From NCBI GenBank assembly GCA_900319105.1, contig ONND01000017.1, positions 1 to 60,959 of the forward strand: 60,959 bases of DNA, given 5' to 3'. Of this stretch, positions 1 to 60,959 are shown in pieces. The notes under the pieces are model-generated. The model did not search any database. It had not been told where the DNA came from and worked only from the letters and a program-made list of their open reading frames with translations. The translations under genes and the position numbers were made by a program. The first letter of the stretch is position 1, and each line of letters begins with the position of its first letter. This DNA is from an uncultured Bacteroidales bacterium (GTDB lineage: Bacteria; Bacteroidota; Bacteroidia; Bacteroidales; Paludibacteraceae).

Positions 1-1104
1 AGCAACGAGAATCTTACCTTCTATACCGCGTTGACCGAAACCCGGACAGATAACGACACCAGCCATGCCGGAGAGTTGTTCGGCAATGTTATCGCGGGTG
101 AGAAACTCACTGTTAATGAAATGGATCTGCACCTTATAACCTCTGTACGTACCCGCGTGCGCAAGACTCTCACGAATACTCTTGTATGCATCTTGCAGGT
201 CGTATTTGCCCACCAGACCTATATGGAGTATTTCCTCTGCACGTTTGCGGCAATCCAAGAAGTCCAACCATGATTTCAAATCAGGCTTTGCCGGCCGTTT
301 GATGCCCATCTTATGCAAAATAACCTCGTCCAAATGATGCTCATACATATTGATCGGCACTTCATAAATACTCGGCAGATCCTGACTCTGAATCACGGCC
401 TCTGTGGCTACATTGCAGAAATGCGCCACTTTGGTTCTCAACTCATCGCCCAGATGATGCTCGGTACGCAAAATAAGTACCTCGGGCTGAATACCCAAGC
501 CCTGTAACTGCTTGACGCTGGTCTGTGTTGGTTTGGTCTTCAGCTCATCTGCAGCTGCCAAGTACGGCACGTAGGTAAGGTGCACATTAAGCGCCCGTTG
601 CGGACCAAGTTCCCATCGTAACTGACGGATAGCCTCCAAGAAAGGCTGACTTTCGATATCGCCTATCGTACCGCCTATCTCCGTAATGACGAAGTCAAAC
701 GGTTGTTTGGAAGCATTTAGCAGAATACGTCGTTTGATCTCGTCCGTAATATGCGGTACGACCTGTATCGTCTTGCCCAGATAGTCTCCACGACGCTCTT
801 TCTCTATCACACTCAGATAGATACGTCCGGTGGTCACACTGTTGTCACGCGTGGTCTCTATCCCTGTAAAACGCTCATAGTGCCCCAAGTCCAGGTCTGT
901 CTCCATACCATCTGCCGTCACGTAACACTCGCCGTGCTCGTACGGATTCAGCGTACCGGGGTCGATATTGATATAAGGATCGAACTTCTGAATCGTTATC
1001 CGATAGCCACGCGCCTGGAGTAGCTTACCCAAGGATGCCGAGATGATACCCTTTCCTAACGAAGAAGCAACTCCTCCAGTGATAAAAATATACTTTGTTT
1101 CCAT
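1..1104 (-). CDS. pyrG: CTP synthase, N-terminal part (runs off left edge)
   Basis: CTP synthase makes CTP from UTP, ATP and glutamine in the cytoplasm. Translating the minus strand from the ATG at 1104 gives METKYIFITGGVASSLGKG, with the amidoligase P-loop GGVASSLGKG near residue 10, then the substrate-binding stretch KFDPYINIDPGTLNPYEHGE. 368 codons lie in the window, out of the family's usual 530-540. The visible end reads CPGFGQRG, the start of the glutamine amidotransferase domain; the catalytic Cys and the His/Glu pair are outside. The start codon overlaps the stop of the upstream aminotransferase gene (TAATG), so translation is probably coupled. It is third in the glnN-aminotransferase-pyrG unit, and two of the three products consume or make glutamine. 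Identification is secure. Confidence 0.96.
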   Translation of the reverse strand, partial: METKYIFITGGVASSLGKGIISASLGKLLQARGYRITIQKFDPYINIDPGTLNPYEHGECYVTADGMETDLDLGHYERFTGIETTRDNSVTTGRIYLSVIEKERRGDYLGKTIQVVPHITDEIKRRILLNASKQPFDFVITEIGGTIGDIESQPFLEAIRQLRWELGPQRALNVHLTYVPYLAAADELKTKPTQTSVKQLQGLGIQPEVLILRTEHHLGDELRTKVAHFCNVATEAVIQSQDLPSIYEVPINMYEHHLDEVILHKMGIKRPAKPDLKSWLDFLDCRKRAEEILHIGLVGKYDLQDAYKSIRESLAHAGTYRGYKVQIHFINSEFLTRDNIAEQLSGMAGVVICPGFGQRGIEGKILVA

Positions 1105-2264
1105 TATGCCAATGCTGTCTTAATACGGTGCATAGCTTCGATAATAGCTTCGTTTCCAATAGCAAAGGACAGACGGATACACGATGGATCACCAAAAGCA
1201 GAACCGGAAACAACGGCCACATGCGCCTTCTCCAGTAACATTTCGGTCACCTCGTCTCCATTAGCGATCGCGCTCACATCCGGGAAAAGATAAAAAGCAC
1301 CGTGTGGCTCTACAAAACGCCATCCTTTCACTTCGCGTGCCAAGCGACAAATAAGATCTCGTCTTTCTTGAAATTCCGCTCGCAAATACGATACGCTTTC
1401 TTGATCTGCTGTCAAGGCTGCTTCTGCCGCTTTTTGAGCTATCATCGTCGCGCATGTAAACTGCTGGCTCTGCAATCGGGTACATGCAGCAATAAATGAG
1501 GTATTCTTGCACATCATCCACCCGATTCGATAGCCTGTCATCGCATAGGTTTTACTGACACCATTCACAACAATAAGACGTTCCGCCAAATCCGTATAAT
1601 ATGCCCAACTACGTGCTGTCGTGCCGTACGTCAAGCCGTTATATATCTCATCTGACAGAATCGATATCTCCGGATACTCCCGCAACACAGCAACTATCTC
1701 ATCCATACGTGAGTCCGAATAGATAGTGCCTGTCGGGTTATTGGGAGAACAAAGGATAATTAGACGTGTATGGGAAGTAATGGCATCTCGTAACTGTGCT
1801 GCTGTCAAACAGTAGTTTTCTTGAGCAGTAGTAGGAATACTTATCACCTTTCCACCTGCTAATTTAACCATCTCCCCATAACTCACCCAACTCGGAGTTG
1901 GAAAAATCACCTCATCTCCTTCATTAATTATCGTTTGGATAGCATTGAAGATAGCCGCTTTTGCGCCCACAGAAACGATCACATCCTCCGCTTGCCATGT
2001 TATCGCATTGCCATCAAAAGCATTTTGATGCTTGGCGATCGCCTGACGTAAGGAAGAAATTCCTGGTACAGGACCATAATGAGACCAGTTATCCGCAATA
2101 GCTTGCTGAGCTGCCTTTTGGATGAACAAAGGTGTGGGTTGGTCGGGTTCACCAAGAGACATATTGATTACATCCACTCCCTGTTCCTGCAACGCCCGAC
2201 AGCGAGCGGCCATCGCCAAGCTCTGAGAAACCGATATCTGTTGTATTCTATGAGCGATCTGCAT
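1104..2264 (-). CDS. Class I PLP-dependent aminotransferase (aspartate aminotransferase type)
   Basis: A fold-type I aminotransferase that most likely exchanges amino groups between aspartate and 2-oxoglutarate. The PLP lysine sits in GVSKTYAMTGYRIGW, near residue 238, and SPNNPTGT and SDEIYNGL are the usual cofactor-contact motifs. I chose the ATG at 2264 (386 aa) because MQIAHRIQQISVSQSLAM aligns in length with typical family N-termini. An in-frame TTG at 2276 would add four residues, and the glnN stop lies just upstream at 2278. The gene lies between glnN and pyrG with a TAATG junction, so it belongs to a nitrogen-assimilation unit. Substrate preference is inferred from the family and not provable from sequence. 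Confidence 0.9.
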   Translation of the reverse strand: MQIAHRIQQISVSQSLAMAARCRALQEQGVDVINMSLGEPDQPTPLFIQKAAQQAIADNWSHYGPVPGISSLRQAIAKHQNAFDGNAITWQAEDVIVSVGAKAAIFNAIQTIINEGDEVIFPTPSWVSYGEMVKLAGGKVISIPTTAQENYCLTAAQLRDAITSHTRLIILCSPNNPTGTIYSDSRMDEIVAVLREYPEISILSDEIYNGLTYGTTARSWAYYTDLAERLIVVNGVSKTYAMTGYRIGWMMCKNTSFIAACTRLQSQQFTCATMIAQKAAEAALTADQESVSYLRAEFQERRDLICRLAREVKGWRFVEPHGAFYLFPDVSAIANGDEVTEMLLEKAHVAVVSGSAFGDPSCIRLSFAIGNEAIIEAMHRIKTALA

Positions 2265-2277
2265 TTCAGATTTCAAT

Positions 2278-4467
2278 TTAATGAATGAACATCAGTTCGC
2301 GGTACTTAGGCAGGGTCCACATCTCATCATCAATGATGAGTTCGAGGGCGTCCGCATGTTCGCGTATCTGCGCCATCAGCGGCAGGACGGTATCGTGGTA
2401 CGCGACGGCTTTGCTGCGCTCGTCAGGTTGACGATTGGCTTTATGCCGGGCTTCGGTCATCCGCTCTACCCCGTCAAGGATCGCACCAGAATGTTCTTCT
2501 ATCTGCTTGATGATACTATAGTCCATGGCGTTGAGGGATGCCGTCTCGTCGGCGGAGAAGACCTGCTTCACCGCCAGCACGTTCTGCAACAACATCGTCT
2601 GGTATCGCTTCGCCGCCGGCAGTACATGATTGACCACCAAATCACCCATTACACGACTCTCTATCTGCAGTTTTTTGACGTACGTCTCCCATTTGACTTC
2701 ACTGCGGCTATGCAACTCCGCCTCGTTGAGCACACCGGTGTATTGGAACATCTGAATGGAACTCGGCGAGAGGTATCGGTCGATGACCAGTGGCACCGAG
2801 GTCTCGCAATCCAGTCCGCGCTGAGCCGCCTCGGCTTTCCATTCATCGCTGTACCCGTTGCCGTCAAACCGGATGGCTTTGCATGCCACGATATATTTCT
2901 TGATGACATCGAAGAGCACTCGCTCTTTCGCTTCGCCTTTCTCGATGCGGGCATCCACCTCTTCTTTGAAGAGCATCAGCTGCTCTGCGACCGCGGCATT
3001 GAGCGCCAACATCGCTGCTCCGCAGTTAGCGGATGAACCCACCGCGCGGAACTCGAACCTGTTTCCTGTAAATGCAAACGGCGAAGTGCGGTTTCGATCG
3101 GTATTGTCCAATAAGATCTCAGGGATATTCGCTACGCCGAGTTTCATCTCTTTCTTGGCATTGATGATGATTGCCTCCTCCGCTTTGGCATGCTCAAGCT
3201 TATCCAACACCTCGCTGATCTGCTTGCCGAGGAAGACAGAGATGATAGCCGGAGGCGCTTCGTTCGCTCCCAGACGATGCTCGTTCGTGGCACTGACGAT
3301 AGACGCCTTGAGTAATCCGTTATGACGATGAACAGCCATGAGCACATTCACAAGGAAAGTGATGAACTGCAGGTTCTGGTAGGGGTTCTTACCCGGCGCC
3401 AGCAGGTTGACACCGGTATTGGTAGCCATCGACCAGTTGCAATGCTTGCCACTGCCGTTGACGCCGGCGTACGGTTTCTCATGCAATAATACACGGAAAT
3501 GATGTTTCTCCGCCACACGCTCCATAATACTCATTACGAGCAGGTTATGGTCGTTCGAGAGGTTCACTTCTTCGAAGATGGGCGCCATCTCGAACTGGTT
3601 CGGAGCCACCTCGTTATGGCGTGTACGAACCGGAATACCAGCTTTGAGCGCTTCGTACTCCAACTCCTGCATGAACGCCAGCACACGCGCCGGGATAGCA
3701 CCGAAATAATGATCCTCCAGTTGCTGACTCTTGGCGCTATTATGCCCCATTAGCGTACGGCCGGTTAACATCAAATCCGGGCGGGCGTTATAGAGCGCCT
3801 CATCGACCAGGAAATACTCCTGCTCCCAACCGAGGTTCGTATGCACATGCTTGACCTGCTTGTCGAAATACCCGCACACCTCCCGCGCTGCATGGCATAA
3901 CGCAGCAGTAGAACGGATCAACGGGGTCTTGTAATCCAGTGCGTCACCCGTATAGGCCACAAAAACCGTCGGGATACACAACGTGTCACCGATAAGGAAC
4001 ACCGGACTCGAAGGATCCCATGCCGAATAACCGCGCGCTTCGAACGTGTTACGGATACCACCATTAGGGAAAGACGACGCATCGGGTTCTTGCTGATACA
4101 GACTATCACCGCTGAACTCCTCCATCAACGTACCGTTCTTATCCAGCGTAAAGAAGGCATCGTGTTTCTCCGCCGTTCCGCCCGTCAAAGGCTGAAACCA
4201 GTGGGTGAAATGCGTAGCACCGTGATCCATCGCCCATTTGCGGATACCGATGGCTACCACACCTGCTATATCGCGATGGATCGTACGACCATTATCTACA
4301 TCGTCGAACAACTGATCCAATACATCCTGCGCAATATATTCCTTCATTTTATCGCGCGTGAACACGTCGCGTGCGAAATAATCTTTCACTTTTCCTTCCG
4401 GCACATCTATTTGTACCGGCATCGGCCTAAATGCCATTTTTAACGCTTCAAATCGGATATTACTCAT
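2278..4467 (-). CDS. glnN: Glutamine synthetase type III
   Basis: GSIII forms glutamine from glutamate, ammonia and ATP; it is the long, dodecameric type common in Bacteroidetes. The 729-residue length fits GSIII (about 700-730) and is far above GSI (about 470). Diagnostic stretches are the N-terminal FRPMPVQIDVPEGKVKDYFA, GATHFTHWFQPLTGGTAEKHD, the metal-binding NEVAPNQFEMAP, and VNGSGKHCNWSM in the active site. The ATG at 4467 follows a short leader from the minus-strand promoter at 4530-4560. Two genes follow almost without gaps, and glutamine made here is a substrate of the PyrG encoded downstream. No truncation is seen. Confidence 0.97.
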   Translation of the reverse strand: MSNIRFEALKMAFRPMPVQIDVPEGKVKDYFARDVFTRDKMKEYIAQDVLDQLFDDVDNGRTIHRDIAGVVAIGIRKWAMDHGATHFTHWFQPLTGGTAEKHDAFFTLDKNGTLMEEFSGDSLYQQEPDASSFPNGGIRNTFEARGYSAWDPSSPVFLIGDTLCIPTVFVAYTGDALDYKTPLIRSTAALCHAAREVCGYFDKQVKHVHTNLGWEQEYFLVDEALYNARPDLMLTGRTLMGHNSAKSQQLEDHYFGAIPARVLAFMQELEYEALKAGIPVRTRHNEVAPNQFEMAPIFEEVNLSNDHNLLVMSIMERVAEKHHFRVLLHEKPYAGVNGSGKHCNWSMATNTGVNLLAPGKNPYQNLQFITFLVNVLMAVHRHNGLLKASIVSATNEHRLGANEAPPAIISVFLGKQISEVLDKLEHAKAEEAIIINAKKEMKLGVANIPEILLDNTDRNRTSPFAFTGNRFEFRAVGSSANCGAAMLALNAAVAEQLMLFKEEVDARIEKGEAKERVLFDVIKKYIVACKAIRFDGNGYSDEWKAEAAQRGLDCETSVPLVIDRYLSPSSIQMFQYTGVLNEAELHSRSEVKWETYVKKLQIESRVMGDLVVNHVLPAAKRYQTMLLQNVLAVKQVFSADETASLNAMDYSIIKQIEEHSGAILDGVERMTEARHKANRQPDERSKAVAYHDTVLPLMAQIREHADALELIIDDEMWTLPKYRELMFIH

Positions 4468-4529
4468 CTTTTTGCCTCTTTTTGACGTTGTTTTTTGTTT
4501 TTAATCGGATTAAATTCAAAAATCCGCCG

Positions 4530-4560
4530 CAAAGGTACTACAAAAATTTCATATATGCAA
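4530..4560 (-). promoter_or_regulatory. Promoter of glnN unit
   Basis: On the minus strand TTGCATATATG is followed, 23 bp start to start, by TACCTTTG. This is a Bacteroidetes -33/-7 pair, about 60 nt before the glnN ATG. It is back to back with the plus-strand promoter at 4580. Confidence 0.85.
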
Positions 4561-4579
4561 GTAAAAAATAAAAAAATGT

Positions 4580-4610
4580 TTGCATATATCAAAAAAAAGC
4601 AGTAATTTTG
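4580..4610 (+). promoter_or_regulatory. Promoter of the outer-membrane protein gene
   Basis: TTGCATATATC is followed 23 bp later (start to start) by TAATTTTG. The -7 box ends only 8 bp before the ATG at 4619, so the mRNA should be leaderless or nearly so. Confidence 0.85.
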
Positions 4611-4618
4611 CACACAAA

Positions 4619-5467
4619 ATGAAACAAAGAGGGCTATACATAGTACTCCTGCTACTAATGGCGGCACTCCTGTATGCAGAGCAACACACGCTCCGTGCGG
4701 AGGCAGACCGACCGGGTTACGGAACAGGCACGAACGTGCTCACACGGGGGATGATCCAATGGGAGACGGGCTTCGAAGCGATGCATATTCCCGACATGCA
4801 CCTGGTCACCCTGCCGACGACGCTTTTCCGGTTTGGTCTTCACGAACGAGCCGAACTGCGGGTCGAGTATACCGGAGGTCTGCTCATCAACGACCACCCC
4901 GACAGCAATCCCGAGACGAACGACGAACACACGTATTACTGCGATCCTCTGTATATCGGTACAAAACTGATGCTCTGGGGCGGCTCGGACGAGCCTCAGC
5001 AGCGGTGGATACCTCGTACGAGCGTCATGCTCAATATAGGCGTCCCGATAACACGATCGGTCGCTAAAAGGATGCCTATTTCCGGCAACGCGGATCTGCT
5101 CTTCGAGAACGACATCACCGACTGGCTCACCATCCAGTACGAGTTCGGCACTCATTGGATAGAATGGGCACCCATGCCGGATTTCTTCGCGTCACTCGGA
5201 ATGAATTTTGCCGCTACGGAAAACATCGCTTTCTTCGTGGAGAACTACAATTATTTTGATTGCGACAACAACATCGAATTAATCGGGTACAAAACGGCGT
5301 ATAACGTGAACCTCGATTTTGGTATGACCTACATGCCGCATCCCCGGGTACAACTGGATATGTATGCCGGTTTCAACTGCTATGCCACGGAACCCTTATT
5401 GAAGGGTCCAAAGAATCAATGTTTCCTGGGTTTGGGTGTCGCATGGCTTCTTCATGCACCTAAATAG
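4619..5467 (+). CDS. Outer-membrane beta-barrel protein, Phenol_MetA_deg-like
   Basis: A 282-residue exported protein. It starts with a signal peptide (MKQRGLYIVLLLLMAALLYA) and continues as alternating aromatic/polar strands typical of an outer-membrane barrel. The pattern of a conserved Gly-rich start (PGYGTGTNVLTRG), WETGFEA, LPTTLFRFGLHERAELRVEYTG and a late DFGMTY is that of the transporter-like Phenol_MetA_deg family, whose true function is mostly unknown. An in-frame ATG at 4580 is rejected because it overlaps the -33 element. With the start at 4619 the transcript has virtually no 5' leader. The gene is alone between divergent glnN and the valS promoter. A role in solute passage is possible; I assign no substrate. 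Confidence 0.75.
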   Translation: MKQRGLYIVLLLLMAALLYAEQHTLRAEADRPGYGTGTNVLTRGMIQWETGFEAMHIPDMHLVTLPTTLFRFGLHERAELRVEYTGGLLINDHPDSNPETNDEHTYYCDPLYIGTKLMLWGGSDEPQQRWIPRTSVMLNIGVPITRSVAKRMPISGNADLLFENDITDWLTIQYEFGTHWIEWAPMPDFFASLGMNFAATENIAFFVENYNYFDCDNNIELIGYKTAYNVNLDFGMTYMPHPRVQLDMYAGFNCYATEPLLKGPKNQCFLGLGVAWLLHAPK

Positions 5468-5498
5468 ATGCATTTTTTCGAAAAATAACCTCAAAAAC

Positions 5499-5529
5499 TT
5501 GCATATATGCAATTTTTGTAGTACCTTTG
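5499..5529 (+). promoter_or_regulatory. Promoter of valS
   Basis: The perfect palindrome TTGCATATATGCAA at 5499-5512 forms the -33 element, and TACCTTTG starts 23 bp after it at 5522. It leaves a leader of about 65 nt before the valS ATG at 5601. Confidence 0.85.
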
Positions 5530-5600
5530 CACGATTTTTCGGTCGAGTGGCTCGACACGCACTTTACTAAGCTAAATAATTAAAGCGACATATATAGTTT

Positions 5601-8237
5601 ATGGAAACCAAGTACAATCCAAAAGAAATCGAAGCCCGCTGGTATCAATACTGGCAGGACAACAAGTTGTTTCATTCCGAACCCGACAGCCGTGATCCGT
5701 TCACGATCGTGATTCCGCCGCCTAACGTAACAGGCGTGCTGCACATGGGACACGTGCTGAACGAGACCATCCAGGATATCCTTGTACGTCGTGCACGCCT
5801 CGAAGGCAAGAACGCTTGCTGGGTGCCCGGCACCGACCATGCTTCTATCGCAACGGAGGCCAAAGTCATCAAACGCCTCAAGGAACAAGGCATCAATAAA
5901 TCCGACCTCACCCGCGAGCAGTTCCTCAAACATGCCTGGGACTGGACCGACGAGCACGGAGGCATCATCCTCAAGCAGCTCCGCAAACTCGGTTGTTCGT
6001 GCGACTGGGACCGCACCGCTTTCACTATGGACGAGACTCGTTCGAAAGCAGTCATCAAAGTGTTCTGCGACCTGTACAAGAAAGGTCTTATCTACCGCGG
6101 ATTGCGTATGGTCAACTGGGACCCGGAGCGTCAGACTGCCCTCTCCGACGAGGAGGTGATCTACCACGACGAGCATAATAAATTCTACTACCTGCGTTAC
6201 GAAGTAGCGGAGGAGCCTGGCAAGTACGCCATCGTGGCAACTACCCGTCCGGAGACGATCTTCGGCGATATAGCCGTTTGTATCAACCCCAAAGAGGAGA
6301 AGAACCAGTGGCTCAAAGGCAAGCATGTCATCGTACCGGGTGTCGGACGTGTGATTCCTATCATTGAGGACCGTTACGTGGAGATCGGTTTCGGTACCGG
6401 TTGCCTCAAAGTGACGCCGGCGCACGACGTGAACGACTATGCCCTCGGTCAGAAATACAACCTCAAGACCATTGATATCTTCACGCCCGATGCACACCTC
6501 AACATGGACACCGTCGAGCCGGAACTCCAAGCCAACGTACGCAAGTACCACGGCATGGATCGTTTCGACTGCCGCAAGCAGATTGTGGAAGACCTCAAGG
6601 CGCTCAACCTCGTCGAGAAGATCGAGGACTACGACAACAAGGTAGGTTATTCTGAGCGTACGAACGTGCCTATCGAGCCGCGGTTGTCTCTCCAGTGGTT
6701 CGTGAAGATGAAGCACTTCGCAGACATTGCGCTGCCGCCGGTTATGAACGACGACATCGTCTTCTATCCCGCCAAATACAAGAACACGTACCGCAACTGG
6801 CTTGAGAACATCAAAGACTGGTGTATCAGCCGCCAACTCTGGTGGGGTCACCGCATCCCGGCTTATTACGACGCCGACCTGCTCGCTCAGACCGGTCTCG
6901 AGAACTACCCGGATGACAAGATCATCGTTTCCGAGACCAAACCCGAAGGCAACTATATTCAGGACGAAGGCGCGCTGGATACCTGGTTCAGCTCGTGGCT
7001 CTGGCCGATCTCTCTCTTCGATGGCATTGAGAATCCGGGCAACAAAGAGATTAACTATTACTACCCGACCGCAGACCTGGTAACCGGACCGGATATCATC
7101 TTCTTCTGGGTAGCACGAATGATCATGGCGGGTTATGAATATGTTGGCAAGATGCCGTTCAAGCACGTCTATTTTACCGGTATCGTCCGCGACAAACTCG
7201 GTCGTAAGATGTCCAAATCGCTTGGTAACAGTCCCGATCCGCTGGATCTCATCGAGCGTTTCGGCGCCGACGGCGTACGTATGGGTATTCTCCTTTCTGC
7301 TCCTGCCGGAAACGACATCCTCTATGATGATTCGCTCTGCGAGCAGGGACGTAACTTCTGCAACAAGATCTGGAACTGCTTCCGCCTTGTCAAAGGGTTT
7401 GAAGTAGCAGACATTGAGCAGCCCAAAACAGCAAAAGATGCGATCGAATGGTTCGAAGCCAAACTGGACGAGACCGCTACAGAAATAGCAGACTTGTTTA
7501 GCAAATACCGTCTGAGCGAGGCACTCATGGAGATCTACAAACTCTATTGTGACGAGTTCAGCGGCTGGTACCTGGAGATGATCAAACCTGCCTACCAACA
7601 GCCTATCGACCGCAAGACTTACGAAGCCACCCTTGCTTTCTTCGACCGCTTGCTCGTACTCCTCCACCCCTTCATGCCGTTCATCACCGAAGAACTCTGG
7701 CAGAACCTCTACGACCGCAAGGCCGGCGAGAGTATAATGAACCAACCCCTCTCCAACTCTCCCCTCAAGGGAGAGAGTGAGGAAATCCTCGACTCAATCG
7801 AGACCCTGAAACAGATCATCGCCGGTGTACGTAATGTACGGGCGTCGAAGAACATCCCGCAGAAAGAGCGTCTGACCCTCTATTTCGAAGGAGCTGATAC
7901 TTACCAATATGCGTCTCTCCTCCAAAAACTCGCGAATGTTGAAATAGCAAATGACAAATCTCAAATGTCAAATAACAAATCGACGTTCCTTGCAGGAACG
8001 GTCGAATATGCTATTCCGATGGATCAGTTTATCAACGTCGAGGAAGAGCTCAAGAAGCTCGAAGCGGACTTGGCCCACCAGCAAGGCTTCCTTAAAGGTG
8101 TCATGGCCAAACTCTCCAACGAACGTTTCGTACAGAACGCCAAGCCGGAGATCGTGGCGCTCGAACAGAAGAAGAAAGCCGATGCCGAGTCACGTATCGC
8201 TTCTATCGAAGAAGCCATCAAAGCGCTATGCGCTTGA
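5601..8237 (+). CDS. valS: Valyl-tRNA synthetase
   Basis: Charges tRNA-Val with valine and edits mischarged threonine. It is a class Ia enzyme: [16 protein letters not shown] carries the HIGH-type motif, [10 protein letters not shown] is the KMSKS loop, and the C-terminal roughly 65 residues ([15 protein letters not shown] onward) form the usual tRNA-binding coiled coil. The length, 878 aa, is normal for Bacteroidetes. Two stretches look like inserted low-complexity DNA in frame: [14 protein letters not shown] (about 7741-7782), whose DNA is a CCCTCTCC/GGGAGAG inverted repeat, and [12 protein letters not shown] (about 7950-7985), from a CAAATNNCAAAT repeat. Both lie in the anticodon-binding/linker part, away from the active site. 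The start ATG at 5601 agrees with the family N-terminus. Confidence 0.97.
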
Positions 8238-8247
8238 TTTGAGATTT

Positions 8248-8313
8248 CTTATCTCGCTTCGCTCGAACGATTATTTTTGACAAGCAAAAATCTTGAGATT
8301 TGAGATTTGAGAT
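8248..8313. repeat. Dispersed repeats between valS and uvrA
   Basis: 8248-8275 is a 28-bp sequence that recurs inverted at 50484-50511 with one mismatch. It is followed by three tandem GAGATTTGA-type units (8294-8316) that run into the TTG start codon of uvrA. No promoter of the standard type is seen here, so uvrA is probably read from the valS promoter. Confidence 0.75.
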
Positions 8314-10929
8314 TTGAAAGACGAAGGCAACATAGAAGTTATCGGAGCGCGGGTGCATAACCTCAAAAACATCAGCGTCTCTATTCCCCGCAAACGACTG
8401 ACGGTCATCACCGGCCTCAGTGGTTCGGGGAAGTCGTCCCTGGCCTTCGACACCATTTTCGCCGAAGGGCAGCGAAGGTACATGGATACCTTCTCTTCCT
8501 ATGCCCGCGGATTCATCGGACAGATGGAGCGTCCCGACGTGGACAAGATAACAGGCTTGAGTCCGGTCATCTCCATTGACCAGAAAACGACCAGCAAGAA
8601 TCCCCGCTCGACAGTAGGTACCGTGACGGAGGTGTATGACTTCCTTCGTCTGCTCTTTGCCCGTGCAGCGACCGCGTACTCATACCTCTCCGGCCAGCCG
8701 ATGGTCAAGTTCACGGACGAGCAGATCATTGATCTGTTGTTGCACGAATATGCCGGCAAGAAAATTCTGCTCCTGGCGCCACTTATCACTGGCCGTAAGG
8801 GACACTACAAAGAGCTCTTTGAGACCATTCGTAAGAAAGGGTTCATGCACGTGCGGGTCGATGGTGAGGTCAGGGAGATCGTCGCCGGAATGAAGTTGGA
8901 CCGCTACAAGACGCATAACATAGAAGTGGTGGTCGATCGGCTCAAGATCAAAGGCGATAACTTGGAGGACGACCTGCGTCGTCTGCGTCAGTCCGTCGAT
9001 CGCGCCATGACCCAAGGAAACGGAATCATGCTTGTTGCCGACGAGAACGATAATGCACGCTTCTTCAGCCGTAACCTCATGTGCCCGGAGACCGGACTGA
9101 GTTATCCCGAACCTGCGCCGCACACTTTCTCCTTCAATAGTCCTTCTGGCTGGTGTCCTTGCTGCAAAGGATTAGGCAAAATACGAAGTGATGAAGTACA
9201 GAGTGCGAAAGAAGAGATAGACGAAGCCATCCAGCAGGACAACTGGTGGGAACAGTTATCCCAGATAGCCGCAGAGACGGAGGAAGAGGAGGAAGAGAAA
9301 GAGAGTTACGTAGAGTGTCCCGAGTGCCACGGCAAGCGCTTGAGCAAAGAGGCACTCAGTTACCGTCTAGGCCAATACTCCATTGCCGATTTATCGGCTA
9401 TGGACCTGGATGAACTGATTAAGGTGTTGGAGGACATTCCCGACTCGAAAGATATCACGGATAAGCAAAAAGCGATCGCGGCACCGATTCTCAAGGAGAT
9501 TATTGGACGCTTGCGTTTCATGCAGTCGGTCGGGCTGAGTTACCTGAGTCTCAACCGCAGCAGTGAGAGCCTCAGCGGCGGAGAGAGCCAGCGTATTCGC
9601 TTGGCGACGCAGATAGGCTCACGCTTGGTGAACGTCCTTTACATCCTTGACGAGCCCTCCATCGGTCTGCACCAGCGCGACAACGAACGACTCATCAACA
9701 GTCTTAAGGAACTGCGCGACATGAATAACTCCGTCATCGTCGTCGAGCATGACGAGCAGATGATGCGTGAGGCGGACTGGATCGTCGATATAGGTCCCAA
9801 AGCCGGACGTCTCGGGGGAAAAGTGCTCTTCTCGGGCACGCCGGACGACTTGCTAAAGACCGACACCCTCACCGCACAGTATTTGAAGGGGAGCAAGACC
9901 GTGACGAACGTCAGTGACAGACCGCTAACGCTGACAGACCGCGCCGCTGACAGACAGATTGTTTTGTCGGGCTGTACCGGCAATAACCTCAAGAACGTCA
10001 CGGTACGCATCCCCCTCGGCAAAATGATCTGTGTAACCGGCGTGAGCGGTTCGGGGAAAAGTTCGCTTATCAACCAGACACTCTATCCCATCCTGAGCCA
10101 GCATTTCTACCGCAGCAAAGCACAGCCTCTGCCCTACCAGTCCATTGAAGGTATAGAGTTTATCGATAAGGTGATTAACGTCGATCAGTCGCCTATCGGC
10201 CGCACGCCGCGTTCGAACCCTGCTACCTACACCAATGTCTTCAACGACATCCGCGAACTGTTCGCTCAACTGCCCGAAGCTAAGATTCGCGGATGGAAGA
10301 CCGGACGATTCAGTTTTAACATGAAAGGCGGACGATGCGAGGAGTGTATGGGAAATGGTTACAAGACCATCCAGATGCACTTCCTGCCCGACGTGTATAT
10401 CCCTTGCGAGATGTGCGGCGGGCAACGCTACAACCGGGAGACACTCGAGGTACGATGGAAAGGAAAGAACATCGCCGATGTGCTCGACATGACCGTCAAC
10501 CAAGCGGTGGAGTTCTTCGAACCGCAACCTAAGATCCTACGTAAGATAAAGACTATTCAGGACGTCGGTCTGGGTTATATCAAACTGGGTCAGGCCTCTA
10601 CGAGCCTCAGCGGCGGAGAGAGTCAGCGTATCAAGTTGGCCACCGAACTATCAAGGCCTTCCACGGGTAAGACGTTGTACATCCTCGACGAACCCACTAC
10701 GGGTCTGCATTTCGAGGATATTCATGTGCTCTTGGGCGTGCTGCGCCGTTTAGTGGACAAAGGCAATACCGTCCTTATCATCGAGCATAACACGGATGTC
10801 ATCCGCGCGTGCGACTGGCTCATCGACCTCGGACCCGAAGGAGGGAGGGGAGGTGGAACGATTGTCGCAGAAGGAACGATCGAAGACCTGCGTAACAATA
10901 AGAATAGCATCACTGGACGCTTTATATAA
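8314..10929 (+). CDS. uvrA: UvrA-family excinuclease ATPase (short form)
   Basis: A DNA damage-recognition ATPase of nucleotide excision repair. It has two ABC modules: Walker A GLSGSGKS near residue 34 and GVSGSGKS near 575, signature [13 protein letters not shown], and Walker [13 protein letters not shown] and [12 protein letters not shown]. The second zinc finger is intact (CEEC ... CEMC). In the first, the expected CPxC reads CPET, so one ligand is missing, and the insertion domain after the WCPCCKGLG motif is much shorter than usual; total length is 871 against about 940. The UvrB-binding region (about residues 120-240) is present. A small insert ([16 protein letters not shown]) comes from a CTGACAGACCGC-type repeat. 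The start is TTG at 8314; no ATG is closer. It may be a paralogue rather than the housekeeping UvrA. Confidence 0.9.
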
Positions 10930-10956
10930 ATCATACCAACACATCACACATAACAC

Positions 10957-12828
10957 ATGATCACTAACCCGCTTGCCATAATTGCTTTCCTCTTGGGTAC
11001 TATCTTCCTGGTACCGATGGTGTGCCACAAGATCCGCATCCCGAGTATCGTCGGTTTTATCCTGGTCGGCATCATCGCCGGACCGAACGGATTGCACCTC
11101 ATCTTGGGCAGCGACATCATCCAGACATTAGGAAAAATCGGAATGCTGTATATCATGCTACAAGCGGGTATTGAGGTGGACATCAATGATTTCCGGCAAA
11201 ACCGTAACAACTCCATTGTCTTTGGTCTCTACTCGTTTATCTTTCCTTTTATATTAGGTCTGCTTACCAGCAAAATGCTTGGTTTCGACTGGATCACCAG
11301 TTCGCTGATGGGTGCCATGTACGGCAGTCACACGCTCATGACCTACCCCATCGTCAGCCGGTATGGCGTACAGAAGAATAGCGCGGTGAACATCGCCGTC
11401 GGAGGTTCTATGCTCACAATCTCATTGGCCCTGCTTGTCTTGGCTATTATCAAGAGCAACGTCATCCAGAACTACACCATGACTACTTGGGGCATCGTGG
11501 GACGTATTGTCCTGACCCTCATCCTCATCGCCCTCGTCTTCCCGTGGTTCGCACAGCGTTTCTTCAAGCGTTGGTCTGACCCAAACACCGGTTTCCTCAT
11601 TGTCATGACGATGATGGTGGTCTCGGCGCTACTGGCGGACTGGTGCGGACTGGAAGGTATCTTAGGTGCCTTCATCTGCGGTGTGGCGATGAATAGACTC
11701 GTGCCGAACCTCAGTCCAGTGATGATGCGTATTAACTTCGTTGGAAACCTCATCTTCGTGCCGCTCTTCCTCATGGGCGTAGGCATGATGATCGACATGA
11801 CGCTGTTATGGAGCGGCTGGACGACTTTAATCATCGCCGTCGTCATGGTAGCTACCAAACTCATCGGCAAATGGGTCGCAGCATGGATGGCACAGAAGAG
11901 TTTCGGCCTGCAGCCCGTGGAGCGGCAACTCATCTTCGGTCTGACTCACGCGACGGCAGCAGGAACCCTGGCGATCGTCACGATCGGCTACCAGATAGGG
12001 ATCTTCAACGCAGAGATCCTCAATGCGTCAGTTGTAATGATCCTCGCTCTCTGTTCTTCCTCTTCGTTCATCACTGAATATGCCGCCAAGCAGTTAGCAC
12101 TGCAGGAACAGGCCCGTATCGAATCCGATAAGATCAGCAATGAATGGCTGATGATGACCATCGCCGAGAATCGTCATTACGAACTTAAGGAACTGAGCGA
12201 ACTGAGTGAACTGCATGCTCCCGAACTATCCAATGAGATCGACTGGAGTGATGCTATCAACCACATAGAGCACCAGCGTAAGGCGGCAATCATATACCAT
12301 CCTGCCCAGCCGATCAATACCATCACTCGGATGTTGGTTGCCGTTCCGCGTTATGCAGAGAAAGAGCACGATTTTATTTCATGCTTCGGCTTGATTCGAC
12401 GCTTGAGCAGCCAGATCGGAGCACGCGTCATCTTCTATACCAACGAAGAGACCCAACGTGTCCTGCAGACCTTCTGCCGACGCAAAGGCAAGTTCCTGCG
12501 TGCCGGATACAGGGAAATGAATAACTGGGAAGAAGTACTCATGCTCGCCAAGCAGATGAGACCCGACGATTTGATTGTGCTCATCAATGCCCGACCGAGC
12601 ACGCCCTCGTACAACCCGCTCTTTGACCAGGTACCGAATATGATGACGAATTTCTTCGCCGACCATAGTTACATGATTGTCTATCCGGAACAAGAGACCG
12701 GTTCTGCTATCCCGGACATCCTTACCGGCGATAACACACAGGCCTCCACCACGTGGTCTATCATCAGCGGTCTGAAGAAACGTATCGTATCTTCTCTACA
12801 AACCAGACCCACAAACCGAAAAGCATAG
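10957..12828 (+). CDS. CPA2-family cation:proton antiporter with soluble C-terminal domain
   Basis: An inner-membrane monovalent cation/H+ antiporter. Residues 1 to about 390 hold some 11-12 hydrophobic segments of the Na_H_Exchanger fold (VGIIAGPNGLHLI, LQAGIEVDINDF, GAFICGVAMNRLVPNLSP). The remaining 230 residues are soluble and resemble a universal-stress-protein-like sensor domain (AAIIYHPAQPINTITRMLVA). Such proteins usually regulate pH or K+/Na+ balance; the ion cannot be read from the sequence. The ATG at 10957 lies 27 bp after uvrA, so the two are likely co-transcribed. Its last 65 bp overlap, tail to tail, the exosortase-like gene on the other strand. Confidence 0.88.
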   Translation: MITNPLAIIAFLLGTIFLVPMVCHKIRIPSIVGFILVGIIAGPNGLHLILGSDIIQTLGKIGMLYIMLQAGIEVDINDFRQNRNNSIVFGLYSFIFPFILGLLTSKMLGFDWITSSLMGAMYGSHTLMTYPIVSRYGVQKNSAVNIAVGGSMLTISLALLVLAIIKSNVIQNYTMTTWGIVGRIVLTLILIALVFPWFAQRFFKRWSDPNTGFLIVMTMMVVSALLADWCGLEGILGAFICGVAMNRLVPNLSPVMMRINFVGNLIFVPLFLMGVGMMIDMTLLWSGWTTLIIAVVMVATKLIGKWVAAWMAQKSFGLQPVERQLIFGLTHATAAGTLAIVTIGYQIGIFNAEILNASVVMILALCSSSSFITEYAAKQLALQEQARIESDKISNEWLMMTIAENRHYELKELSELSELHAPELSNEIDWSDAINHIEHQRKAAIIYHPAQPINTITRMLVAVPRYAEKEHDFISCFGLIRRLSSQIGARVIFYTNEETQRVLQTFCRRKGKFLRAGYREMNNWEEVLMLAKQMRPDDLIVLINARPSTPSYNPLFDQVPNMMTNFFADHSYMIVYPEQETGSAIPDILTGDNTQASTTWSIISGLKKRIVSSLQTRPTNRKA

Positions 12829-13348
12829 CGTAGAACGCGTACTTGAAGATGTAATCATGCAGCACCGGAAACCATTCCGGATGATGCTCTATGAACAGCG
12901 AGATAAGGAAAATCCGAAGGATATTAAAGAGGTAGCAGCACACCCATCCGAGCGGAATAAACCACCATTTATGTCTCCATCCCCCACGAACCGTTAGAAT
13001 AAGGCAGAGCCAGATAAAACTCTGCTTGATAGCCGTGCAGCCCCAGATGATGGTGGTGCCGCTCCCCGAATCAAAGCGGATGGTGTGCTCGCCGGCCATG
13101 TATACCGTGTCCCGCACCAACGACAGTAACCAATAAACGACCGACGCAATGTGACAAGCCATGAACTCAAACGGAGCCGTTATGTCGAGCCCGAACCACG
13201 TTACCGCATCGCCGTTCTCATCGCCGTTCATCGTCCACTTCCAGAAGTAGTTCGCCACCAGCAACGTCACCAGAAAGATGATCACATCTTCATAGGGCTT
13301 AAGCCACTCTTTTATCCTTTGTACATTGTACATTTGTCCTTTGTACAT
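12764..13348 (-). CDS. Exosortase/archaeosortase-family transmembrane cysteine protease-like protein
   Basis: A 194-residue multi-pass membrane protein with about five hydrophobic segments and the exosortase catalytic triad pattern: Cys in WGCTAIKQSFIW, Arg in YLFNILRIFLI, and His in VLHDYIFKYAFY. Exosortases cut and sort proteins with C-terminal tripartite signals (PEP-CTERM-like). No such substrate gene is recognisable here. The start is the ATG at 13348, which overlaps the tsaD stop (TGATG), so it is coupled to tsaD. The first residues (MYKGQMYNVQR) are encoded by a TTGTACAT-type dispersed repeat. The 3' end overlaps the antiporter gene by 65 bp on the opposite strand. Family assignment is good; the subtype (XrtF-like or other) is unresolved. 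Confidence 0.8.
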   Translation of the reverse strand: MYKGQMYNVQRIKEWLKPYEDVIIFLVTLLVANYFWKWTMNGDENGDAVTWFGLDITAPFEFMACHIASVVYWLLSLVRDTVYMAGEHTIRFDSGSGTTIIWGCTAIKQSFIWLCLILTVRGGWRHKWWFIPLGWVCCYLFNILRIFLISLFIEHHPEWFPVLHDYIFKYAFYAMLFGLWVWFVEKIRYVSSDR

Positions 13349-13349
13349 C
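13316..13349. repeat. TTGTACAT dispersed repeat at tsaD/exosortase junction
   Basis: Three TTGTACAT-like units span the tsaD stop and the first codons of the exosortase gene. The same family appears inside korA (24842-24874). Confidence 0.7.
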
Positions 13350-14460
13350 AAATCGTTGTTTTCGCAAACGGGACTTCGTCTATGGCGCAGAAATCGCCAT
13401 CCAGGTATTTGAAATAGCCCGCCTGACCTACCATCGCCGCATTGTCCGTCGTGAACGAGAAGGGCGGGATAAAGACCTCCCAATGATATTTTTTTCCGTA
13501 GTCAATGAAGGCCTGCCTTAGTGCACTGTTGGCACTTACTCCGCCGGCGACGGCCACTTGGCTGATACCCAAGTCTTTCGCGGCTTTCTTGAGTTTGCGC
13601 ATCAATATATCCACTACCGTTGCCTGCAAACTGGCACACATATCTTCTCGTAAGTTCGGTACTTTTTCAGCCAACTCATCCACGGTCTCCACACCATATT
13701 CTTTAAGCATATCGCGCAGGGTGTAAAGGAAAGAGGTCTTCAATCCCGAGAAGGAATAGCCATAGCCCGCTATATTGGGTTTGGCAAACGGATACTTGTT
13801 CGCATCTCCGAGTTTGGCGAGTTTGTCTATCCACGGACCGCCCGGGTAAGGCAAACCTAATACTTTCGCGCATTTATCGAAAGCCTCACCCGCTGCATCA
13901 TCGATCGTCTGACCGATGATTTCAAAATGCGGCATATGGATGTGTCTTTTGTCTTTTGTCTTTCTACTTTTTACTAAAATGATCTGGCTGTTACCGCCGC
14001 TGACCAACAGACAGAGGAACGGAAAAGAGGGGTGCTTGATTTCCGCCCCTTGCAGACTCGGCGTCTGAGCAATCAGCTCCGCCGACGGCTCCACGAAGTG
14101 CGCCATCACGTGTCCCTGCAGATGGTTTACATCGATCAGCGGAACACCCAAAGCCAGCGCCAGACCCTTCGCAAAAGAAGTGCCTACCAGCAACGAACCC
14201 AACAACCCCGGACCGCGGGTAAAAGCGATCGCAGAGATCTCCTCTTTCGTCACCCCTGCACGTTTCAATGCGGTATCGACCACCGGCAATATATTCTGCT
14301 GATGCGCACGACTCGCCAACTCCGGTACGACGCCGCCGTATTCCTCATGTACCTTCTGCGATGCAATCACATTGCTCTTCAAGACACCATCCACAATCAC
14401 TGCCGATGAAGTATCGTCGCAACTACTCTCGATCGCTAATATAACTGTCTGTTTATTCAT
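13348..14460 (-). CDS. tsaD: tRNA N6-threonylcarbamoyladenosine synthase subunit TsaD
   Basis: Transfers the threonylcarbamoyl group to A37 of ANN-decoding tRNAs. ASKR-fold features are clear: the N-terminal AIESSCDDTSSAVI, the metal-binding HLQGHVMAHF, LLVSGGNSQI, and NIAGYGYSFSGLKT and VAGGVSANSALR further on. Length is 370 aa against about 340, and part of the excess is SRKTKDKRHIHM (about 13937-13975), coded by a TCTTTTGTCTTTTGTC repeat in a position where homologues have a short loop. The ATG at 14460 follows the promoter at 14479-14509 closely. The exosortase-like gene is coupled downstream. Confidence 0.96.
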   Translation of the reverse strand: MNKQTVILAIESSCDDTSSAVIVDGVLKSNVIASQKVHEEYGGVVPELASRAHQQNILPVVDTALKRAGVTKEEISAIAFTRGPGLLGSLLVGTSFAKGLALALGVPLIDVNHLQGHVMAHFVEPSAELIAQTPSLQGAEIKHPSFPFLCLLVSGGNSQIILVKSRKTKDKRHIHMPHFEIIGQTIDDAAGEAFDKCAKVLGLPYPGGPWIDKLAKLGDANKYPFAKPNIAGYGYSFSGLKTSFLYTLRDMLKEYGVETVDELAEKVPNLREDMCASLQATVVDILMRKLKKAAKDLGISQVAVAGGVSANSALRQAFIDYGKKYHWEVFIPPFSFTTDNAAMVGQAGYFKYLDGDFCAIDEVPFAKTTI

Positions 14461-14478
14461 AATCTACAAAAACGGCTG

Positions 14479-14509
14479 CAAATTTACTGCTTTTTTAGGA
14501 TATATGCAA
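14479..14509 (-). promoter_or_regulatory. Promoter of tsaD
   Basis: Minus strand: TTGCATATATC, then TAAATTTG starting 23 bp after it. The leader is about 12-15 nt. Confidence 0.8.
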
Positions 14510-14579
14510 GTCCGCCCGCGTTTTTTTGTCAATTGTCTGTTGTCTTTCGGCTTTTGTCAAAAAAAATCTTTGATTTTAT

Positions 14580-14610
14580 TTGCATATATGCAAAATTTGT
14601 TGTACCTTTG
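14580..14610 (+). promoter_or_regulatory. Promoter of waaA unit
   Basis: TTGCATATATGCAA palindrome at 14580-14593, with TACCTTTG starting 23 bp downstream at 14603. It probably drives the long waaA to rsgA unit; no other promoter of this type was found before 22634. Confidence 0.85.
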
Positions 14611-14632
14611 TACGCTTTTTAGAATAGTATAT

Positions 14633-15859
14633 ATGTTTTTTTATTTTCTTCTCATACGCATAGCCGCTTTGTTCGGGCATCGGAAAGCCCGATTGATCGT
14701 GGCGGGACAGAAAGACGCACTCAGCGATCAGCTGGCTCAATATAAAGGTTGTATATGGATTCACGTATCCTCTGTAGGTGAGTTCGAGCAGGCCAGACCG
14801 CTAATAGAGCGGCTCAAGGAAAATGGCGAAAAGCGAAAGATCTTTCTCACTTTCTTCAGTCCCTCCGGCTATGAGTTGCGCAAGAACTACGACAAGGTGG
14901 ACGCCGTCCGCTACCTGCCTTTCGCTACACGCCGCAACGCCAGACGTTTTCTTGACTTGCTGCAACCCTCTATTGCCATCTTCGTGAAGTACGAGTTCTG
15001 GCCGGCTTACCTGCGCGAGTTGCACAAGCGCGCGATTCCTACGTATAGTATATCCGCTATCTTCCGCGAGAAGCAGCTCTTCTTCCGGCCTTTGGGGGGA
15101 TGGTACCGACGTCTGCTCACCTATTTCACGCACATCTACGTGCAGGACGAGGCGTCCAAGGCGCTGTTGGAGAAATACGGTATTGCTCAAGTGAGCGTTG
15201 CCGGGGACACCCGTTTCGACCGTGTGCGCACGGTAATGATCAATGCGCAGACGACGAACGCAGAACGTCTGGCGCCCATCCGCGAGTTCACCGAGCGATG
15301 CGAGCGCGTGATCGTTGCCGGCAGCAGTTGGCCGCAGGACGAGAAACTACTCGTTCGTTACATAGAGACCCATCCGGATGTCAAACTGATCCTTGTGCCG
15401 CACGAGATTGACGAGCCGCATATGCACTTCATCTTCAATCTGCTGCAAGGCCGCTTCGTCCGTTACTCGGCTCTGCATGCCCAACACTCGCCTGTCGTCC
15501 GCCGTAGTCTGATGCAGCATATGAACGTCATGGTCATCGATACCATCGGACTCCTCTCGTCGATATACCAGGTATGCCAAGTAGCGTACATAGGCGGCGG
15601 GTTCGGCGTGGGCATCCATAACACGATTGAGGCGGCGGTATATGGCGTGCCGGTAATCTTCGGTCCGAACTACTCGCATTTCCGCGAGGCGAAAGGCCTT
15701 ATTGCCGCGGGCGCCGCACGGAGCATCCGCACATATAACGAACTCGAATCAGCGCTCGACACCGCGCTCGACCAATATACCGAAATTGGCGCCAAAGCAG
15801 CTGAATACGTTGCGGCAGAAACAGGCGCCACAGATAAAATTTATAAAGATTTATTCTAA
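14633..15859 (+). CDS. waaA: 3-deoxy-D-manno-octulosonic acid (Kdo) transferase
   Basis: Adds Kdo from CMP-Kdo to the lipid A precursor at the inner membrane, a step of LPS core assembly. The 408-residue protein starts with a hydrophobic anchor ([15 protein letters not shown]), followed by [20 protein letters not shown] with the conserved catalytic Glu region, [14 protein letters not shown], and the nucleotide-sugar motif [26 protein letters not shown] near the C-terminus. The first ATG downstream of the promoter (14633) gives the family's usual N-terminus; an upstream in-frame ATG at 14372 lies within tsaD on the other strand and is rejected. Its stop is one base before the hisS start. Confidence 0.95.
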
Positions 15860-15860
15860 T

Positions 15861-17174
15861 ATGGCACAGAAACCCTCTATACCCAAAGGAACGCGCGATT
15901 TCGGGCAAATAGAAATGGCCCGCCGCAATTATATCTTTGACACCATCAAGAGCGTCTTCCGTCTGTATGGTTTCCAGCAGATTGAGACGCCGGCGATGGA
16001 GAACCTCTCCACCCTCATGGGCAAGTACGGCGAAGAAGGCGACAAACTGCTCTTCCGCATCCAGAACAGCGGAGAGAAAGCCGCTCTTACGCCGGAGAAA
16101 GGGCTGCGTTACGACCTGACGGTACCATTTGCCCGCTACGTAGTACAGCACCGCGAAGAGATTTCGTTTCCCTTCAAGCGCTATCAGATACAACCCGTCT
16201 GGCGCGCAGACCGTCCGCAGAAAGGACGTTACCGCGAGTTCTACCAGTGCGACGTCGATGTGATCGGTAGTGACAGCCTGCTCGGTGAACTGGAACTGAT
16301 CCAGATCGTAGAGGAGGTCTATTGCCGTTTAGGCATCCGCGTCTGCCTGCATATCAACAACCGTAAGATACTCGCCGGCATCGCCGAGGTCATCGGTGCT
16401 CCGGACAAGATGATAGATATCACCGTAGCCATCGACAAACTCGATAAGATCGGCGTTGAGGCGGTCAACAACGAACTCAAAGAGCGTGGCCTGAGTGACA
16501 AACAAGTTGCTAAACTGCAACCAATCCTCAACCTCAACGGCTCTACTGCTGACAAACTCGCAGCCCTCAAGACCATCCTCGCCTCCAGCGAAACCGGACT
16601 CAAAGGCGTTGCCGAAATGGAAGAGATCTTTGATCTTGTCAACTCTCAACTATCAACTTTCAACTTAGAGTTGGACCTCTGTCTGGCTCGCGGTCTGAAC
16701 TACTACACCGGTGCCATCTTCGAAGTTAAAGCCTTGGACGCACAGATCGGTTCCATCACCGGTGGCGGTCGCTACGACAACTTGACGGGCATCTTCGGCC
16801 TGCCGAACGTCTCCGGCGTCGGCATCTCCTTCGGCGCGGATCGCATCTACGATGTGCTGACCGAACTGAACCTCTTCCCTGCCGCACTGCAATCGACCAC
16901 ACAAGTGCTCTTCGCTACCTTCGGACAGGACGAGTTAAAATATGCACTGACTTGGGCAAAAGAGTTACGAGCGGATGGTATATCCGTCGAGGTCTATCCC
17001 GAACCAACCAAGATGAAGAAACAGATGGCGTACGCGGATGCCAAACAGATCCCGTTCGTGGCGATCGTCGGAAGCAATGAGATGGAGACCTATACCGTCA
17101 TGCTCAAAAACATGGTTACCGGAGAACAACAGCCAATGAGCCTCGAAAATCTTAAAAATAGTAAACTTTTTTAA
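15861..17174 (+). CDS. hisS: Histidyl-tRNA synthetase
   Basis: Class II synthetase charging tRNA-His. Start [15 protein letters not shown] is typical; motif 2 is [25 protein letters not shown], and the histidine-specific [15 protein letters not shown] and motif 3 [10 protein letters not shown] follow. It is 437 aa with the anticodon-binding domain at the C-terminus. At about 16641-16668 the protein reads [14 protein letters not shown], where the DNA is a CTCTCAACTATCAACTTTCAAC repeat inserted in frame just before the active-site strand. The final codons lie in a 25-bp sequence that is repeated after the stop (17242-17266). The ATG is one base after the waaA stop. Confidence 0.97.
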
Positions 17175-17266
17175 CCCCCACCCCGTGTCGAGGTTATGTC
17201 GAGGTAATCTCGAGGTTAAGTCGAGGTAATACCGAGGGTAAAAAATCTTAAAAATAGTAAACTTTT
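17146..17266. repeat. 25-bp direct repeat flanking CGAGGT tandem array
   Basis: A perfect 25-bp sequence occurs at 17146-17170 (last codons and stop of hisS) and again at 17242-17266. Between them, 17185-17237 holds five degenerate units of GTCGAGGTAAT with 11-13 bp spacing. The second copy ends five bases before the next ATG (17272) and may provide its translation start context. Confidence 0.9.
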
Positions 17267-17271
17267 GATTC

Positions 17272-17808
17272 ATGGCAGATACGAATAAACAATTCGATGA
17301 AGTAACGGCCAGATGCCGCACGATCTTTATGGACAAGATGAAGGACTACGGCCCTTCATGGCGCATCTTCCGGTTGCATGGCATCACGGACCAACTCTAT
17401 ATCAAGGTCTGCAATATCCGCCAGCGTCAAGCAACCGGCGTCAGCCTCGTAGGCGATGACATACCCGGTAACTTGCGAGCCATCGTTAACTATGGCGTGA
17501 TGGCTATCATCCAAGACCGTAAAGGCTACGCTGATGCCATCGATATGAGCGCCGAAGAAGCCACCAAACTATACGACGAGGTCATCCACGAAGTCAAAGA
17601 ACTGATGCTTCGCAAGAACCATGACTACGGCGAGGCGTGGCGCGAGATGAGCAAGGAAGGGATCGTTGATATGATCCTCGCTAAGATCATTCGCATCAAG
17701 ACGATCCTCACACATGATGGCAAAACCATCGCTTCCGAAGGCGTCGAAGGCAACTATTTCGACATCATCAATTACGCAATATTCGATTTGATACATTATG
17801 AAGGCTAA
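17272..17808 (+). CDS. DUF1599 (Nmad1-like) domain protein
   Basis: A 178-residue cytoplasmic protein made of two related halves. Half one has KMKDYGPSWRIFRLHGITDQLYIKVCNIRQ; half two has KNHDYGEAWREMSKEGIVDMILAKIIRIK. The duplicated DYG-W...D--K---I pattern matches DUF1599, also called nucleotide-modification-associated domain 1 from its occurrence in phage base-modification contexts. In Bacteroidetes it is typically found, as here, between hisS or similar genes and a DoxX-tpiA pair, so the cellular form is a conserved core protein of unknown activity. The gene overlaps the DoxX start by 11 bp. Confidence 0.85.
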   Translation: MADTNKQFDEVTARCRTIFMDKMKDYGPSWRIFRLHGITDQLYIKVCNIRQRQATGVSLVGDDIPGNLRAIVNYGVMAIIQDRKGYADAIDMSAEEATKLYDEVIHEVKELMLRKNHDYGEAWREMSKEGIVDMILAKIIRIKTILTHDGKTIASEGVEGNYFDIINYAIFDLIHYEG

Positions 17809-18893
17809 GCATATTATCGGTTCAGTGGCACGGACGCTGCTGGCAATCACCTTCCTCTTCTCCGGCTTCGTCAAAGCAGTCGATCCGCTGGGCACTGTGT
17901 ATAAGATCGAAGATTATCTCAAGGCTTTCGGCGGGTTCTTCACCGACCTGCTGCCTTTGGCAGAAGTAGCGGCCATCATCCTCATCTCCGTAGAACTGAT
18001 CCTCGGTGTGTGTATGCTTCTAAACGTACGTACCCCGTGGACGAGTTGGATCTCGCTTCTCTTCTATCTCGTCATGACACCACTCACTCTCTGGATAGCA
18101 CTCACGAATCCGGTCTCGGACTGCGGTTGTTTCGGCGATGCACTGGTTCTCACCAACTGGCAGACGTTCTGGAAGAATATCGTGCTGCTTTCGCTGGTGG
18201 TAGTGCTGCTCCTTTGTCGCAAAGCGATCCCGCAGACTTTTGTTTGGCAAGCCGAACTGGGCATTGCCCTCATCACCTTCTTCGCAGGCTTCGGATTGAT
18301 GGAATATACGTACCACCATCTGCCCATCATGGACTTCCGTCCGTATAAAATCGGAAATAACATCCCCGAACTGATGGAGATTCCCGAAGTACGAGACGAC
18401 CCTTATCTACGAGAAAGACGGCGTAGAGCAGGAGTTCACCTTAGAGAACTACCCGAAGGGCGATTCCACTTGGACTTTTGTGGACCAGAAATCCGTACTT
18501 GTCAAGAAAGGCTACGAAGCACCTATCCATGACTTCGAAATCCTGACGATGGATTTTGAGGACATCACGTATGATATATTGGAGAGCGAGAAACCCGTGA
18601 CCTTGGTGACGATGTACGATCTGAATAAAACAGACCGCTCGCAAATGGACAAACTGCTGCGTCTCTATGCCGAGTGTACCATGCGAGGTGAGAAATGTTA
18701 TTTCCTCACAGGTTCCGGAGAAGATGACATTTACGCTTTCGCCCAAGAAATCGGCTTGGACGAACAGACAGCAGAACAGGTCTTCTGTACCATCGACCCC
18801 GTGACGCTCAAGACAATCGTGCGGGCGAACCCGGGTATGTTCGTGGTGCAGAACGGAACCATCATAGAGAAACATAACTTAAAACAACTATAA
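17798..18893 (+). pseudogene. DoxX-like membrane protein with C-terminal domain, frameshifted
   Basis: The N-terminal part (17798 to about 18388) is a four-TM DoxX/methylamine-utilisation-type domain (LFSGFVKAVDPLGTVYKIEDYL, the SDCGCFGDALVL cysteine motif). After MEIPE near 18388 the frame turns into Arg-rich nonsense ending at 18532. Reading one base further (from TAC at 18390) restores a sensible sequence, YETTLIYEKDGVEQEFTLEN, which continues through VLVKKGYEAPIHDFEIL to the stop at 18893. So one gene of about 365 codons is split by a +1 shift or a small out-of-frame indel. No slippery site is obvious. It could be a genuine mutation or an assembly error. Neighbours DUF1599 and tpiA are the usual ones for this family. 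Confidence 0.8.
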
Positions 18894-18897
18894 CATT

Positions 18898-19647
18898 ATG
18901 AGAACAAAAATGGTTGCAGGTAACTGGAAAATGAACAAGAACCTGCAGGAAGGTGTAGCATTGGCTACCGAGTTGAAAGAAGCAGTAAAGAACCCCTCAT
19001 GCGCCGTAGTGATCGGTACGCCGTTCATCCACTTGGCTACCGTAGCTGAGTTGCTGAAAGGCTCTCCTATCAAGGTGGCTGCAGAGAACTGCGCTGACCA
19101 CGAGAAGGGTGCTTACACCGGTGAGGTGAGCGCAGAAATGGTAAAATCCACCGGCGCTGAATACGTCATCCTCGGTCACTCGGAGCGTCGCCAGTACTAC
19201 GCAGAGAGCTATGAGATGCTCGCAGAGAAAGTACGTCTGGCACTCGCTAACGGACTGAAGGTCATCTTCTGCATCGGCGAGGTGAAAGAGGAGCGCGAGG
19301 CAGGCAAGCAGAACGAGGTAGTGAAAGCACAACTCGAAGGATCTGTCTTCGGTCTGAGCGCAGAGGAATGGAAGAACATCACCCTCGCTTATGAACCCGT
19401 TTGGGCGATTGGTACCGGTCTGACCGCTACGCCGGCACAGGCACAGGAGATCCATGCTTACATCCGTGGTCTCGTAGCAGATAAATACGGCAAAGAGGCA
19501 GCTGACAACACGACTATCCTTTACGGTGGTAGCTGCAATGAGAAGAACGCAGCCGAGCTCTTCGATTGCCCGGATATCGACGGCGGTCTGATCGGTGGCG
19601 CTGCGCTCGTAGCAGAGAAATTCCTCGCTATTATTGCAGCACGATAA
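18898..19647 (+). CDS. tpiA: Triosephosphate isomerase
   Basis: Interconverts dihydroxyacetone phosphate and glyceraldehyde 3-phosphate. All catalytic positions are visible: Lys in GNWKMNK (residues 8-14), His in [10 protein letters not shown], Glu in [12 protein letters not shown], and the phosphate-gripping YGGSCN and GLIGGAALV near the end. The 249 aa length is standard. It starts five bases after the DoxX-like gene and precedes the gamma-carbonic anhydrase-like gene by 12 bp within the waaA-rsgA unit. Confidence 0.98.
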
Positions 19648-19659
19648 ACTAGATTAACT

Positions 19660-20184
19660 ATGGCATTAGTAAAGACAATCAATAGAAACGGCGAGATCCT
19701 TACCCCGCACATTGCTGACGACGTGTTCATGGCGGAGAACGCCACCGTCGTCGGCGATGTAACGGTGGGAGAAGGATCGAGTCTGTGGTTCAACTCCGTC
19801 CTCCGCGGCGATGTGAACACCATCGTCATCGGTAAGCATTGTAATATCCAGGATGGCGCAGTACTCCACACGCTCTACCAGAAATCGACCATCCGCCTGG
19901 GTGACTACGTCTCTGTCGGACATAACGTCACTATCCACGGTGCCAACGTCGATGACTATGCTCTGATCGGTATGGGCGCTACCCTGCTCGATGACGCCCA
20001 CGTGGGCGAAGGAGCCATCGTGGCGGCTAACGCACTCGTGCTCAAAGGCACGCAGATAGGTCCGCACGAGATCTGGGGAGGTGTACCGGCTAAGTTCATC
20101 AAAAAAGCCGATCCTGCTCAGACGGCTGAGATCAATAAGAAAATAGCCAACAACTACGCCATGTACGCCAGTTGGTACAAATAG
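19660..20184 (+). CDS. Gamma-carbonic anhydrase-like hexapeptide-repeat protein
   Basis: A 174-residue left-handed beta-helix protein of the YrdA/CaiE/gamma-carbonic anhydrase family. Hexapeptide turns run through AENATVVGDVTVGEGSSLWF, CNIQDGAVLHT, VSVGHNVTIHGANVDDYALIGMG and VGEGAIVAANALV. Conserved metal-site histidines are at VLHT, SVGHN and TIHG, and the C-terminal helix reads EIWGGVPAKFIKKAD. Activity as carbonic anhydrase is uncertain for this subfamily. It is in the tpiA-pyrH stretch; a repeat-filled gap follows. Confidence 0.9.
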   Translation: MALVKTINRNGEILTPHIADDVFMAENATVVGDVTVGEGSSLWFNSVLRGDVNTIVIGKHCNIQDGAVLHTLYQKSTIRLGDYVSVGHNVTIHGANVDDYALIGMGATLLDDAHVGEGAIVAANALVLKGTQIGPHEIWGGVPAKFIKKADPAQTAEINKKIANNYAMYASWYK

Positions 20185-20323
20185 ACCGCTACGCTAAAAG
20201 AATAAAGACCGCTTCGCTGAAAGAGTAAAGACATAACAGCTACGGCTATACAAAACATTTTAGTCTTTATTCCTTATTCCTTTAGCAAGCATAGCTTGCG
20301 GTCCTTAATCCAATAAAATCATT
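20185..20323. repeat. Repeat-filled gap with large imperfect inverted repeat
   Basis: Left part: two tandem units resembling GACCGCTNCGCTNAAAG (20184-20231). Right part: TAGTCTTTATTCCTTATTCC followed by TTTAGCAAGCATAGCTTGCGGTCC (20260-20304), an imperfect reverse complement, so a long hairpin can form. The 14-mer GACCGCTTCGCTGA (20207-20220) is the exact complement of a unit present three times inside rsgA. It may act as an attenuator between the carbonic anhydrase-like gene and pyrH. Confidence 0.7.
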
Positions 20324-21028
20324 ATGTATAAACGCATTTTATTAAAGCTCTCGGGCGAGAGCCTTGCCGGAGAAAGCAAGCAAGGTATTAACACCGAGCG
20401 TCTGGCTCAATACGCCGAGCAGATCAAGAAGATTGCTCAGCAAGGCGTGCAGATAGGTATTGTCATCGGCGGAGGAAACATCTTCCGCGGCCTGAGTGGT
20501 GCGCAGAAAGGTTTTGACCGCGTCAAAGGCGACCAGATGGGTATGTTAGCTACCGTCATCAATGCCTTGGCATTAGCTTCTGCTTTGGAGTCTATCGGAC
20601 AGCCGGTTCGTGTACTAACTTCCATCCGCATGGAACCGATCGGTGATTTCTACAGCCCCGCCAAAGCGCAGCGTTTGCTCGATAAAGGCAATGTAGTCAT
20701 CCTTGCTGGAGGCACCGGAGCACCGTACTTCACGACCGACACCGGCTCGTCTCTACGGGCACTGGAGATCAAAGCCGATATCATGTTCAAAGGTACGCGC
20801 GTGGATGGCATCTACACCGCCGACCCCGAGAAAGACCCGACGGCCACCAAGTTCACCGAGATCACTTACGACGAGGTCATCAGCCGCGGTCTCAAAGTGA
20901 TGGACGTCACCGCCACTGCGATGGCGCGCGAGAACGGACTCCCGATCTATGTATTTAACATGGATCAGTACGGCAACCTCGAGAAAGTTATTAACGGAGA
21001 ACAAATAGGAACTCTTGTAAAACTCTAA
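20324..21028 (+). CDS. pyrH: UMP kinase
   Basis: Phosphorylates UMP to UDP in pyrimidine synthesis, and feeds the CTP synthase encoded at the start of the window. Amino-acid-kinase fold: [14 protein letters not shown] at residues 3-16, [45 protein letters not shown], and the nucleotide loop [16 protein letters not shown]. Length is 234 aa, as usual. Located five bases before frr, the typical pyrH-frr pairing. Confidence 0.98.
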
Positions 21029-21033
21029 ATATT

Positions 21034-21597
21034 ATGAACGACGAATTAGAACTCTACCAATCTGCAGCCGAAGAGCAAATGCAGAACGCTGTGTCGCATC
21101 TGGACGACACTCTTCAGCACATCCGTGCAGGTAAAGCGAACCCTCGTATTCTGGATCCCATCAAAATCGACTACTACGGAGCGATGTCGCCGTTGGCTAA
21201 CTGCGCAACCATCACAACGCCGGACGCTCGGACGATCGCTATCACGCCGTGGGAGAAGAAACTCATCAGCGAGATTGAGCGCGCGATCATTAACTCCAAT
21301 ATCGGACTCGCACCCTCTAATAACGGCGAGACCATCCGTCTCATCCTGCCGCCGCTCACCGAAGAGCGTCGTCGCGACCTCTGCAAGCAATGTAAGGCAG
21401 AGACCGAGAACGCGAAGATGTCTATCCGCAATGCACGCCGTGATGCCATCGAGGAGTTCAAGAAACTCGTGAAGAACGGCCTGAGCGAAGATATCGAGAA
21501 GGACGCCGAGGAGGATATGCAGAAAGTGCACGACAAGTACATCGCTAAGGTCGAAGCACTCTATGCCGCCAAGGAGAAAGAGATCATGACCGTATAA
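21034..21597 (+). CDS. frr: Ribosome recycling factor
   Basis: Splits post-termination ribosomes with EF-G. The 187-residue protein shows [57 protein letters not shown] and the long C-terminal helix of the tRNA-mimicking fold. Its TAA stop overlaps the rsgA ATG (TAATG), so the next gene is translationally coupled. Confidence 0.98.
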
Positions 21598-22634
21598 TGC
21601 GGGGTCTCGTCATAAAATCCACGGGTAGCAGTTACATCGTTCGTTTGGACGATGGTTCGGATGTGGAATGCCGTATAAAAGGCAATTTCCGCATCCGAGG
21701 CATCCGTTCGACCAACCCCGTCGCCGTCGGTGACTTCGTGGAAATAGTTGAGGGCTGGATCACCGATGTGCTTCCCCGTCGTAACTACATCATCCGCAAG
21801 GCGACGAACCTCAGCAAAGAGAGCCATATTCTGGCGGCAAACATTGACCAGGTGGCACTCATCGTCACCGTCAATCATCCTGCCACCTCGACTACCTTCA
21901 TCGATCGTTTCCTCGCTACCTGTGAGGCCTATCGCGTGCGCGCAATCCTTATATTTAATAAGATCGACCTGCTGACCGATGCCGAACGCGAGCGCTTGAC
22001 CGAACTGCGCGAGTTATACGAGTCTATCGGCTACGATACACTTGCCCTCAGCGCCAAGTATCTGTCAGGCGAAATAATCGTACCCCCTGCGGGTAAAGAA
22101 GCCGGTCTGTCAGCGAAGCGGTCTGTCAGCGAAGCGGTCTGTCAGCGCAGCGATCTTTTACGCATCCTGCAAGGACGTGTAACCCTTCTCTCCGGCAATT
22201 CGGGCGTCGGCAAATCGACCCTCCTCAATGCCTTATTAGGCTATGAAGTAGCACGCACGGGTCAGATCTCAGATGTCCATAACACCGGCATGCACACCAC
22301 CACCTTCTCCGAGATGTATTGTCTTTCAGCGAAGCGGTCCGACAGCGACAGCGGTCCAACAGCCAAAGGCGGTCAGCCAACCCAAGGTTGGCTAATAGAC
22401 ACCCCGGGTATCAAAGGTTTCGGTACGATTGATTTTGAGCGGGAAGAAGTGAGTCATTATTTCCCGGAGATCTTCGCTGCCGGCAGAGAATGTCGGTTCG
22501 GGAACTGCACGCATACCAACGAACCCGGTTGCGCCGTACAGGACCAACTAATAACGGGAGAGATCGCTCTCTCCCGCTACGAATCGTATCTATCGATTTT
22601 GAATGACGCTACAGAAGGAAAGTATCGAGCGTAG
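21597..22634 (+). CDS. rsgA: Ribosome small-subunit-dependent GTPase RsgA, with in-frame repeat inserts
   Basis: A circularly permuted GTPase that assists late 30S maturation. Order: N-terminal OB fold (residues 1-80), G4 FNKIDLL, P-loop [19 protein letters not shown]3 [10 protein letters not shown], then the C-terminal zinc motif [14 protein letters not shown]. At 345 aa it is longer than the usual 290-310. Two inserts account for this. At 22103-22153, three copies of a 16-nt unit GGTCTGTCAGCGAAGC are read in three different frames ([17 protein letters not shown]). At 22321-22380, a second cluster gives [21 protein letters not shown] just before the G3 motif. The gene's end overlaps the convergent korB by 26 bp. 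Confidence 0.95.
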
Positions 22635-23652
22635 CCGTCAACTCATCGAACGTCTTCGCTTTCGCTTTCTCGCGTACTTCTGCTATTTGCTTGTTCACCG
22701 CCTGGTCGTACGTCTCCGCCTCCACATTGCGGATGACGCCTAACGCGATCGGCAACTCTTCCTTTGTACTTGGTACTTGGTCGCTTGGTACTTCCTGATA
22801 CCTGTCTTGACCCATCAGTCCCAACAGGCGATGGAGCGTCGGGTCGGCTTGTGTCGCGTCGTGCGTCAGCACACGCGGGTCGTCAGCAGGAACGACTATC
22901 ATCTTCGGCACAAATGTTACAGGATCAATCTCCACCGCCAGACCTTTGTCCTTATTCGCGCCGAAGATCATTTTTTCGCCATGCTTGAGGATGATCGAGT
23001 GCTCGGCACGTTGCTCGCGGTCTGCTATCCAGGCGTGGGTTCCGTTATTAAAAATAACGCAGTTAACGAGGCACTCCACAATAGAGCAACCCTTGTGTTG
23101 CTGCGCAGTTACGAGACAGTCCACCGTCGTCGGCATATCGACATCCAGCGTGCGGGCGAAGAACGTACCGCCGGCGCCGAGAACCAGCTGAGCCGGTACG
23201 AACGGACGCTCTACCGTACCGAACGGCGAGGACTTGGACACAAATCCCTTCGGGCTGGTCGGCGAATACTGACCTTTGGTCAGACCATAGATGCGGTTGT
23301 TGAACACACACACGTTGAGGTCCACATTACGGCGGATCTCATGGATGAAATGGTTTCCACCGATGGCGAAACAATCTCCATCGCCTGACATTTGCCAGAC
23401 GGTCAGTTCAGGATGAGAGGTCTTGACACCCGTAGCTACTGCGCCACCGCGGCCGTGAATCGTATTAAAACCGTACGTATTGAGGTAGTGCGGCATTCGG
23501 CTTGAACAACCAATACCGGAGACAACAGCCACCTCATGCGTCGGGATTCCTATCTGCGCCATCGCTTTTTGAAGCGCCATACAGATCGCGTGATCGCCGC
23601 ATCCCGGGCAGAAACGTACATATTGATCGGATTTAAATTGAGAAGCTTCCAT
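22609..23652 (-). CDS. korB: 2-oxoglutarate:ferredoxin oxidoreductase beta subunit
   Basis: The thiamine-pyrophosphate subunit of a 2-oxoacid:ferredoxin oxidoreductase, which reversibly makes succinyl-CoA and CO2 with reduced ferredoxin; it marks anaerobic metabolism. [10 protein letters not shown] binds the cluster/TPP region, [17 protein letters not shown] follows, and the TPP motif is [19 protein letters not shown] ... [11 protein letters not shown]. It has 347 aa. Near the C-terminus the peptide [12 protein letters not shown] (22764-22799) is encoded by a GTACTTGG repeat and is identical to a peptide in korA. It follows korA by 42 bp containing a CTAGTT-type repeat. Confidence 0.93.
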
Positions 23653-23655
23653 AAT

Positions 23656-23700
23656 ATTATAGTTCTTCTAGTTCAACTAGTTTTACTAGTTTATCTAGTT
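23656..23700. repeat. CTAGTT tandem repeat between korA and korB
   Basis: Five interrupted CTAGTT/ACTAGT units fill the korA-korB gap. They contain several inverted repeats (AACTAGTT type) and could form a small hairpin in the mRNA. Confidence 0.7.
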
Positions 23701-25578
23701 GTTTTTAACAAAGTTAACGATGCGTTCTACAGCAAACGGTTGTCCCTGGATCTCATTATACTGTTCCATCTGGATATCGGGGAACTGGCTGCGCAGATAA
23801 GCAGCGAACTGGCCTGTATTCAACTCACAAACAACGATTCGTTTGTATTGGCTCAGTACCTCGCGGGTATTCTTCGGCAGCGGGCAGATATAATTGAATT
23901 GCGCCAAATCGCATCCCAACTCATTTGCCGCGGCATGCAGATGGCCTTCCGTACTGCCCCATCCCACGAGCAGCGTCTCCTTCGTACTTGGTACTTGGTC
24001 ACTTGGTACTTCTCCATGGATGATCTTCAGGTCAGGAATGGAATTGGCTATCTGCTCGATTTTCTTTTTGCGCGCCAAAACCATCATCTCATGGTTCTCA
24101 GGGTTCGTGGAGATCGTACCGCGCTGAGCGTCACGCTCCAGACCGATATTACGATGCTCGTAGCCCTCCATACCCGGGTACGCCCAGTAGCGCACACCGC
24201 GTTCGTCACGCAACGCCGGGTTATAATGTCCTTTCAGTTCCTCCGGCACGGTTTGCGGATGGATTTCCGGCAGTTCCTCCAGTTTGGGAATCCGCCAGAG
24301 AGCTGTTCCGTTCGCCAGATAGGTATCCGTCATAAGGATTACCGGCGTCATATTTTCCAATGCAATCTTACAAGCCTGGTATGCAAAATCAAAACAGTTG
24401 GCGCTGCTCGAAGCGGCAATCACTACCGCCGGACACTCGCCATTACGGCCGTAGAGAGCTTGGAGCAAGTCGGTCTGCTCGGTCTTCGTCGGCAGTCCCG
24501 TACTCGGTCCGCCGCGCTGTACATCAACGACAACGAGCGGCAACTCCGCCATCACCGCCAGACCGATGGCCTCGGATTTGAGAGATAAGCCGGGACCGGA
24601 AGTAGAAGTACAAGCCAGATCGCCGGCGAAAGCAGCTCCGATAGCCGTACATACACCCGCAATCTCGTCCTCCGCCTGAACAGCCATCACATTCATGTCC
24701 TTGCGGCTCGCTAACTCATGGAGAATATCTGTCGCCGGAGTAATAGGATACGAACCGAGGAAGAGGTGCTTGCCGGCTTTCTCTGCCGCGGCAATCAAGC
24801 CCCACGCCGTCGCTTTATTACCTGCTATCGAGGTATAATTGCCCTTTGTACATTGTACATTGCCCCTTTGTACATCCTCCAGATGAATTTGCGTGATATT
24901 GAGTGCGAGGTTCTGACCGTAGTTATAGCCATCCACCATCACCTTTGTGTTCGGCGCGATGAGAGCCGGTTTCTTCTTGAATTTGTCCTCCAGCAGATGA
25001 ATCGCTTTCTCCATCGGCTCATCGAATAGCCAGTAGATCAAGCCCAGCGCAAACATATTACGGCATTTGAGTGCAGCCTTATTGTCCATGCCGGAGTCTT
25101 TCAACGCCTCTTTGGTCAGCGTCGTCAACGCCACCGGTACGATCTGCACGGACTCAGGGATACCTAATTCCGTAAACGGATTGTCGGTGTGGTACAGCGC
25201 TTTCTCCAGATCCTTGTCCGTCAAACTGTCTGTATCTACGATCACTACGGCATGACGGTGGTAGAGCGAAAACTCTTCATCGAAGTGCGCTTGCGGATGA
25301 TTGAAATGCGAGCCCAAGGTACACACCTTGAGCGCCGCCGCATTCATCGCTACAATCACGTCGGCTTTGTCGCCCGGCGTATACACTTCACTACCTAACT
25401 CTACCTGAAAACCACTTACGCCGCCTAACGTTCCTTGCGGCGCACGGATCTCTGCCGGGAAATCCGGCAATGTGGAGATCTCATGACCCAATTCGGCAGC
25501 CAACTGGGCGAACATATTACCCGTTAACTGCATGCCGTCACCCGAGTCCCCACAAAAACGTACTACTACATTTTTCAC
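23695..25578 (-). CDS. korA: 2-oxoglutarate:ferredoxin oxidoreductase, fused gamma-alpha subunit
   Basis: Partner of korB. The first roughly 200 residues are the gamma domain (VRFCGDSGDGMQLTGNMFAQ); the rest is the alpha (pyrimidine-binding) domain with ITPATDILHELA, VQAEDEIAGVCTAIGAAFAG, TSTSGPGLSLKSEAIGLAV and RGGPSTGLPTKTEQTDL. This fusion is standard for Bacteroidetes at about 615-630 aa; here it is 627. Two in-frame repeat inserts are seen: DVQRGNVQCTKGNY (24842-24878, TTGTACAT family) and [12 protein letters not shown] (about 23985-24020, GTACTTGG family), both in linkers. It lies 21 bp after a BACON lipoprotein gene and probably shares its promoter. Confidence 0.94.
   Translation of the reverse strand: MKNVVVRFCGDSGDGMQLTGNMFAQLAAELGHEISTLPDFPAEIRAPQGTLGGVSGFQVELGSEVYTPGDKADVIVAMNAAALKVCTLGSHFNHPQAHFDEEFSLYHRHAVVIVDTDSLTDKDLEKALYHTDNPFTELGIPESVQIVPVALTTLTKEALKDSGMDNKAALKCRNMFALGLIYWLFDEPMEKAIHLLEDKFKKKPALIAPNTKVMVDGYNYGQNLALNITQIHLEDVQRGNVQCTKGNYTSIAGNKATAWGLIAAAEKAGKHLFLGSYPITPATDILHELASRKDMNVMAVQAEDEIAGVCTAIGAAFAGDLACTSTSGPGLSLKSEAIGLAVMAELPLVVVDVQRGGPSTGLPTKTEQTDLLQALYGRNGECPAVVIAASSSANCFDFAYQACKIALENMTPVILMTDTYLANGTALWRIPKLEELPEIHPQTVPEELKGHYNPALRDERGVRYWAYPGMEGYEHRNIGLERDAQRGTISTNPENHEMMVLARKKKIEQIANSIPDLKIIHGEVPSDQVPSTKETLLVGWGSTEGHLHAAANELGCDLAQFNYICPLPKNTREVLSQYKRIVVCELNTGQFAAYLRSQFPDIQMEQYNEIQGQPFAVERIVNFVKNN
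24842..24874. repeat. TTGTACAT repeat inside korA
   Basis: Three TTGTACAT units, in frame in korA. Same family as at 13316-13349. Confidence 0.7.
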
Positions 25579-25599
25579 GATTGATATTAGAATTTGTAT

Positions 25600-27354
25600 T
25601 TATAACTTATAACCTGTCAAGGTGCCTGAACCGGTTCCTGTACCGCTATCTCCCGGAACAATGAGGTTCAAGGCACAAGTGGCGGTAGTCTCGCCCGTAC
25701 GCGTGACTGTAAAACTGCCGACGAACCCTTGATAGCTGAACGAGCCCTTCAAACTATTCGAGCCGCTGGCCGATATATTACAGGACATTTGTGTGCCCAT
25801 TAGAGTCACCGTAGCGCTATGCGAAGCAACGCTATGCACATTGAGTTGCATACCCACCACGCCGCCGGAACCATCGCTGAAATTGACCTGTCCGCTGAAT
25901 AACCAACTCGTGCCGTCCCATGAGGACGAAGGGCTCTCGCTCGGATACCAGACCACAGAACAGGTCTTCGATACCGTTCCTCCTTCGACTAACGTTGCTT
26001 CTACCGTTACGGAACCTGTCATGGTTCCGGATCCTTTTCCTTTGGTATCGAGCCAGATAGTGGTTGTGGAAGTCTCGTATGTCAACCAATTCGGGCATGA
26101 CGTTACACGCCAAGACTTCACCTTACTACTTGCTTGTACTAAAATAGCCTTGTGATCCGATGAGCCGTTAAACGTTATGGAGGTCGGATTGATGGAGAAC
26201 GCGTAACCTTCCTGCTTGATAGTCAGCCGCGCAGGTTGAACATTGGAAGGCGGATAGACAAGGAACGTGTGTTCCCGCGCGCTCGCGCTCTCGTTGGCTG
26301 CAATGGTAAAGTTCATCAGATTATTCTCATAATCCTCGGAATAGGAAATCCAATCCGGCATCTTCGACCGGTCGATCCGCCATCCGTTCTGCGCCGTCAC
26401 TTTGATCATTGCGAGACCTCCGCTCTGCGGCACATTGACCACATAGCGGCTCAGCGAGATGTGATTCTCTGGATGATTGAAGATTTCCCATGAGATCTCG
26501 TCAAATGTAGCGAGATTAGCAAGTTCATCATCGGCATAGTCATTCAATCTTGAAGCGATTTTGCCGATTGCAAAACCTTTGACGTCTTCGAACGAAACAC
26601 CTTCTGTGAGTGCCTTATAATCATCTTTGAAATCATTCCAGCGTTCGTACGAATCAATATACTGCACTAATGAACCGTCCACCAGCCCGGATTTCAAAGC
26701 CTCTTCATAAATTGTCGTAAGTACACCCACCGCATCTCCATCTCCGACAGCAGTTACCGCTGTAATGGCAAACGAAGTGACCTTCGCCAGGAATGGAAGA
26801 ATCGCTTTGCGTTGGTGTTTGTCCCATGTCCAATCGAAAGACGAGACTTCTGACCACCAGGTCGTAAAGGGCGATGTGATAGTTTCTCCCCACGAAGCGG
26901 TTCCCTTGCGCGGCATGATACCTTTCGGCGACTCGTCACCTTCCAACTGCACATCCCAGAAATAGAGCATTTCTTCACCATCATTGTGTGCAACATCACA
27001 ACTACTCTCCGTCACGTTCTTGAGGTAGTACTGCTGCTTCTGGTTAGTCACGAGCAGCATTGGCGTTCCCGTAGAGTCCACATAAATGACGTAACCTGCG
27101 GTTATATAGTTGTTGCGCGAGGTGCTGAAATAGATCACGCCGCATTTATTATCATGATTCACGTCGCAGAGCATATAACTGCCGTTACTGCATGCAAGCA
27201 AAATGTCCGCATCTTTCGTAGCGTCGTTGATGTTCACCGCAGCGTACTTCAGAGGCTCATTGCTTATGTCATCCGGATCGTTAATACCCTTCTTGCACCC
27301 ACTGACTATCACCATTAGCGCTGTCAGGAGGATCCAAAATCTTGTCTTTTTCAT
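25600..27354 (-). CDS. Lipoprotein with two BACON domains
   Basis: A 584-residue exported lipoprotein: MKKTRFWILLTALMVIVSGC has a lipobox ending in Cys20. After a unique N-terminal region come two BACON-type immunoglobulin-like repeats (about residues 295-380, with VNVPQSGGLAMIKVTAQNGWRI, and 380-470, with SINPTSITFNGSSDHKAILV), then a C-terminal beta-rich domain (WDGTSWLFSGQVNFSDGSG). BACON domains are often mucin- or carbohydrate-related and common in Bacteroidetes surface proteins. I reject the upstream in-frame ATG at 27417 because it lies before the promoter. The gene has its own promoter at 27374-27404 and sits just upstream of korA. Function unknown. Confidence 0.75.
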   Translation of the reverse strand: MKKTRFWILLTALMVIVSGCKKGINDPDDISNEPLKYAAVNINDATKDADILLACSNGSYMLCDVNHDNKCGVIYFSTSRNNYITAGYVIYVDSTGTPMLLVTNQKQQYYLKNVTESSCDVAHNDGEEMLYFWDVQLEGDESPKGIMPRKGTASWGETITSPFTTWWSEVSSFDWTWDKHQRKAILPFLAKVTSFAITAVTAVGDGDAVGVLTTIYEEALKSGLVDGSLVQYIDSYERWNDFKDDYKALTEGVSFEDVKGFAIGKIASRLNDYADDELANLATFDEISWEIFNHPENHISLSRYVVNVPQSGGLAMIKVTAQNGWRIDRSKMPDWISYSEDYENNLMNFTIAANESASAREHTFLVYPPSNVQPARLTIKQEGYAFSINPTSITFNGSSDHKAILVQASSKVKSWRVTSCPNWLTYETSTTTIWLDTKGKGSGTMTGSVTVEATLVEGGTVSKTCSVVWYPSESPSSSWDGTSWLFSGQVNFSDGSGGVVGMQLNVHSVASHSATVTLMGTQMSCNISASGSNSLKGSFSYQGFVGSFTVTRTGETTATCALNLIVPGDSGTGTGSGTLTGYKL

Positions 27355-27373
27355 AGTTTTAACATTTTGGCCG

Positions 27374-27404
27374 CAAAGGTACGAAAAATTTTTGACATAC
27401 GCAA
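27374..27404 (-). promoter_or_regulatory. Promoter of BACON gene (and probably korAB)
   Basis: Minus strand: TTGCGTATGTC with TACCTTTG starting 23 bp later. The 22 bp covering its -33 element (27393-27414) are the exact reverse complement of the lepA promoter region (27532-27553). Confidence 0.85.
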
Positions 27405-27426
27405 ATAAAATCGACAAAAAATAGCC

Positions 27427-27521
27427 CTCGGACGTTACGTAGTGGTAACGAAGTGGTAACGTAAATGACAGCTAAATAGCAGTCAAATAGCAGTCAAATA
27501 AAAGTCAAATAGCGGCTATCA
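27427..27521. repeat. Tandem repeats between divergent promoters
   Basis: Units of GTGGTAACG (two to three copies, 27437-27462) and of AGCAGTCAAAT/AAAGTCAAAT (four copies, about 27470-27512) fill the space between the two divergent promoters. They could be regulator sites or simple repeats. Confidence 0.65.
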
Positions 27522-27541
27522 TGAAAATTCTTCGATTTTAT

Positions 27542-27572
27542 TTGCGTATGTCATTTTTTTTGTGTACCTTTG
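27542..27572 (+). promoter_or_regulatory. Promoter of lepA-lysC-lysA
   Basis: TTGCGTATGTC at 27542, TACCTTTG at 27565, spacing 23. Leader about 50 nt. Confidence 0.85.
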
Positions 27573-27627
27573 CACGATTTTTAATTTGGATAAATAGGGT
27601 CGATTGGATCGACACGTTTAAAGAAAC

Positions 27628-29403
27628 ATGGATAAGATACGTAATTTTTGTATTATTGCGCATATTGATCATGGTAAGAGTACCTTGGCGGATCGAATGT
27701 TGGAGTTGACGGGAACCGTTGACGTACGGCAGATGGAAGCTCAGGTGCTTGACGACATGGATCTGGAGAAAGAGCGCGGCATCACCATCAAATCGCACGC
27801 TATTCAGATGGCGTATAAGGGGTACACCCTCAATCTCATCGACACTCCGGGGCACGTGGATTTCAGTTATGAGGTCTCGCGTTCAATCGCGGCGTGCGAG
27901 GGAGCCGTGCTAGTGGTGGATGCCACGCAAGGCGTACAGGCGCAGACCATCTCCAACCTCTATATGGCGATCGAACACGACCTTGAGATCATTCCGGTGC
28001 TCAACAAATGCGACATGGACAACGCCATGCCCGAGCGCGTGGAGGACGAAATCGTCGATCTGTTGGGTTGCAAGCGCGAAGAAATCCTCCGTTGTTCCGC
28101 CAAGACCGGTGAAGGTGTGCCGGAGATTCTGGACGCCATCGTCGAGCGTATTCCTGCGCCCAAAGGCGACCCGAATGCGCCGCTGCAATGCCTGGTATTC
28201 GACTCGGTCTTCAATTCCTTCCGAGGCATCATCGCTTATTTCAAGGTTGTCAACGGTACCATGAAGACCGGCGACCAAGTGCGGTTCGTCAACACCGGCA
28301 AGGAATACGACGCCGACGAGATCGGTATTCTCAAACTCGACATGTCGCCGCGCAAGGAGATCTCCGCCGGCAATGTGGGTTACATCATCTCCGGCATCAA
28401 GACTTCGACCGAGGTCAAGGTGGGCGACACGATTACCCACGTAGCGCGGCCGTGCGACAAAGCGATAGACGGTTTCGAAGAAGCCAAACCGATGGTCTTC
28501 GCCGGCGTTTATCCTATAGAATCGGAGGATTATGAAGATCTGCGTGCTTCATTGGAAAAACTCCAGTTGAACGACGCCTCTCTGACCTTCCAGCCTGAAT
28601 CGTCTATGGCGCTCGGCTTTGGTTTCCGCTGCGGATTCTTAGGTCTGCTGCACATGGAAATCATCCAGGAACGCCTCGACCGCGAGTTCGACATGGATGT
28701 CATCACGACCGTCCCGAACGTCTCTTACAACGTCTATACGAAAGACGGCGGCATGGTAGAAGTACACAACCCTGCCGGCATGCCCGACCTCACGGAGATA
28801 GACCGCATTGAGGAGCCGTATATCCGTGCAAGTGTCATCACCACGGCGGATTATATAGGTCCGATCATGACCCTTTGCCTCGGCAAACGAGGCGAACTGG
28901 TCAAGCAGGAGTATATCTCCGGTAACCGAATGGAGCTCCTTTTCGACATGCCGCTCGGTGAGATCGTCATTGATTTCTACGACAAGCTCAAATCCATCTC
29001 CAAGGGCTATGCGTCTTTCGACTGGCATATGAACGGCTTCAGACCGTCCAACCTCGTGAAATTAGATATTCTCCTTAACGGCGAGCAGGTCGATGCACTC
29101 TCTACCCTCACCCATCGCGATAATGCCGTTGATTTCGGTCGTCGTATGTGTGAGAAACTCAAAGAACTGCTGCCGCGTCAGCAGTTCGATATCGCTATCC
29201 AGGCCGCCATCGGCGCGAAGATCATCGCCCGCGAAACGGTCAAGCAGGTCCGCAAGGATGTGCTTGCCAAGTGTTATGGCGGCGACGTGAGCCGTAAGCG
29301 CAAACTGCTCGAAAAACAGAAACGAGGCAAGAAGCGCATGAAGCAGATTGGTAATGTCGAAGTGCCGCAGAAAGCCTTCTTGGCGGTGCTCAAATTAGAC
29401 TAG
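27628..29403 (+). CDS. lepA: Elongation factor 4 (back-translocating GTPase LepA)
   Basis: A ribosome-associated translational GTPase. [25 protein letters not shown] carries the P-loop; [12 protein letters not shown] is G3 and NKCDM G4. Domain II follows, the EF-G-like domains III and V ([19 protein letters not shown]), and the LepA-specific C-terminal domain ending [20 protein letters not shown]. At 591 aa it is close to the standard 597. The start matches the family. The downstream lysC begins 38 bp later. Confidence 0.98.
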
Positions 29404-29441
29404 GAATCCAGGATTCCAGTAATAAAAAAATATTTATTTTG

Positions 29442-30734
29442 ATGTTAGTTCAAAAATTCGGCGGGACCAGTGTGGGTTCCGCACAGCGGATGAAAGCGGT
29501 CGCGGCACTCATTGCCGACGGCGAGCATAAGATTGTCGTCCTTTCCGCTATGTCCGGTACGACCAATAGTCTCATCCAGGCAACCGAATATATCCGTTTG
29601 GGCAATGCGTCCGGAGCTACTGACATGCTCGATAGTCTGGAGACCAAGTACCGCAAGGAGTGTGAGGGCTTGGCTATCAGTTATTCCGTGCTTCAACCGC
29701 TCTTTGCGGCCCTGCGTAAGATCTGTCTCAAGCCCTATACACCTCAGACCGACAAGGATGTAGTCTCTTTCGGCGAACTGATCTCCACTACGATGATGGC
29801 TACTTACATGGCGCAGCAAGGCGAAGATGTTGTCCTCATGCCGGCGCTCGATTATATGCGCATCAACGCGGAAGGCGAGCCCGATCTGATAGCTACCGAG
29901 CAACTCCTTCAGGCACAACTGGCGATCTATGGCACACACCGCTATATCATCACTCAGGGTTTCATCTGCCGCAATGCCGAAGGGGCGGTCGATAATCTCA
30001 AACGCGGAGGAAGCGACTATACGGCCTCTGTCGTAGGAGCCTTATTGGAGGCGCAAGAGATACAGATCTGGACTGATATCGACGGCATGCATAATAACGA
30101 TCCCCGGTTTGTGGAAGGTACCCAGCCGGTGCGTCATATCAGTTTCGATGAAGCTGCAGAGCTCGCTTATTTCGGAGCGAAGATACTCCACCCGACCTGC
30201 ATCCTGCCGGCTAAAATGCACAATGTACCGGTTCGTCTGCTGAACACCATGTGTCCGGACGCGCCAGGTACCCTTATCGACAACCATACAGCCCCTCAGC
30301 CGGTCAAAGCGGTAGCCGCCAAGGATGGTATCTATGCCGTCCGGGTGCAGTCCGACCGAATGCTCATGGCCTATGGTTTCCTCAGCCGCGTCTTTGCTGT
30401 ATTCGAGAAATACCGCACTTCCATTGATCTTATTACGACCTCCGAGGTTGCGGTATCGATGTCCGTGGATAACAACAGCCAATTGGATGCCATCGTCGCT
30501 GAGTTGCGAACATTAGGCACCGTCTCTGTAGAGGACGGGATGACTATTATCTCCGTAGTGGGTGACCTGCGCGCCGACAACCGCGGCATTGAGTCCGTCG
30601 TAGTACAGGCACTGAAGGAGATTCCGATCCGTATGATCAGTTATGGCGGTTCAGACCATAACATCTCCCTCCTTATCCATTCGGACTATAAACTGCCTGC
30701 CCTTCAAGCCCTTAGCAAAGCCCTGTTTGCATGA
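29442..30734 (+). CDS. lysC: Aspartate kinase
   Basis: First enzyme of the aspartate family pathway to lysine, threonine and methionine. N-terminal MLVQKFGGTSVGSAQRM is the kinase signature; GFICRNAEGAVDNLKRGGSDYTASV contains the aspartate-binding part, and tandem ACT domains fill roughly residues 285-430 (allosteric control by amino acids, as known for the family). 430 aa from the ATG at 29442; a TTG immediately before it is ignored. Its stop overlaps the lysA start as ATGA, giving a lysine-biosynthesis pair. Confidence 0.95.
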   Translation: MLVQKFGGTSVGSAQRMKAVAALIADGEHKIVVLSAMSGTTNSLIQATEYIRLGNASGATDMLDSLETKYRKECEGLAISYSVLQPLFAALRKICLKPYTPQTDKDVVSFGELISTTMMATYMAQQGEDVVLMPALDYMRINAEGEPDLIATEQLLQAQLAIYGTHRYIITQGFICRNAEGAVDNLKRGGSDYTASVVGALLEAQEIQIWTDIDGMHNNDPRFVEGTQPVRHISFDEAAELAYFGAKILHPTCILPAKMHNVPVRLLNTMCPDAPGTLIDNHTAPQPVKAVAAKDGIYAVRVQSDRMLMAYGFLSRVFAVFEKYRTSIDLITTSEVAVSMSVDNNSQLDAIVAELRTLGTVSVEDGMTIISVVGDLRADNRGIESVVVQALKEIPIRMISYGGSDHNISLLIHSDYKLPALQALSKALFA

Positions 30735-31936
30735 TTACCGGACATTTCCCCATAGCGCAATTCGAGCGCCTCGAGACGCCGTTCTATTACTACGACATGA
30801 CGGTGCTTTCCGATACTCTCCGTACCGTCAACCGGGAGCGGGCAGCCGTCAGCGCATCCTGCTCCGCTTTCGACGTGCATTATGCCATCAAGGCTTGTGC
30901 TACCGATGCCATCTTACAGAAGATAGCCCAAGCCGGTCTGGGGGCGGATTGTGTGAGCGGCGGAGAAGTGAAAGCCGCTATAGAAGCGGGATTCCCTGCC
31001 GATCGGATCGTCTTTGCCGGAGTAGCCAAAAGCGATCGGGAGATTCGCTATGCCCTGGAGCAAGGGATCTTCTGTTTCAATGTAGAATCGTTGGAAGAAC
31101 TGGAGGTCATCTCTTCTCTGGCGTTCGAAATGGGCACAACTGCTCGTGTATGCCTGCGCGTTAATCCGAATGTTGACGCCCATACGCATGGAAAGATCAC
31201 CACTGGTCTTAGTGAGAACAAGTTCGGCATCCCGATGCGTTTTCTTCCTCAAGCGGTGGCGTGCTGCTATCGCTTGCCGGCTGTCGAGTTCCTCGGGCTC
31301 CATTTTCACATCGGGTCGCAGATCACAGACATGAAGCCCTTTGTCCATCTGGCACATCGCATCAACGAACTGGTGGCGGAAGTGGAGCAGATGACTTGCA
31401 CCGATCCGAACGGCAATACCGTGCGCCCCACCGTACAGCACATCAATGTGGGTGGCGGTTTAGGGATTCTTTATGAGCACCCGAACCACTTCCCCATTCC
31501 CGATTTCAAGGCTTATTTCGATACTTGGCGCACGCATCTGCACGTCCGCGCGGATCAGCAGGTTCATTGCGAATTAGGACGCTCCATCATCGCCCAATGC
31601 GGCAACCTCGTCACCCGCGTGTTGTATGTCAAGAAAGGAGAAAACAAACAGTTTGCTATCGTCGATGCCGGCATGAACGACCTCATCCGCCCGGCGATGT
31701 ACGGCGCTTTCCACCGCGTGGAGAATATCACCCATCCTGAGAAGGAGGAACAGCTATACGATATTGTCGGCCCTGTATGCGAGTCAAGCGATGTGTTCGT
31801 AGAGAACTATCATATATCAGCCGTCGAACGGGGCGACCTGCTCGTCATGCGCAGTGCCGGAGCGTACGGAGAGACCATGGCGTCGCAATATAACCTCCGA
31901 CGTCTGCCGGGACACATCATCTCTTCCCCGAAATAG
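30731..31936 (+). CDS. lysA: Diaminopimelate decarboxylase
   Basis: PLP-dependent last step of lysine synthesis, meso-diaminopimelate to lysine. PLP Lys is in HYAIKAC (about residue 54); LGLHFHIGSQI, HINVGGGLGILY and ELGRSIIAQCG are alanine-racemase-fold contacts, and GPVCESSDVF supplies the active-site Cys across the dimer. 401 aa. The four-base overlap with lysC (ATGA) implies coupling. Carboxynorspermidine decarboxylase is a relative, but the motif order and partner gene favour LysA. Confidence 0.95.
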   Translation: MITGHFPIAQFERLETPFYYYDMTVLSDTLRTVNRERAAVSASCSAFDVHYAIKACATDAILQKIAQAGLGADCVSGGEVKAAIEAGFPADRIVFAGVAKSDREIRYALEQGIFCFNVESLEELEVISSLAFEMGTTARVCLRVNPNVDAHTHGKITTGLSENKFGIPMRFLPQAVACCYRLPAVEFLGLHFHIGSQITDMKPFVHLAHRINELVAEVEQMTCTDPNGNTVRPTVQHINVGGGLGILYEHPNHFPIPDFKAYFDTWRTHLHVRADQQVHCELGRSIIAQCGNLVTRVLYVKKGENKQFAIVDAGMNDLIRPAMYGAFHRVENITHPEKEEQLYDIVGPVCESSDVFVENYHISAVERGDLLVMRSAGAYGETMASQYNLRRLPGHIISSPK

Positions 31937-31977
31937 GGATACAAAATGCCGATAATTGTGAAAAAATAAAATAATAT

Positions 31978-32008
31978 TTGTGTATATCAGAATTATTTTG
32001 TAAATTTG
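31978..32008 (+). promoter_or_regulatory. Promoter of nhaD-dedA
   Basis: TTGTGTATATC at 31978 with TAAATTTG starting at 32001, spacing 23. Leader about 50 nt. Confidence 0.8.
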
Positions 32009-32065
32009 CAAGCGATTTTGGAATATAGGAAACCAAAATAATCATTAAATACTAATTTTATTATT

Positions 32066-33373
32066 ATGCTTGAGCATTTGATTCCGGCGTGGATGTTAAT
32101 CCCGTTCGCAGTGATGTTGTTATGCATCGCAGTGCTGCCGCTCATTCCGCATGTAGGCGAGTGGTGGGAGCACAATTTGCACAAGTTGTATGTCTCGCTG
32201 ATTCTCGGTGTTCCGGTGGGCATCTGGCTGGTCTGCAACCAGATGGGTCCGGAATTGGAGCATCAGATGATTTACGATTATGTGCCGTTCATTTTGCTGT
32301 TGATGGCGTTGTTCGTCACCACCGGCGGTATTTGTATTCGAGGTGACCTGAAAGCGTCCCCTCTGACCAACACCGTTATTCTCGGTCTGGGCTGGGTGCT
32401 CGCCTCGTTTATGGGAACGACGGGTGCAGCTATGCTACTGATCCGCCTGCTGCTGAATACCATTAAGCAGCGTAAGTACAAAGTACACACGGTGCTGTTC
32501 TTCATCGCTATCGTAGCTAACTGCGGTGGTTTGCTCTCGCCGCTTGGTGATCCTCCTTTGTTCCTGCTCTTCCAGAAGGGTACTCCGTTCGTATGGTGGT
32601 TGCAGAACATGATCGGCGAATGGTTCGTCACGGGCGCATTACTGTTGATCATCTATTATTGCGTGGATCTCTATTACTTCAAGAAAGAACCGTTGGAGCA
32701 CATCCGTGCAGATGTACGCGAAGCTAAACAACTTCGAATGACGGGTCTGATCAATATCTTCTGGCTGCTCGGTGTAGTATGCTCGACGATGTTCATCAAC
32801 TCCACCTATATCCCGGCAATGGGCGCACATGACGCTCCGTGGTACTTGAAGTTACTGCGCGAATGGGTATTCATCTTGATTATCGCCGGTTCCTGGTTGA
32901 CAACCAAGAAAGCCGTACGTGTGAACAACAACTACAGCTGGACTCCTATCCTGGAGGTAGCATGTGTCTTCCTGGGTATCTTCGTGACGATGACTCCTGC
33001 ATTGATGTACCTCCGGCAACATCCGCTGCCCGTTCAGCATGCTTGGGAGTTCGTTTATTGCACGGGTGCGCTGAGTGCTTTCCTTGACAATGCTCCTACC
33101 GCGATGGTCTTCCATGCTACGGCTACCACGCTGCCTATTCCTGAGGGTGTAGAGGCGGTGGCTGGCATCGCTCCGGACTACCTCAAAGCGATCTCGATGG
33201 GTGCTGTCTTCTTTGGTGCACTCACCTATATCGGCAATGGACCTAACTTCATGGTAAAATCCATCGCAGAGCAAGAGAAGATCGAGATGCCGTCCTTCTT
33301 CGGCTATATGATTAAGTTCAGCTTGATCGTTCTTCTGCCGGTATATATTATCGTTCAGCTATTGTTCATCTGA
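32066..33373 (+). CDS. nhaD: Sodium:proton antiporter, NhaD-like
   Basis: A 435-residue inner-membrane protein with about 11-12 hydrophobic segments of the ion-transporter superfamily. Conserved pieces are GTTGAAMLLIRLLL, NCGGLLSPLGDPPLFL (the GDPP motif of NhaD/citrate transporters) and GALSAFLDNAPTAMVFH. Such proteins exchange Na+ (or Li+) for H+; the specific ion is inferred. Transcribed from its own promoter, with DedA overlapping its stop codon (TGATG). Confidence 0.88.
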   Translation: MLEHLIPAWMLIPFAVMLLCIAVLPLIPHVGEWWEHNLHKLYVSLILGVPVGIWLVCNQMGPELEHQMIYDYVPFILLLMALFVTTGGICIRGDLKASPLTNTVILGLGWVLASFMGTTGAAMLLIRLLLNTIKQRKYKVHTVLFFIAIVANCGGLLSPLGDPPLFLLFQKGTPFVWWLQNMIGEWFVTGALLLIIYYCVDLYYFKKEPLEHIRADVREAKQLRMTGLINIFWLLGVVCSTMFINSTYIPAMGAHDAPWYLKLLREWVFILIIAGSWLTTKKAVRVNNNYSWTPILEVACVFLGIFVTMTPALMYLRQHPLPVQHAWEFVYCTGALSAFLDNAPTAMVFHATATTLPIPEGVEAVAGIAPDYLKAISMGAVFFGALTYIGNGPNFMVKSIAEQEKIEMPSFFGYMIKFSLIVLLPVYIIVQLLFI

Positions 33374-34026
33374 TGAGTCTGATTGATAACATCATTACGT
33401 GGTATTCGGCGCATATGAATTATGCGTCGATTACTGCGTTAATGGCGGTAGAGAGTTCATTCATTCCTTTCCCGAGTGAGGTAGTCATCCCGCCGGCTGC
33501 ATTCGTTGCCGGCCAGCCCGACAGCGTCCTTTGCACGACGGGCAATTATCCGGTGGATGTACTGCTGATCATTCTCTTCGGTACCATAGGTGCGATGATC
33601 GGCGCGATCATTAACTATGGTCTGTCAGTATGGCTCGGACGACTGATCATCTATAAGTTTGCCGATAGCAAATTAGGACATATGTGCCTGCTCTCAGGCG
33701 AAAAACTACAGCGTGCAGAGGAGTATTTCCGTGAGAAAGGCAATGTATCCACTTTCATCGGGCGTTTCATCCCGGGTATTCGTCAGTTGATCTCTATTCC
33801 GGCCGGGTTGTGCCGCATGCATTTCGGTGCGTTCCTCTGGTGGACCTTCCTCGGAGCATTCATCTGGAACTGTATCTTAGCCGCTGTAGGTTATGTGGCT
33901 GCCGGTCAGATGGACCGCATAAAAGAATATAGCCACGAACTATCCGTGGCTATACTGGTTCTGTTTGGACTCGTAGTGGTATATTTCGTTATACGCAAAC
34001 TACTCCGGTCGAAACGCAAGGCCTAA
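33373..34026 (+). CDS. DedA-family membrane protein
   Basis: A 217-residue polytopic protein of the DedA/SNARE-associated fold. Signatures: MAVESSFIPFPSEVVIPPAA with the conserved acidic and proline-bearing re-entrant segment, and GRFIPGIRQLISIPAGLCRM with the essential arginines. Family members act in undecaprenyl-phosphate or phospholipid recycling and in membrane-potential maintenance. It overlaps the nhaD stop, so both respond to the same promoter. Its TAA stop overlaps the TAG of the convergent gene at 34023. Confidence 0.9.
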   Translation: MSLIDNIITWYSAHMNYASITALMAVESSFIPFPSEVVIPPAAFVAGQPDSVLCTTGNYPVDVLLIILFGTIGAMIGAIINYGLSVWLGRLIIYKFADSKLGHMCLLSGEKLQRAEEYFREKGNVSTFIGRFIPGIRQLISIPAGLCRMHFGAFLWWTFLGAFIWNCILAAVGYVAAGQMDRIKEYSHELSVAILVLFGLVVVYFVIRKLLRSKRKA

Positions 34027-34973
34027 GCTTTAAGCCAAGCGCTTATCGCTTTGCGCTGGTCAATTATTTCCGCCAACACACATCCGCCTATCCAGCCTAA
34101 GAGCAGGAAAAGGAACAGAAATTTATTACGACCGTTCACGGGTTTCGGATCCACTGCAAAGTGGTTTTCCAGGACTACGGGGGCGGTCGCTAATTGTATC
34201 CGTTGGTCCATCCAATTGGTGCGTTTCTGGTGCTGGTAGATATCTTTCAAGAACAAATGGATACGCCAGTCTCCTACCCATACCAGACCACTTTCTATAC
34301 CCGTCAGAGGCTGGTCGCCATGATGCGCATGGAAATAATAATGCGTAGTGAGGCTGTCTAATTTCAATAACTGAGAATGGTTGAACTGCACCGAACTGAG
34401 TGTATTCTTGAGGTACGTCACATAGGCCTCCTGCATCGCTTCGTTGCTGTTGAGCCACTGTAACAGATCCTGCTCTACGAGAGGAATGAGATCTTTGTCG
34501 CGCTCTTTAATAAGGAACTGCAGACACAGACGGTCCTGCATCGGTACATCCACGGTGTCTTTGAGCGAAACAGCGCCCTTGAAATCGATATAATCCGCTG
34601 TACTGTCACCCAAACAATCGATCACACGATAGGTCTGGAAATCACGTACCTTTTTGGTTTGGATCAGTTCTTTGAGCGGCATGTCATCCGGAAGCATCAT
34701 ACACGAACGCAGCGCCGTGTAACTCTGCTCAAACTGCGTGATGGACGGTCCGTTGAGTACCGCGATCGCATTGACCTTAAAGGTCTGGTTGCCGTGACGC
34801 GTATAGTACAACGCCGCAGCGATACCTAAGATCATGATTGTCAGTACAATCCACCAGTAGCGGTAGGTCAGCCGGATCATATGCGCCAGCAAGCGGCCAC
34901 AGGCGGCCAAGAAACGACCAGTAGCACGGCCACAAGCCACACAAAGGTCGAAGAAATTCATCTCTTTTTCCAT
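34023..34973 (-). CDS. Two-TM membrane protein with Wzz-like topology, unknown function
   Basis: I do not recognise a specific family. 316 residues: a cytoplasmic amphipathic N-terminus (CVACGRATGRFLAACGRLLA), TM1 YWWIVLTIMILGIAAALYY, a periplasmic domain of about 220 residues rich in helices (LNGPSITQFEQSYTALRS, LIKERDKDLIPLVEQDLLQW), TM2 FLFLFLLLGWIGGCVLAEII, and a short tail. This layout is that of chain-length determinant (Wzz/polysaccharide co-polymerase) proteins, but sequence signatures are weak. It is the last gene after ftsZ (28 bp gap), so it may be made with the division proteins. A second possible start is Met5 (34961). Confidence 0.6.
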   Translation of the reverse strand: MEKEMNFFDLCVACGRATGRFLAACGRLLAHMIRLTYRYWWIVLTIMILGIAAALYYTRHGNQTFKVNAIAVLNGPSITQFEQSYTALRSCMMLPDDMPLKELIQTKKVRDFQTYRVIDCLGDSTADYIDFKGAVSLKDTVDVPMQDRLCLQFLIKERDKDLIPLVEQDLLQWLNSNEAMQEAYVTYLKNTLSSVQFNHSQLLKLDSLTTHYYFHAHHGDQPLTGIESGLVWVGDWRIHLFLKDIYQHQKRTNWMDQRIQLATAPVVLENHFAVDPKPVNGRNKFLFLFLLLGWIGGCVLAEIIDQRKAISAWLKA

Positions 34974-35001
34974 ATAATATCAATTAATCAATTATCAACC
35001 A

Positions 35002-36261
35002 TCATTTCCTTCGGATCCATCCGAAAGCACGGTAGGTCGGCTTCTCGGGTTCGGCCTCAACTTTCTCTTCTTTAGCCTCTTCCTCAACAGTAATGATCAC
35101 ATCGTCTGCCGAGGTAGAAGCAGCACGCTCACGAGGTTGGGTCGGTACCTCTATACCTTCTTCGCGCAAAGTGTCACTCAGGTCAATAAGGGTCGTTTTC
35201 TCGTCCTCCATCGGCTTGCTGGCCTGCGGCGGGTAGTTATCCTGGATCGCTTCATCGATCGTCTTTTTCCCTTCTTCGGCATCCTCCGAAGGCAGGCCAT
35301 CCACCTTATAGCCGGTAGCGATAACCGTTACACGTACTTCTTCGCCCAACGACTCGTCTATGGACGCACCCCATTGCACCTCGATATTATCGCCCACTTC
35401 CTGCACGAAATCATTGATCTGGTCGATCTCCTCCATGACGATAGCGTGCTCCGTAGAGCAATAGAACTGCAACAATATACGCTCTGCGCCGTGTACATCG
35501 TTCGTATTGACGAGCGGCGAGTTGAGGGCATCTTCGATGGCACTCGTGATACGTTTCTCGCCTTTCGCACGACCGATATTCATGATGGCTACACCTCCCT
35601 TACGCAGGGTGTTGCGCACGTCGGCAAAATCGGTATTGATATAACCCGGCACAGTAATGATCTCCGCGATCGAACGGGCTGCGTTCGCTACTACATCGTC
35701 GGATTTGCTGAACGCATTGAGGAGGTTCAACTCCGGATATATCTGTTTGAGTTTCTCATTATTGATGATCAGCAGCGCATCGACATGTTTCGCCAGACGT
35801 GCCACACCCGTCATTGCTTTCTCTATCTTTTTCTTTCCCTCGAAGGCAAACGGAATCGTAACGATACCTACCGTAAGAATCCCCATGTCCTGCGCTACCT
35901 CAGCCACTACTGATGAGGCACCGGTACCGGTACCGCCACCCATACCGGCGGTGATGAACAACATCTGGGTGCCGTCGTTCAATGCCTCGCGGATATGATC
36001 ACGGCTCTCTTCGGCATACTGGCGGGCGGTCTCCGGATCGCCTCCTGCACCCAAACCCGGGCCTAACTGTAACTTGCTCGGTACCGAACTCTTCACCAGC
36101 ACCTGGCGATCGGTGTTGCAGACCAGAAAAGAGACATCTTTGAGCCCCTGACGGTGCATGTAGTTAACGGCATTACAACCGCCGCCACCGACACCGACTA
36201 CCTTAATGATACTATCTTCCGAAAGACCTTCCAAAGGTAATGTTAATAATTCTTCATCCAT
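35002..36261 (-). CDS. ftsZ: Cell division protein FtsZ
   Basis: Tubulin-like GTPase that forms the division ring. VVGVGGGGCNAVNYMHRQGL starts the GTP-binding fold, the tubulin signature is GMGGGTGTGASSVVAEVA, and the T7 loop lies in NTDFADVRNTLRKGG. After about residue 320 comes a disordered acidic linker, ending in a conserved-type tail PTYRAFGWIRRK that would bind FtsA. 419 aa, slightly short of typical Bacteroidetes FtsZ. It follows ftsA by 38 bp. Confidence 0.97.
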   Translation of the reverse strand: MDEELLTLPLEGLSEDSIIKVVGVGGGGCNAVNYMHRQGLKDVSFLVCNTDRQVLVKSSVPSKLQLGPGLGAGGDPETARQYAEESRDHIREALNDGTQMLFITAGMGGGTGTGASSVVAEVAQDMGILTVGIVTIPFAFEGKKKIEKAMTGVARLAKHVDALLIINNEKLKQIYPELNLLNAFSKSDDVVANAARSIAEIITVPGYINTDFADVRNTLRKGGVAIMNIGRAKGEKRITSAIEDALNSPLVNTNDVHGAERILLQFYCSTEHAIVMEEIDQINDFVQEVGDNIEVQWGASIDESLGEEVRVTVIATGYKVDGLPSEDAEEGKKTIDEAIQDNYPPQASKPMEDEKTTLIDLSDTLREEGIEVPTQPRERAASTSADDVIITVEEEAKEEKVEAEPEKPTYRAFGWIRRK

Positions 36262-36299
36262 GGAAATAATGAATAATTAATATTTATAATTACTGTTTA

Positions 36300-37583
36300 T
36301 TATTCGCTCTCAATAAACATATCCAACGTGCTCTCTTTGACGCGCTCGAAGAAGTTCGGCCTTTGTACCGGCTGGTTCTTATGCGTGTCCCGGTAGTCCT
36401 GTCCTAAGAGGATGGTACCAACCAGCGAAGTATATTGCGGACTGAGGTATTTCTCGTCCGTATCGCGATGGAGCAGCAAGTTATGTGCGCCGTATTGCAC
36501 TTTCACCGGAGTCTGGCTCTGGATATACTCTGCCATGCCGGCTAACATACTACCTCCACCTGTTATATAAAGCGTTGTGATACGCGATTCTACTTTCTTC
36601 AGTTCCTCCATCAGCGGCGCGATGATCTCCTGCAGTTTGATCTCTATCGCCTCCGCTAACTCATTGGACGCAATCACTATATCGCCTCCTATCTCAGGGC
36701 TGGCAGGAATACGCAGACGGACGTTCTTCTCCACGAACTGCGGCGCAGCACATCCATACTTACGTTTGAGCACCTCTGCCGTAGCAAAACTCATGCCTTG
36801 CTGCTCCAACATACGCGTGATATGATAGCCGCCTTTCGGTACCACTTTGTTGAGCAGATATTGCCCGCCTTTATAGACCGTCAGGGTGGTGGTCTGCGCG
36901 CCAAAATCGAGCACGGCGCATCCGCTCATCAGCACATGGTTGCCGTCGCAGGTTGCGAAAGTCGAGAGCAGACATTCCGGACGCACGAAAGCGTGCTCTA
37001 TACTGCGGCCGGCTTGCGAGAACGATTTCTGCAACTGGGTGTCGATCGCCTTACGGCCGTAGAAAGCGATATAATGTGCCTCCACCAAGGCGGCCCGTTG
37101 CTCCGGACCCGGCATATCGTCCTGCTCCACGCCGTCTAACTTAAAGAAGCTCGGCACTAATCCCAAGACCGCCACTTCGGGGTTCCGGGACTCAATCTTC
37201 TCCTTGCACTCCCGCTCCATGCCGTCCAATAACTCCTGGCTGATCTCCTTACGGCGTGCCTGGTCGCGACGCGAATGAACCGCTACTATCTGCATCGATT
37301 GACCGCCGATACAGATGAAGGCCGTCGGCAGTTCGTCCACGCCGATACGGTTCGCCAGTAGTTTCAGTACTTCCGCGATAACATAACCGGCATTACTCGA
37401 TTGAGTAATGATGCCTTGCTCGACGCATACGTTACCTAATTTCTGGGGACGCTCCTCCACACCTAATATCTGGAACAGATCCGGCGCCAAGCGTCGTGCT
37501 GCCATAGCACGCACGCTATCGCTACCCAAGTCGATAGCTACCAAAGGAAGTGAATCCGCTATTTGAGTCTGCCTTCTTGCCAT
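36300..37583 (-). CDS. ftsA: Cell division protein FtsA
   Basis: Actin-like protein tethering FtsZ to the membrane. VAIDLGSDSVRAMAARRL is the phosphate-1 loop, AVLDFGAQTTTLTVYKGG the phosphate-2 segment, and LYITGGGSMLAGMAEYI the adenosine motif. The end (RVKESTLDMFIES) is a short amphipathic helix in place of the longer membrane-targeting helix of other phyla. 427 aa. Sits in order murC-ftsQ-ftsA-ftsZ. Confidence 0.95.
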   Translation of the reverse strand: MARRQTQIADSLPLVAIDLGSDSVRAMAARRLAPDLFQILGVEERPQKLGNVCVEQGIITQSSNAGYVIAEVLKLLANRIGVDELPTAFICIGGQSMQIVAVHSRRDQARRKEISQELLDGMERECKEKIESRNPEVAVLGLVPSFFKLDGVEQDDMPGPEQRAALVEAHYIAFYGRKAIDTQLQKSFSQAGRSIEHAFVRPECLLSTFATCDGNHVLMSGCAVLDFGAQTTTLTVYKGGQYLLNKVVPKGGYHITRMLEQQGMSFATAEVLKRKYGCAAPQFVEKNVRLRIPASPEIGGDIVIASNELAEAIEIKLQEIIAPLMEELKKVESRITTLYITGGGSMLAGMAEYIQSQTPVKVQYGAHNLLLHRDTDEKYLSPQYTSLVGTILLGQDYRDTHKNQPVQRPNFFERVKESTLDMFIESE

Positions 37584-37596
37584 TCTACTTTAAACT

Positions 37597-38355
37597 TTAA
37601 ATCCTCCCTACCACCTGTCCTTTATACCGCAGGTCCACCTCGCGGTAATGCTTGTCTTGTATTGCTTCTGCGCCGTTCTCCAGAAAGGTACGCAGTTTCT
37701 TCAGTTTGCTTTCATATCCGCGCATGGGTCCTATCAATGCCCTCGGTACAATAGTACCGCGCAGGTACAGATACACCATCTGCGGCGATTGAACATGTAT
37801 ATACGCCACTCGGCTTTTCCAATACGGTTCGTCTTCGAGCCACTCGGCAAAATCCGCCAGTTGTCTCGACGCGATCTGTACACCGACCGCCCCGCGCGCT
37901 ATCAGAACGCTGTCTTTCACCGCCGCCCGCACCGGCATCACCCGTCTGTCGCGGTCTATGATATAGGTATCCCCGGGCATCTGAACGCGTAATAGAGGTA
38001 CGCGTTGCGTGATACGCACCCGCATCTCATTGCGCGGCGTGAGATAACACTCGGCTGTCCGAACCATCGGATGCGCCTCTATCGTGCGCTCGATACGATG
38101 GAGCATACCGCGGTCCAGATGGCGTCCCACCGGATAGAGCTCCTCCGATTGCAATAAACGGCTCAACTCGGCTTCCGTCAGGTACATCCGCTCGGCACGG
38201 TCGCGTATATCATATCGGAGTGCCGCACAGGGCGTGTCAGTAGGCGTCATACGCACGCCGCTCACTACCGCTCCGATCAGCACACATGCCGTGATGGTGA
38301 TCCCTATCGCTTTCCATATGATCTGCGCCTTGTACCCCATTCCATCAATTATCAA
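37597..38355 (-). CDS. ftsQ: Cell division protein FtsQ/DivIB
   Basis: A single-pass membrane protein of the divisome. MGYKAQIIWKAIGITITACVLIGAVV carries the TM; a POTRA domain follows (RMYLTEAELSRLL ... HRIERTIEAHPMVRTAECYLT, then VRITQRVPLLRV), then the beta domain ending near LRTFLENGAEAIQDKHYREVDLRYKGQVVGRI. 252 aa from the ATG at 38355. The start overlaps the murC stop (ATGA). The first codons come from an ATTGATGATTGATGATTGAT repeat that also encodes the last residues of MurC; an ATG five codons in (38340) is the alternative start. Confidence 0.92.
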   Translation of the reverse strand: MIIDGMGYKAQIIWKAIGITITACVLIGAVVSGVRMTPTDTPCAALRYDIRDRAERMYLTEAELSRLLQSEELYPVGRHLDRGMLHRIERTIEAHPMVRTAECYLTPRNEMRVRITQRVPLLRVQMPGDTYIIDRDRRVMPVRAAVKDSVLIARGAVGVQIASRQLADFAEWLEDEPYWKSRVAYIHVQSPQMVYLYLRGTIVPRALIGPMRGYESKLKKLRTFLENGAEAIQDKHYREVDLRYKGQVVGRI

Positions 38356-39716
38356 TCATCAATCATCAATGCCTCCGTAATCGGCTGAACGAACCGGTCA
38401 ATATCGCCGGCACCGACAGTCATGATTACTGCACCTTCGTGCTTACGGCTCGCGAGGTAGTTCACCAACTCCGCTTTCTCCACGATGCGTTTGTTCGGGT
38501 TCGTGATACGCTCCAGCAGCATCTCGCTGTTCACTCCTTCTATCGGTAACTCGCGCGCCGGGTAGATCGGCAGCAATACCACTTCGTCCAGCGTGCTCAG
38601 CACCCGTGCAAAATCGTCCGCGAAATCACGCGTGCGGGTGTAGAGATGCGGCTGGAACACGCCGATCAGTTTACGCTTCGGGAAGAGCTTGCGAATCGAA
38701 TCAATCGCCGTCGCTATCTCCTGCGGGTGATGCGAATAATCATCTATGTATGCCACCTCCGGCGTGTTCACATGGATATTGAAGCGGCGAAGAACACCTT
38801 TGAAAGATGCTATACCTTCGCGCAGCTTTTCCTCCGATACTCCGTTCAGCCATGCGACAGCCATCGCTGCTACGGCGTTCTCGATATTCACCCATACCGG
38901 CACACCTAATTCGACATCCCGTATCACCGCATCCGGAGTATGAAAATCAAACAGGATTCGACCGTCCGACACCCGGATATGATCCGCATAAAAGTCCGCC
39001 GGCTCAATCATCGAATAGGTATAGCATTTGACACCGGGTTGCAAACGAGGCTGCACGGCGATGCCCTTCTTCATCACCAGCGCGCCCGTGATCAGACTCG
39101 TATAGTGCGCAAACGCTTCGCGGTAAGCCTCCGCGGTTCCGTAGATATCCAGATGGTCAGCGTCCACCGCTGTCACTACCGACATGTACGGCGTCAGATG
39201 ATGAAACGAGCGGTCATACTCATCCGCCTCCACCACCACATACTCGCTTCGGCTGTCCAACAGCAGGTTCGTATGATAATTCATACTGATTCCGCCCAGG
39301 AACGCATTCACACCGTTTCCTTTGCCATTATTCATCAGGTGCGCCAGCATCGTGCTGGTCGTCGTCTTGCCGTGCGTACCGGCTACACAAAGCGCTTTCT
39401 TCTCCCGCGTCACCATTCCCAATACCTCCGCGCGCTTGCGGATCGTAAAACCCTGCTCACGCAAATAGGTATAGATGACGCTGTCTTCCGGTACTGCCGG
39501 AGTGCGGACTACCAGCGTATCATCAACTGTTAATCCTAAACCTTGGACGTACTCTGCTGCATCTGTGTAGCTAATCTCTATTCCCTCTTCCTCCAATTCC
39601 TTCGTCAACGCCGAAGGCGTACGGTCATAACCCGCCACACGATCACCTTTATGGTGATAGTAGCGAGCAAGCGCACTCATGCCTATTCCACCTATGCCAA
39701 GAAAAAAAACTGTCAT
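38352..39716 (-). CDS. murC: UDP-N-acetylmuramate--L-alanine ligase
   Basis: Adds L-alanine to UDP-MurNAc, the first amino acid of the peptidoglycan stem. FFLGIGGIGMSALARYYHH is the N-terminal Rossmann motif, CVAGTHGKTTTSTMLAHLM the ATP P-loop, VVVEADEYDRSFHHL and DDYSHHPQEI are family signatures, and the C-terminal domain closes with AVIMTVGAGDIDRFV. 454 aa from the ATG at 39716, which lies just after the promoter at 39736-39766; the longer in-frame reading is rejected because it crosses the promoter. It heads the shortened dcw cluster. Confidence 0.96.
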   Translation of the reverse strand: MTVFFLGIGGIGMSALARYYHHKGDRVAGYDRTPSALTKELEEEGIEISYTDAAEYVQGLGLTVDDTLVVRTPAVPEDSVIYTYLREQGFTIRKRAEVLGMVTREKKALCVAGTHGKTTTSTMLAHLMNNGKGNGVNAFLGGISMNYHTNLLLDSRSEYVVVEADEYDRSFHHLTPYMSVVTAVDADHLDIYGTAEAYREAFAHYTSLITGALVMKKGIAVQPRLQPGVKCYTYSMIEPADFYADHIRVSDGRILFDFHTPDAVIRDVELGVPVWVNIENAVAAMAVAWLNGVSEEKLREGIASFKGVLRRFNIHVNTPEVAYIDDYSHHPQEIATAIDSIRKLFPKRKLIGVFQPHLYTRTRDFADDFARVLSTLDEVVLLPIYPARELPIEGVNSEMLLERITNPNKRIVEKAELVNYLASRKHEGAVIMTVGAGDIDRFVQPITEALMIDD

Positions 39717-39735
39717 CTCTATTCGAAATCGGGCG

Positions 39736-39766
39736 CAAAGATACAAAAAAATTTGCACATATGCAA
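39736..39766 (-). promoter_or_regulatory. Promoter of murC-ftsQAZ
   Basis: Minus strand TTGCATATGTG with TATCTTTG starting 23 bp later. Its -33 element overlaps that of the plus-strand promoter. Confidence 0.85.
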
Positions 39767-39783
39767 GAATTTTTGTAATTTTG
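39753..39783 (+). promoter_or_regulatory. Promoter of queH
   Basis: TTGCACATATG, then TAATTTTG starting 23 bp later. The palindrome TTGCACATATGCAA (39753-39766) serves as -33 for both directions. Confidence 0.85.
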
Positions 39784-39813
39784 CAGCGTTTTTTTAATCG
39801 AATAGGACAAACG

Positions 39814-40458
39814 ATGGCTAAGCAACCGGCAATCATCATCCCCGAAGGGTGTACCAAAGTGCTTCTGCACGCGTGCTGTGCGCCGTGCTCTTCCGCCATC
39901 GTCGAGTGGCTGCTGGCGCACCAGGTGACTCCCGTCATTTACTATTTCAATCCCAATATCTACCCGCTTGAGGAATACGAGATCCGCAAGAACGAATCGA
40001 AGCGACATGCCGCATCGCTGGGTATCGAATGGATAGACGACGACCGGTTTAAAACCGAAGAACAGCCTTGCGGGTACGGACATGAAGCGTGGCGCGAGGT
40101 GGTCTGCGGCTTGGAGCATGAACCCGAACGGGGCAAACGATGCGAAGCCTGTTTCTACTACCGCTTGCTCGCTACGGCGCGAAAAGCCCAAGAACTGCAC
40201 ATCCCTTTCTTCGCCACCACCCTCGCCTCGTCCCGATGGAAGAACCTCGACCAGATCAACGCCGCCGGACTGAAAGCAGCGAAAGAAGTTAACAGCACCC
40301 CGCATGGCTATCCGTGTGGCGAGACGCTCGCCTTTTGGCCTCAGAACTGGAGGAAAGACGGATTACAAGAACGACGAAATGAATTACTGAAAGAATATGG
40401 TTTCTACAATCAGATCTATTGCGGTTGCGAGTTTAGCATGCCTCCTGACATGCGTTAA
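39814..40458 (+). CDS. queH: Epoxyqueuosine reductase QueH
   Basis: Reduces epoxyqueuosine to queuosine in tRNA; QueH is the cobalamin-independent replacement of QueG. The 214-residue protein has the cluster/metal cysteines HACCAPCSS (Cys21, 22, 25), a middle motif KRCEACFYYRLLATA, FFATTLASSRWKN, and the C-terminal YCGCEFS. Start ATG at 39814 is 24 bp past the -7 box. Its final 62 bp also encode the signal peptide of the next gene in another frame. Confidence 0.93.
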   Translation: MAKQPAIIIPEGCTKVLLHACCAPCSSAIVEWLLAHQVTPVIYYFNPNIYPLEEYEIRKNESKRHAASLGIEWIDDDRFKTEEQPCGYGHEAWREVVCGLEHEPERGKRCEACFYYRLLATARKAQELHIPFFATTLASSRWKNLDQINAAGLKAAKEVNSTPHGYPCGETLAFWPQNWRKDGLQERRNELLKEYGFYNQIYCGCEFSMPPDMR

Positions 40459-41743
40459 ACTCTATGCGCTGCCGCATTATGAGTTGGCATACCGGCTCTC
40501 GGGTTCGGGAGCGATGATGATGAAGGACGGTAAGGTAGATCCGTTCATCCAGCGCCCGGTGCTCGGAGGACAGTTCGCGGTGGAGTTCCTGCCCACCGGA
40601 CGATGGCATTGCTTACAGCAATGGAACAACGCCTCTATCGGTGTCGGGGTCAGCTATCTCAACCTCGGCAATGAAACCAAGTTAGGTTCTGCCATCGCCG
40701 CTTATGCCTATATGAACCAGCCTTTCTATAACGGCAAACATTTCGCCATTGGTCTGCGTCCGACGGTCGGTCTGGCGGCCGTTACCAAACGGTACTCTAA
40801 CACCTACGAGGGAACCCATAAATACCAAGATCATGAAGGTGCCAACTGGTCCATCGGCTCTATCCTCAATGCCTATCTCGCGCTGGAGCTATACATGGAT
40901 TTTCCGATCAAGGACGGCTGGGCGATCACGCTCTCCGGAGGATGGCATCATATCAGTAACGGTTCGTTCATGCACCCCAATGCCGGTTATAACCTCTTCG
41001 GCGGAGAGTTGGGAGTAAGATATCACCCTCAAGTACAAAGGAACAAGGTACAAAGTACGAAGGAATTAGCGGACACGACGCGGATCTACGAAGCGCCAGC
41101 CCCCGACGTGCCGCGCAAACTCTATGACGGCGTGGATAAGAAATGGGCGGTGGAGATCAGCGCCACCGGCGGAGCAAAGCAGAACTACTACGGCGACAAC
41201 CGCAACGGACAGAAGTTCTTCGGTGTGGCTACCCTCAAAGCAGCGGCGTACTGGGTGCCCCTCTCTATCTTCCGTATCGGAGGCGGGTTCGATGCTTTCT
41301 ACGATGGATATTATGGTAGCGTGAGTGATCAGTTCGCGAACCTGCCGGGGAACGAAGGAGCCACACTCACCTATTTCGGAAAGACCTTCCTCAAGCATAG
41401 CGAAATAAAGAACTGTTTCCGCGTCGGGTTCAGTATTCAGCCGGAGTTCATCATCGGCAACCTGACCGCCGGCATCCATGTGGGCTTCTACCTGTATGAT
41501 CCGGTGAAGAACCTCGAGCCGTTCAAGGAAGCCGAAGCGGCTGACCAGAAAGGAGAATCGCTCCATCGTGGTCTTTTCTACGGCTATGATTTCTCCAAAG
41601 CCAGCAATTATCAGGACGGATGGTGTTACATGCAGTTCGTGCTCAAGTATCATGTACTTGACCACCTCTTCGTGCAATTAGGATTGAAGACCCACGGCGT
41701 CCGTGCCGAGTTCATTGACGCCGGAATAGGCGTTGCTTTTTAG
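40397..41743 (+). CDS. Lipid A deacylase (PagL)-like outer-membrane protein
   Basis: A 448-residue exported protein with signal peptide MVSTIRSIAVASLACLLTCV and an outer-membrane barrel. GGWHHISNGSFMHPNAG followed by GGELGVRYH has the His-x-Ser-Asn and downstream Glu of the PagL/acyloxyacyl-hydrolase-like catalytic triad (about residues 183-205). PagL removes the 3-O acyl chain of lipid A; Bacteroidales homologues are longer, as here, with a second half of unclear role. The start overlaps queH by 62 bp. An in-frame repeat insert at about 41035-41066 (QVQRNKVQSTKE) follows the catalytic part. Stop shared with the convergent gene (TTAG). Confidence 0.8.
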   Translation: MVSTIRSIAVASLACLLTCVKLYALPHYELAYRLSGSGAMMMKDGKVDPFIQRPVLGGQFAVEFLPTGRWHCLQQWNNASIGVGVSYLNLGNETKLGSAIAAYAYMNQPFYNGKHFAIGLRPTVGLAAVTKRYSNTYEGTHKYQDHEGANWSIGSILNAYLALELYMDFPIKDGWAITLSGGWHHISNGSFMHPNAGYNLFGGELGVRYHPQVQRNKVQSTKELADTTRIYEAPAPDVPRKLYDGVDKKWAVEISATGGAKQNYYGDNRNGQKFFGVATLKAAAYWVPLSIFRIGGGFDAFYDGYYGSVSDQFANLPGNEGATLTYFGKTFLKHSEIKNCFRVGFSIQPEFIIGNLTAGIHVGFYLYDPVKNLEPFKEAEAADQKGESLHRGLFYGYDFSKASNYQDGWCYMQFVLKYHVLDHLFVQLGLKTHGVRAEFIDAGIGVAF

Positions 41744-42966
41744 AGTTTGAGCAGTTTGTCCTCGAGCATATAGACATGCTCCACCGGTACCCCGTGCTCG
41801 ACGAGATCATGGCGGTCAGGACGGAAGATAGCGAAGAACTCCTTCGGACCTTTGCATAACTGCCGCGCCTGGCGATAGTACTCATAGGCCATCATCCGGT
41901 CACCTTGCAGCAACAAACAATGCCCGTAGTTCATATAATCCATCGCCGACTGACTTCCCCCACGCAGCTGGTGTAAGAGCCATGGAGCGGCGACGTCAAT
42001 ACGATCCCATAACAGATCCATGCGCCCCACCGACAGATACATGATAGCTATCTGTTGCGCGCGTTCCTGCGACTCGCCTACGATGGCGCTGAACACCCAT
42101 GTATCCGGCAGCATCTGGATCAGACCCTGCATGTACTCCTGTTCGGATTTGGGAATCCATCCCATGACGCCTTCGATATTATTCTTATCGCCCGTCAGTT
42201 CGAGTAGGTTCTGCAGCTCTTCCGGCAGGTCCTCCACTTTGAGGTCGCCCGAAGCGATCTGCTCACGCCAGTTTCCTTTGACCGATCGAACCAAGGCGCA
42301 CAAGGTCTGAAAAGCCTGCTCTCCCTCGTCCTCCAGCTCATCGATAGCGGCCATGAAGGCGTTCTGTATATCCGCAAAGAAATCGATCCGCACATCATTA
42401 TGCGCCATCAGGATGATGAGGTTGGCCAGGCATTGTTCGGCTACCACATCGTTCGAAGCGTTGATGCCCTCTATCAGGGCATAGACCGCCTGTTCGTTGA
42501 AGCACTCACGGACGTTCTTCGCAAGCGCTCCCACCGCCATCAGGCCCATAGCGGCTTTATCCTCCTCATTGAGCACCGAGGCAAACCATTGCCAGTCGCT
42601 CTCCTGGAACTGCACACAGTTGGCGAAATAATGCATTACCGACTGGGCACTATTGGGATTGAAACCGTGCATCTCGGGCGACAGACCGCGTTTGAGACGC
42701 AAGGACGCATAGGACGCATCGACCAGTCGATAAGTCTCCAGCGTCAGTCTGTCCAGCGTCGCCTCACGCTCGGGATCATTACCCGTGAGCCATTCGTCAA
42801 AAACCGACTGATACTCCTGACCGATGGACACAAAAGCCTCCTCGTAGGGGTTGTTCTCGCCTAACTCATTGAGCCATGCACGCACGATCACCAGCGCATG
42901 GTCTATCATACGCTCCCCTAACGCACGCTCCAGCGTTAATATTTGATCATCCAAGCTCTGTGACAC
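41740..42966 (-). CDS. Helical repeat protein, unknown function
   Basis: 408 residues, no signal peptide and no membrane segment, almost all helical. The C-terminal third resembles TPR-like repeats (MDYMNYGHCLLLQGDRMMAYEYYRQARQL). The acidic N-terminal part (DDQILTLERALGERMIDHALVIVRAWLNELGENNPYEEAF) looks like a helical scaffold. I do not recognise a named family. It is second in the unit behind the GtrB-like glycosyltransferase (30 bp gap filled with a GTACACCTTACACC repeat). A cytosolic scaffold or regulatory role is only an inference. Confidence 0.6.
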   Translation of the reverse strand: MSQSLDDQILTLERALGERMIDHALVIVRAWLNELGENNPYEEAFVSIGQEYQSVFDEWLTGNDPEREATLDRLTLETYRLVDASYASLRLKRGLSPEMHGFNPNSAQSVMHYFANCVQFQESDWQWFASVLNEEDKAAMGLMAVGALAKNVRECFNEQAVYALIEGINASNDVVAEQCLANLIILMAHNDVRIDFFADIQNAFMAAIDELEDEGEQAFQTLCALVRSVKGNWREQIASGDLKVEDLPEELQNLLELTGDKNNIEGVMGWIPKSEQEYMQGLIQMLPDTWVFSAIVGESQERAQQIAIMYLSVGRMDLLWDRIDVAAPWLLHQLRGGSQSAMDYMNYGHCLLLQGDRMMAYEYYRQARQLCKGPKEFFAIFRPDRHDLVEHGVPVEHVYMLEDKLLKL

Positions 42967-42996
42967 CTTACACCGTACACCTTACACCGTACACCC
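42966..42996. repeat. CACCTTACACCGTACA tandem repeat
   Basis: Two full units and a partial one of CACCTTACACCGTA fill the gap between the two genes. Another of the window's short dispersed repeat types. Confidence 0.65.
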
Positions 42997-43986
42997 TTAA
43001 ATCTCCGATTTAATCAAATAGTCGTTTCGGCTCGGACTGTTGCGGATGACCAGTTCGGCGAGGAATCCCGCGAGGAACAGCATACAGCCGAGAATCATCA
43101 TCAGAATAGCTATATGGAAATAGGGGTTGACGCCCACCAGCATCGCAGGCACGCCGTTCGACAGGGCGTACAACTTCATGCTGCCTACTACCACCACCGC
43201 GATAAAGCCGATGAAGAACATCAGACTGCCGACAAGACCGAAGAAATGCATCGGCTGCTTGCCGAATTTATTGAGGAACCAGAGTGTCAGCAGGTCGAGG
43301 TAACCGTTCACAAAACGGTTAAGACCGAACTTGCTTACGCCGAACTCGCGCTTGCGGTGTTGAACTACTTTCTCGCCGATCTTCGTGAACCCGGCGTTCT
43401 TCGCCAAGTACGGGATGTACCGGTGCATCTCGGAGAACACCTCGATGTTCTTCACCACCTCTTTGCGATACGCCTTCAGGCCGCAGTTCATGTCGTGCAG
43501 CTGAATACCCGTCACCTTGCGTGCCGTAGCGTTGAAGAGCTTCGACGGCAGGTTCTTCGTCAACTTGTTATCGTAGCGTTTCTGCTTCCATCCGCTCACG
43601 AGGTCGTACCCCTCCTCGGTAATCATCTTGTAGAGCGCCGGGATCTCGTCCGGACTGTCTTGCAGATCGGCATCCATCGTGATCACTACATCCCCTTCCG
43701 CTGCTTTGAAACCGCAGTACAAAGCCGCACTCTTTCCGTAATTCCTACGGAAACAGATACCACGCACAGGAGAACTTTCTACTTTCTGCTCTCCAACTTC
43801 TCTCAACTCTAAACTCTCAACTCTCAACTTTTCTATGACTTCCCACGAATCATCCGTCGATCCGTCATTCACGAAAATAACTTCATAGGAGAACTTATTC
43901 TCCTTCATCACGCGTGCGATCCACTCATACAGCTTCGGCAGCGATTCCGCCTCATTGAAAAGAGGCACTATAACCGATATATCCAT
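42997..43986 (-). CDS. GtrB/DPM1-like family 2 glycosyltransferase
   Basis: An inner-membrane-bound enzyme that likely moves a sugar from a nucleotide donor to a polyprenyl phosphate. MDISVIVPLFNEAESLPKLY opens the GT-A fold, VNDGSTDDSW is the nucleotide-binding segment, ITMDADLQDSPDEIP has the DXD-type metal site, and two C-terminal TM segments follow (FGLVGSLMFFIGFIAVVVVG, FHIAILMMILGCMLFLAGFLAE). 329 aa. Between the first two motifs lies the insert LRVESLELREVGEQKVESS (43780-43838), encoded by a CTCTCAACTCTAAAC-type repeat; homologues have a short loop there. Own promoter at 44008-44038. Confidence 0.88.
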   Translation of the reverse strand: MDISVIVPLFNEAESLPKLYEWIARVMKENKFSYEVIFVNDGSTDDSWEVIEKLRVESLELREVGEQKVESSPVRGICFRRNYGKSAALYCGFKAAEGDVVITMDADLQDSPDEIPALYKMITEEGYDLVSGWKQKRYDNKLTKNLPSKLFNATARKVTGIQLHDMNCGLKAYRKEVVKNIEVFSEMHRYIPYLAKNAGFTKIGEKVVQHRKREFGVSKFGLNRFVNGYLDLLTLWFLNKFGKQPMHFFGLVGSLMFFIGFIAVVVVGSMKLYALSNGVPAMLVGVNPYFHIAILMMILGCMLFLAGFLAELVIRNSPSRNDYLIKSEI

Positions 43987-44007
43987 GTCTTAATTCTTTT
44001 GCGGCTG

Positions 44008-44038
44008 CAAAAGTACTACTTTTTTTTGATATACGCAA
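44008..44038 (-). promoter_or_regulatory. Promoter of the glycosyltransferase unit
   Basis: Minus strand TTGCGTATATC, then TACTTTTG starting 23 bp downstream. Confidence 0.85.
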
Positions 44039-44041
44039 GAA

Positions 44042-44401
44042 AAAGCGAAGATTTTTAGTAGAAAGACGAAAGACAAAAGTCAAAAGATATTATACTAAGC
44101 TCTGCGCGAGAGTAACCGAATCGCGTATTAACCACGCGTTAATCACGTGTTAATAGCCTATTATACCATCGGCGCAGACCTTATATTTTCTATAAGTGCC
44201 AAGGAGAGAGTGGTTGAAACCCAATACGGGTGCACACTGCCAATTGTATTCCACCCGAATGGATAGATTTTACGAACCCGCATATGCCTGAAAATGAGCA
44301 CTTTCTGAACATGATGTAAGGGGCATCTCGGAGTAATCTCGGAGGCATCCCGAGGGCAACCTACCTCAGCGCAAGACCGGGGGTGAAGAGGGGGGATTAT
44401 T
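44042..44401. other. Gene-poor stretch with short repeats
   Basis: No convincing gene. It contains GACGAAAGACAAAAGTCAAAAG (same family as in tsaD), three units of CGYGTTAATNA (44122-44153), a CGGGTG/CACCCG stem (44229-44263 region), and CTCGGAG/GCATCCCGAGGG units (44325-44358) that echo the CGAGGT array after hisS. At 44385-44398 there is a 14-bp match to the 3' end of tRNA-Ser. Confidence 0.55.
44385..44398. repeat. tRNA-Ser 3'-end fragment (possible att remnant)
   Basis: GAAGAGGGGGGATT, identical to bases within the 3' acceptor/T-arm part of the tRNA-Ser gene at 50598-50611. It is the outermost of four such copies and could mark the left end of the island. Confidence 0.5.
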
Positions 44402-44488
44402 TCAGGTAAACCATAAATATCCCGTCTTTTCCGGCGCGAATATAGGCATTAAGCCAATTTGTCTGACAATAATTTTATGTTCGCTCAT
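44402..44488 (-). CDS. Possible 28-residue small protein
   Basis: ATG at 44488 to TGA at 44402, beginning MSEHKIIVRQIGLMPIFAP and ending YLWFT. It starts about 37 nt after a good promoter (44525-44555) that has no other gene behind it. No known relatives come to mind. It may instead be the leader of a non-coding RNA. Confidence 0.3.
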   Translation of the reverse strand: MSEHKIIVRQIGLMPIFAPEKTGYLWFT

Positions 44489-44524
44489 TTGTATAGGTCG
44501 CATAAACGTACACAAATGATGCTG

Positions 44525-44555
44525 TAAAAGTACAACAAATTTCTGACATATGCAA
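44525..44555 (-). promoter_or_regulatory. Orphan promoter in gene-poor region
   Basis: Minus strand TTGCATATGTC, then TACTTTTA, spacing 23. It directs transcription toward 44500-44040, where no ordinary gene exists, implying a small protein or RNA. Confidence 0.7.
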
Positions 44556-44586
44556 ATTTAGATGTCATTTTCAATCATTTTTTTAC

Positions 44587-44698
44587 TGCCGACCTTTTAC
44601 ACCGAATATCTAAATCGCCGACATATCTAACCCGGACTTCTCTATCTTCCGGGTACTTTCTTCGGCGATCATTATTCCCGGTGTATATATTCCCGGCA
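44587..44698. other. Ladder-like nested inverted repeat A (four helices)
   Basis: Four nested pairs: TGCCG 44587-44591 with CGGCA 44694-44698; ACACCG 44599-44604 with CGGTGT 44679-44684; ATCGCCGA 44614-44621 with TCGGCGAT 44662-44669; ACCCGGA 44630-44636 with TCCGGGT 44648-44654. They are separated by AT-rich internal loops of 7-9 nt on each side, with an 11-nt apical loop. The order and near-symmetric spacing suggest a rod-like RNA or an array of protein sites. No gene overlaps it. Confidence 0.7.
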
Positions 44699-44794
44699 AC
44701 TCTATCTTCCACACATAAAACAACCTATTATACACACACCTTAATTATCACACGCACGCATACAAAGACGGAAAGAAGGCAGGAAGAACGATAA

Positions 44795-44885
44795 TGGACA
44801 CTATAGAACTAATCGCCTTATCTCTCTGCCAGTTTACACTATTATACCGGCTTAAACATAAAGGCGATAATGGAAATAGTGTCCA
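44795..44885. other. Ladder-like nested inverted repeat B (three helices)
   Basis: TGGACACTAT 44795-44804 pairs with ATAGTGTCCA 44876-44885; ATCGCCTT 44812-44819 with AAGGCGAT 44861-44868; GCCAGTTTA 44828-44836 with TATACCGGC 44843-44851 (two mismatches). Internal loops are 7 by 7 and 8 by 9 nt, the apical loop 6 nt. The architecture is like element A about 100 bp upstream, and both contain ATCGCC/GGCGAT. A terminator-like hairpin follows at 44930. Confidence 0.7.
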
Positions 44886-44929
44886 ATGATAGATGTAAAT
44901 GTGAACAATATCGGCTACTAAACGAAAAG

Positions 44930-44966
44930 CCCCGGAAGCGAATCAAGCCTCCGGGGTTCTTCTTGC
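44930..44966 (+). terminator. Rho-independent-type terminator
   Basis: CCCCGGA 44930-44936 pairs with TCCGGGG 44950-44956, followed by TTCTTCTT. It would end a plus-strand transcript of the ladder elements. Confidence 0.6.
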
Positions 44967-45029
44967 ATATATCGACCTAATCCATAACAATATCGTCGAT
45001 GAGGTTCAGATGTCTACATCATACAAGAT

Positions 45030-45536
45030 TTAATGTTCAGCGAGTAGTTTTTCCTTCTGTGAATTAAACTCTTCCTGCGTTAATACTCCGGAATCAAGAA
45101 GTTCCTTTAATTCTTTTAGCTTAGTAACTGTGTCTTTTTGATTTGTTGGTGTTGCCGCTTGTATATTCGTTTGTATATTCGTTTGTTTATCTTTTGCTAC
45201 TTTGCGATATGCGAGTACAAACGTTGTTCCTAATATTGCACCCATGGGGAATGAGATAAACAGTATCATGCGGAAAACGAACTCATCCATTGAGAACATA
45301 TCTTCAATACTTCCTCCAATAATGAGACAAATTAGGATGAAAGATAATATCCAACCTATAATTATTCCAAATAATATGGAAATTCCAATGGGTTTTTCTA
45401 CTATATAGTTACTTTGATGCTCAGAATCGTCTATTACATTAAACAACTCTTTAGAGCATCCACACTCAGGACATTGATCAGGTACTGATCCCTCCACAAA
45501 TTCTTTTTGACAAACCGGGCAAATATATTCTTTCAT
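45030..45536 (-). CDS. Zinc-ribbon membrane protein with C-terminal SHOCT domain
   Basis: 168 residues. An N-terminal zinc ribbon (CPVCQKEF ... CPECGC, four Cys), then two hydrophobic segments (ISILFGIIIGWILSFILICLIIGG and FRMILFISFPMGAILGTTFVLAY), and a SHOCT-type tail (VTKLKELKELLDSGVLTQEEFNSQKEKLLAEH), a short helical pair typical of oligomerising or anchoring proteins. I chose the ATG at 45536 because GGGAG lies at a good distance before it; 45542 is the alternative. Base composition is visibly AT-richer than the core genes, and it sits at the tail of the minus-strand island cassette. Function unknown. Confidence 0.7.
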   Translation of the reverse strand: MKEYICPVCQKEFVEGSVPDQCPECGCSKELFNVIDDSEHQSNYIVEKPIGISILFGIIIGWILSFILICLIIGGSIEDMFSMDEFVFRMILFISFPMGAILGTTFVLAYRKVAKDKQTNIQTNIQAATPTNQKDTVTKLKELKELLDSGVLTQEEFNSQKEKLLAEH

Positions 45537-45639
45537 ATTCATCTCCCTTATACGTGTCGGGCGCAACTTTTAAATTTATAATATGTGATTATTAGATTTG
45601 AAAGGCTCTCTATAGTGTATTTATTCCACTCGATTCTTT

Positions 45640-47394
45640 TTATTGTAATCTAAAATTAACTGGTAAGGTATATTTTACCCTAACTATTTTCCCATTCTGT
45701 ATACCGGGTTTCCATTTGGGCATTAACTTCATAACTCGTACTGCTTCTTTGTCAAGCGAAGGATCGCCAGCAGATTTAATTACCTCGACATTCCCAATGG
45801 AGCCGTCTCTATTTACAATGAATTGACATATGGTTCTACCTTGAATTCCACTTTCTTGAGCGATAGCGGGATATTTTACATTATTAGCTAGGAAGCTCCA
45901 TAATGCCTGCTGCCCTCCGGGAAATTCCGGCATCTTTTCAACGACAGCAAAAACTACGTCCTCATCCTCCTTCTCTTCATAATTGTTAGATGCGGATTGC
46001 GCATTTGATTTTTTACTCGGTTGCCTTACTGGTTTTTGAAGATTCGCTATAAAATTATTTTCTGCGATGTAATCTTTGTTAACCTCCATTAACTGTGATT
46101 GAGTTGGAGCAATGGCTTTTTCATTTTGAAGTTTAACAAGACTTCCATATTCAAGTGGTTGTTTGTTTTCTGATGAAGAAATTTTAACTTGGGATAGTCG
46201 GAGATCAGTGGCATTATAAAATACGAACCTCGCGCCTGCGCACCAAATTGTTATCTCGTATGGGCACTCGTAACGCCCTGAATAACTGAGTTGATATTCA
46301 ACGGGAAATCTTAGAAATTCTTTCTTGCATCTTTTATATGTTGCATCAAATTGTTTTGATAAGTCCTTCATCGCATTTTTGTTATCTGGTATTTGGGCTA
46401 TGGGTACAATGTTCATGCGACCGACAACTCCATTATATTTAGAAGGTACTAATTCCATTGGTTTATACCATTTCCCTGCATTATATGTTGCCATTATTTG
46501 AGGAGGTTTAACTTTCCCCTTGATACTTGATTTCTTCTTAGAGTTACTTGTCATTTCAAAAGAAATAGAGATTACACGCCCAAGATAGTCAGTTTTATAT
46601 TTAGCATCGTTAATATAGTATGTGGCATTGGGCATAGCTGCCATATTAAGCAACATTTCATCAAGGACAACAACCCCTTGGTCTTTTGATATTTCCCCCA
46701 ATACTTTATGTCCTTCTGTAGATAATACTACCCATTTATCGTCACCTTCTTTATTGCTTAATTGTAATTGATGAGGTTTAATGAATGATATTTTCTTTGG
46801 GTATAGGGAATCTAATCTATTAGCAAGAACAGCCCAATAGTATAGCATCGTCATATTATTTGCCAAGAGATTATTTTCCCATAGTTTTTGTAGTTCCAAA
46901 ATAGAGGGATGATTGTGAGATAGTAACTCTGCTGAAGAGATTTGATGGGATGGGTATTGGAAATCATCTATTTTCCGGATGATTTTTTCACGTACAGCCC
47001 CATTAGCCATAAGTCCTATAGGTTTCAAAGAACTACACCAAAAATAACTTGCAATAAGTTGCTTCTGTCTTTTGGACATTTCTGCGTATTGACCATCCCC
47101 AAAAGTGTACATGTCATAGAATTTATCAATAGAATCCAATGCAGTAGTGTCAATTCTAAAATCAGCCAATTTCTGCGCGTCCTTTGATAACGATTCTTTT
47201 ATTTTATCATTCAGAATGCCTTCCCAAGCATTATTTGCTTGCTTACTTACTTCATCTACTACTATTTTAGTAGCTGTTCCTGTTGGGTCTGTAAGCCAAT
47301 CCATCAACCCTTGCGCTGAAGTGTGAACAGAAAGACTAATAAGCCATATTGTAGCAACGGCTTTACATGCCTGCATTTTATTTATTCTTAACAT
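45640..47394 (-). CDS. TonB C-terminal-domain protein with degenerate nuclease-like middle domain
   Basis: About 584 residues, exported (TM/signal ACKAVATIWLISLSVHTSA). The last roughly 95 residues are a TonB C-terminal domain (EKMPEFPGGQQALWSFLANN ... VMKLMPKWKPGIQNGKIV). Residues about 250-395 follow the layout of the DNA/RNA non-specific endonuclease family (Endonuclea_NS_2 type): YKTDYLGRVISISFEM, then MELVPSKYNGVVGRMNIVPI, DLSKQFDATYKRC, and VEYQLSYSGRYECPYEITIW. Where active members have a D-x-G-H-L-I-A motif this protein reads KPMELVP, so the catalytic His is replaced by Glu and it is probably not a nuclease. The start is uncertain (47415, 47394 or 47376). Third gene of the AT-rich cassette. 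Confidence 0.65.
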   Translation of the reverse strand: MLRINKMQACKAVATIWLISLSVHTSAQGLMDWLTDPTGTATKIVVDEVSKQANNAWEGILNDKIKESLSKDAQKLADFRIDTTALDSIDKFYDMYTFGDGQYAEMSKRQKQLIASYFWCSSLKPIGLMANGAVREKIIRKIDDFQYPSHQISSAELLSHNHPSILELQKLWENNLLANNMTMLYYWAVLANRLDSLYPKKISFIKPHQLQLSNKEGDDKWVVLSTEGHKVLGEISKDQGVVVLDEMLLNMAAMPNATYYINDAKYKTDYLGRVISISFEMTSNSKKKSSIKGKVKPPQIMATYNAGKWYKPMELVPSKYNGVVGRMNIVPIAQIPDNKNAMKDLSKQFDATYKRCKKEFLRFPVEYQLSYSGRYECPYEITIWCAGARFVFYNATDLRLSQVKISSSENKQPLEYGSLVKLQNEKAIAPTQSQLMEVNKDYIAENNFIANLQKPVRQPSKKSNAQSASNNYEEKEDEDVVFAVVEKMPEFPGGQQALWSFLANNVKYPAIAQESGIQGRTICQFIVNRDGSIGNVEVIKSAGDPSLDKEAVRVMKLMPKWKPGIQNGKIVRVKYTLPVNFRLQ

Positions 47395-48592
47395 AATCAA
47401 TAAATTGTTGCTCATTAGTTGTTGTTTGTTCCCTAAGATCGTTACTTATAGTTGCAATCTGTTTTTCCATGCTTTTAAGTAGTGAAACATAACATGATTC
47501 CATATAAGCAAGACGAGTATAAATAATATCTTCTGAAAGGTTAGACCCCGCCCATCTTTCTGCTAACATTTTACCTCCTCGAACCATGAGCCTGCCAAAC
47601 AGACCTCCGGCAAACCAACTAGCCACACTAGCAGCGTCATCAATATTTTCCCTTGATCTCTGATAATTCTCTTTTGCCTGTTGGATACGCTCTAAGATGT
47701 CTTTATCAGATACGTACCCCATTTTAAGTTGCGGGATAGTCAAGCGCATTGGGGTAAACTGTTTTAGTCCCATCACCTGACTAAATCTTGATCTTCCTGC
47801 ATTTACAGCCTCGCAATACGCATCGGCTTCTAATTGGAGATATTGTCGCAACTGGTCACTTGATAGATTTTGTTTTACAATAGACGCAAATTGCCTTTCG
47901 ATTACAGCCGGGTCATCTGAAAATTCTTCTAAAGCAGCATATTGATAACAAATATTCTCAAAGCTTTTGTAGATATATGTGTGAGTTTTACGAGAGATAA
48001 CATACTGTAGACGATACAAATTTAGAGCTTCATTTTGAATAAAATTAGGCATATTACCCTTCATTATGTCCTTTCTCTCTTTGGCACGAGTACTTAATTC
48101 ATTATTAAGCGCTTGCATATCGGAATCTGTGATAACATCCTGTAGCATCATCAATTCTGCTAATGGCACGGAATCTAAAGATTCAAAAACACATTCTTTA
48201 AAGGTTCCATACAAAATATCCTGATGACTTGGGTTCTTTTGAAGATATGCTAATAATTCTTTACCATTAAATGAGTATAGTTGCGCTATTATTTGGCGCT
48301 TTTTCTTATTGAGGACATCGGTTAGTAGATTTATGACCAAAGAATCGTTAGCACTTTTCCGGTTTATCTCCTCTAATTGGTCGTAGTTTAATTGTTCCAA
48401 GTTGGGATGAACCAAAGCTAAAGCATCTTCTATAATAGGAAGCAGAGAAGAGTCTGCTGTAACATGATACTCCAGCAAACGCACGTAATTGCCATCCTTC
48501 CATGCTTCAAAAATTTGATCCTCGGTCTGAGCATTTGTTGTAAATATACCACAAACCGCACAGACAATTAGGCAAAAATTTTTCAATTTCAT
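47378..48592 (-). CDS. Secreted helical protein, unknown function
   Basis: 404 residues with a signal peptide (MKLKNFCLIVCAVCGIFTTNAQ). The mature part is helical (IIEDALALVHPNLEQLNYDQLEEI, LQLEADAYCEAVNAGRSRF) with a glycine-rich amphipathic stretch late in the chain (VASWFAGGLFGRLMVRGGKM) that could insert into or lie on a membrane. I recognise no family. It starts four bases after the upstream membrane-protein gene and its end overlaps or abuts the TonB-C gene, so the three are one unit. AT-rich like its neighbours. Confidence 0.6.
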   Translation of the reverse strand: MKLKNFCLIVCAVCGIFTTNAQTEDQIFEAWKDGNYVRLLEYHVTADSSLLPIIEDALALVHPNLEQLNYDQLEEINRKSANDSLVINLLTDVLNKKKRQIIAQLYSFNGKELLAYLQKNPSHQDILYGTFKECVFESLDSVPLAELMMLQDVITDSDMQALNNELSTRAKERKDIMKGNMPNFIQNEALNLYRLQYVISRKTHTYIYKSFENICYQYAALEEFSDDPAVIERQFASIVKQNLSSDQLRQYLQLEADAYCEAVNAGRSRFSQVMGLKQFTPMRLTIPQLKMGYVSDKDILERIQQAKENYQRSRENIDDAASVASWFAGGLFGRLMVRGGKMLAERWAGSNLSEDIIYTRLAYMESCYVSLLKSMEKQIATISNDLREQTTTNEQQFIDYVKNK

Positions 48593-48596
48593 AGTA

Positions 48597-49967
48597 CTAT
48601 AGTGATATAAAATTTTCATTTTCTTCAAAATTTTCTTCGAGTTTTTCCTGCTCTTCTGTTGTGTCCTCAACACAGTCTTCATATACGTAATAGTCAGTCG
48701 CCGGTTTGGAATAATCTATATAAGCTTTTGTATATGGCTGATAGGAAATATTATCTATCTTCCATGTACCTTCATCATTCGTCATTACTACGCATGTCGG
48801 CACGTCTCCTGAATAACCGCAACTTACCGTTACTATATACGAGTGATCTAAGTTCTCGTTCGGCTCAATTCTTTCCAAACGCATGCATTCATCACCAATA
48901 CCAAAGTCTTGATTACTAGTCAATACTAAACAATCCCAACACGAAGTATAATGCATGAATCGTTTAGTCTCAAATATTTCGAATCCTCCCCATTCTTCAA
49001 TTTGATCGAAAGAAGCAGTATAGTATTTCTGAAGGATAGCCATACAGGTCTCATCATCATTTGGGGCAGGCACGCTATCGGTATTTACAGAAGTCGAAGC
49101 AATAGCATCTTCCTCTTCAGTATTCATTGTTTCGTATTGCTCCAATTCTTGCTCTTCACTCAGTGGCAATGTACTTAGAATGACACAACTGGATACGAAA
49201 ATAGAAAGGCCTAAAGCAATGCCGACAATTTGCCCCTCCGTAATAGGTCTTTTCCCTTTATCTGTATTTATCTTTATTTTCGCTAATAATTGCTGCCAAG
49301 TAAGGTTTTCGCTTTGAGGTAAATCAAATACCTTCTTCAGTTCTATAGCTCCCTTTATCAGAGTAAAACCACAACTTGCTACAAAAAAAAGTGAAAGATA
49401 GATATATATTTCCTCCATGTGAAATTTTACACCATGATTCATTAGGTCATTAAAACCATAAAGTCCCCAGATTATTAAAATATATGACGTTAGCCCACAC
49501 GCCATAGACAGGTAATAATATGTAAGAATAGCGGCTTTGTTCAGTCTGGGCTTTTTTAGTTCTTTGAAATATGCGATGAGAGAGAAAATACAGATAATAC
49601 CGGAAAAGAGTAAGACAGAACAGATAGTAGATATAGTTCCTCGATATTGCATCAATACTATCGGTTCTTGTATATCTCCGATGAAGCCACTTGAACGTAA
49701 GAACTGGAGTATTAGCCCAAGCCATCCACCTCCGAATAATGAAATGTAATTATCCACATTAAACAGCTCTCCGATCATACCAGTCAAAGCGGATAATGCA
49801 TACGCGACAAAGATGAATAACAACGCCCAACTGGTTAAATAAAATGGAGCGTTCGATAATCTCTTAATTTGATTTCTGTCAAATTGGCGATAGGTTTGAG
49901 CCAATTTTTTTCTAGTGGAAAACTGATATACCACTAATGCGATAAGAAGAATAAAAAATAGTGTCAT
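48597..49967 (-). CDS. Polytopic membrane protein with extracytoplasmic C-terminal domain
   Basis: 456 residues. Residues 1 to about 265 have seven hydrophobic segments (FFILLIALVVYQF, SWALLFIFVAYALSALTGMI, TICSVLLFSGIICIFSLIAYF, ILTYYYLSMACGLTSYILII, LSLFFVASCGFTLI, VGIALGLSIFVSSCVIL). After an acidic linker, residues about 300-420 resemble an NTF2-like/DUF3828-type fold (CMAILQKYYTASFDQIEEWGG ... GTWKIDNISYQ), with several Cys. The tail is strongly acidic (EEQEKLEENFEENENF). First gene of the cassette; its promoter at 50222-50252 leaves a long leader of about 250 nt. Function unknown; a sensor-like role is a guess. Confidence 0.6.
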   Translation of the reverse strand: MTLFFILLIALVVYQFSTRKKLAQTYRQFDRNQIKRLSNAPFYLTSWALLFIFVAYALSALTGMIGELFNVDNYISLFGGGWLGLILQFLRSSGFIGDIQEPIVLMQYRGTISTICSVLLFSGIICIFSLIAYFKELKKPRLNKAAILTYYYLSMACGLTSYILIIWGLYGFNDLMNHGVKFHMEEIYIYLSLFFVASCGFTLIKGAIELKKVFDLPQSENLTWQQLLAKIKINTDKGKRPITEGQIVGIALGLSIFVSSCVILSTLPLSEEQELEQYETMNTEEEDAIASTSVNTDSVPAPNDDETCMAILQKYYTASFDQIEEWGGFEIFETKRFMHYTSCWDCLVLTSNQDFGIGDECMRLERIEPNENLDHSYIVTVSCGYSGDVPTCVVMTNDEGTWKIDNISYQPYTKAYIDYSKPATDYYVYEDCVEDTTEEQEKLEENFEENENFISL

Positions 49968-50221
49968 ACAGGTATATTTTTATTGTCATATATACGAAAA
50001 GCGTGGAGAGTTATACTCTCTACCGACTAACAGGCTCTGGAATAACCTTACGAAAAATAAAGAGAATAATGTGCTCCACGCTACATATACTGATAGATAC
50101 TCAGCATATATACGCAGAAAGCAATTACTTCCCCCTTTCGATGAAATTTTCCAGATTTCGTTAGTTCGGAGTTGTGTTAAAGTACGCCTTCTGGTTTTTG
50201 GGTTTCTCTCCAAAAACGCTG
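49968..50221. other. Long leader of the island cassette
   Basis: About 250 nt between the promoter at 50222-50252 and the first ATG at 49967. CGTGGAGAGTTATACTCTCTAC and several TATAC/GCATATATAC pieces are present; I see no clear riboswitch or small gene. Confidence 0.4.
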
Positions 50222-50252
50222 CAAAGATACTACTTTTTTTTGATATACGCAA
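50222..50252 (-). promoter_or_regulatory. Promoter of the island cassette
   Basis: Minus strand TTGCGTATATC, TATCTTTG starting 23 bp later. The cassette thus uses the host-type promoter. Confidence 0.8.
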
Positions 50253-50322
50253 GAAAATCAAAGATTTTTTTTGGTAGTTTTTTTAAGAACATAAACATAG
50301 ATAAACCCTTTTGAAAGCTTTT

Positions 50323-50346
50323 GCGGAAGAGAAGGGGGATTCGAGG
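50323..50346. repeat. tRNA-Ser 3'-end fragment, diverged
   Basis: Resembles the tRNA-Ser 3' part at 50595-50616 (GCGGAAGAG...GGGGATTCGA) with small differences. A second fragment, GCGAGAGGGGGGATTCG, lies at 50426-50442. Confidence 0.5.
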
Positions 50347-50425
50347 GCACCGACATTGCCTAATGGCAATCCCACCTCGAAACCCAACAAGCTGCCGCTG
50401 GCACCTTGTTCAAAGAAAAAAAAGA

Positions 50426-50442
50426 GCGAGAGGGGGGATTCG
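50426..50442. repeat. tRNA-Ser 3'-end fragment
   Basis: GAGAGGGGGGATTCG within 50426-50442 matches the tRNA-Ser T-arm/acceptor end. Possible attachment-site remnant. Confidence 0.5.
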
Positions 50443-50529
50443 TAAATTGCGGAGCAATAATCGACAGAGCGAAGCGGCGGAGCAATAATCGTTCGAGCGT
50501 AGCGAGATAAGAACCCCCAACCAAGGGGT
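50443..50529. repeat. GGAGCAATAATCG repeats and 28-bp dispersed repeat
   Basis: GGAGCAATAATCG occurs at 50451-50463 and 50479-50491. 50484-50511 matches 8248-8275 on the opposite strand (27 of 28 bases). Part of a family with GCGAAGCGG cores. Confidence 0.75.
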
Positions 50530-50550
50530 GAGAAGGCTCGCCGCCTTCTC
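50530..50550. terminator. Hairpin GAGAAGGC/GCCTTCTC
   Basis: Perfect 8-bp stem with a 5-base loop, no T-run. It sits next to the tRNA terminator and may be part of the same termination region. Confidence 0.4.
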
Positions 50551-50551
50551 T

Positions 50552-50593
50552 AAAAAGAAAAATAGGAGCCTTCTGGTTCCTATTTTCTTTTTA
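50552..50593. terminator. Bidirectional rho-independent terminator after tRNA-Ser
   Basis: AAAAAGAAAAATAGGAGCC (50552-50570) and GGTTCCTATTTTCTTTTTA (50575-50593) form a long A/T-flanked hairpin. In the minus direction it directly follows the tRNA. Confidence 0.85.
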
Positions 50594-50595
50594 AG

Positions 50596-50682
<87 letters not shown>

Positions 50683-50756
50683 TTTCGCTTGCATCAAGGC
50701 TCAGTACGATTCGCGACCGCGTCGCTCATATGAACTTTCGCCTTGTGCTACGCTCT

Positions 50757-50787
50757 CCCCTAAAATTAAAATTTTCGGGGGCCCCGT
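50757..50787. repeat. CCCC-AAATTAAAATTT-GGGG hairpin element
   Basis: CCCCTAAAATT AA AATTTTCGGGG, followed by GCCCC. A near-identical element is at 53156-53184. It is in the tRNA-Ser leader on the minus strand. Confidence 0.6.
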
Positions 50788-50834
50788 TTGGAGCATTGAG
50801 GTGGCAATTCGTTGCTAAAATCGAAAAGCGGGTG

Positions 50835-50865
50835 CAAAGGTACTACAAAAAATTGATATACGCAA
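50835..50865 (-). promoter_or_regulatory. Promoter of tRNA-Ser
   Basis: Minus strand TTGCGTATATC, TACCTTTG starting 23 bp after it. Confidence 0.8.
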
Positions 50866-50883
50866 ATATTTTTGTGATTTTTT

Positions 50884-50914
50884 TTGTTTATACCACAAAA
50901 AAGTTGTAACTTTG
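50884..50914 (+). promoter_or_regulatory. Promoter of the CYTH gene
   Basis: TTGTTTATACC, then TAACTTTG starting 23 bp later. Leader about 15 nt. Confidence 0.75.
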
Positions 50915-50934
50915 CACCCGAAAACATATTTATT

Positions 50935-51402
50935 ATGCCTAAAAACACCGAAATAGAACGTAAGTTCCTCGTTACATCCGATGCCTTCAAAGCGCAGGCA
51001 ACGGGATCGCATGAGATCACCCAGGCTTACCTATGCAAAGAGCCGGGCAAGACCATCCGTCTTCGCATACGCGACACGCGCGCTTTCCTTACTATTAAAT
51101 CCGCGCAGCTGCGCGAAGGGCTCGCCAAGTTCGAATGGGAGAAAGAGATCGACCTCGCCGATGCACGGGAGATGTTAGCTATATGCCTGCCCGGCGAGAT
51201 CCATAAGACCCGTTACATCATCCCGGCGCCGCCTTATGAGGGCGAACCGCGATGCTGGGAGGTCGATGTGTTCCACGACCGGCTCAACGGACTCGTGCTC
51301 GCGGAGATAGAATTAGGGGATGAGCATGAACCTTTCACACGGCCTTCGTGGCTCGGCGAAGAAGTGACAGGACAACCGCAGTATTATAATGCTAATATGT
51401 AA
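50935..51402 (+). CDS. CYTH domain protein (triphosphate tunnel metalloenzyme)
   Basis: 155 residues: TEIERKFLVTSDAF carries the EXEXK-type motif, with TIRLRIRDTRAFLTIKS and WEKEIDLADAREML, KTRYIIPA and WEVDVFHDRLNGLVLAEIEL adding the acidic and basic residues lining the tunnel. CYTH proteins hydrolyse tripolyphosphate or make cAMP; small Bacteroidetes forms are mostly tripolyphosphatases. The ATG at 50935 follows the promoter, and the vanX-like gene starts six bases after its stop. Confidence 0.9.
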   Translation: MPKNTEIERKFLVTSDAFKAQATGSHEITQAYLCKEPGKTIRLRIRDTRAFLTIKSAQLREGLAKFEWEKEIDLADAREMLAICLPGEIHKTRYIIPAPPYEGEPRCWEVDVFHDRLNGLVLAEIELGDEHEPFTRPSWLGEEVTGQPQYYNANM

Positions 51403-51408
51403 TTGTAT

Positions 51409-52155
51409 ATGAAAAAAATCTTCCTTTTTATCGTAGCAGCCGTTCTTTTTGCAGGCTGCGAGAAACAGAAAGACGATCCCACGCTGGACCGATCGGGTTT
51501 TGTAGTGATCACCGATGTTATTCCGGATGCTATTTTAGAGATCCGTTATTACAGTACCTATAATTTTGTGGGCACACGCATCGACGGCTACCTGCAACCT
51601 GTAGCACTATTGACCAAAGAAGCAGCGGACTCCCTCAAAGCCGTCAGCGACGATGTGAAAGCGCAGGGTTACCGCCTGAAGATCTACGATGCATACCGTC
51701 CGCAGATGGGTGTGAATCACTTCGTGCGCTGGGCGGAAAACATCGCCGACACAATGATGAAATCTTATTTCTATCCCGACTTGAATAAATCCGTGCTCTT
51801 TGAACAAGAGTACATCTATGAGCGCTCCGGCCACACACGCGGCTCGACGGTCGATCTCACGCTCTTTGATATGAGGACCGAGAAAGAAGTGGACATGGGC
51901 GGCACGTTCGACTGGTTCGGTCCGGAGAGCCATCCCGATTTCTGCGGCAACCCGGAGACAGGCGTCTATACCGGCGACAACTCCAAGTCTCCCGCCGGAC
52001 GCAGTATCACCGCCGAGCAGTTTGAGAACCGGATGATCCTCCGCCGAGCAATGCTGCGCCATGGGTTCAAAACGCTGGATTCCGAATGGTGGCATTTCAC
52101 CCTCGCCAACGAACCCTATCCGGACACCTATTTCAATTTCCCCGTCCGTCCTTAA
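51409..52155 (+). CDS. D-Ala-D-Ala dipeptidase (VanX/DdpX-like), lipoprotein
   Basis: Zinc M15D peptidase cleaving D-Ala-D-Ala-type dipeptides. 248 residues, with lipobox MKKIFLFIVAAVLFAGC. Zinc and catalytic residues: SGHTRGSTVDLTLFD (His and Asp) and EWWHFTL (Glu and His), with KIYDAYRPQMGVNHFVRW as the VanX-type Arg motif. The lipoprotein form suggests periplasmic turnover of peptidoglycan peptides rather than vancomycin resistance, since no VanH or VanA partner is present. An in-frame TTG at 51403 is rejected for the ATG. It shares its last bases with the convergent AraC gene (TTAA). Confidence 0.88.
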   Translation: MKKIFLFIVAAVLFAGCEKQKDDPTLDRSGFVVITDVIPDAILEIRYYSTYNFVGTRIDGYLQPVALLTKEAADSLKAVSDDVKAQGYRLKIYDAYRPQMGVNHFVRWAENIADTMMKSYFYPDLNKSVLFEQEYIYERSGHTRGSTVDLTLFDMRTEKEVDMGGTFDWFGPESHPDFCGNPETGVYTGDNSKSPAGRSITAEQFENRMILRRAMLRHGFKTLDSEWWHFTLANEPYPDTYFNFPVRP

Positions 52156-53027
52156 CCCTTCGCCCGAAACTCGCCGGGAGTGATGCCGGTGTGGCGTTTG
52201 AAGAAGCGGCTGAAAGAAGGCGAATCGGCATAGCCGAGATGGTCGCTGATCTGCTGCACGGACAAGTCCGGACGGGAGGTAAGAAGGTTCTTCGCCTGCG
52301 TAGCCAGGTACTGCTCGATATAATCGCTGGCGGAGAGGCCCACTTCATTTTTTATAACCACCGAGAAATGGCGCGTCGTAAGATGCGCTTTTTCTGCGTA
52401 GAAAGCGACCTCATGCTGCTCACGGTAGTGCATGGCCAAGAGATGGCAGAACTCATTGAAGACGGTATATCCGCGGTTATGCAATCTGGCATCATCGTCC
52501 ATCTCGCGGCGGAATGCGTCTAACATATCCGTCATGATATCGGTCTGCGACAGGAGCATCTCATGGCGGTGCGGGAAACGGGAAACAGGCGTGTTACTGA
52601 TGATCTCCATGAGTTCGACAGCTTTCATGTATTGCGCCATCTCCTCATCCGTCAGCAAGCAGGCAGGGAGGTCATGGAACTTATTGCGGTCATGCGTCAT
52701 CCTCCTTTGGGTCATTTCCTGCTCAAAACCGATGGAGTGCATAATAATCGTAATGGAGTAATCGGGACTGCATTCGATAGGGTGTATAATATGGTTCGGA
52801 AGGATCATCGCTATTTCGTTGGGACGAAAGACGACCTCGCGCATATCATATAGAGCGCGTGACGAACCGGAATGGCAGATGAACAGCATCAGATAGGGCG
52901 AGATAATATCTCTGTTATAAACAGGGAAACCGTGTACATTGCGTATCACCGCCACTTCCTTCTTTTCGATCGTACGGTACGCCTCCTCAAAAATACGTCT
53001 TGTTTCCATCCTTCTCCGCTTATTCAT
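52152..53027 (-). CDS. AraC-family transcriptional regulator
   Basis: 291 residues from the ATG at 53027 (a second ATG at 53009 is possible). The N-terminal half is a cupin-like effector domain (YLMLFICHSGSSRALYDMREVVFRPNEIAMILPNH). The C-terminal DNA-binding part has two helix-turn-helices: FYAEKAHLTTRHFSVVIKNE and VQQISDHLGYADSPSFSRFFKRHTGITPGEFRAKG. Its promoter gives only a few nucleotides of leader. It overlaps vanX at the stop and is divergent from the small secreted-protein gene at 53227, so it may control either. The effector is unknown. Confidence 0.88.
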   Translation of the reverse strand: MNKRRRMETRRIFEEAYRTIEKKEVAVIRNVHGFPVYNRDIISPYLMLFICHSGSSRALYDMREVVFRPNEIAMILPNHIIHPIECSPDYSITIIMHSIGFEQEMTQRRMTHDRNKFHDLPACLLTDEEMAQYMKAVELMEIISNTPVSRFPHRHEMLLSQTDIMTDMLDAFRREMDDDARLHNRGYTVFNEFCHLLAMHYREQHEVAFYAEKAHLTTRHFSVVIKNEVGLSASDYIEQYLATQAKNLLTSRPDLSVQQISDHLGYADSPSFSRFFKRHTGITPGEFRAKG

Positions 53028-53039
53028 TAAATCCGACGG

Positions 53040-53070
53040 CAAAAGTACTGCTTTTTTTTGACATATACAA
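53040..53070 (-). promoter_or_regulatory. Promoter of the AraC gene
   Basis: Minus strand TTGTATATGTC, TACTTTTG starting 23 bp later. Confidence 0.75.
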
Positions 53071-53123
53071 GCCTTTTTTGATAAAAATCTTACTTTTGGT
53101 CAATAATTCCCCATAAATAGGTA

Positions 53124-53154
53124 ATGCGTATGTGCGCGAAAAGCAGTAATTTTG
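53124..53154 (+). promoter_or_regulatory. Promoter of the 53227 gene
   Basis: ATGCGTATGTG, TAATTTTG starting at 53147, spacing 23. It is followed by the CCCC-AAATTAAAATTT-GGGG hairpin in the leader. Confidence 0.65.
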
Positions 53155-53155
53155 C

Positions 53156-53184
53156 CCCCACAAATTAAAATTTGCGGGGACCCC
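53156..53184. repeat. CCCC-AAATTAAAATTT-GGGG hairpin element
   Basis: CCCC ACAAATT AA AATTTG CGGGG, followed by ACCCC; a match to 50757-50787. Lies in the leader of the gene at 53227. Confidence 0.6.
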
Positions 53185-53226
53185 GGAATAGAAGAATAGA
53201 AAAACTCTTAAAAAAAGGAGGTAACA

Positions 53227-53634
53227 ATGAGAAAGATTGGAATGATGTTGGCAATGCTTGTATGCGCAGTGATGGCGCAGGCAGGCGAGTATGCCTATCT
53301 GGTGTTTGTGAACCAGAGTAACGACACGACAGCGCTGTCGGTGGCCGACATGACGCTGAAAGTCAATGAGAACAGCCTGACGGTAACCAACGCCGAGGGC
53401 ACAGTGAACTTCACGTTAACGGAATTGCAGTTCATGCAGTTCATGACCGAAGAGGGACAGATGGCACAGAAACTATCCGACGTGCTGGATGCCAATGCGC
53501 CGATAGACGTCTATTCGATCTTGGGCGTGAAGGTCGGACACTATAACAGTCTGCCGGATGCGGCTGGAGTGCTCGGTAAGGGCAGTTATGTGATTACAAA
53601 TGGGAAAAACTCACAAACTATCGTTGTGAGATAG
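53227..53634 (+). CDS. Small secreted protein with sorting-tail-like C-terminus
   Basis: 135 residues with a signal peptide (MRKIGMMLAMLVCAVMAQA). The middle reads VADMTLKVNENSLTVTNAEG; the same kind of module opens the next protein. The C-terminus (VYSILGVKVGHYNSLPDAAG, GSYVITNGKNSQTIVVR) resembles the C-terminal tails of Prevotella-like secreted proteins related to type IX sorting domains. A canonical Shine-Dalgarno, AGGAGGT, precedes the ATG (53216-53222), unusual in this window. It is likely co-transcribed with the beta-helix gene. Function unknown. Confidence 0.65.
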   Translation: MRKIGMMLAMLVCAVMAQAGEYAYLVFVNQSNDTTALSVADMTLKVNENSLTVTNAEGTVNFTLTELQFMQFMTEEGQMAQKLSDVLDANAPIDVYSILGVKVGHYNSLPDAAGVLGKGSYVITNGKNSQTIVVR

Positions 53635-53637
53635 TTA

Positions 53638-53668
53638 AGCGTTTAGTGTTTAGTGTTTAGTGTAGTTT
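53638..53668. repeat. GTTTAGTGTTTAGT tandem repeat
   Basis: Three GTTTAGT units between the two genes. A related GGATTAGTAGTTAGCGGATTAG repeat encodes part of the next gene's signal peptide (53697-53732). Confidence 0.6.
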
Positions 53669-53681
53669 AAAGGAGAAAGTT

Positions 53682-55646
53682 ATGAAAAGAATAATCGGAT
53701 TAGTAGTTAGCGGATTAGCAGTTAGCGGTCTGCTAACAGCCCAGACGCTGAATGTGCAGGTGGGCAATGTGCTGTATCAGTTCCCTGCGGCGCAGACCGC
53801 TCAGATGCCGTACGAGAACGGTTCGAGTTTGACCGTCATGGGCAAAGTGTTCAACCTCAGTGAGATAGACAGTATGTATATCGACGAGACGGCTGTGACG
53901 GACAACACCGTGACGGTGGCATACAATGACGCGAGCGCCGACATCACGGTAGCCGGTAACATCGCGCGTTTCCTTACTATCGCGCAATCAGGCGCACACG
54001 TGAGCATCATCCAGAGTGCCGACGTAGCACAGGAGATCACCTATACGCTCTCGGGTACTTCAACCGACGGCGGGTTCTACAACGAAGGTGCTTATAAGGC
54101 AACCGTGGAACTGGACAACCTCCATCTGACGAACGTATCCGCTACTTACTCCGGCGCGGCTATTCATATCCAGAACAGCAAGCGTATCAAAGTGAAACCG
54201 CTCAACGGCACGACCAACACCCTCGTGGATGCAGCGGGCGGCAAGCAGAAAGGATGTCTGTATATCAAAGGTCATGCGGAGTTTGCGCAGAAAGGAACGC
54301 TCAACGTCACCGGTAACGTCAAGCACGGTATCAAGACCGGCGAGTATTTTAGTATTAAGAACTCCACTATCAACGTCCTCTCGGCAGTGGGTGACGGTAT
54401 CAACTGCGAGCAGTTCTTCCTTATGGAGAGCGGTACGATAACCATCAACAACGTCGCCGACGACGGCCTGCAATGCGACATCGAGGACACGACCGTCGGT
54501 TCGACCGGCGAGACCGTGGATCACGAAGAAGAAGACTCGGGTAACATCTATATCTCCGGCGGCACGCTGACGATGAACATCACCGGTGTGGCTTGCAAAG
54601 GTATCAAAGCAGAGGGCAACATCGCCATCAGCGGCGGCGACATCACGATTAGCACTTCCGGCATCGGAATGTGGGACACGGAGGATCTGGAGACCAAGGC
54701 AGCGGCTTGTATCAGCAGCGATGCGAACATCACCATCTCCGGCGGTACACTCAATCTCACGTCCACCGGTTCGGGCGGAAAAGGACTCAAGTGCGACAGC
54801 CTGCTGACCTTCACCGGCGGCACGATGACGATCAAGACCACCGGCGCACTCTACTACAACAACGGCACGACCGAGAACACCAACTACACCGGTAATACCG
54901 ATAATATAGATAGCAAATATTACTCTTCGCCGAAGGGTATCAAAGCCGGCACGAAGACCGAGTCGGGCAGCGGATGGTCTGTGACCTACACCTACGCAGG
55001 CGGTATCGTCATCAGCGGCGGTAAGATCTCCGTCAGCACGTCGGGACGCAATGCCGAGGGTATCGAGAGCAAGAGCACGCTCGTCATCAACGACGGCGAA
55101 GTGGTGATCAATGCGTACGACGATGCTATCAATGCCGCATCGGACCTCACTATCAACGGCGGTTTGGTGTATGCACGCTCGACCAATAACGATGGTATTG
55201 ATGCCAACGGAAACGTCTATCTCAAAGGCGGTCTGGTCTATGCCATCGGCGCTTCGAGTCCTGAAATGGCGATAGACGCCAACAGCGAGGAGCAGAAGAA
55301 ACTCTACGTACAAGGCGGTACGATCGTGGCTATCGGTGGTCTGGAGAGCGGCGCCAGCCTCACGCAGAGCTGTTATAAAGCATCGTCGTGGAGCAAGAAC
55401 ACCTGGTATGCCCTGACGGTCGGAAGCAATGTGTTTGCGTTCAAGACCCCAAGTAGTGGGGGTAGTAATCTCATCGTCTCCGGTGCATCGACGCCTACGC
55501 TCAAATCGGGCGTTACCGCCAGCGGCACGGAGATCTTCGACGGTGTCGGGTTCTATCCGGCAGAAACCACAGGCGGTTCGTCCGTATCGCTCAGTTCGTA
55601 CACCGGCGGCGGTGGAGGTCCCGGCGGCGGACACGGAGGATGGTAA
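53682..55646 (+). CDS. Cthe_2159-type carbohydrate-binding beta-helix protein
   Basis: 654 residues, exported. The fold is a right-handed parallel beta-helix with repeats such as ISGGTLTMNITGVACKGIKAEG, ISGGDITISTSG, ISGGTLNLTSTGSGGKGLKCDS and INDGEVVINAYDDAINAASD; such repeats and Asp-rich turns match the Cthe_2159 family, which binds cellulose or polygalacturonate and calcium. The N-terminal module (NVQVGNVLYQFPAAQ, then VMGKVFNLSEIDSMYI) is shared in style with the gene before it. The tail is Gly-rich (GGGGGPGGGHGG). The pairing with a CE12 acetylesterase supports a pectin role. A strong terminator follows. Confidence 0.82.
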   Translation: MKRIIGLVVSGLAVSGLLTAQTLNVQVGNVLYQFPAAQTAQMPYENGSSLTVMGKVFNLSEIDSMYIDETAVTDNTVTVAYNDASADITVAGNIARFLTIAQSGAHVSIIQSADVAQEITYTLSGTSTDGGFYNEGAYKATVELDNLHLTNVSATYSGAAIHIQNSKRIKVKPLNGTTNTLVDAAGGKQKGCLYIKGHAEFAQKGTLNVTGNVKHGIKTGEYFSIKNSTINVLSAVGDGINCEQFFLMESGTITINNVADDGLQCDIEDTTVGSTGETVDHEEEDSGNIYISGGTLTMNITGVACKGIKAEGNIAISGGDITISTSGIGMWDTEDLETKAAACISSDANITISGGTLNLTSTGSGGKGLKCDSLLTFTGGTMTIKTTGALYYNNGTTENTNYTGNTDNIDSKYYSSPKGIKAGTKTESGSGWSVTYTYAGGIVISGGKISVSTSGRNAEGIESKSTLVINDGEVVINAYDDAINAASDLTINGGLVYARSTNNDGIDANGNVYLKGGLVYAIGASSPEMAIDANSEEQKKLYVQGGTIVAIGGLESGASLTQSCYKASSWSKNTWYALTVGSNVFAFKTPSSGGSNLIVSGASTPTLKSGVTASGTEIFDGVGFYPAETTGGSSVSLSSYTGGGGGPGGGHGGW

Positions 55647-55653
55647 TGACAAT

Positions 55654-55712
55654 AGAACATCCCCCACTCCTGTTCGGGAGCGGGGGATGTTCTTTTAGCG
55701 GCCGCTAAAAAA
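55654..55712 (+). terminator. Strong terminator with trailing palindrome
   Basis: AGAACATCCCCC (55654-55665) pairs with GGGGGATGTTCT (55682-55693), with an inner ACTCC/GGGAG stem; then the 18-bp palindrome TTTTAGCGGCCGCTAAAA (55693-55710). It also faces the 3' end of the convergent regulator gene. Confidence 0.85.
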
Positions 55713-55750
55713 GATTCTCGTTTTCATCTTATCGTGATAACTTATAGATT

Positions 55751-58129
55751 TCATTTACCTTTCTCCCGGAACTCGGATGGAGTAAAACCGGTAGAGGCTT
55801 TAAAACAAGTAGCGAAATAATGAGGATTGCTGAATCCGCAATCATAGGCCACTTCCTTGACAGACAGATCGGTCTGTCTCAAGAGCGTACAAGCATGTTT
55901 GATTCGCGCTTCTTGCAGGAAATCCTTCGGCGAGAGGTTGAATAGTTCATGCATCTTACGGTTCAACGACGAGCGGCTCATGCCCATGGCGGTCATCAGA
56001 TCATCCACACTGATCTCCACATTGCCCATGTTCGCTTCCATGAAAGACGTGAGCGACTGCAGGAACTGCTCGTTTTTATTCAAATAGCCGGCGACCATCA
56101 CCTCGGGGATATTGGTCGTTGGTCTTTGATCGTTAGGCCCCACCCGGCCTCCCCGTAAATGGGAGGGGAAAGGGTAGTTGGTCGTTTGAGCCAAGCGTTC
56201 CTGTACATCCAGATAGGCCTCTAAGGCTTCCTTACGTTTTTTCTTGAGGGCGCGCATGTGCAGCAAAGAGATGATGATGGTGAGCAGCGCAGCAAAAGCC
56301 CCGAAAAGGAGGATTGTCTGTCCGAGAGTACTTTCCATGAAAGTCGGTTTGACGATGATGGTGAGCCTCCGCACGTTGTTCTGCCACTGCCGGTAGGCGT
56401 TGGTCGAGCATAACTCCAGGAGGTATTCACCGGGGTGCAGATCCGGCAGTTGTATCTCTGCGACCGGAGTAGCCGCACTCCATGACGAGGCAGGCGTTCC
56501 TTTCTTGTAGAAACGGTATTGGTATAGTACGGCGCCACAGTTCCGGAAATCCAAGGTAGAGAACCACACGCCCAGACTGCGCTCGCGCGGAGAGAGCACG
56601 ACACTACTCAAGGTATCCACACCATACTCCATCGGGCCATTGCTCCGCTGGATGGCACTGATGGCAATGCGGACAGGTAGAGTGTCGGGGCGCAGATCCG
56701 ATTTCTCCACCAACAGCAGACCGTCATGAGGTGCCACTAAGATACGTCCGTCGCCGAGATCCAAGGGCGGGACTTCGCCAAGAATAAGATGTTGATGGTC
56801 CGGATAATTGAAGAACGCACTACCGAAATTAGTCACGCGCTTTGTGCGGGTATTGAGCAGACTCAACGCGCTATTTCCCTGTAGCAGGAGCGTGCTGTCG
56901 TTCCATGGCATGATCTCATAAACGATATCGCTTGCCAAACCGTCTTTCGTCGTCAGGTGGTCAAAATGCCAGTTTCCCGTTTGGGCATCCGCCATCCGGA
57001 TGCAGTTCAGCCCGCCGCCTTCCGTTCCGACATACAGACACCCCGCATGCTCGGCCACACACATCACGGCATTGCTGCTCAGCGAACGAATATTCCCTGT
57101 TTCCCGCTGATGAAGCGAGATGTCACCATCCCGTAATACCAACAAACCGGTAGTCGTTGCTGCGAACAAAGTCCCGTTCGTACTCTTCTGCAGCCGTCGT
57201 ACATACAAGTTCTCCGTTCCGGGCACTTGCTTAAATTCCGGGTTCTGAGCTCTGAAGTCTGAGCTCTTCCACAAGCCGAAGCCGTATGTAGCCACCCACA
57301 TCTGTCCCTCTGCATCCGGCAGGAGGTCATACACATTGCGCAGAACAGGATACGTCCGCCGGTGCTTGCCGTCTATCTCCATGAGTGCACCGGGTTTGGT
57401 GCCCAGCCATAGATGTCCGTCTGCGGTCTCACGGATGCAATAGACGGGCGCACCAAGATCTTCCATCCGGATGACGCGCAATGTACTGTCATAAACCGTC
57501 ACCCGGTTCGTATAGCGCCCAGCCGCCCATAACTCGCCATTGGATAGTTTGCCCAGGCTTCGGATTTCCTCCTTCCCTACCCGCTTGCCGTGAGGCACTA
57601 CCGGCGTGGCGATATACAATCCGTGCTCATCTATTAGCCATATATTCTGCGCCCGGTCCACATATTTGTAGCGGATGTTACGCAGGTGTGTATCCGCCGT
57701 TTGGAAAGACAGATCTTTGCGTCGGTAGTTGGGGTCATGGTTCGCGTAGATACGCGCCTGTATTTCTTCGCGTTGCACAGGCGTGAGCGTGTCGAACCTG
57801 CATGCGCGCGTATAAAAAAAGAAAATACTATCCTCTACCAGACAATAGAGGTTGTTATCCTTGGTCAGTTTGATGTGACGAAATTTATCCGAAGGAGTGG
57901 CTATTGGATCTCCCGGACGGGTTTTGAAGGCTACAAAACGCGTGCCATCAAATCGATTGAGGCCATTCCAAGTCGCAATCCATACCATTCCCGTCGAGTC
58001 TTGAACCACATGCGAAGTGAGCCAATGGCTCAACCCGTTACGGTCATCAAAGAACCGCATATGGTACTCATCCGCGTACACGTTAATGGACAATATACAT
58101 CCTATTATGATATGTAAAAATTGACGCAT
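55751..58129 (-). CDS. Kinase-less propeller/TM/AraC transmembrane regulator
   Basis: 792 residues. Signal/anchor MRQFLHIIIGCILSINVYA is followed by two-component-regulator propeller repeats (HVVQDSTGMVWIATWNGLNRFD, ADGHLWLGTKPG, AEGQMWVATYGFGLW), a Y_Y_Y-type Ig domain (RNCGAVLYQYRFYKKG), TM TILLFGAFAALLTIIISLLHM, a linker, then an AraC DNA-binding domain (EISVDDLMTAMGMSRSSLNRKM, TDLSVKEVAYDCGFSNPHYF). Full hybrid two-component systems carry HisKA, HATPase and receiver domains between TM and AraC; none are here (linker only about 70 residues). The linker includes an insert-like stretch, FPSHLRGGRVGPNDQR. It likely senses a glycan outside and acts on nearby genes as a one-component regulator. 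Confidence 0.8.
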   Translation of the reverse strand: MRQFLHIIIGCILSINVYADEYHMRFFDDRNGLSHWLTSHVVQDSTGMVWIATWNGLNRFDGTRFVAFKTRPGDPIATPSDKFRHIKLTKDNNLYCLVEDSIFFFYTRACRFDTLTPVQREEIQARIYANHDPNYRRKDLSFQTADTHLRNIRYKYVDRAQNIWLIDEHGLYIATPVVPHGKRVGKEEIRSLGKLSNGELWAAGRYTNRVTVYDSTLRVIRMEDLGAPVYCIRETADGHLWLGTKPGALMEIDGKHRRTYPVLRNVYDLLPDAEGQMWVATYGFGLWKSSDFRAQNPEFKQVPGTENLYVRRLQKSTNGTLFAATTTGLLVLRDGDISLHQRETGNIRSLSSNAVMCVAEHAGCLYVGTEGGGLNCIRMADAQTGNWHFDHLTTKDGLASDIVYEIMPWNDSTLLLQGNSALSLLNTRTKRVTNFGSAFFNYPDHQHLILGEVPPLDLGDGRILVAPHDGLLLVEKSDLRPDTLPVRIAISAIQRSNGPMEYGVDTLSSVVLSPRERSLGVWFSTLDFRNCGAVLYQYRFYKKGTPASSWSAATPVAEIQLPDLHPGEYLLELCSTNAYRQWQNNVRRLTIIVKPTFMESTLGQTILLFGAFAALLTIIISLLHMRALKKKRKEALEAYLDVQERLAQTTNYPFPSHLRGGRVGPNDQRPTTNIPEVMVAGYLNKNEQFLQSLTSFMEANMGNVEISVDDLMTAMGMSRSSLNRKMHELFNLSPKDFLQEARIKHACTLLRQTDLSVKEVAYDCGFSNPHYFATCFKASTGFTPSEFREKGK

Positions 58130-58146
58130 TTGTGTAAAATCCGGCG

Positions 58147-58177
58147 CAAAGGTACACAAAAAAATCCACATATGCAA
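58147..58177 (-). promoter_or_regulatory. Promoter of the regulator gene
   Basis: Minus strand TTGCATATGTG, TACCTTTG starting 23 bp later. Confidence 0.8.
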
Positions 58178-58205
58178 ATTTTATACGTCTTTGGGCAATT
58201 TTTGT

Positions 58206-58236
58206 ACGCCCATACGCGCAATTTATTGTACTTTTG
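58206..58236 (+). promoter_or_regulatory. Weak match promoter of the CE12 gene
   Basis: ACGCCCATACG in the -33 place and TACTTTTG at 58229, spacing 23. The -33 half is poor, fitting regulated expression. The leader then carries TAACAGCTTAACAGTTTAAC units. Confidence 0.55.
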
Positions 58237-58304
58237 CACCACAATTTGAAAACAGCTTGTACAACATAACAGCTTAACAGTTTAACAATTTAACATTTTT
58301 TATC

Positions 58305-60200
58305 ATGAGAAAAATCTTTTCGCTTTTCACAGCCATGATGCTCTGTCTGCCGATGATGCAGGGAGCCATCAAAGTCCACACCATCGGCGATTCGACGATG
58401 GCAGAGTATGACGAGAGTACCACCGACAAACGCGGATGGGGTATGTATCTCGGTTCGTTTTTTGAGCCCTCGTTTGTTACCGTCAACAACCGTGGCAAAT
58501 CAGGCGCCGACACCCGTGGTTTCTACAACGGCGCTGCGTATTGGGCTTCCGTCAAGAGCCAGATGAGCGCAGGCGACTACCTGCTTATCCAGTTTGCCCA
58601 CAATGACGAAGGCAACGACAGCAACCTATCCGGTCTGGACAATCTCGAGTACGCAGCCTATTGCAAGGAGCATAGCCTGCCCGCTCCGACCGATGCACGT
58701 GGTACCAACCCGCAGACCACCTATCGCGATTTCCTGCGCCTGTTCATCGACGAAGCGCGTGAACTGGGTGTGACCCCTGTTTTGGTAGGTCCCATCTGCC
58801 GCGCGTATTTCAGTGGGAACAACATCACCCGCAAAGGACAGCACGACCTCGGCGACAAGTTCGCCAAGATCGAGAATGGGGAACTCAAGCAGAACCAGAA
58901 CGTACCGGCTACCGATCTCTCGATGAGTTATGTGGAGGCGATGCGTGTCGTAGCGGCAGAGAAGAACGTGCCGTTCATCGACTTGACTGAGGCAACCCGT
59001 GAGCTCTACCTCTCTTACGGCGAGAGCCAGTGTCTGAGCCTCCTCTTCTGCTCAGGAGACAAGACCCACACCAACGCCATGGGCGGTAACCTTGTAGCAC
59101 GTGCAGCGGCACAACTGCTCAAGAACGCCGGCATCCTCGCGGATCACATCAATATCCCGACCGACATCACCGCTAACCCGTCGGCCATCAATATCGGTGA
59201 GACCTATTGCTCCGTACCGCAGAACAAAGAGTTCTTGCTCACCGGCTATGGACTCGAACCCGCAGCCGGCACTGTAAACCTCAGCGCTTCGGCGAACTTG
59301 CAGATCTCTCTGGACAAGGAGAACTACGCTTCGACCGCACAGGCTTCGTATGAAGGCGGTTCGATGTTCCAGAAAGTCTTTATCCGCGCCAACTACGCTA
59401 CCGGCGGACTCCATTACGACACCGTTTATATCTCCTCCGGCGAACACACCGTAACGGTTCCTGTAAGCGCCATGGCGATCTCGCTCGATGGCGGTGCTGC
59501 TGTCAGCGCTTTCTGGGCAATCGGTGCCAAACCGGTTCCCGCTCCCGTGGTGGAAGGACCGATCAGTGCGGAGTTTACCATGAGCCAGATGGCTTGCATC
59601 GATTACAATGCCTCCAAGAACTACTTCGTCGATGGCGACTCTACCACTATCGTGCTCGCACGTTTCCATAACTCCGCCGACGGCAGCGCACGTACCCCGT
59701 GGCCCGCAGGCGAGATAGACGAGAACGCCAGCCGTTACCTCGATTTCGCCATCACCGCGCCGGCTGCCATGGACGTACGTATCACCCGTGTCGCGATGGA
59801 GATTGCTTCCGATGGTACTTCGACCATGTGCTACCACCTCAATACAGGCTTCGGTAGCGAGTTCACGGATGTAACGACTATCTATGAGAAACGCAACATG
59901 ACCTCCCGCGTCATCGAGCACGTCGATCTGACACCTACTCTTACTATCCCTGCCGGCGAGGTGCTCCACGTACGCATCCTCCCCTGGCATGACTACGCAG
60001 AGGTCAAAGACAGCAAGTACATCGGTCTGCGCAACGTGAAGATCGAAGGTATGGCGTTTGATCCTTCCGAAGAAGGCATCGAAGAAGTATCCTCTTCCCT
60101 TCAGGGAGGAGACAGAGGTAGGCTTATCCTCCGCAACGGCATGTTGTTCATCGAGCGCAACGGTGTTCTCTACACCCCCGCCGGCCAGATCGTGAAATAA
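58305..60200 (+). CDS. Rhamnogalacturonan acetylesterase (CE12, SGNH hydrolase)
   Basis: Removes acetyl groups from rhamnogalacturonan I, part of pectin breakdown. 631 residues, with signal peptide MRKIFSLFTAMMLCLPMMQG. SGNH blocks: I HTIGDSTMAEY (nucleophile Ser30), II VNNRGKSGADTR (Gly), III LIQFAHNDEG (Asn), V CSGDKTHTNAMGG (Asp and His, near residue 255). The C-terminal half holds beta-sandwich domains and a tail (LILRNGMLFIERNGVLYTPA) common in secreted Prevotella-type enzymes. The HTCS-like regulator is divergent and shares the intergenic region, which supports control by it. Confidence 0.88.
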   Translation: MRKIFSLFTAMMLCLPMMQGAIKVHTIGDSTMAEYDESTTDKRGWGMYLGSFFEPSFVTVNNRGKSGADTRGFYNGAAYWASVKSQMSAGDYLLIQFAHNDEGNDSNLSGLDNLEYAAYCKEHSLPAPTDARGTNPQTTYRDFLRLFIDEARELGVTPVLVGPICRAYFSGNNITRKGQHDLGDKFAKIENGELKQNQNVPATDLSMSYVEAMRVVAAEKNVPFIDLTEATRELYLSYGESQCLSLLFCSGDKTHTNAMGGNLVARAAAQLLKNAGILADHINIPTDITANPSAINIGETYCSVPQNKEFLLTGYGLEPAAGTVNLSASANLQISLDKENYASTAQASYEGGSMFQKVFIRANYATGGLHYDTVYISSGEHTVTVPVSAMAISLDGGAAVSAFWAIGAKPVPAPVVEGPISAEFTMSQMACIDYNASKNYFVDGDSTTIVLARFHNSADGSARTPWPAGEIDENASRYLDFAITAPAAMDVRITRVAMEIASDGTSTMCYHLNTGFGSEFTDVTTIYEKRNMTSRVIEHVDLTPTLTIPAGEVLHVRILPWHDYAEVKDSKYIGLRNVKIEGMAFDPSEEGIEEVSSSLQGGDRGRLILRNGMLFIERNGVLYTPAGQIVK

Positions 60201-60230
60201 GAGAAATCAAGGAAATACACTGGACACAAG

Positions 60231-60258
60231 AGAGAGCGACCCTCATGGGCCGCTCTCT
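60231..60258 (+). terminator. Hairpin after CE12
   Basis: AGAGAGCG ... CGCTCTCT with an inner CCC/GGG stem and a TCAT loop. No T-run follows, so it may be partly a mRNA stabiliser. Confidence 0.65.
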
Positions 60259-60362
60259 TGCGTTACTGATATAGCGGTATAGCGAGATAAAAAATAAAGA
60301 TTCCGATTTGGAGGGAAACGCAAGAAACTTACGCATATATCATTGCAAAATCAAAACATTAT

Positions 60363-60393
60363 TTGCTTATCTCGAAAAATTATTGTATCTTTG
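60363..60393 (+). promoter_or_regulatory. Promoter of the sigma factor gene
   Basis: TTGCTTATCTC, TATCTTTG starting 23 bp later. The leader is about 170 nt. Confidence 0.75.
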
Positions 60394-60572
60394 TGCAGTT
60401 TTTCGGAAAAAAATGAAGTGCGGTTGTAAGATTTGGGCGGGAAAATCGTATTACATATAGAGAGGCTCTACAAATGGTGGCAAATGGCACATGATTTGAT
60501 GGCAAAATAATACAATAACAAAACTAAAATCAATAAAAAACGTACAAGGCGCACAAGTAGTCCTAAGTTTCT

Positions 60573-60959
60573 ATGACGCACGAGCAGTTCACGCAAATAT
60601 ATTTGCCGTTCAGCGGAAAGATGTATGCACTGGCATACAACTTACTCCGTAACCGTGACGAGGCGCGAGACTGCGTGCAAGATGTGTACTCCGAGTTATG
60701 GGTCAAACGGGACACGATAGAACCCGACAAACCACCACTTCCGCTTGTTTTAACGATGGTGCGAAACAACTGCCTTGACCGTCTCAAGTCCCGAAGTACG
60801 CAAGCAGATGACGAAACTCTTGAGACGCTTTTAGACCACAACACCGAAAATCAGATTGAAGCGGCAAGTGACCTCAACGCAGTAATACAACTGATTGACA
60901 AACTGCCAAGCGACCAACAAATTATTTTACGGTTACGCACCATTGACGGACTGGAGATC
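60573..60959 (+). CDS. ECF-type RNA polymerase sigma-70 factor (5' part)
   Basis: 129 codons from the ATG at 60573 to the window edge, still open. Region 2 reads FSGKMYALAYNLLRNRDEARDCVQDVYSELW, with the usual RDEARDCVQDVY core; region 4 begins IQLIDKLPSDQQIILRLRTIDGLE at the very end. It is a Bacteroidetes ECF sigma factor, a family that often pairs with an anti-sigma factor and a SusC/D locus, or with surface signalling; the partner would be to the right. The remaining HTH of region 4 is out of the window. Confidence 0.9.
   Translation, partial: MTHEQFTQIYLPFSGKMYALAYNLLRNRDEARDCVQDVYSELWVKRDTIEPDKPPLPLVLTMVRNNCLDRLKSRSTQADDETLETLLDHNTENQIEAASDLNAVIQLIDKLPSDQQIILRLRTIDGLEI

Follow-up and report, generated by a model that had tools for sequence, protein, structure and literature searches.

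The window analyzed here, a stretch of 60,959 nucleotides from an uncultured Bacteroidales bacterium, carries two ladder-like hairpins, A (44587-44698) and B (44795-44885). Both belong to a 6.2-kb island at tRNA-Ser(gct) and lie in its attachment-site end. Element A is far from chance by itself; B alone is marginal and stands out mainly through its likeness to A. We tentatively interpret A and B as a single type of structured element, present twice and acting as RNA, with the minus strand as the slightly likelier source, and give this joint interpretation a probability of just under 0.4.

Structure of the Ladder Elements

Element A, delineated by folding and by a ladder detector, consists of four rungs of 5, 7, 8, and 7 bp (44587-44591/44694-44698, 44598-44604/44679-44685, 44614-44621/44662-44669, and 44630-44636/44648-44654), which from outer to inner read TGCCG/CGGCA, TACACCG/CGGTGTA, ATCGCCGA/TCGGCGAT, and ACCCGGA/TCCGGGT. 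The rungs are parted by internal loops of 6/8, 9/9, and 8/7 nt and closed by an end loop of 11 nt. All 27 of the 27 pairs are Watson-Crick, and the loops are mostly unpaired. Either strand might be the one of action, with the minus strand slightly favored. For B, to which no strand is assigned, rungs of 10 bp (44795-44804/44876-44885, TGGACACTAT/ATAGTGTCCA) and 8 bp (44812-44819/44861-44868, ATCGCCTT/AAGGCGAT) are separated by a 7/7 loop; a third rung is weak on the plus strand (GCC/GGC) and amounts to 6 bp, with one G-U pair, on the minus strand (GCCGGU/ACUGGC).

An earlier sequence-only reading had described two successive nested inverted repeats with four helices in A and three in B. Sequence, folds, and z values bear out this description, except that the third helix of B is full only on the minus strand. 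Rung starts are spaced by 11, 16, and 16 nt in A and by 17 and 16 nt in B. As also noted in that reading, ATCGCC/GGCGAT is common to both elements, while the other rung sequence differs.

The claim that the elements are not random holds for both, since none of 200 shuffles of either folds as well. The z values of the RNA folds are -7.58 (plus) and -7.53 (minus) for A and -4.53 (plus) and -5.74 (minus) for B; as DNA, they are -6.55 (plus) and -5.74 (minus) for A and -4.28 (plus) and -4.50 (minus) for B. Taken as 120-nt pieces, A reaches -7.5/-8.9 and B -3.8/-5.5, the lowest value being -3.4 among 120 random pieces of 120 nt from the window, each folded on one strand. The ladder detector ranks A first (score 48) and B second (32) in the 61-kb window. 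B alone is marginal, because a score of 30 is reached both by the third place in the window and by the best among four dinucleotide-shuffled windows. No ORF of at least 80 aa overlaps either element, in line with the earlier claim that they lie in no gene.

Comparison of A with B

When a covariance model built from A alone is run with filters off, B is its top match in the window after A itself, at 17.7 bits and a rough E value of 0.051 on the minus strand; on the plus strand, B receives 12.6 bits (E 1.1). With default filters, B is recovered neither in its own genome nor in 44 sources that include the window. In the register of the A-model match, and with the outer rung of A excluded, 22 pairs can be compared between the two elements. 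Ten of these are the same, ten are changed on both sides, one is changed on one side, and one is broken in B. The identical core is AUCGCC/GGCGAU.

When the geometry of A is fixed (rungs of 7, 8, and 7 bp, loops allowed to vary by one or two bases, Watson-Crick pairs only), A forms 22 of 22 pairs, B forms 20, and the next separate place in the window forms 18. Geometry alone is no proof, because five tRNA-Ser ends in 624 kb of other DNA from the genus also reach 20-21 of 22 pairs (L067, L068, L072, L073, and L084, all spanning the tRNA-Ser 3′ end). Among the three proposals of the sequence-only reading, a structured RNA is nevertheless the best supported, because A and B share a geometry with paired changes and rung-built RNAs exist in the order. 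As for the further proposal of a new family, the A model gives no other match in the 178 genomes of the genus, and the one relative that reaches B has a single arm of it.

Position in an Island at tRNA-Ser

The island is delimited by a 14-bp direct repeat on the plus strand. The left copy of GAAGAGGGGGGATT marks the island end at 44385-44398, and the right copy (50598-50611) lies inside the 3′ end of tRNA-Ser(gct) (50595-50682, minus strand), which is likely the integration target. A and B had been described as adjoining an island cassette; the repeats place them in its attachment-proximal end. The island genes span 45030-49967, all on the minus strand. By Pfam match, they include a SHOCT protein gene (45030-45566) and a TonB_C protein gene (45640-47415); two further proteins (47378-48682 and 48597-49967) have no Pfam match. 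The TonB_C protein displays a sub-threshold match to Endonuclea_NS_2 (25.8 bits against a cut-off of 27). No integrase is found with Pfam among the scanned island proteins.

This location would suit a cis-acting DNA site that folds as a single strand, such as a transfer origin, a recombination site in folded form, or a single-strand origin or promoter. An element acting in trans would use it for excision, transfer, or copying. A and B do fold as DNA on both strands, and with no integrase among the scanned island proteins, help in trans would be needed. On the other hand, A and most of B are missing from the related island end at the locus L010, described below. A search of 44560-44980 on both strands gave no complementary RYYYAAC/GTTRRRY boxes. 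The origin-like or recombination site suggested earlier would have an attachment site next to it but lacks attC-type box pairs, and we consider such a site unlikely.

Several other observations concern the island and its flanks. A 91-aa ORF with a TTG start (49986-50261) is perhaps not a true gene, as part of it coincides with a candidate leader. On the minus strand, positions 49995-50176 of the window, before the gene at 48597-49967, fold into a long ladder that is preceded by a promoter-like TATCTTTG; the scores of this stretch with the models R1 and R2, introduced below, are not significant (12.5 and 9.2 bits). Homologs of this last island gene are limited to five weak matches outside its own genome among 178 genomes, and at one homolog locus (L193) no ladder is seen by eye in the part read. 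A 40-bp promoter-like stretch occurs twice with 95% identity, at 44004-44043 before a glycosyltransferase gene outside the island and at 50218-50257 before the island operon. The two copies are spaced by 6214 bp and the 14-bp repeats by 6213 bp, the DNA between being unlike. A duplication of both island flanks was dismissed, its support being confined to this 40-bp stretch and to the short repeats at the ends. A short ORF near the island end was likewise rejected as a gene, its frame being shifted in the window; a degenerate pattern for it gave three matches in genome contigs, two on MAG contigs of relatives and one in an Anaerolineales MAG.

At L062, L065, L068, L072, L073, and L088 and at 50328-50440 of the window, the tRNA is succeeded by additional copies, exact or degenerate, of the tRNA-Ser 3′ end, as if several elements had inserted in turn. 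One contig carries a pair of tRNA-Ser(gct) stretches 34.6 kb apart (G142:C23:52701-52793 and 87316-87408; L063 and L062); both match the query with 100% identity along 93 bases and are perhaps the ends of a larger element. A crude motif scan for integrases beside tRNA-Ser, covering 40 loci, gave nine matches in seven loci that look like chance.

Strand, Promoter, and Terminator

The strand signals of A and B are weak and lean toward the minus strand. The hints come from B, whose RNA z value is better there and whose third rung is complete only there. The RNA energy of A is -47.6 kcal/mol on the minus strand against -40.2 kcal/mol on the plus strand, but the shuffles shift alike, so that the z values are equal; as DNA, A folds better on the plus strand (z -6.55 vs -5.74). 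Among the 58 loop bases of A, there is no G on the plus strand and hence no C on the minus strand, a bias that can be read either way. A TATCATTG box, noticed by eye, stands directly before B on the minus strand and is retained in L010.

A search for intrinsic terminators between 44385 and 45030 gives only one, which occupies 44930-44956, reads on the minus strand, and has the tail CTTTTCGTTT; A and B are not intrinsic terminators themselves, and neither by eye nor in this search does a T-run follow them. The terminator presumably ends the island operon. It had been noticed earlier as a hairpin following A and B. The terminator does exist, but it reads on the minus strand, so that both elements lie downstream of it. 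Promoter-like matches near A and B are at chance level, with three found and 2.0 expected. This level, together with the operon terminator standing before B and A on the minus strand, counts against an RNA.

If A and B do act as RNA, they would form a tandem B-A non-coding RNA, in which each domain is a hairpin of 5-10-bp rungs parted by internal loops. Such an RNA could have a weak promoter to itself, or could arise when transcription of the operon continues past the terminator at 44930-44956. It might offer a binding protein a scaffold of rungs and loops, or be a stable 3′ RNA of the island. Its transcription, strand, partner, and role are what we infer.

On the other side of A, a leftward promoter-like stretch (44525-44556, minus strand, TTTG-N20-TACTTTTA) is directed away from A and is not seen in L010. 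We take it to be a near-consensus Bacteroidales promoter; the exact form that was scanned missed it by the last base. With BLAST of 44500-44970, stretches resembling 44514-44587 are found at 14 other places in the genome. A adjoins this promoter and on the plus strand reads as loose repeats, for example CCGGACTTCTCTATCTT and CCGGCAACTCTATCTT (repeat family D6). CCG units every 15-16 bp in A might bind a multimeric protein on double-stranded DNA, perhaps controlling the promoter at 44525-44556. However, judged by eye, the rungs of A pair over their full 5-8 bp only with their own mirror partners, a pairing that a repeat array does not need, and no such repeats are seen in B. The binding array for a multimeric protein, which the sequence-only reading had offered as another option, therefore becomes less likely despite the loose 15-16-nt CCG period, and we regard it as highly improbable.

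A Second, Widespread Ladder RNA

R2 is a different RNA from A and B, mostly a probable 5′ leader and displaying strong covariation. In 636 kb of DNA, mostly from beside tRNA-Ser genes, the ladder detector ranks L100:418-531 seventh (score 42), and this ladder was chosen as lead for its ATCGCC. BLAST from it reaches 24 places in 15 genomes of the genus at an E value of 1.1e-5 or better, and 37 of 178 genomes at E 0.1. Model R2 is built from 18 of the 24 rows, the six ATCGGC-type rows being excluded; model R1 is an earlier version, in which the 5′ arm of rung 2 is misplaced in part of the rows. Over the 18 rows, 93.5% of the cells pair, and 78 cells are changed on both sides, compared with 4-8 when the partners are slid by 1-3 columns. 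The covariation score is reached by none of 500 shuffles, the count of pairs with both-sided change by 16 of 500, and that of further pair types by 48 of 500.

Matches to R2 are present in at least 101 of 178 genomes of the genus at E 0.05, and in at least 67 of 237 genomes and at least 53 of 170 genera of the order at E 0.001, all of these being lower bounds from 16 or 12 candidates scored per genome. The window's own genome contains four R1 places (two below E 0.001) and three R2 places. Among 45 aligned members, which stand in L130-L191, both-sided change is seen in 36 of 39 pairs, with 441 such cells compared with 63-78 when slid, in an alignment that was fitted to the structure and leans toward it; the original 52 rows included seven that matched these places on the opposite strand, and these were removed. 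The ladder is followed by a T-run in 41 of the 45 members, and an ORF starts on the same strand within 400 nt in 42. With a loose pattern, 20 of the 45 display a promoter-like box. The sense strand is indicated as the RNA by one pair that is U-G in 39 of 45 members. At gathering score, Rfam 15 places no family on the R2 ladder in 22 distinct places (23 sources). R2 is probably a 5′ leader that works as an attenuator. Another ladder hairpin, at L084:1335-1475, scores 54; it contains a rung of 16 bp and, on the minus strand, a T-run. Its genome has two R2 matches at E 0.05, neither of which is this hairpin.

The presence of covarying ladder RNAs in the same genome and order supports the interpretation of A and B as RNA. 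The models themselves reject both elements, which counts against it: in the window with filters off, A and B score at noise level with R2 (10.0 bits, E 6.5, and 9.6 bits, E 8.2), and R1 finds neither in the window at E values up to 10. A and B lack the T-run and nearby downstream gene start of R2. They do have several rungs with opposed loops, one of which is UCGCC-like; this is a weak test because the R2 lead was chosen for its ATCGCC. We therefore do not count A and B as members of R2, though they may work like it.

Relatives of the Locus

Two other genomes of the genus carry island-end sequence beside tRNA-Ser, in CAMHGK010000183.1 (L010) and CAMHSB010000003.1 (L028/L013). The attachment-site-proximal DNA at 44385-44516 (blocks 1+2, no strand assigned) is 93% identical in L010, where the island end, compared by eye with L022, runs into the tRNA-Ser 3′ end. 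In L028 (the same place as L013/L023), the first 56 bp of blocks 1+2 are 100% identical and stand beside tRNA-Ser. Block 3 (44860-44911, no strand assigned), which holds only the right arm of B, is 94% identical in L010 and follows there directly beyond blocks 1+2, so that L010 has neither the promoter nor A and lacks the left half of B. This single arm of B without a partner, and the lack of any relative beyond the A/B pair, count against an RNA. Outside the genus, blocks 1+2 have two weak BLAST matches (L029 and L030), which look like parts of unrelated genes and were set aside.

Beyond these loci, A and B appear to be rare. BLAST of 44562-44970 against 300 genomes of the family finds one genome besides their own. 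Among the 178 genomes of the genus, the A model finds A in its own genome and nothing in the other 177, with the stricter filters of many-genome searches, which lose weak matches and would miss B-like relatives. In its own genome, on both strands and at E values up to 10, the model finds nothing besides A, and in the 44 sources it adds one 13-bit match (E 8.9). The covariance search that the sequence-only reading had suggested as a check thus yields compensating differences between A and B, but no further match among the genomes of the genus for a model built from A alone.

Other origins were considered and rejected. A dispersed repeat or REP element does not fit, as the A model is single-copy in the genome and BLAST finds elsewhere only stretches like 44514-44587. 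A known Rfam 15 family is likewise dismissed, as only tRNA is found in the window at gathering score; at E values up to 5, three weak matches lie around A and B, the best being MicC (24.1 bits against a gathering score of 90, E 0.38). Distant blastn detects no relatives of A and B in phages and plasmids. In viral contigs, pattern searches give no match for the attachment block, none for the B arms, and one for the A arms; the latter (L164) is one A arm in a GC-rich-looking stretch and was judged to be chance. In the literature, we recognized no paper on A/B or R2; PMC8040213 deals with palindromic candidates as a whole, and an earlier listing of R2 or A/B is possible.

The state of L010 also suits the notion that A and B are descendants of ladder RNAs in leaders, either R2 or a sister of it, and were stripped of promoter, gene, and function by rearrangement of the island end, their decay being recent. 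The island end in L010 is the same one, but it has neither A nor the promoter and only half of B. The spacing CACT-N9-ATCGCC ... GGCGAT-N9-AGTG in B is exactly that of the R2 member L102, a match made by eye and post hoc and not seen in every member, and no T-run follows A or B. Random decay, however, would strike the rungs too, whereas 27 of 27 pairs of A are Watson-Crick and its loops are mostly unpaired. The R2 scores of A and B are at noise level, and the likeness of the ATCGCC rung is not independent, the R2 lead having been chosen by ATCGCC. We regard such a decayed origin as doubtful, and our preferred interpretation remains that of a structured RNA present in two copies.

Implications

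A and B are an orphan pair with unlike rung sequences at near-equal spacing, as is expected when shape, not sequence, is read. One might speculate that A, B, R2, and possibly the leader of the island operon belong to a broad Bacteroidales class of ladder RNAs, in which the rung sequence is free and the spacing is kept and read by a common factor. Within such a class, R2 would be an attenuator before genes that by eye often look exported, and the gene-free tandem pair of the island would be a trans-acting decoy. We hold this proposal to be rather improbable.

R2 outweighs A and B in importance, as it occurs in at least 67 of 237 genomes of the order, mostly before genes, and in the tested places has no Rfam 15 match on the ladder. 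Should it prove to attenuate transcription, it would represent a widespread layer of control in Bacteroidales that is testable in laboratory strains.

Comparison with Known Systems

The attC site of integrons is a single-strand hairpin in which two boxes of 7-8 bp (RYYYAAC/GTTRRRY) surround an unpaired spacer. A and B resemble it as hairpins of short boxes, but they have more rungs, and no bulged bases are seen. DUF805b RNA (Rfam RF02914), which is cis-regulatory, occurs at 3 of 14 loci, where it stands after R2 and before the gene start. It differs from the ladders in being 35 nt long with one short stem, and is absent from the window at gathering score.

PMC8040213 reports 250 palindromic candidates among 3161, of which 230 have predicted terminators. 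Among the palindromic candidate RNAs described there, HMP_4078, HMP2_4205, HMP2_1065, and HMP2_1032 are mostly or entirely from Bacteroidetes; HMP_4078 is 109 bp long, has no predicted terminator, is most common in Bacteroidetes, and is found near phage integrase domains. These candidates, of 80-132 bp and matching both strands, could include R2 or A/B.

R2 shares with A and B the rungs with short opposed internal loops and the occurrence in the same genome, genus, and order. It is about 150 nt long, and its common second rung, UCGCCAA, is near the AUCGCC rung of A and B. What sets R2 apart is that it mostly continues into a T-run and then a gene start, and that it has a common GGUGUUUGGCGAUACC segment and an apical arm of the GCCCACGC type.
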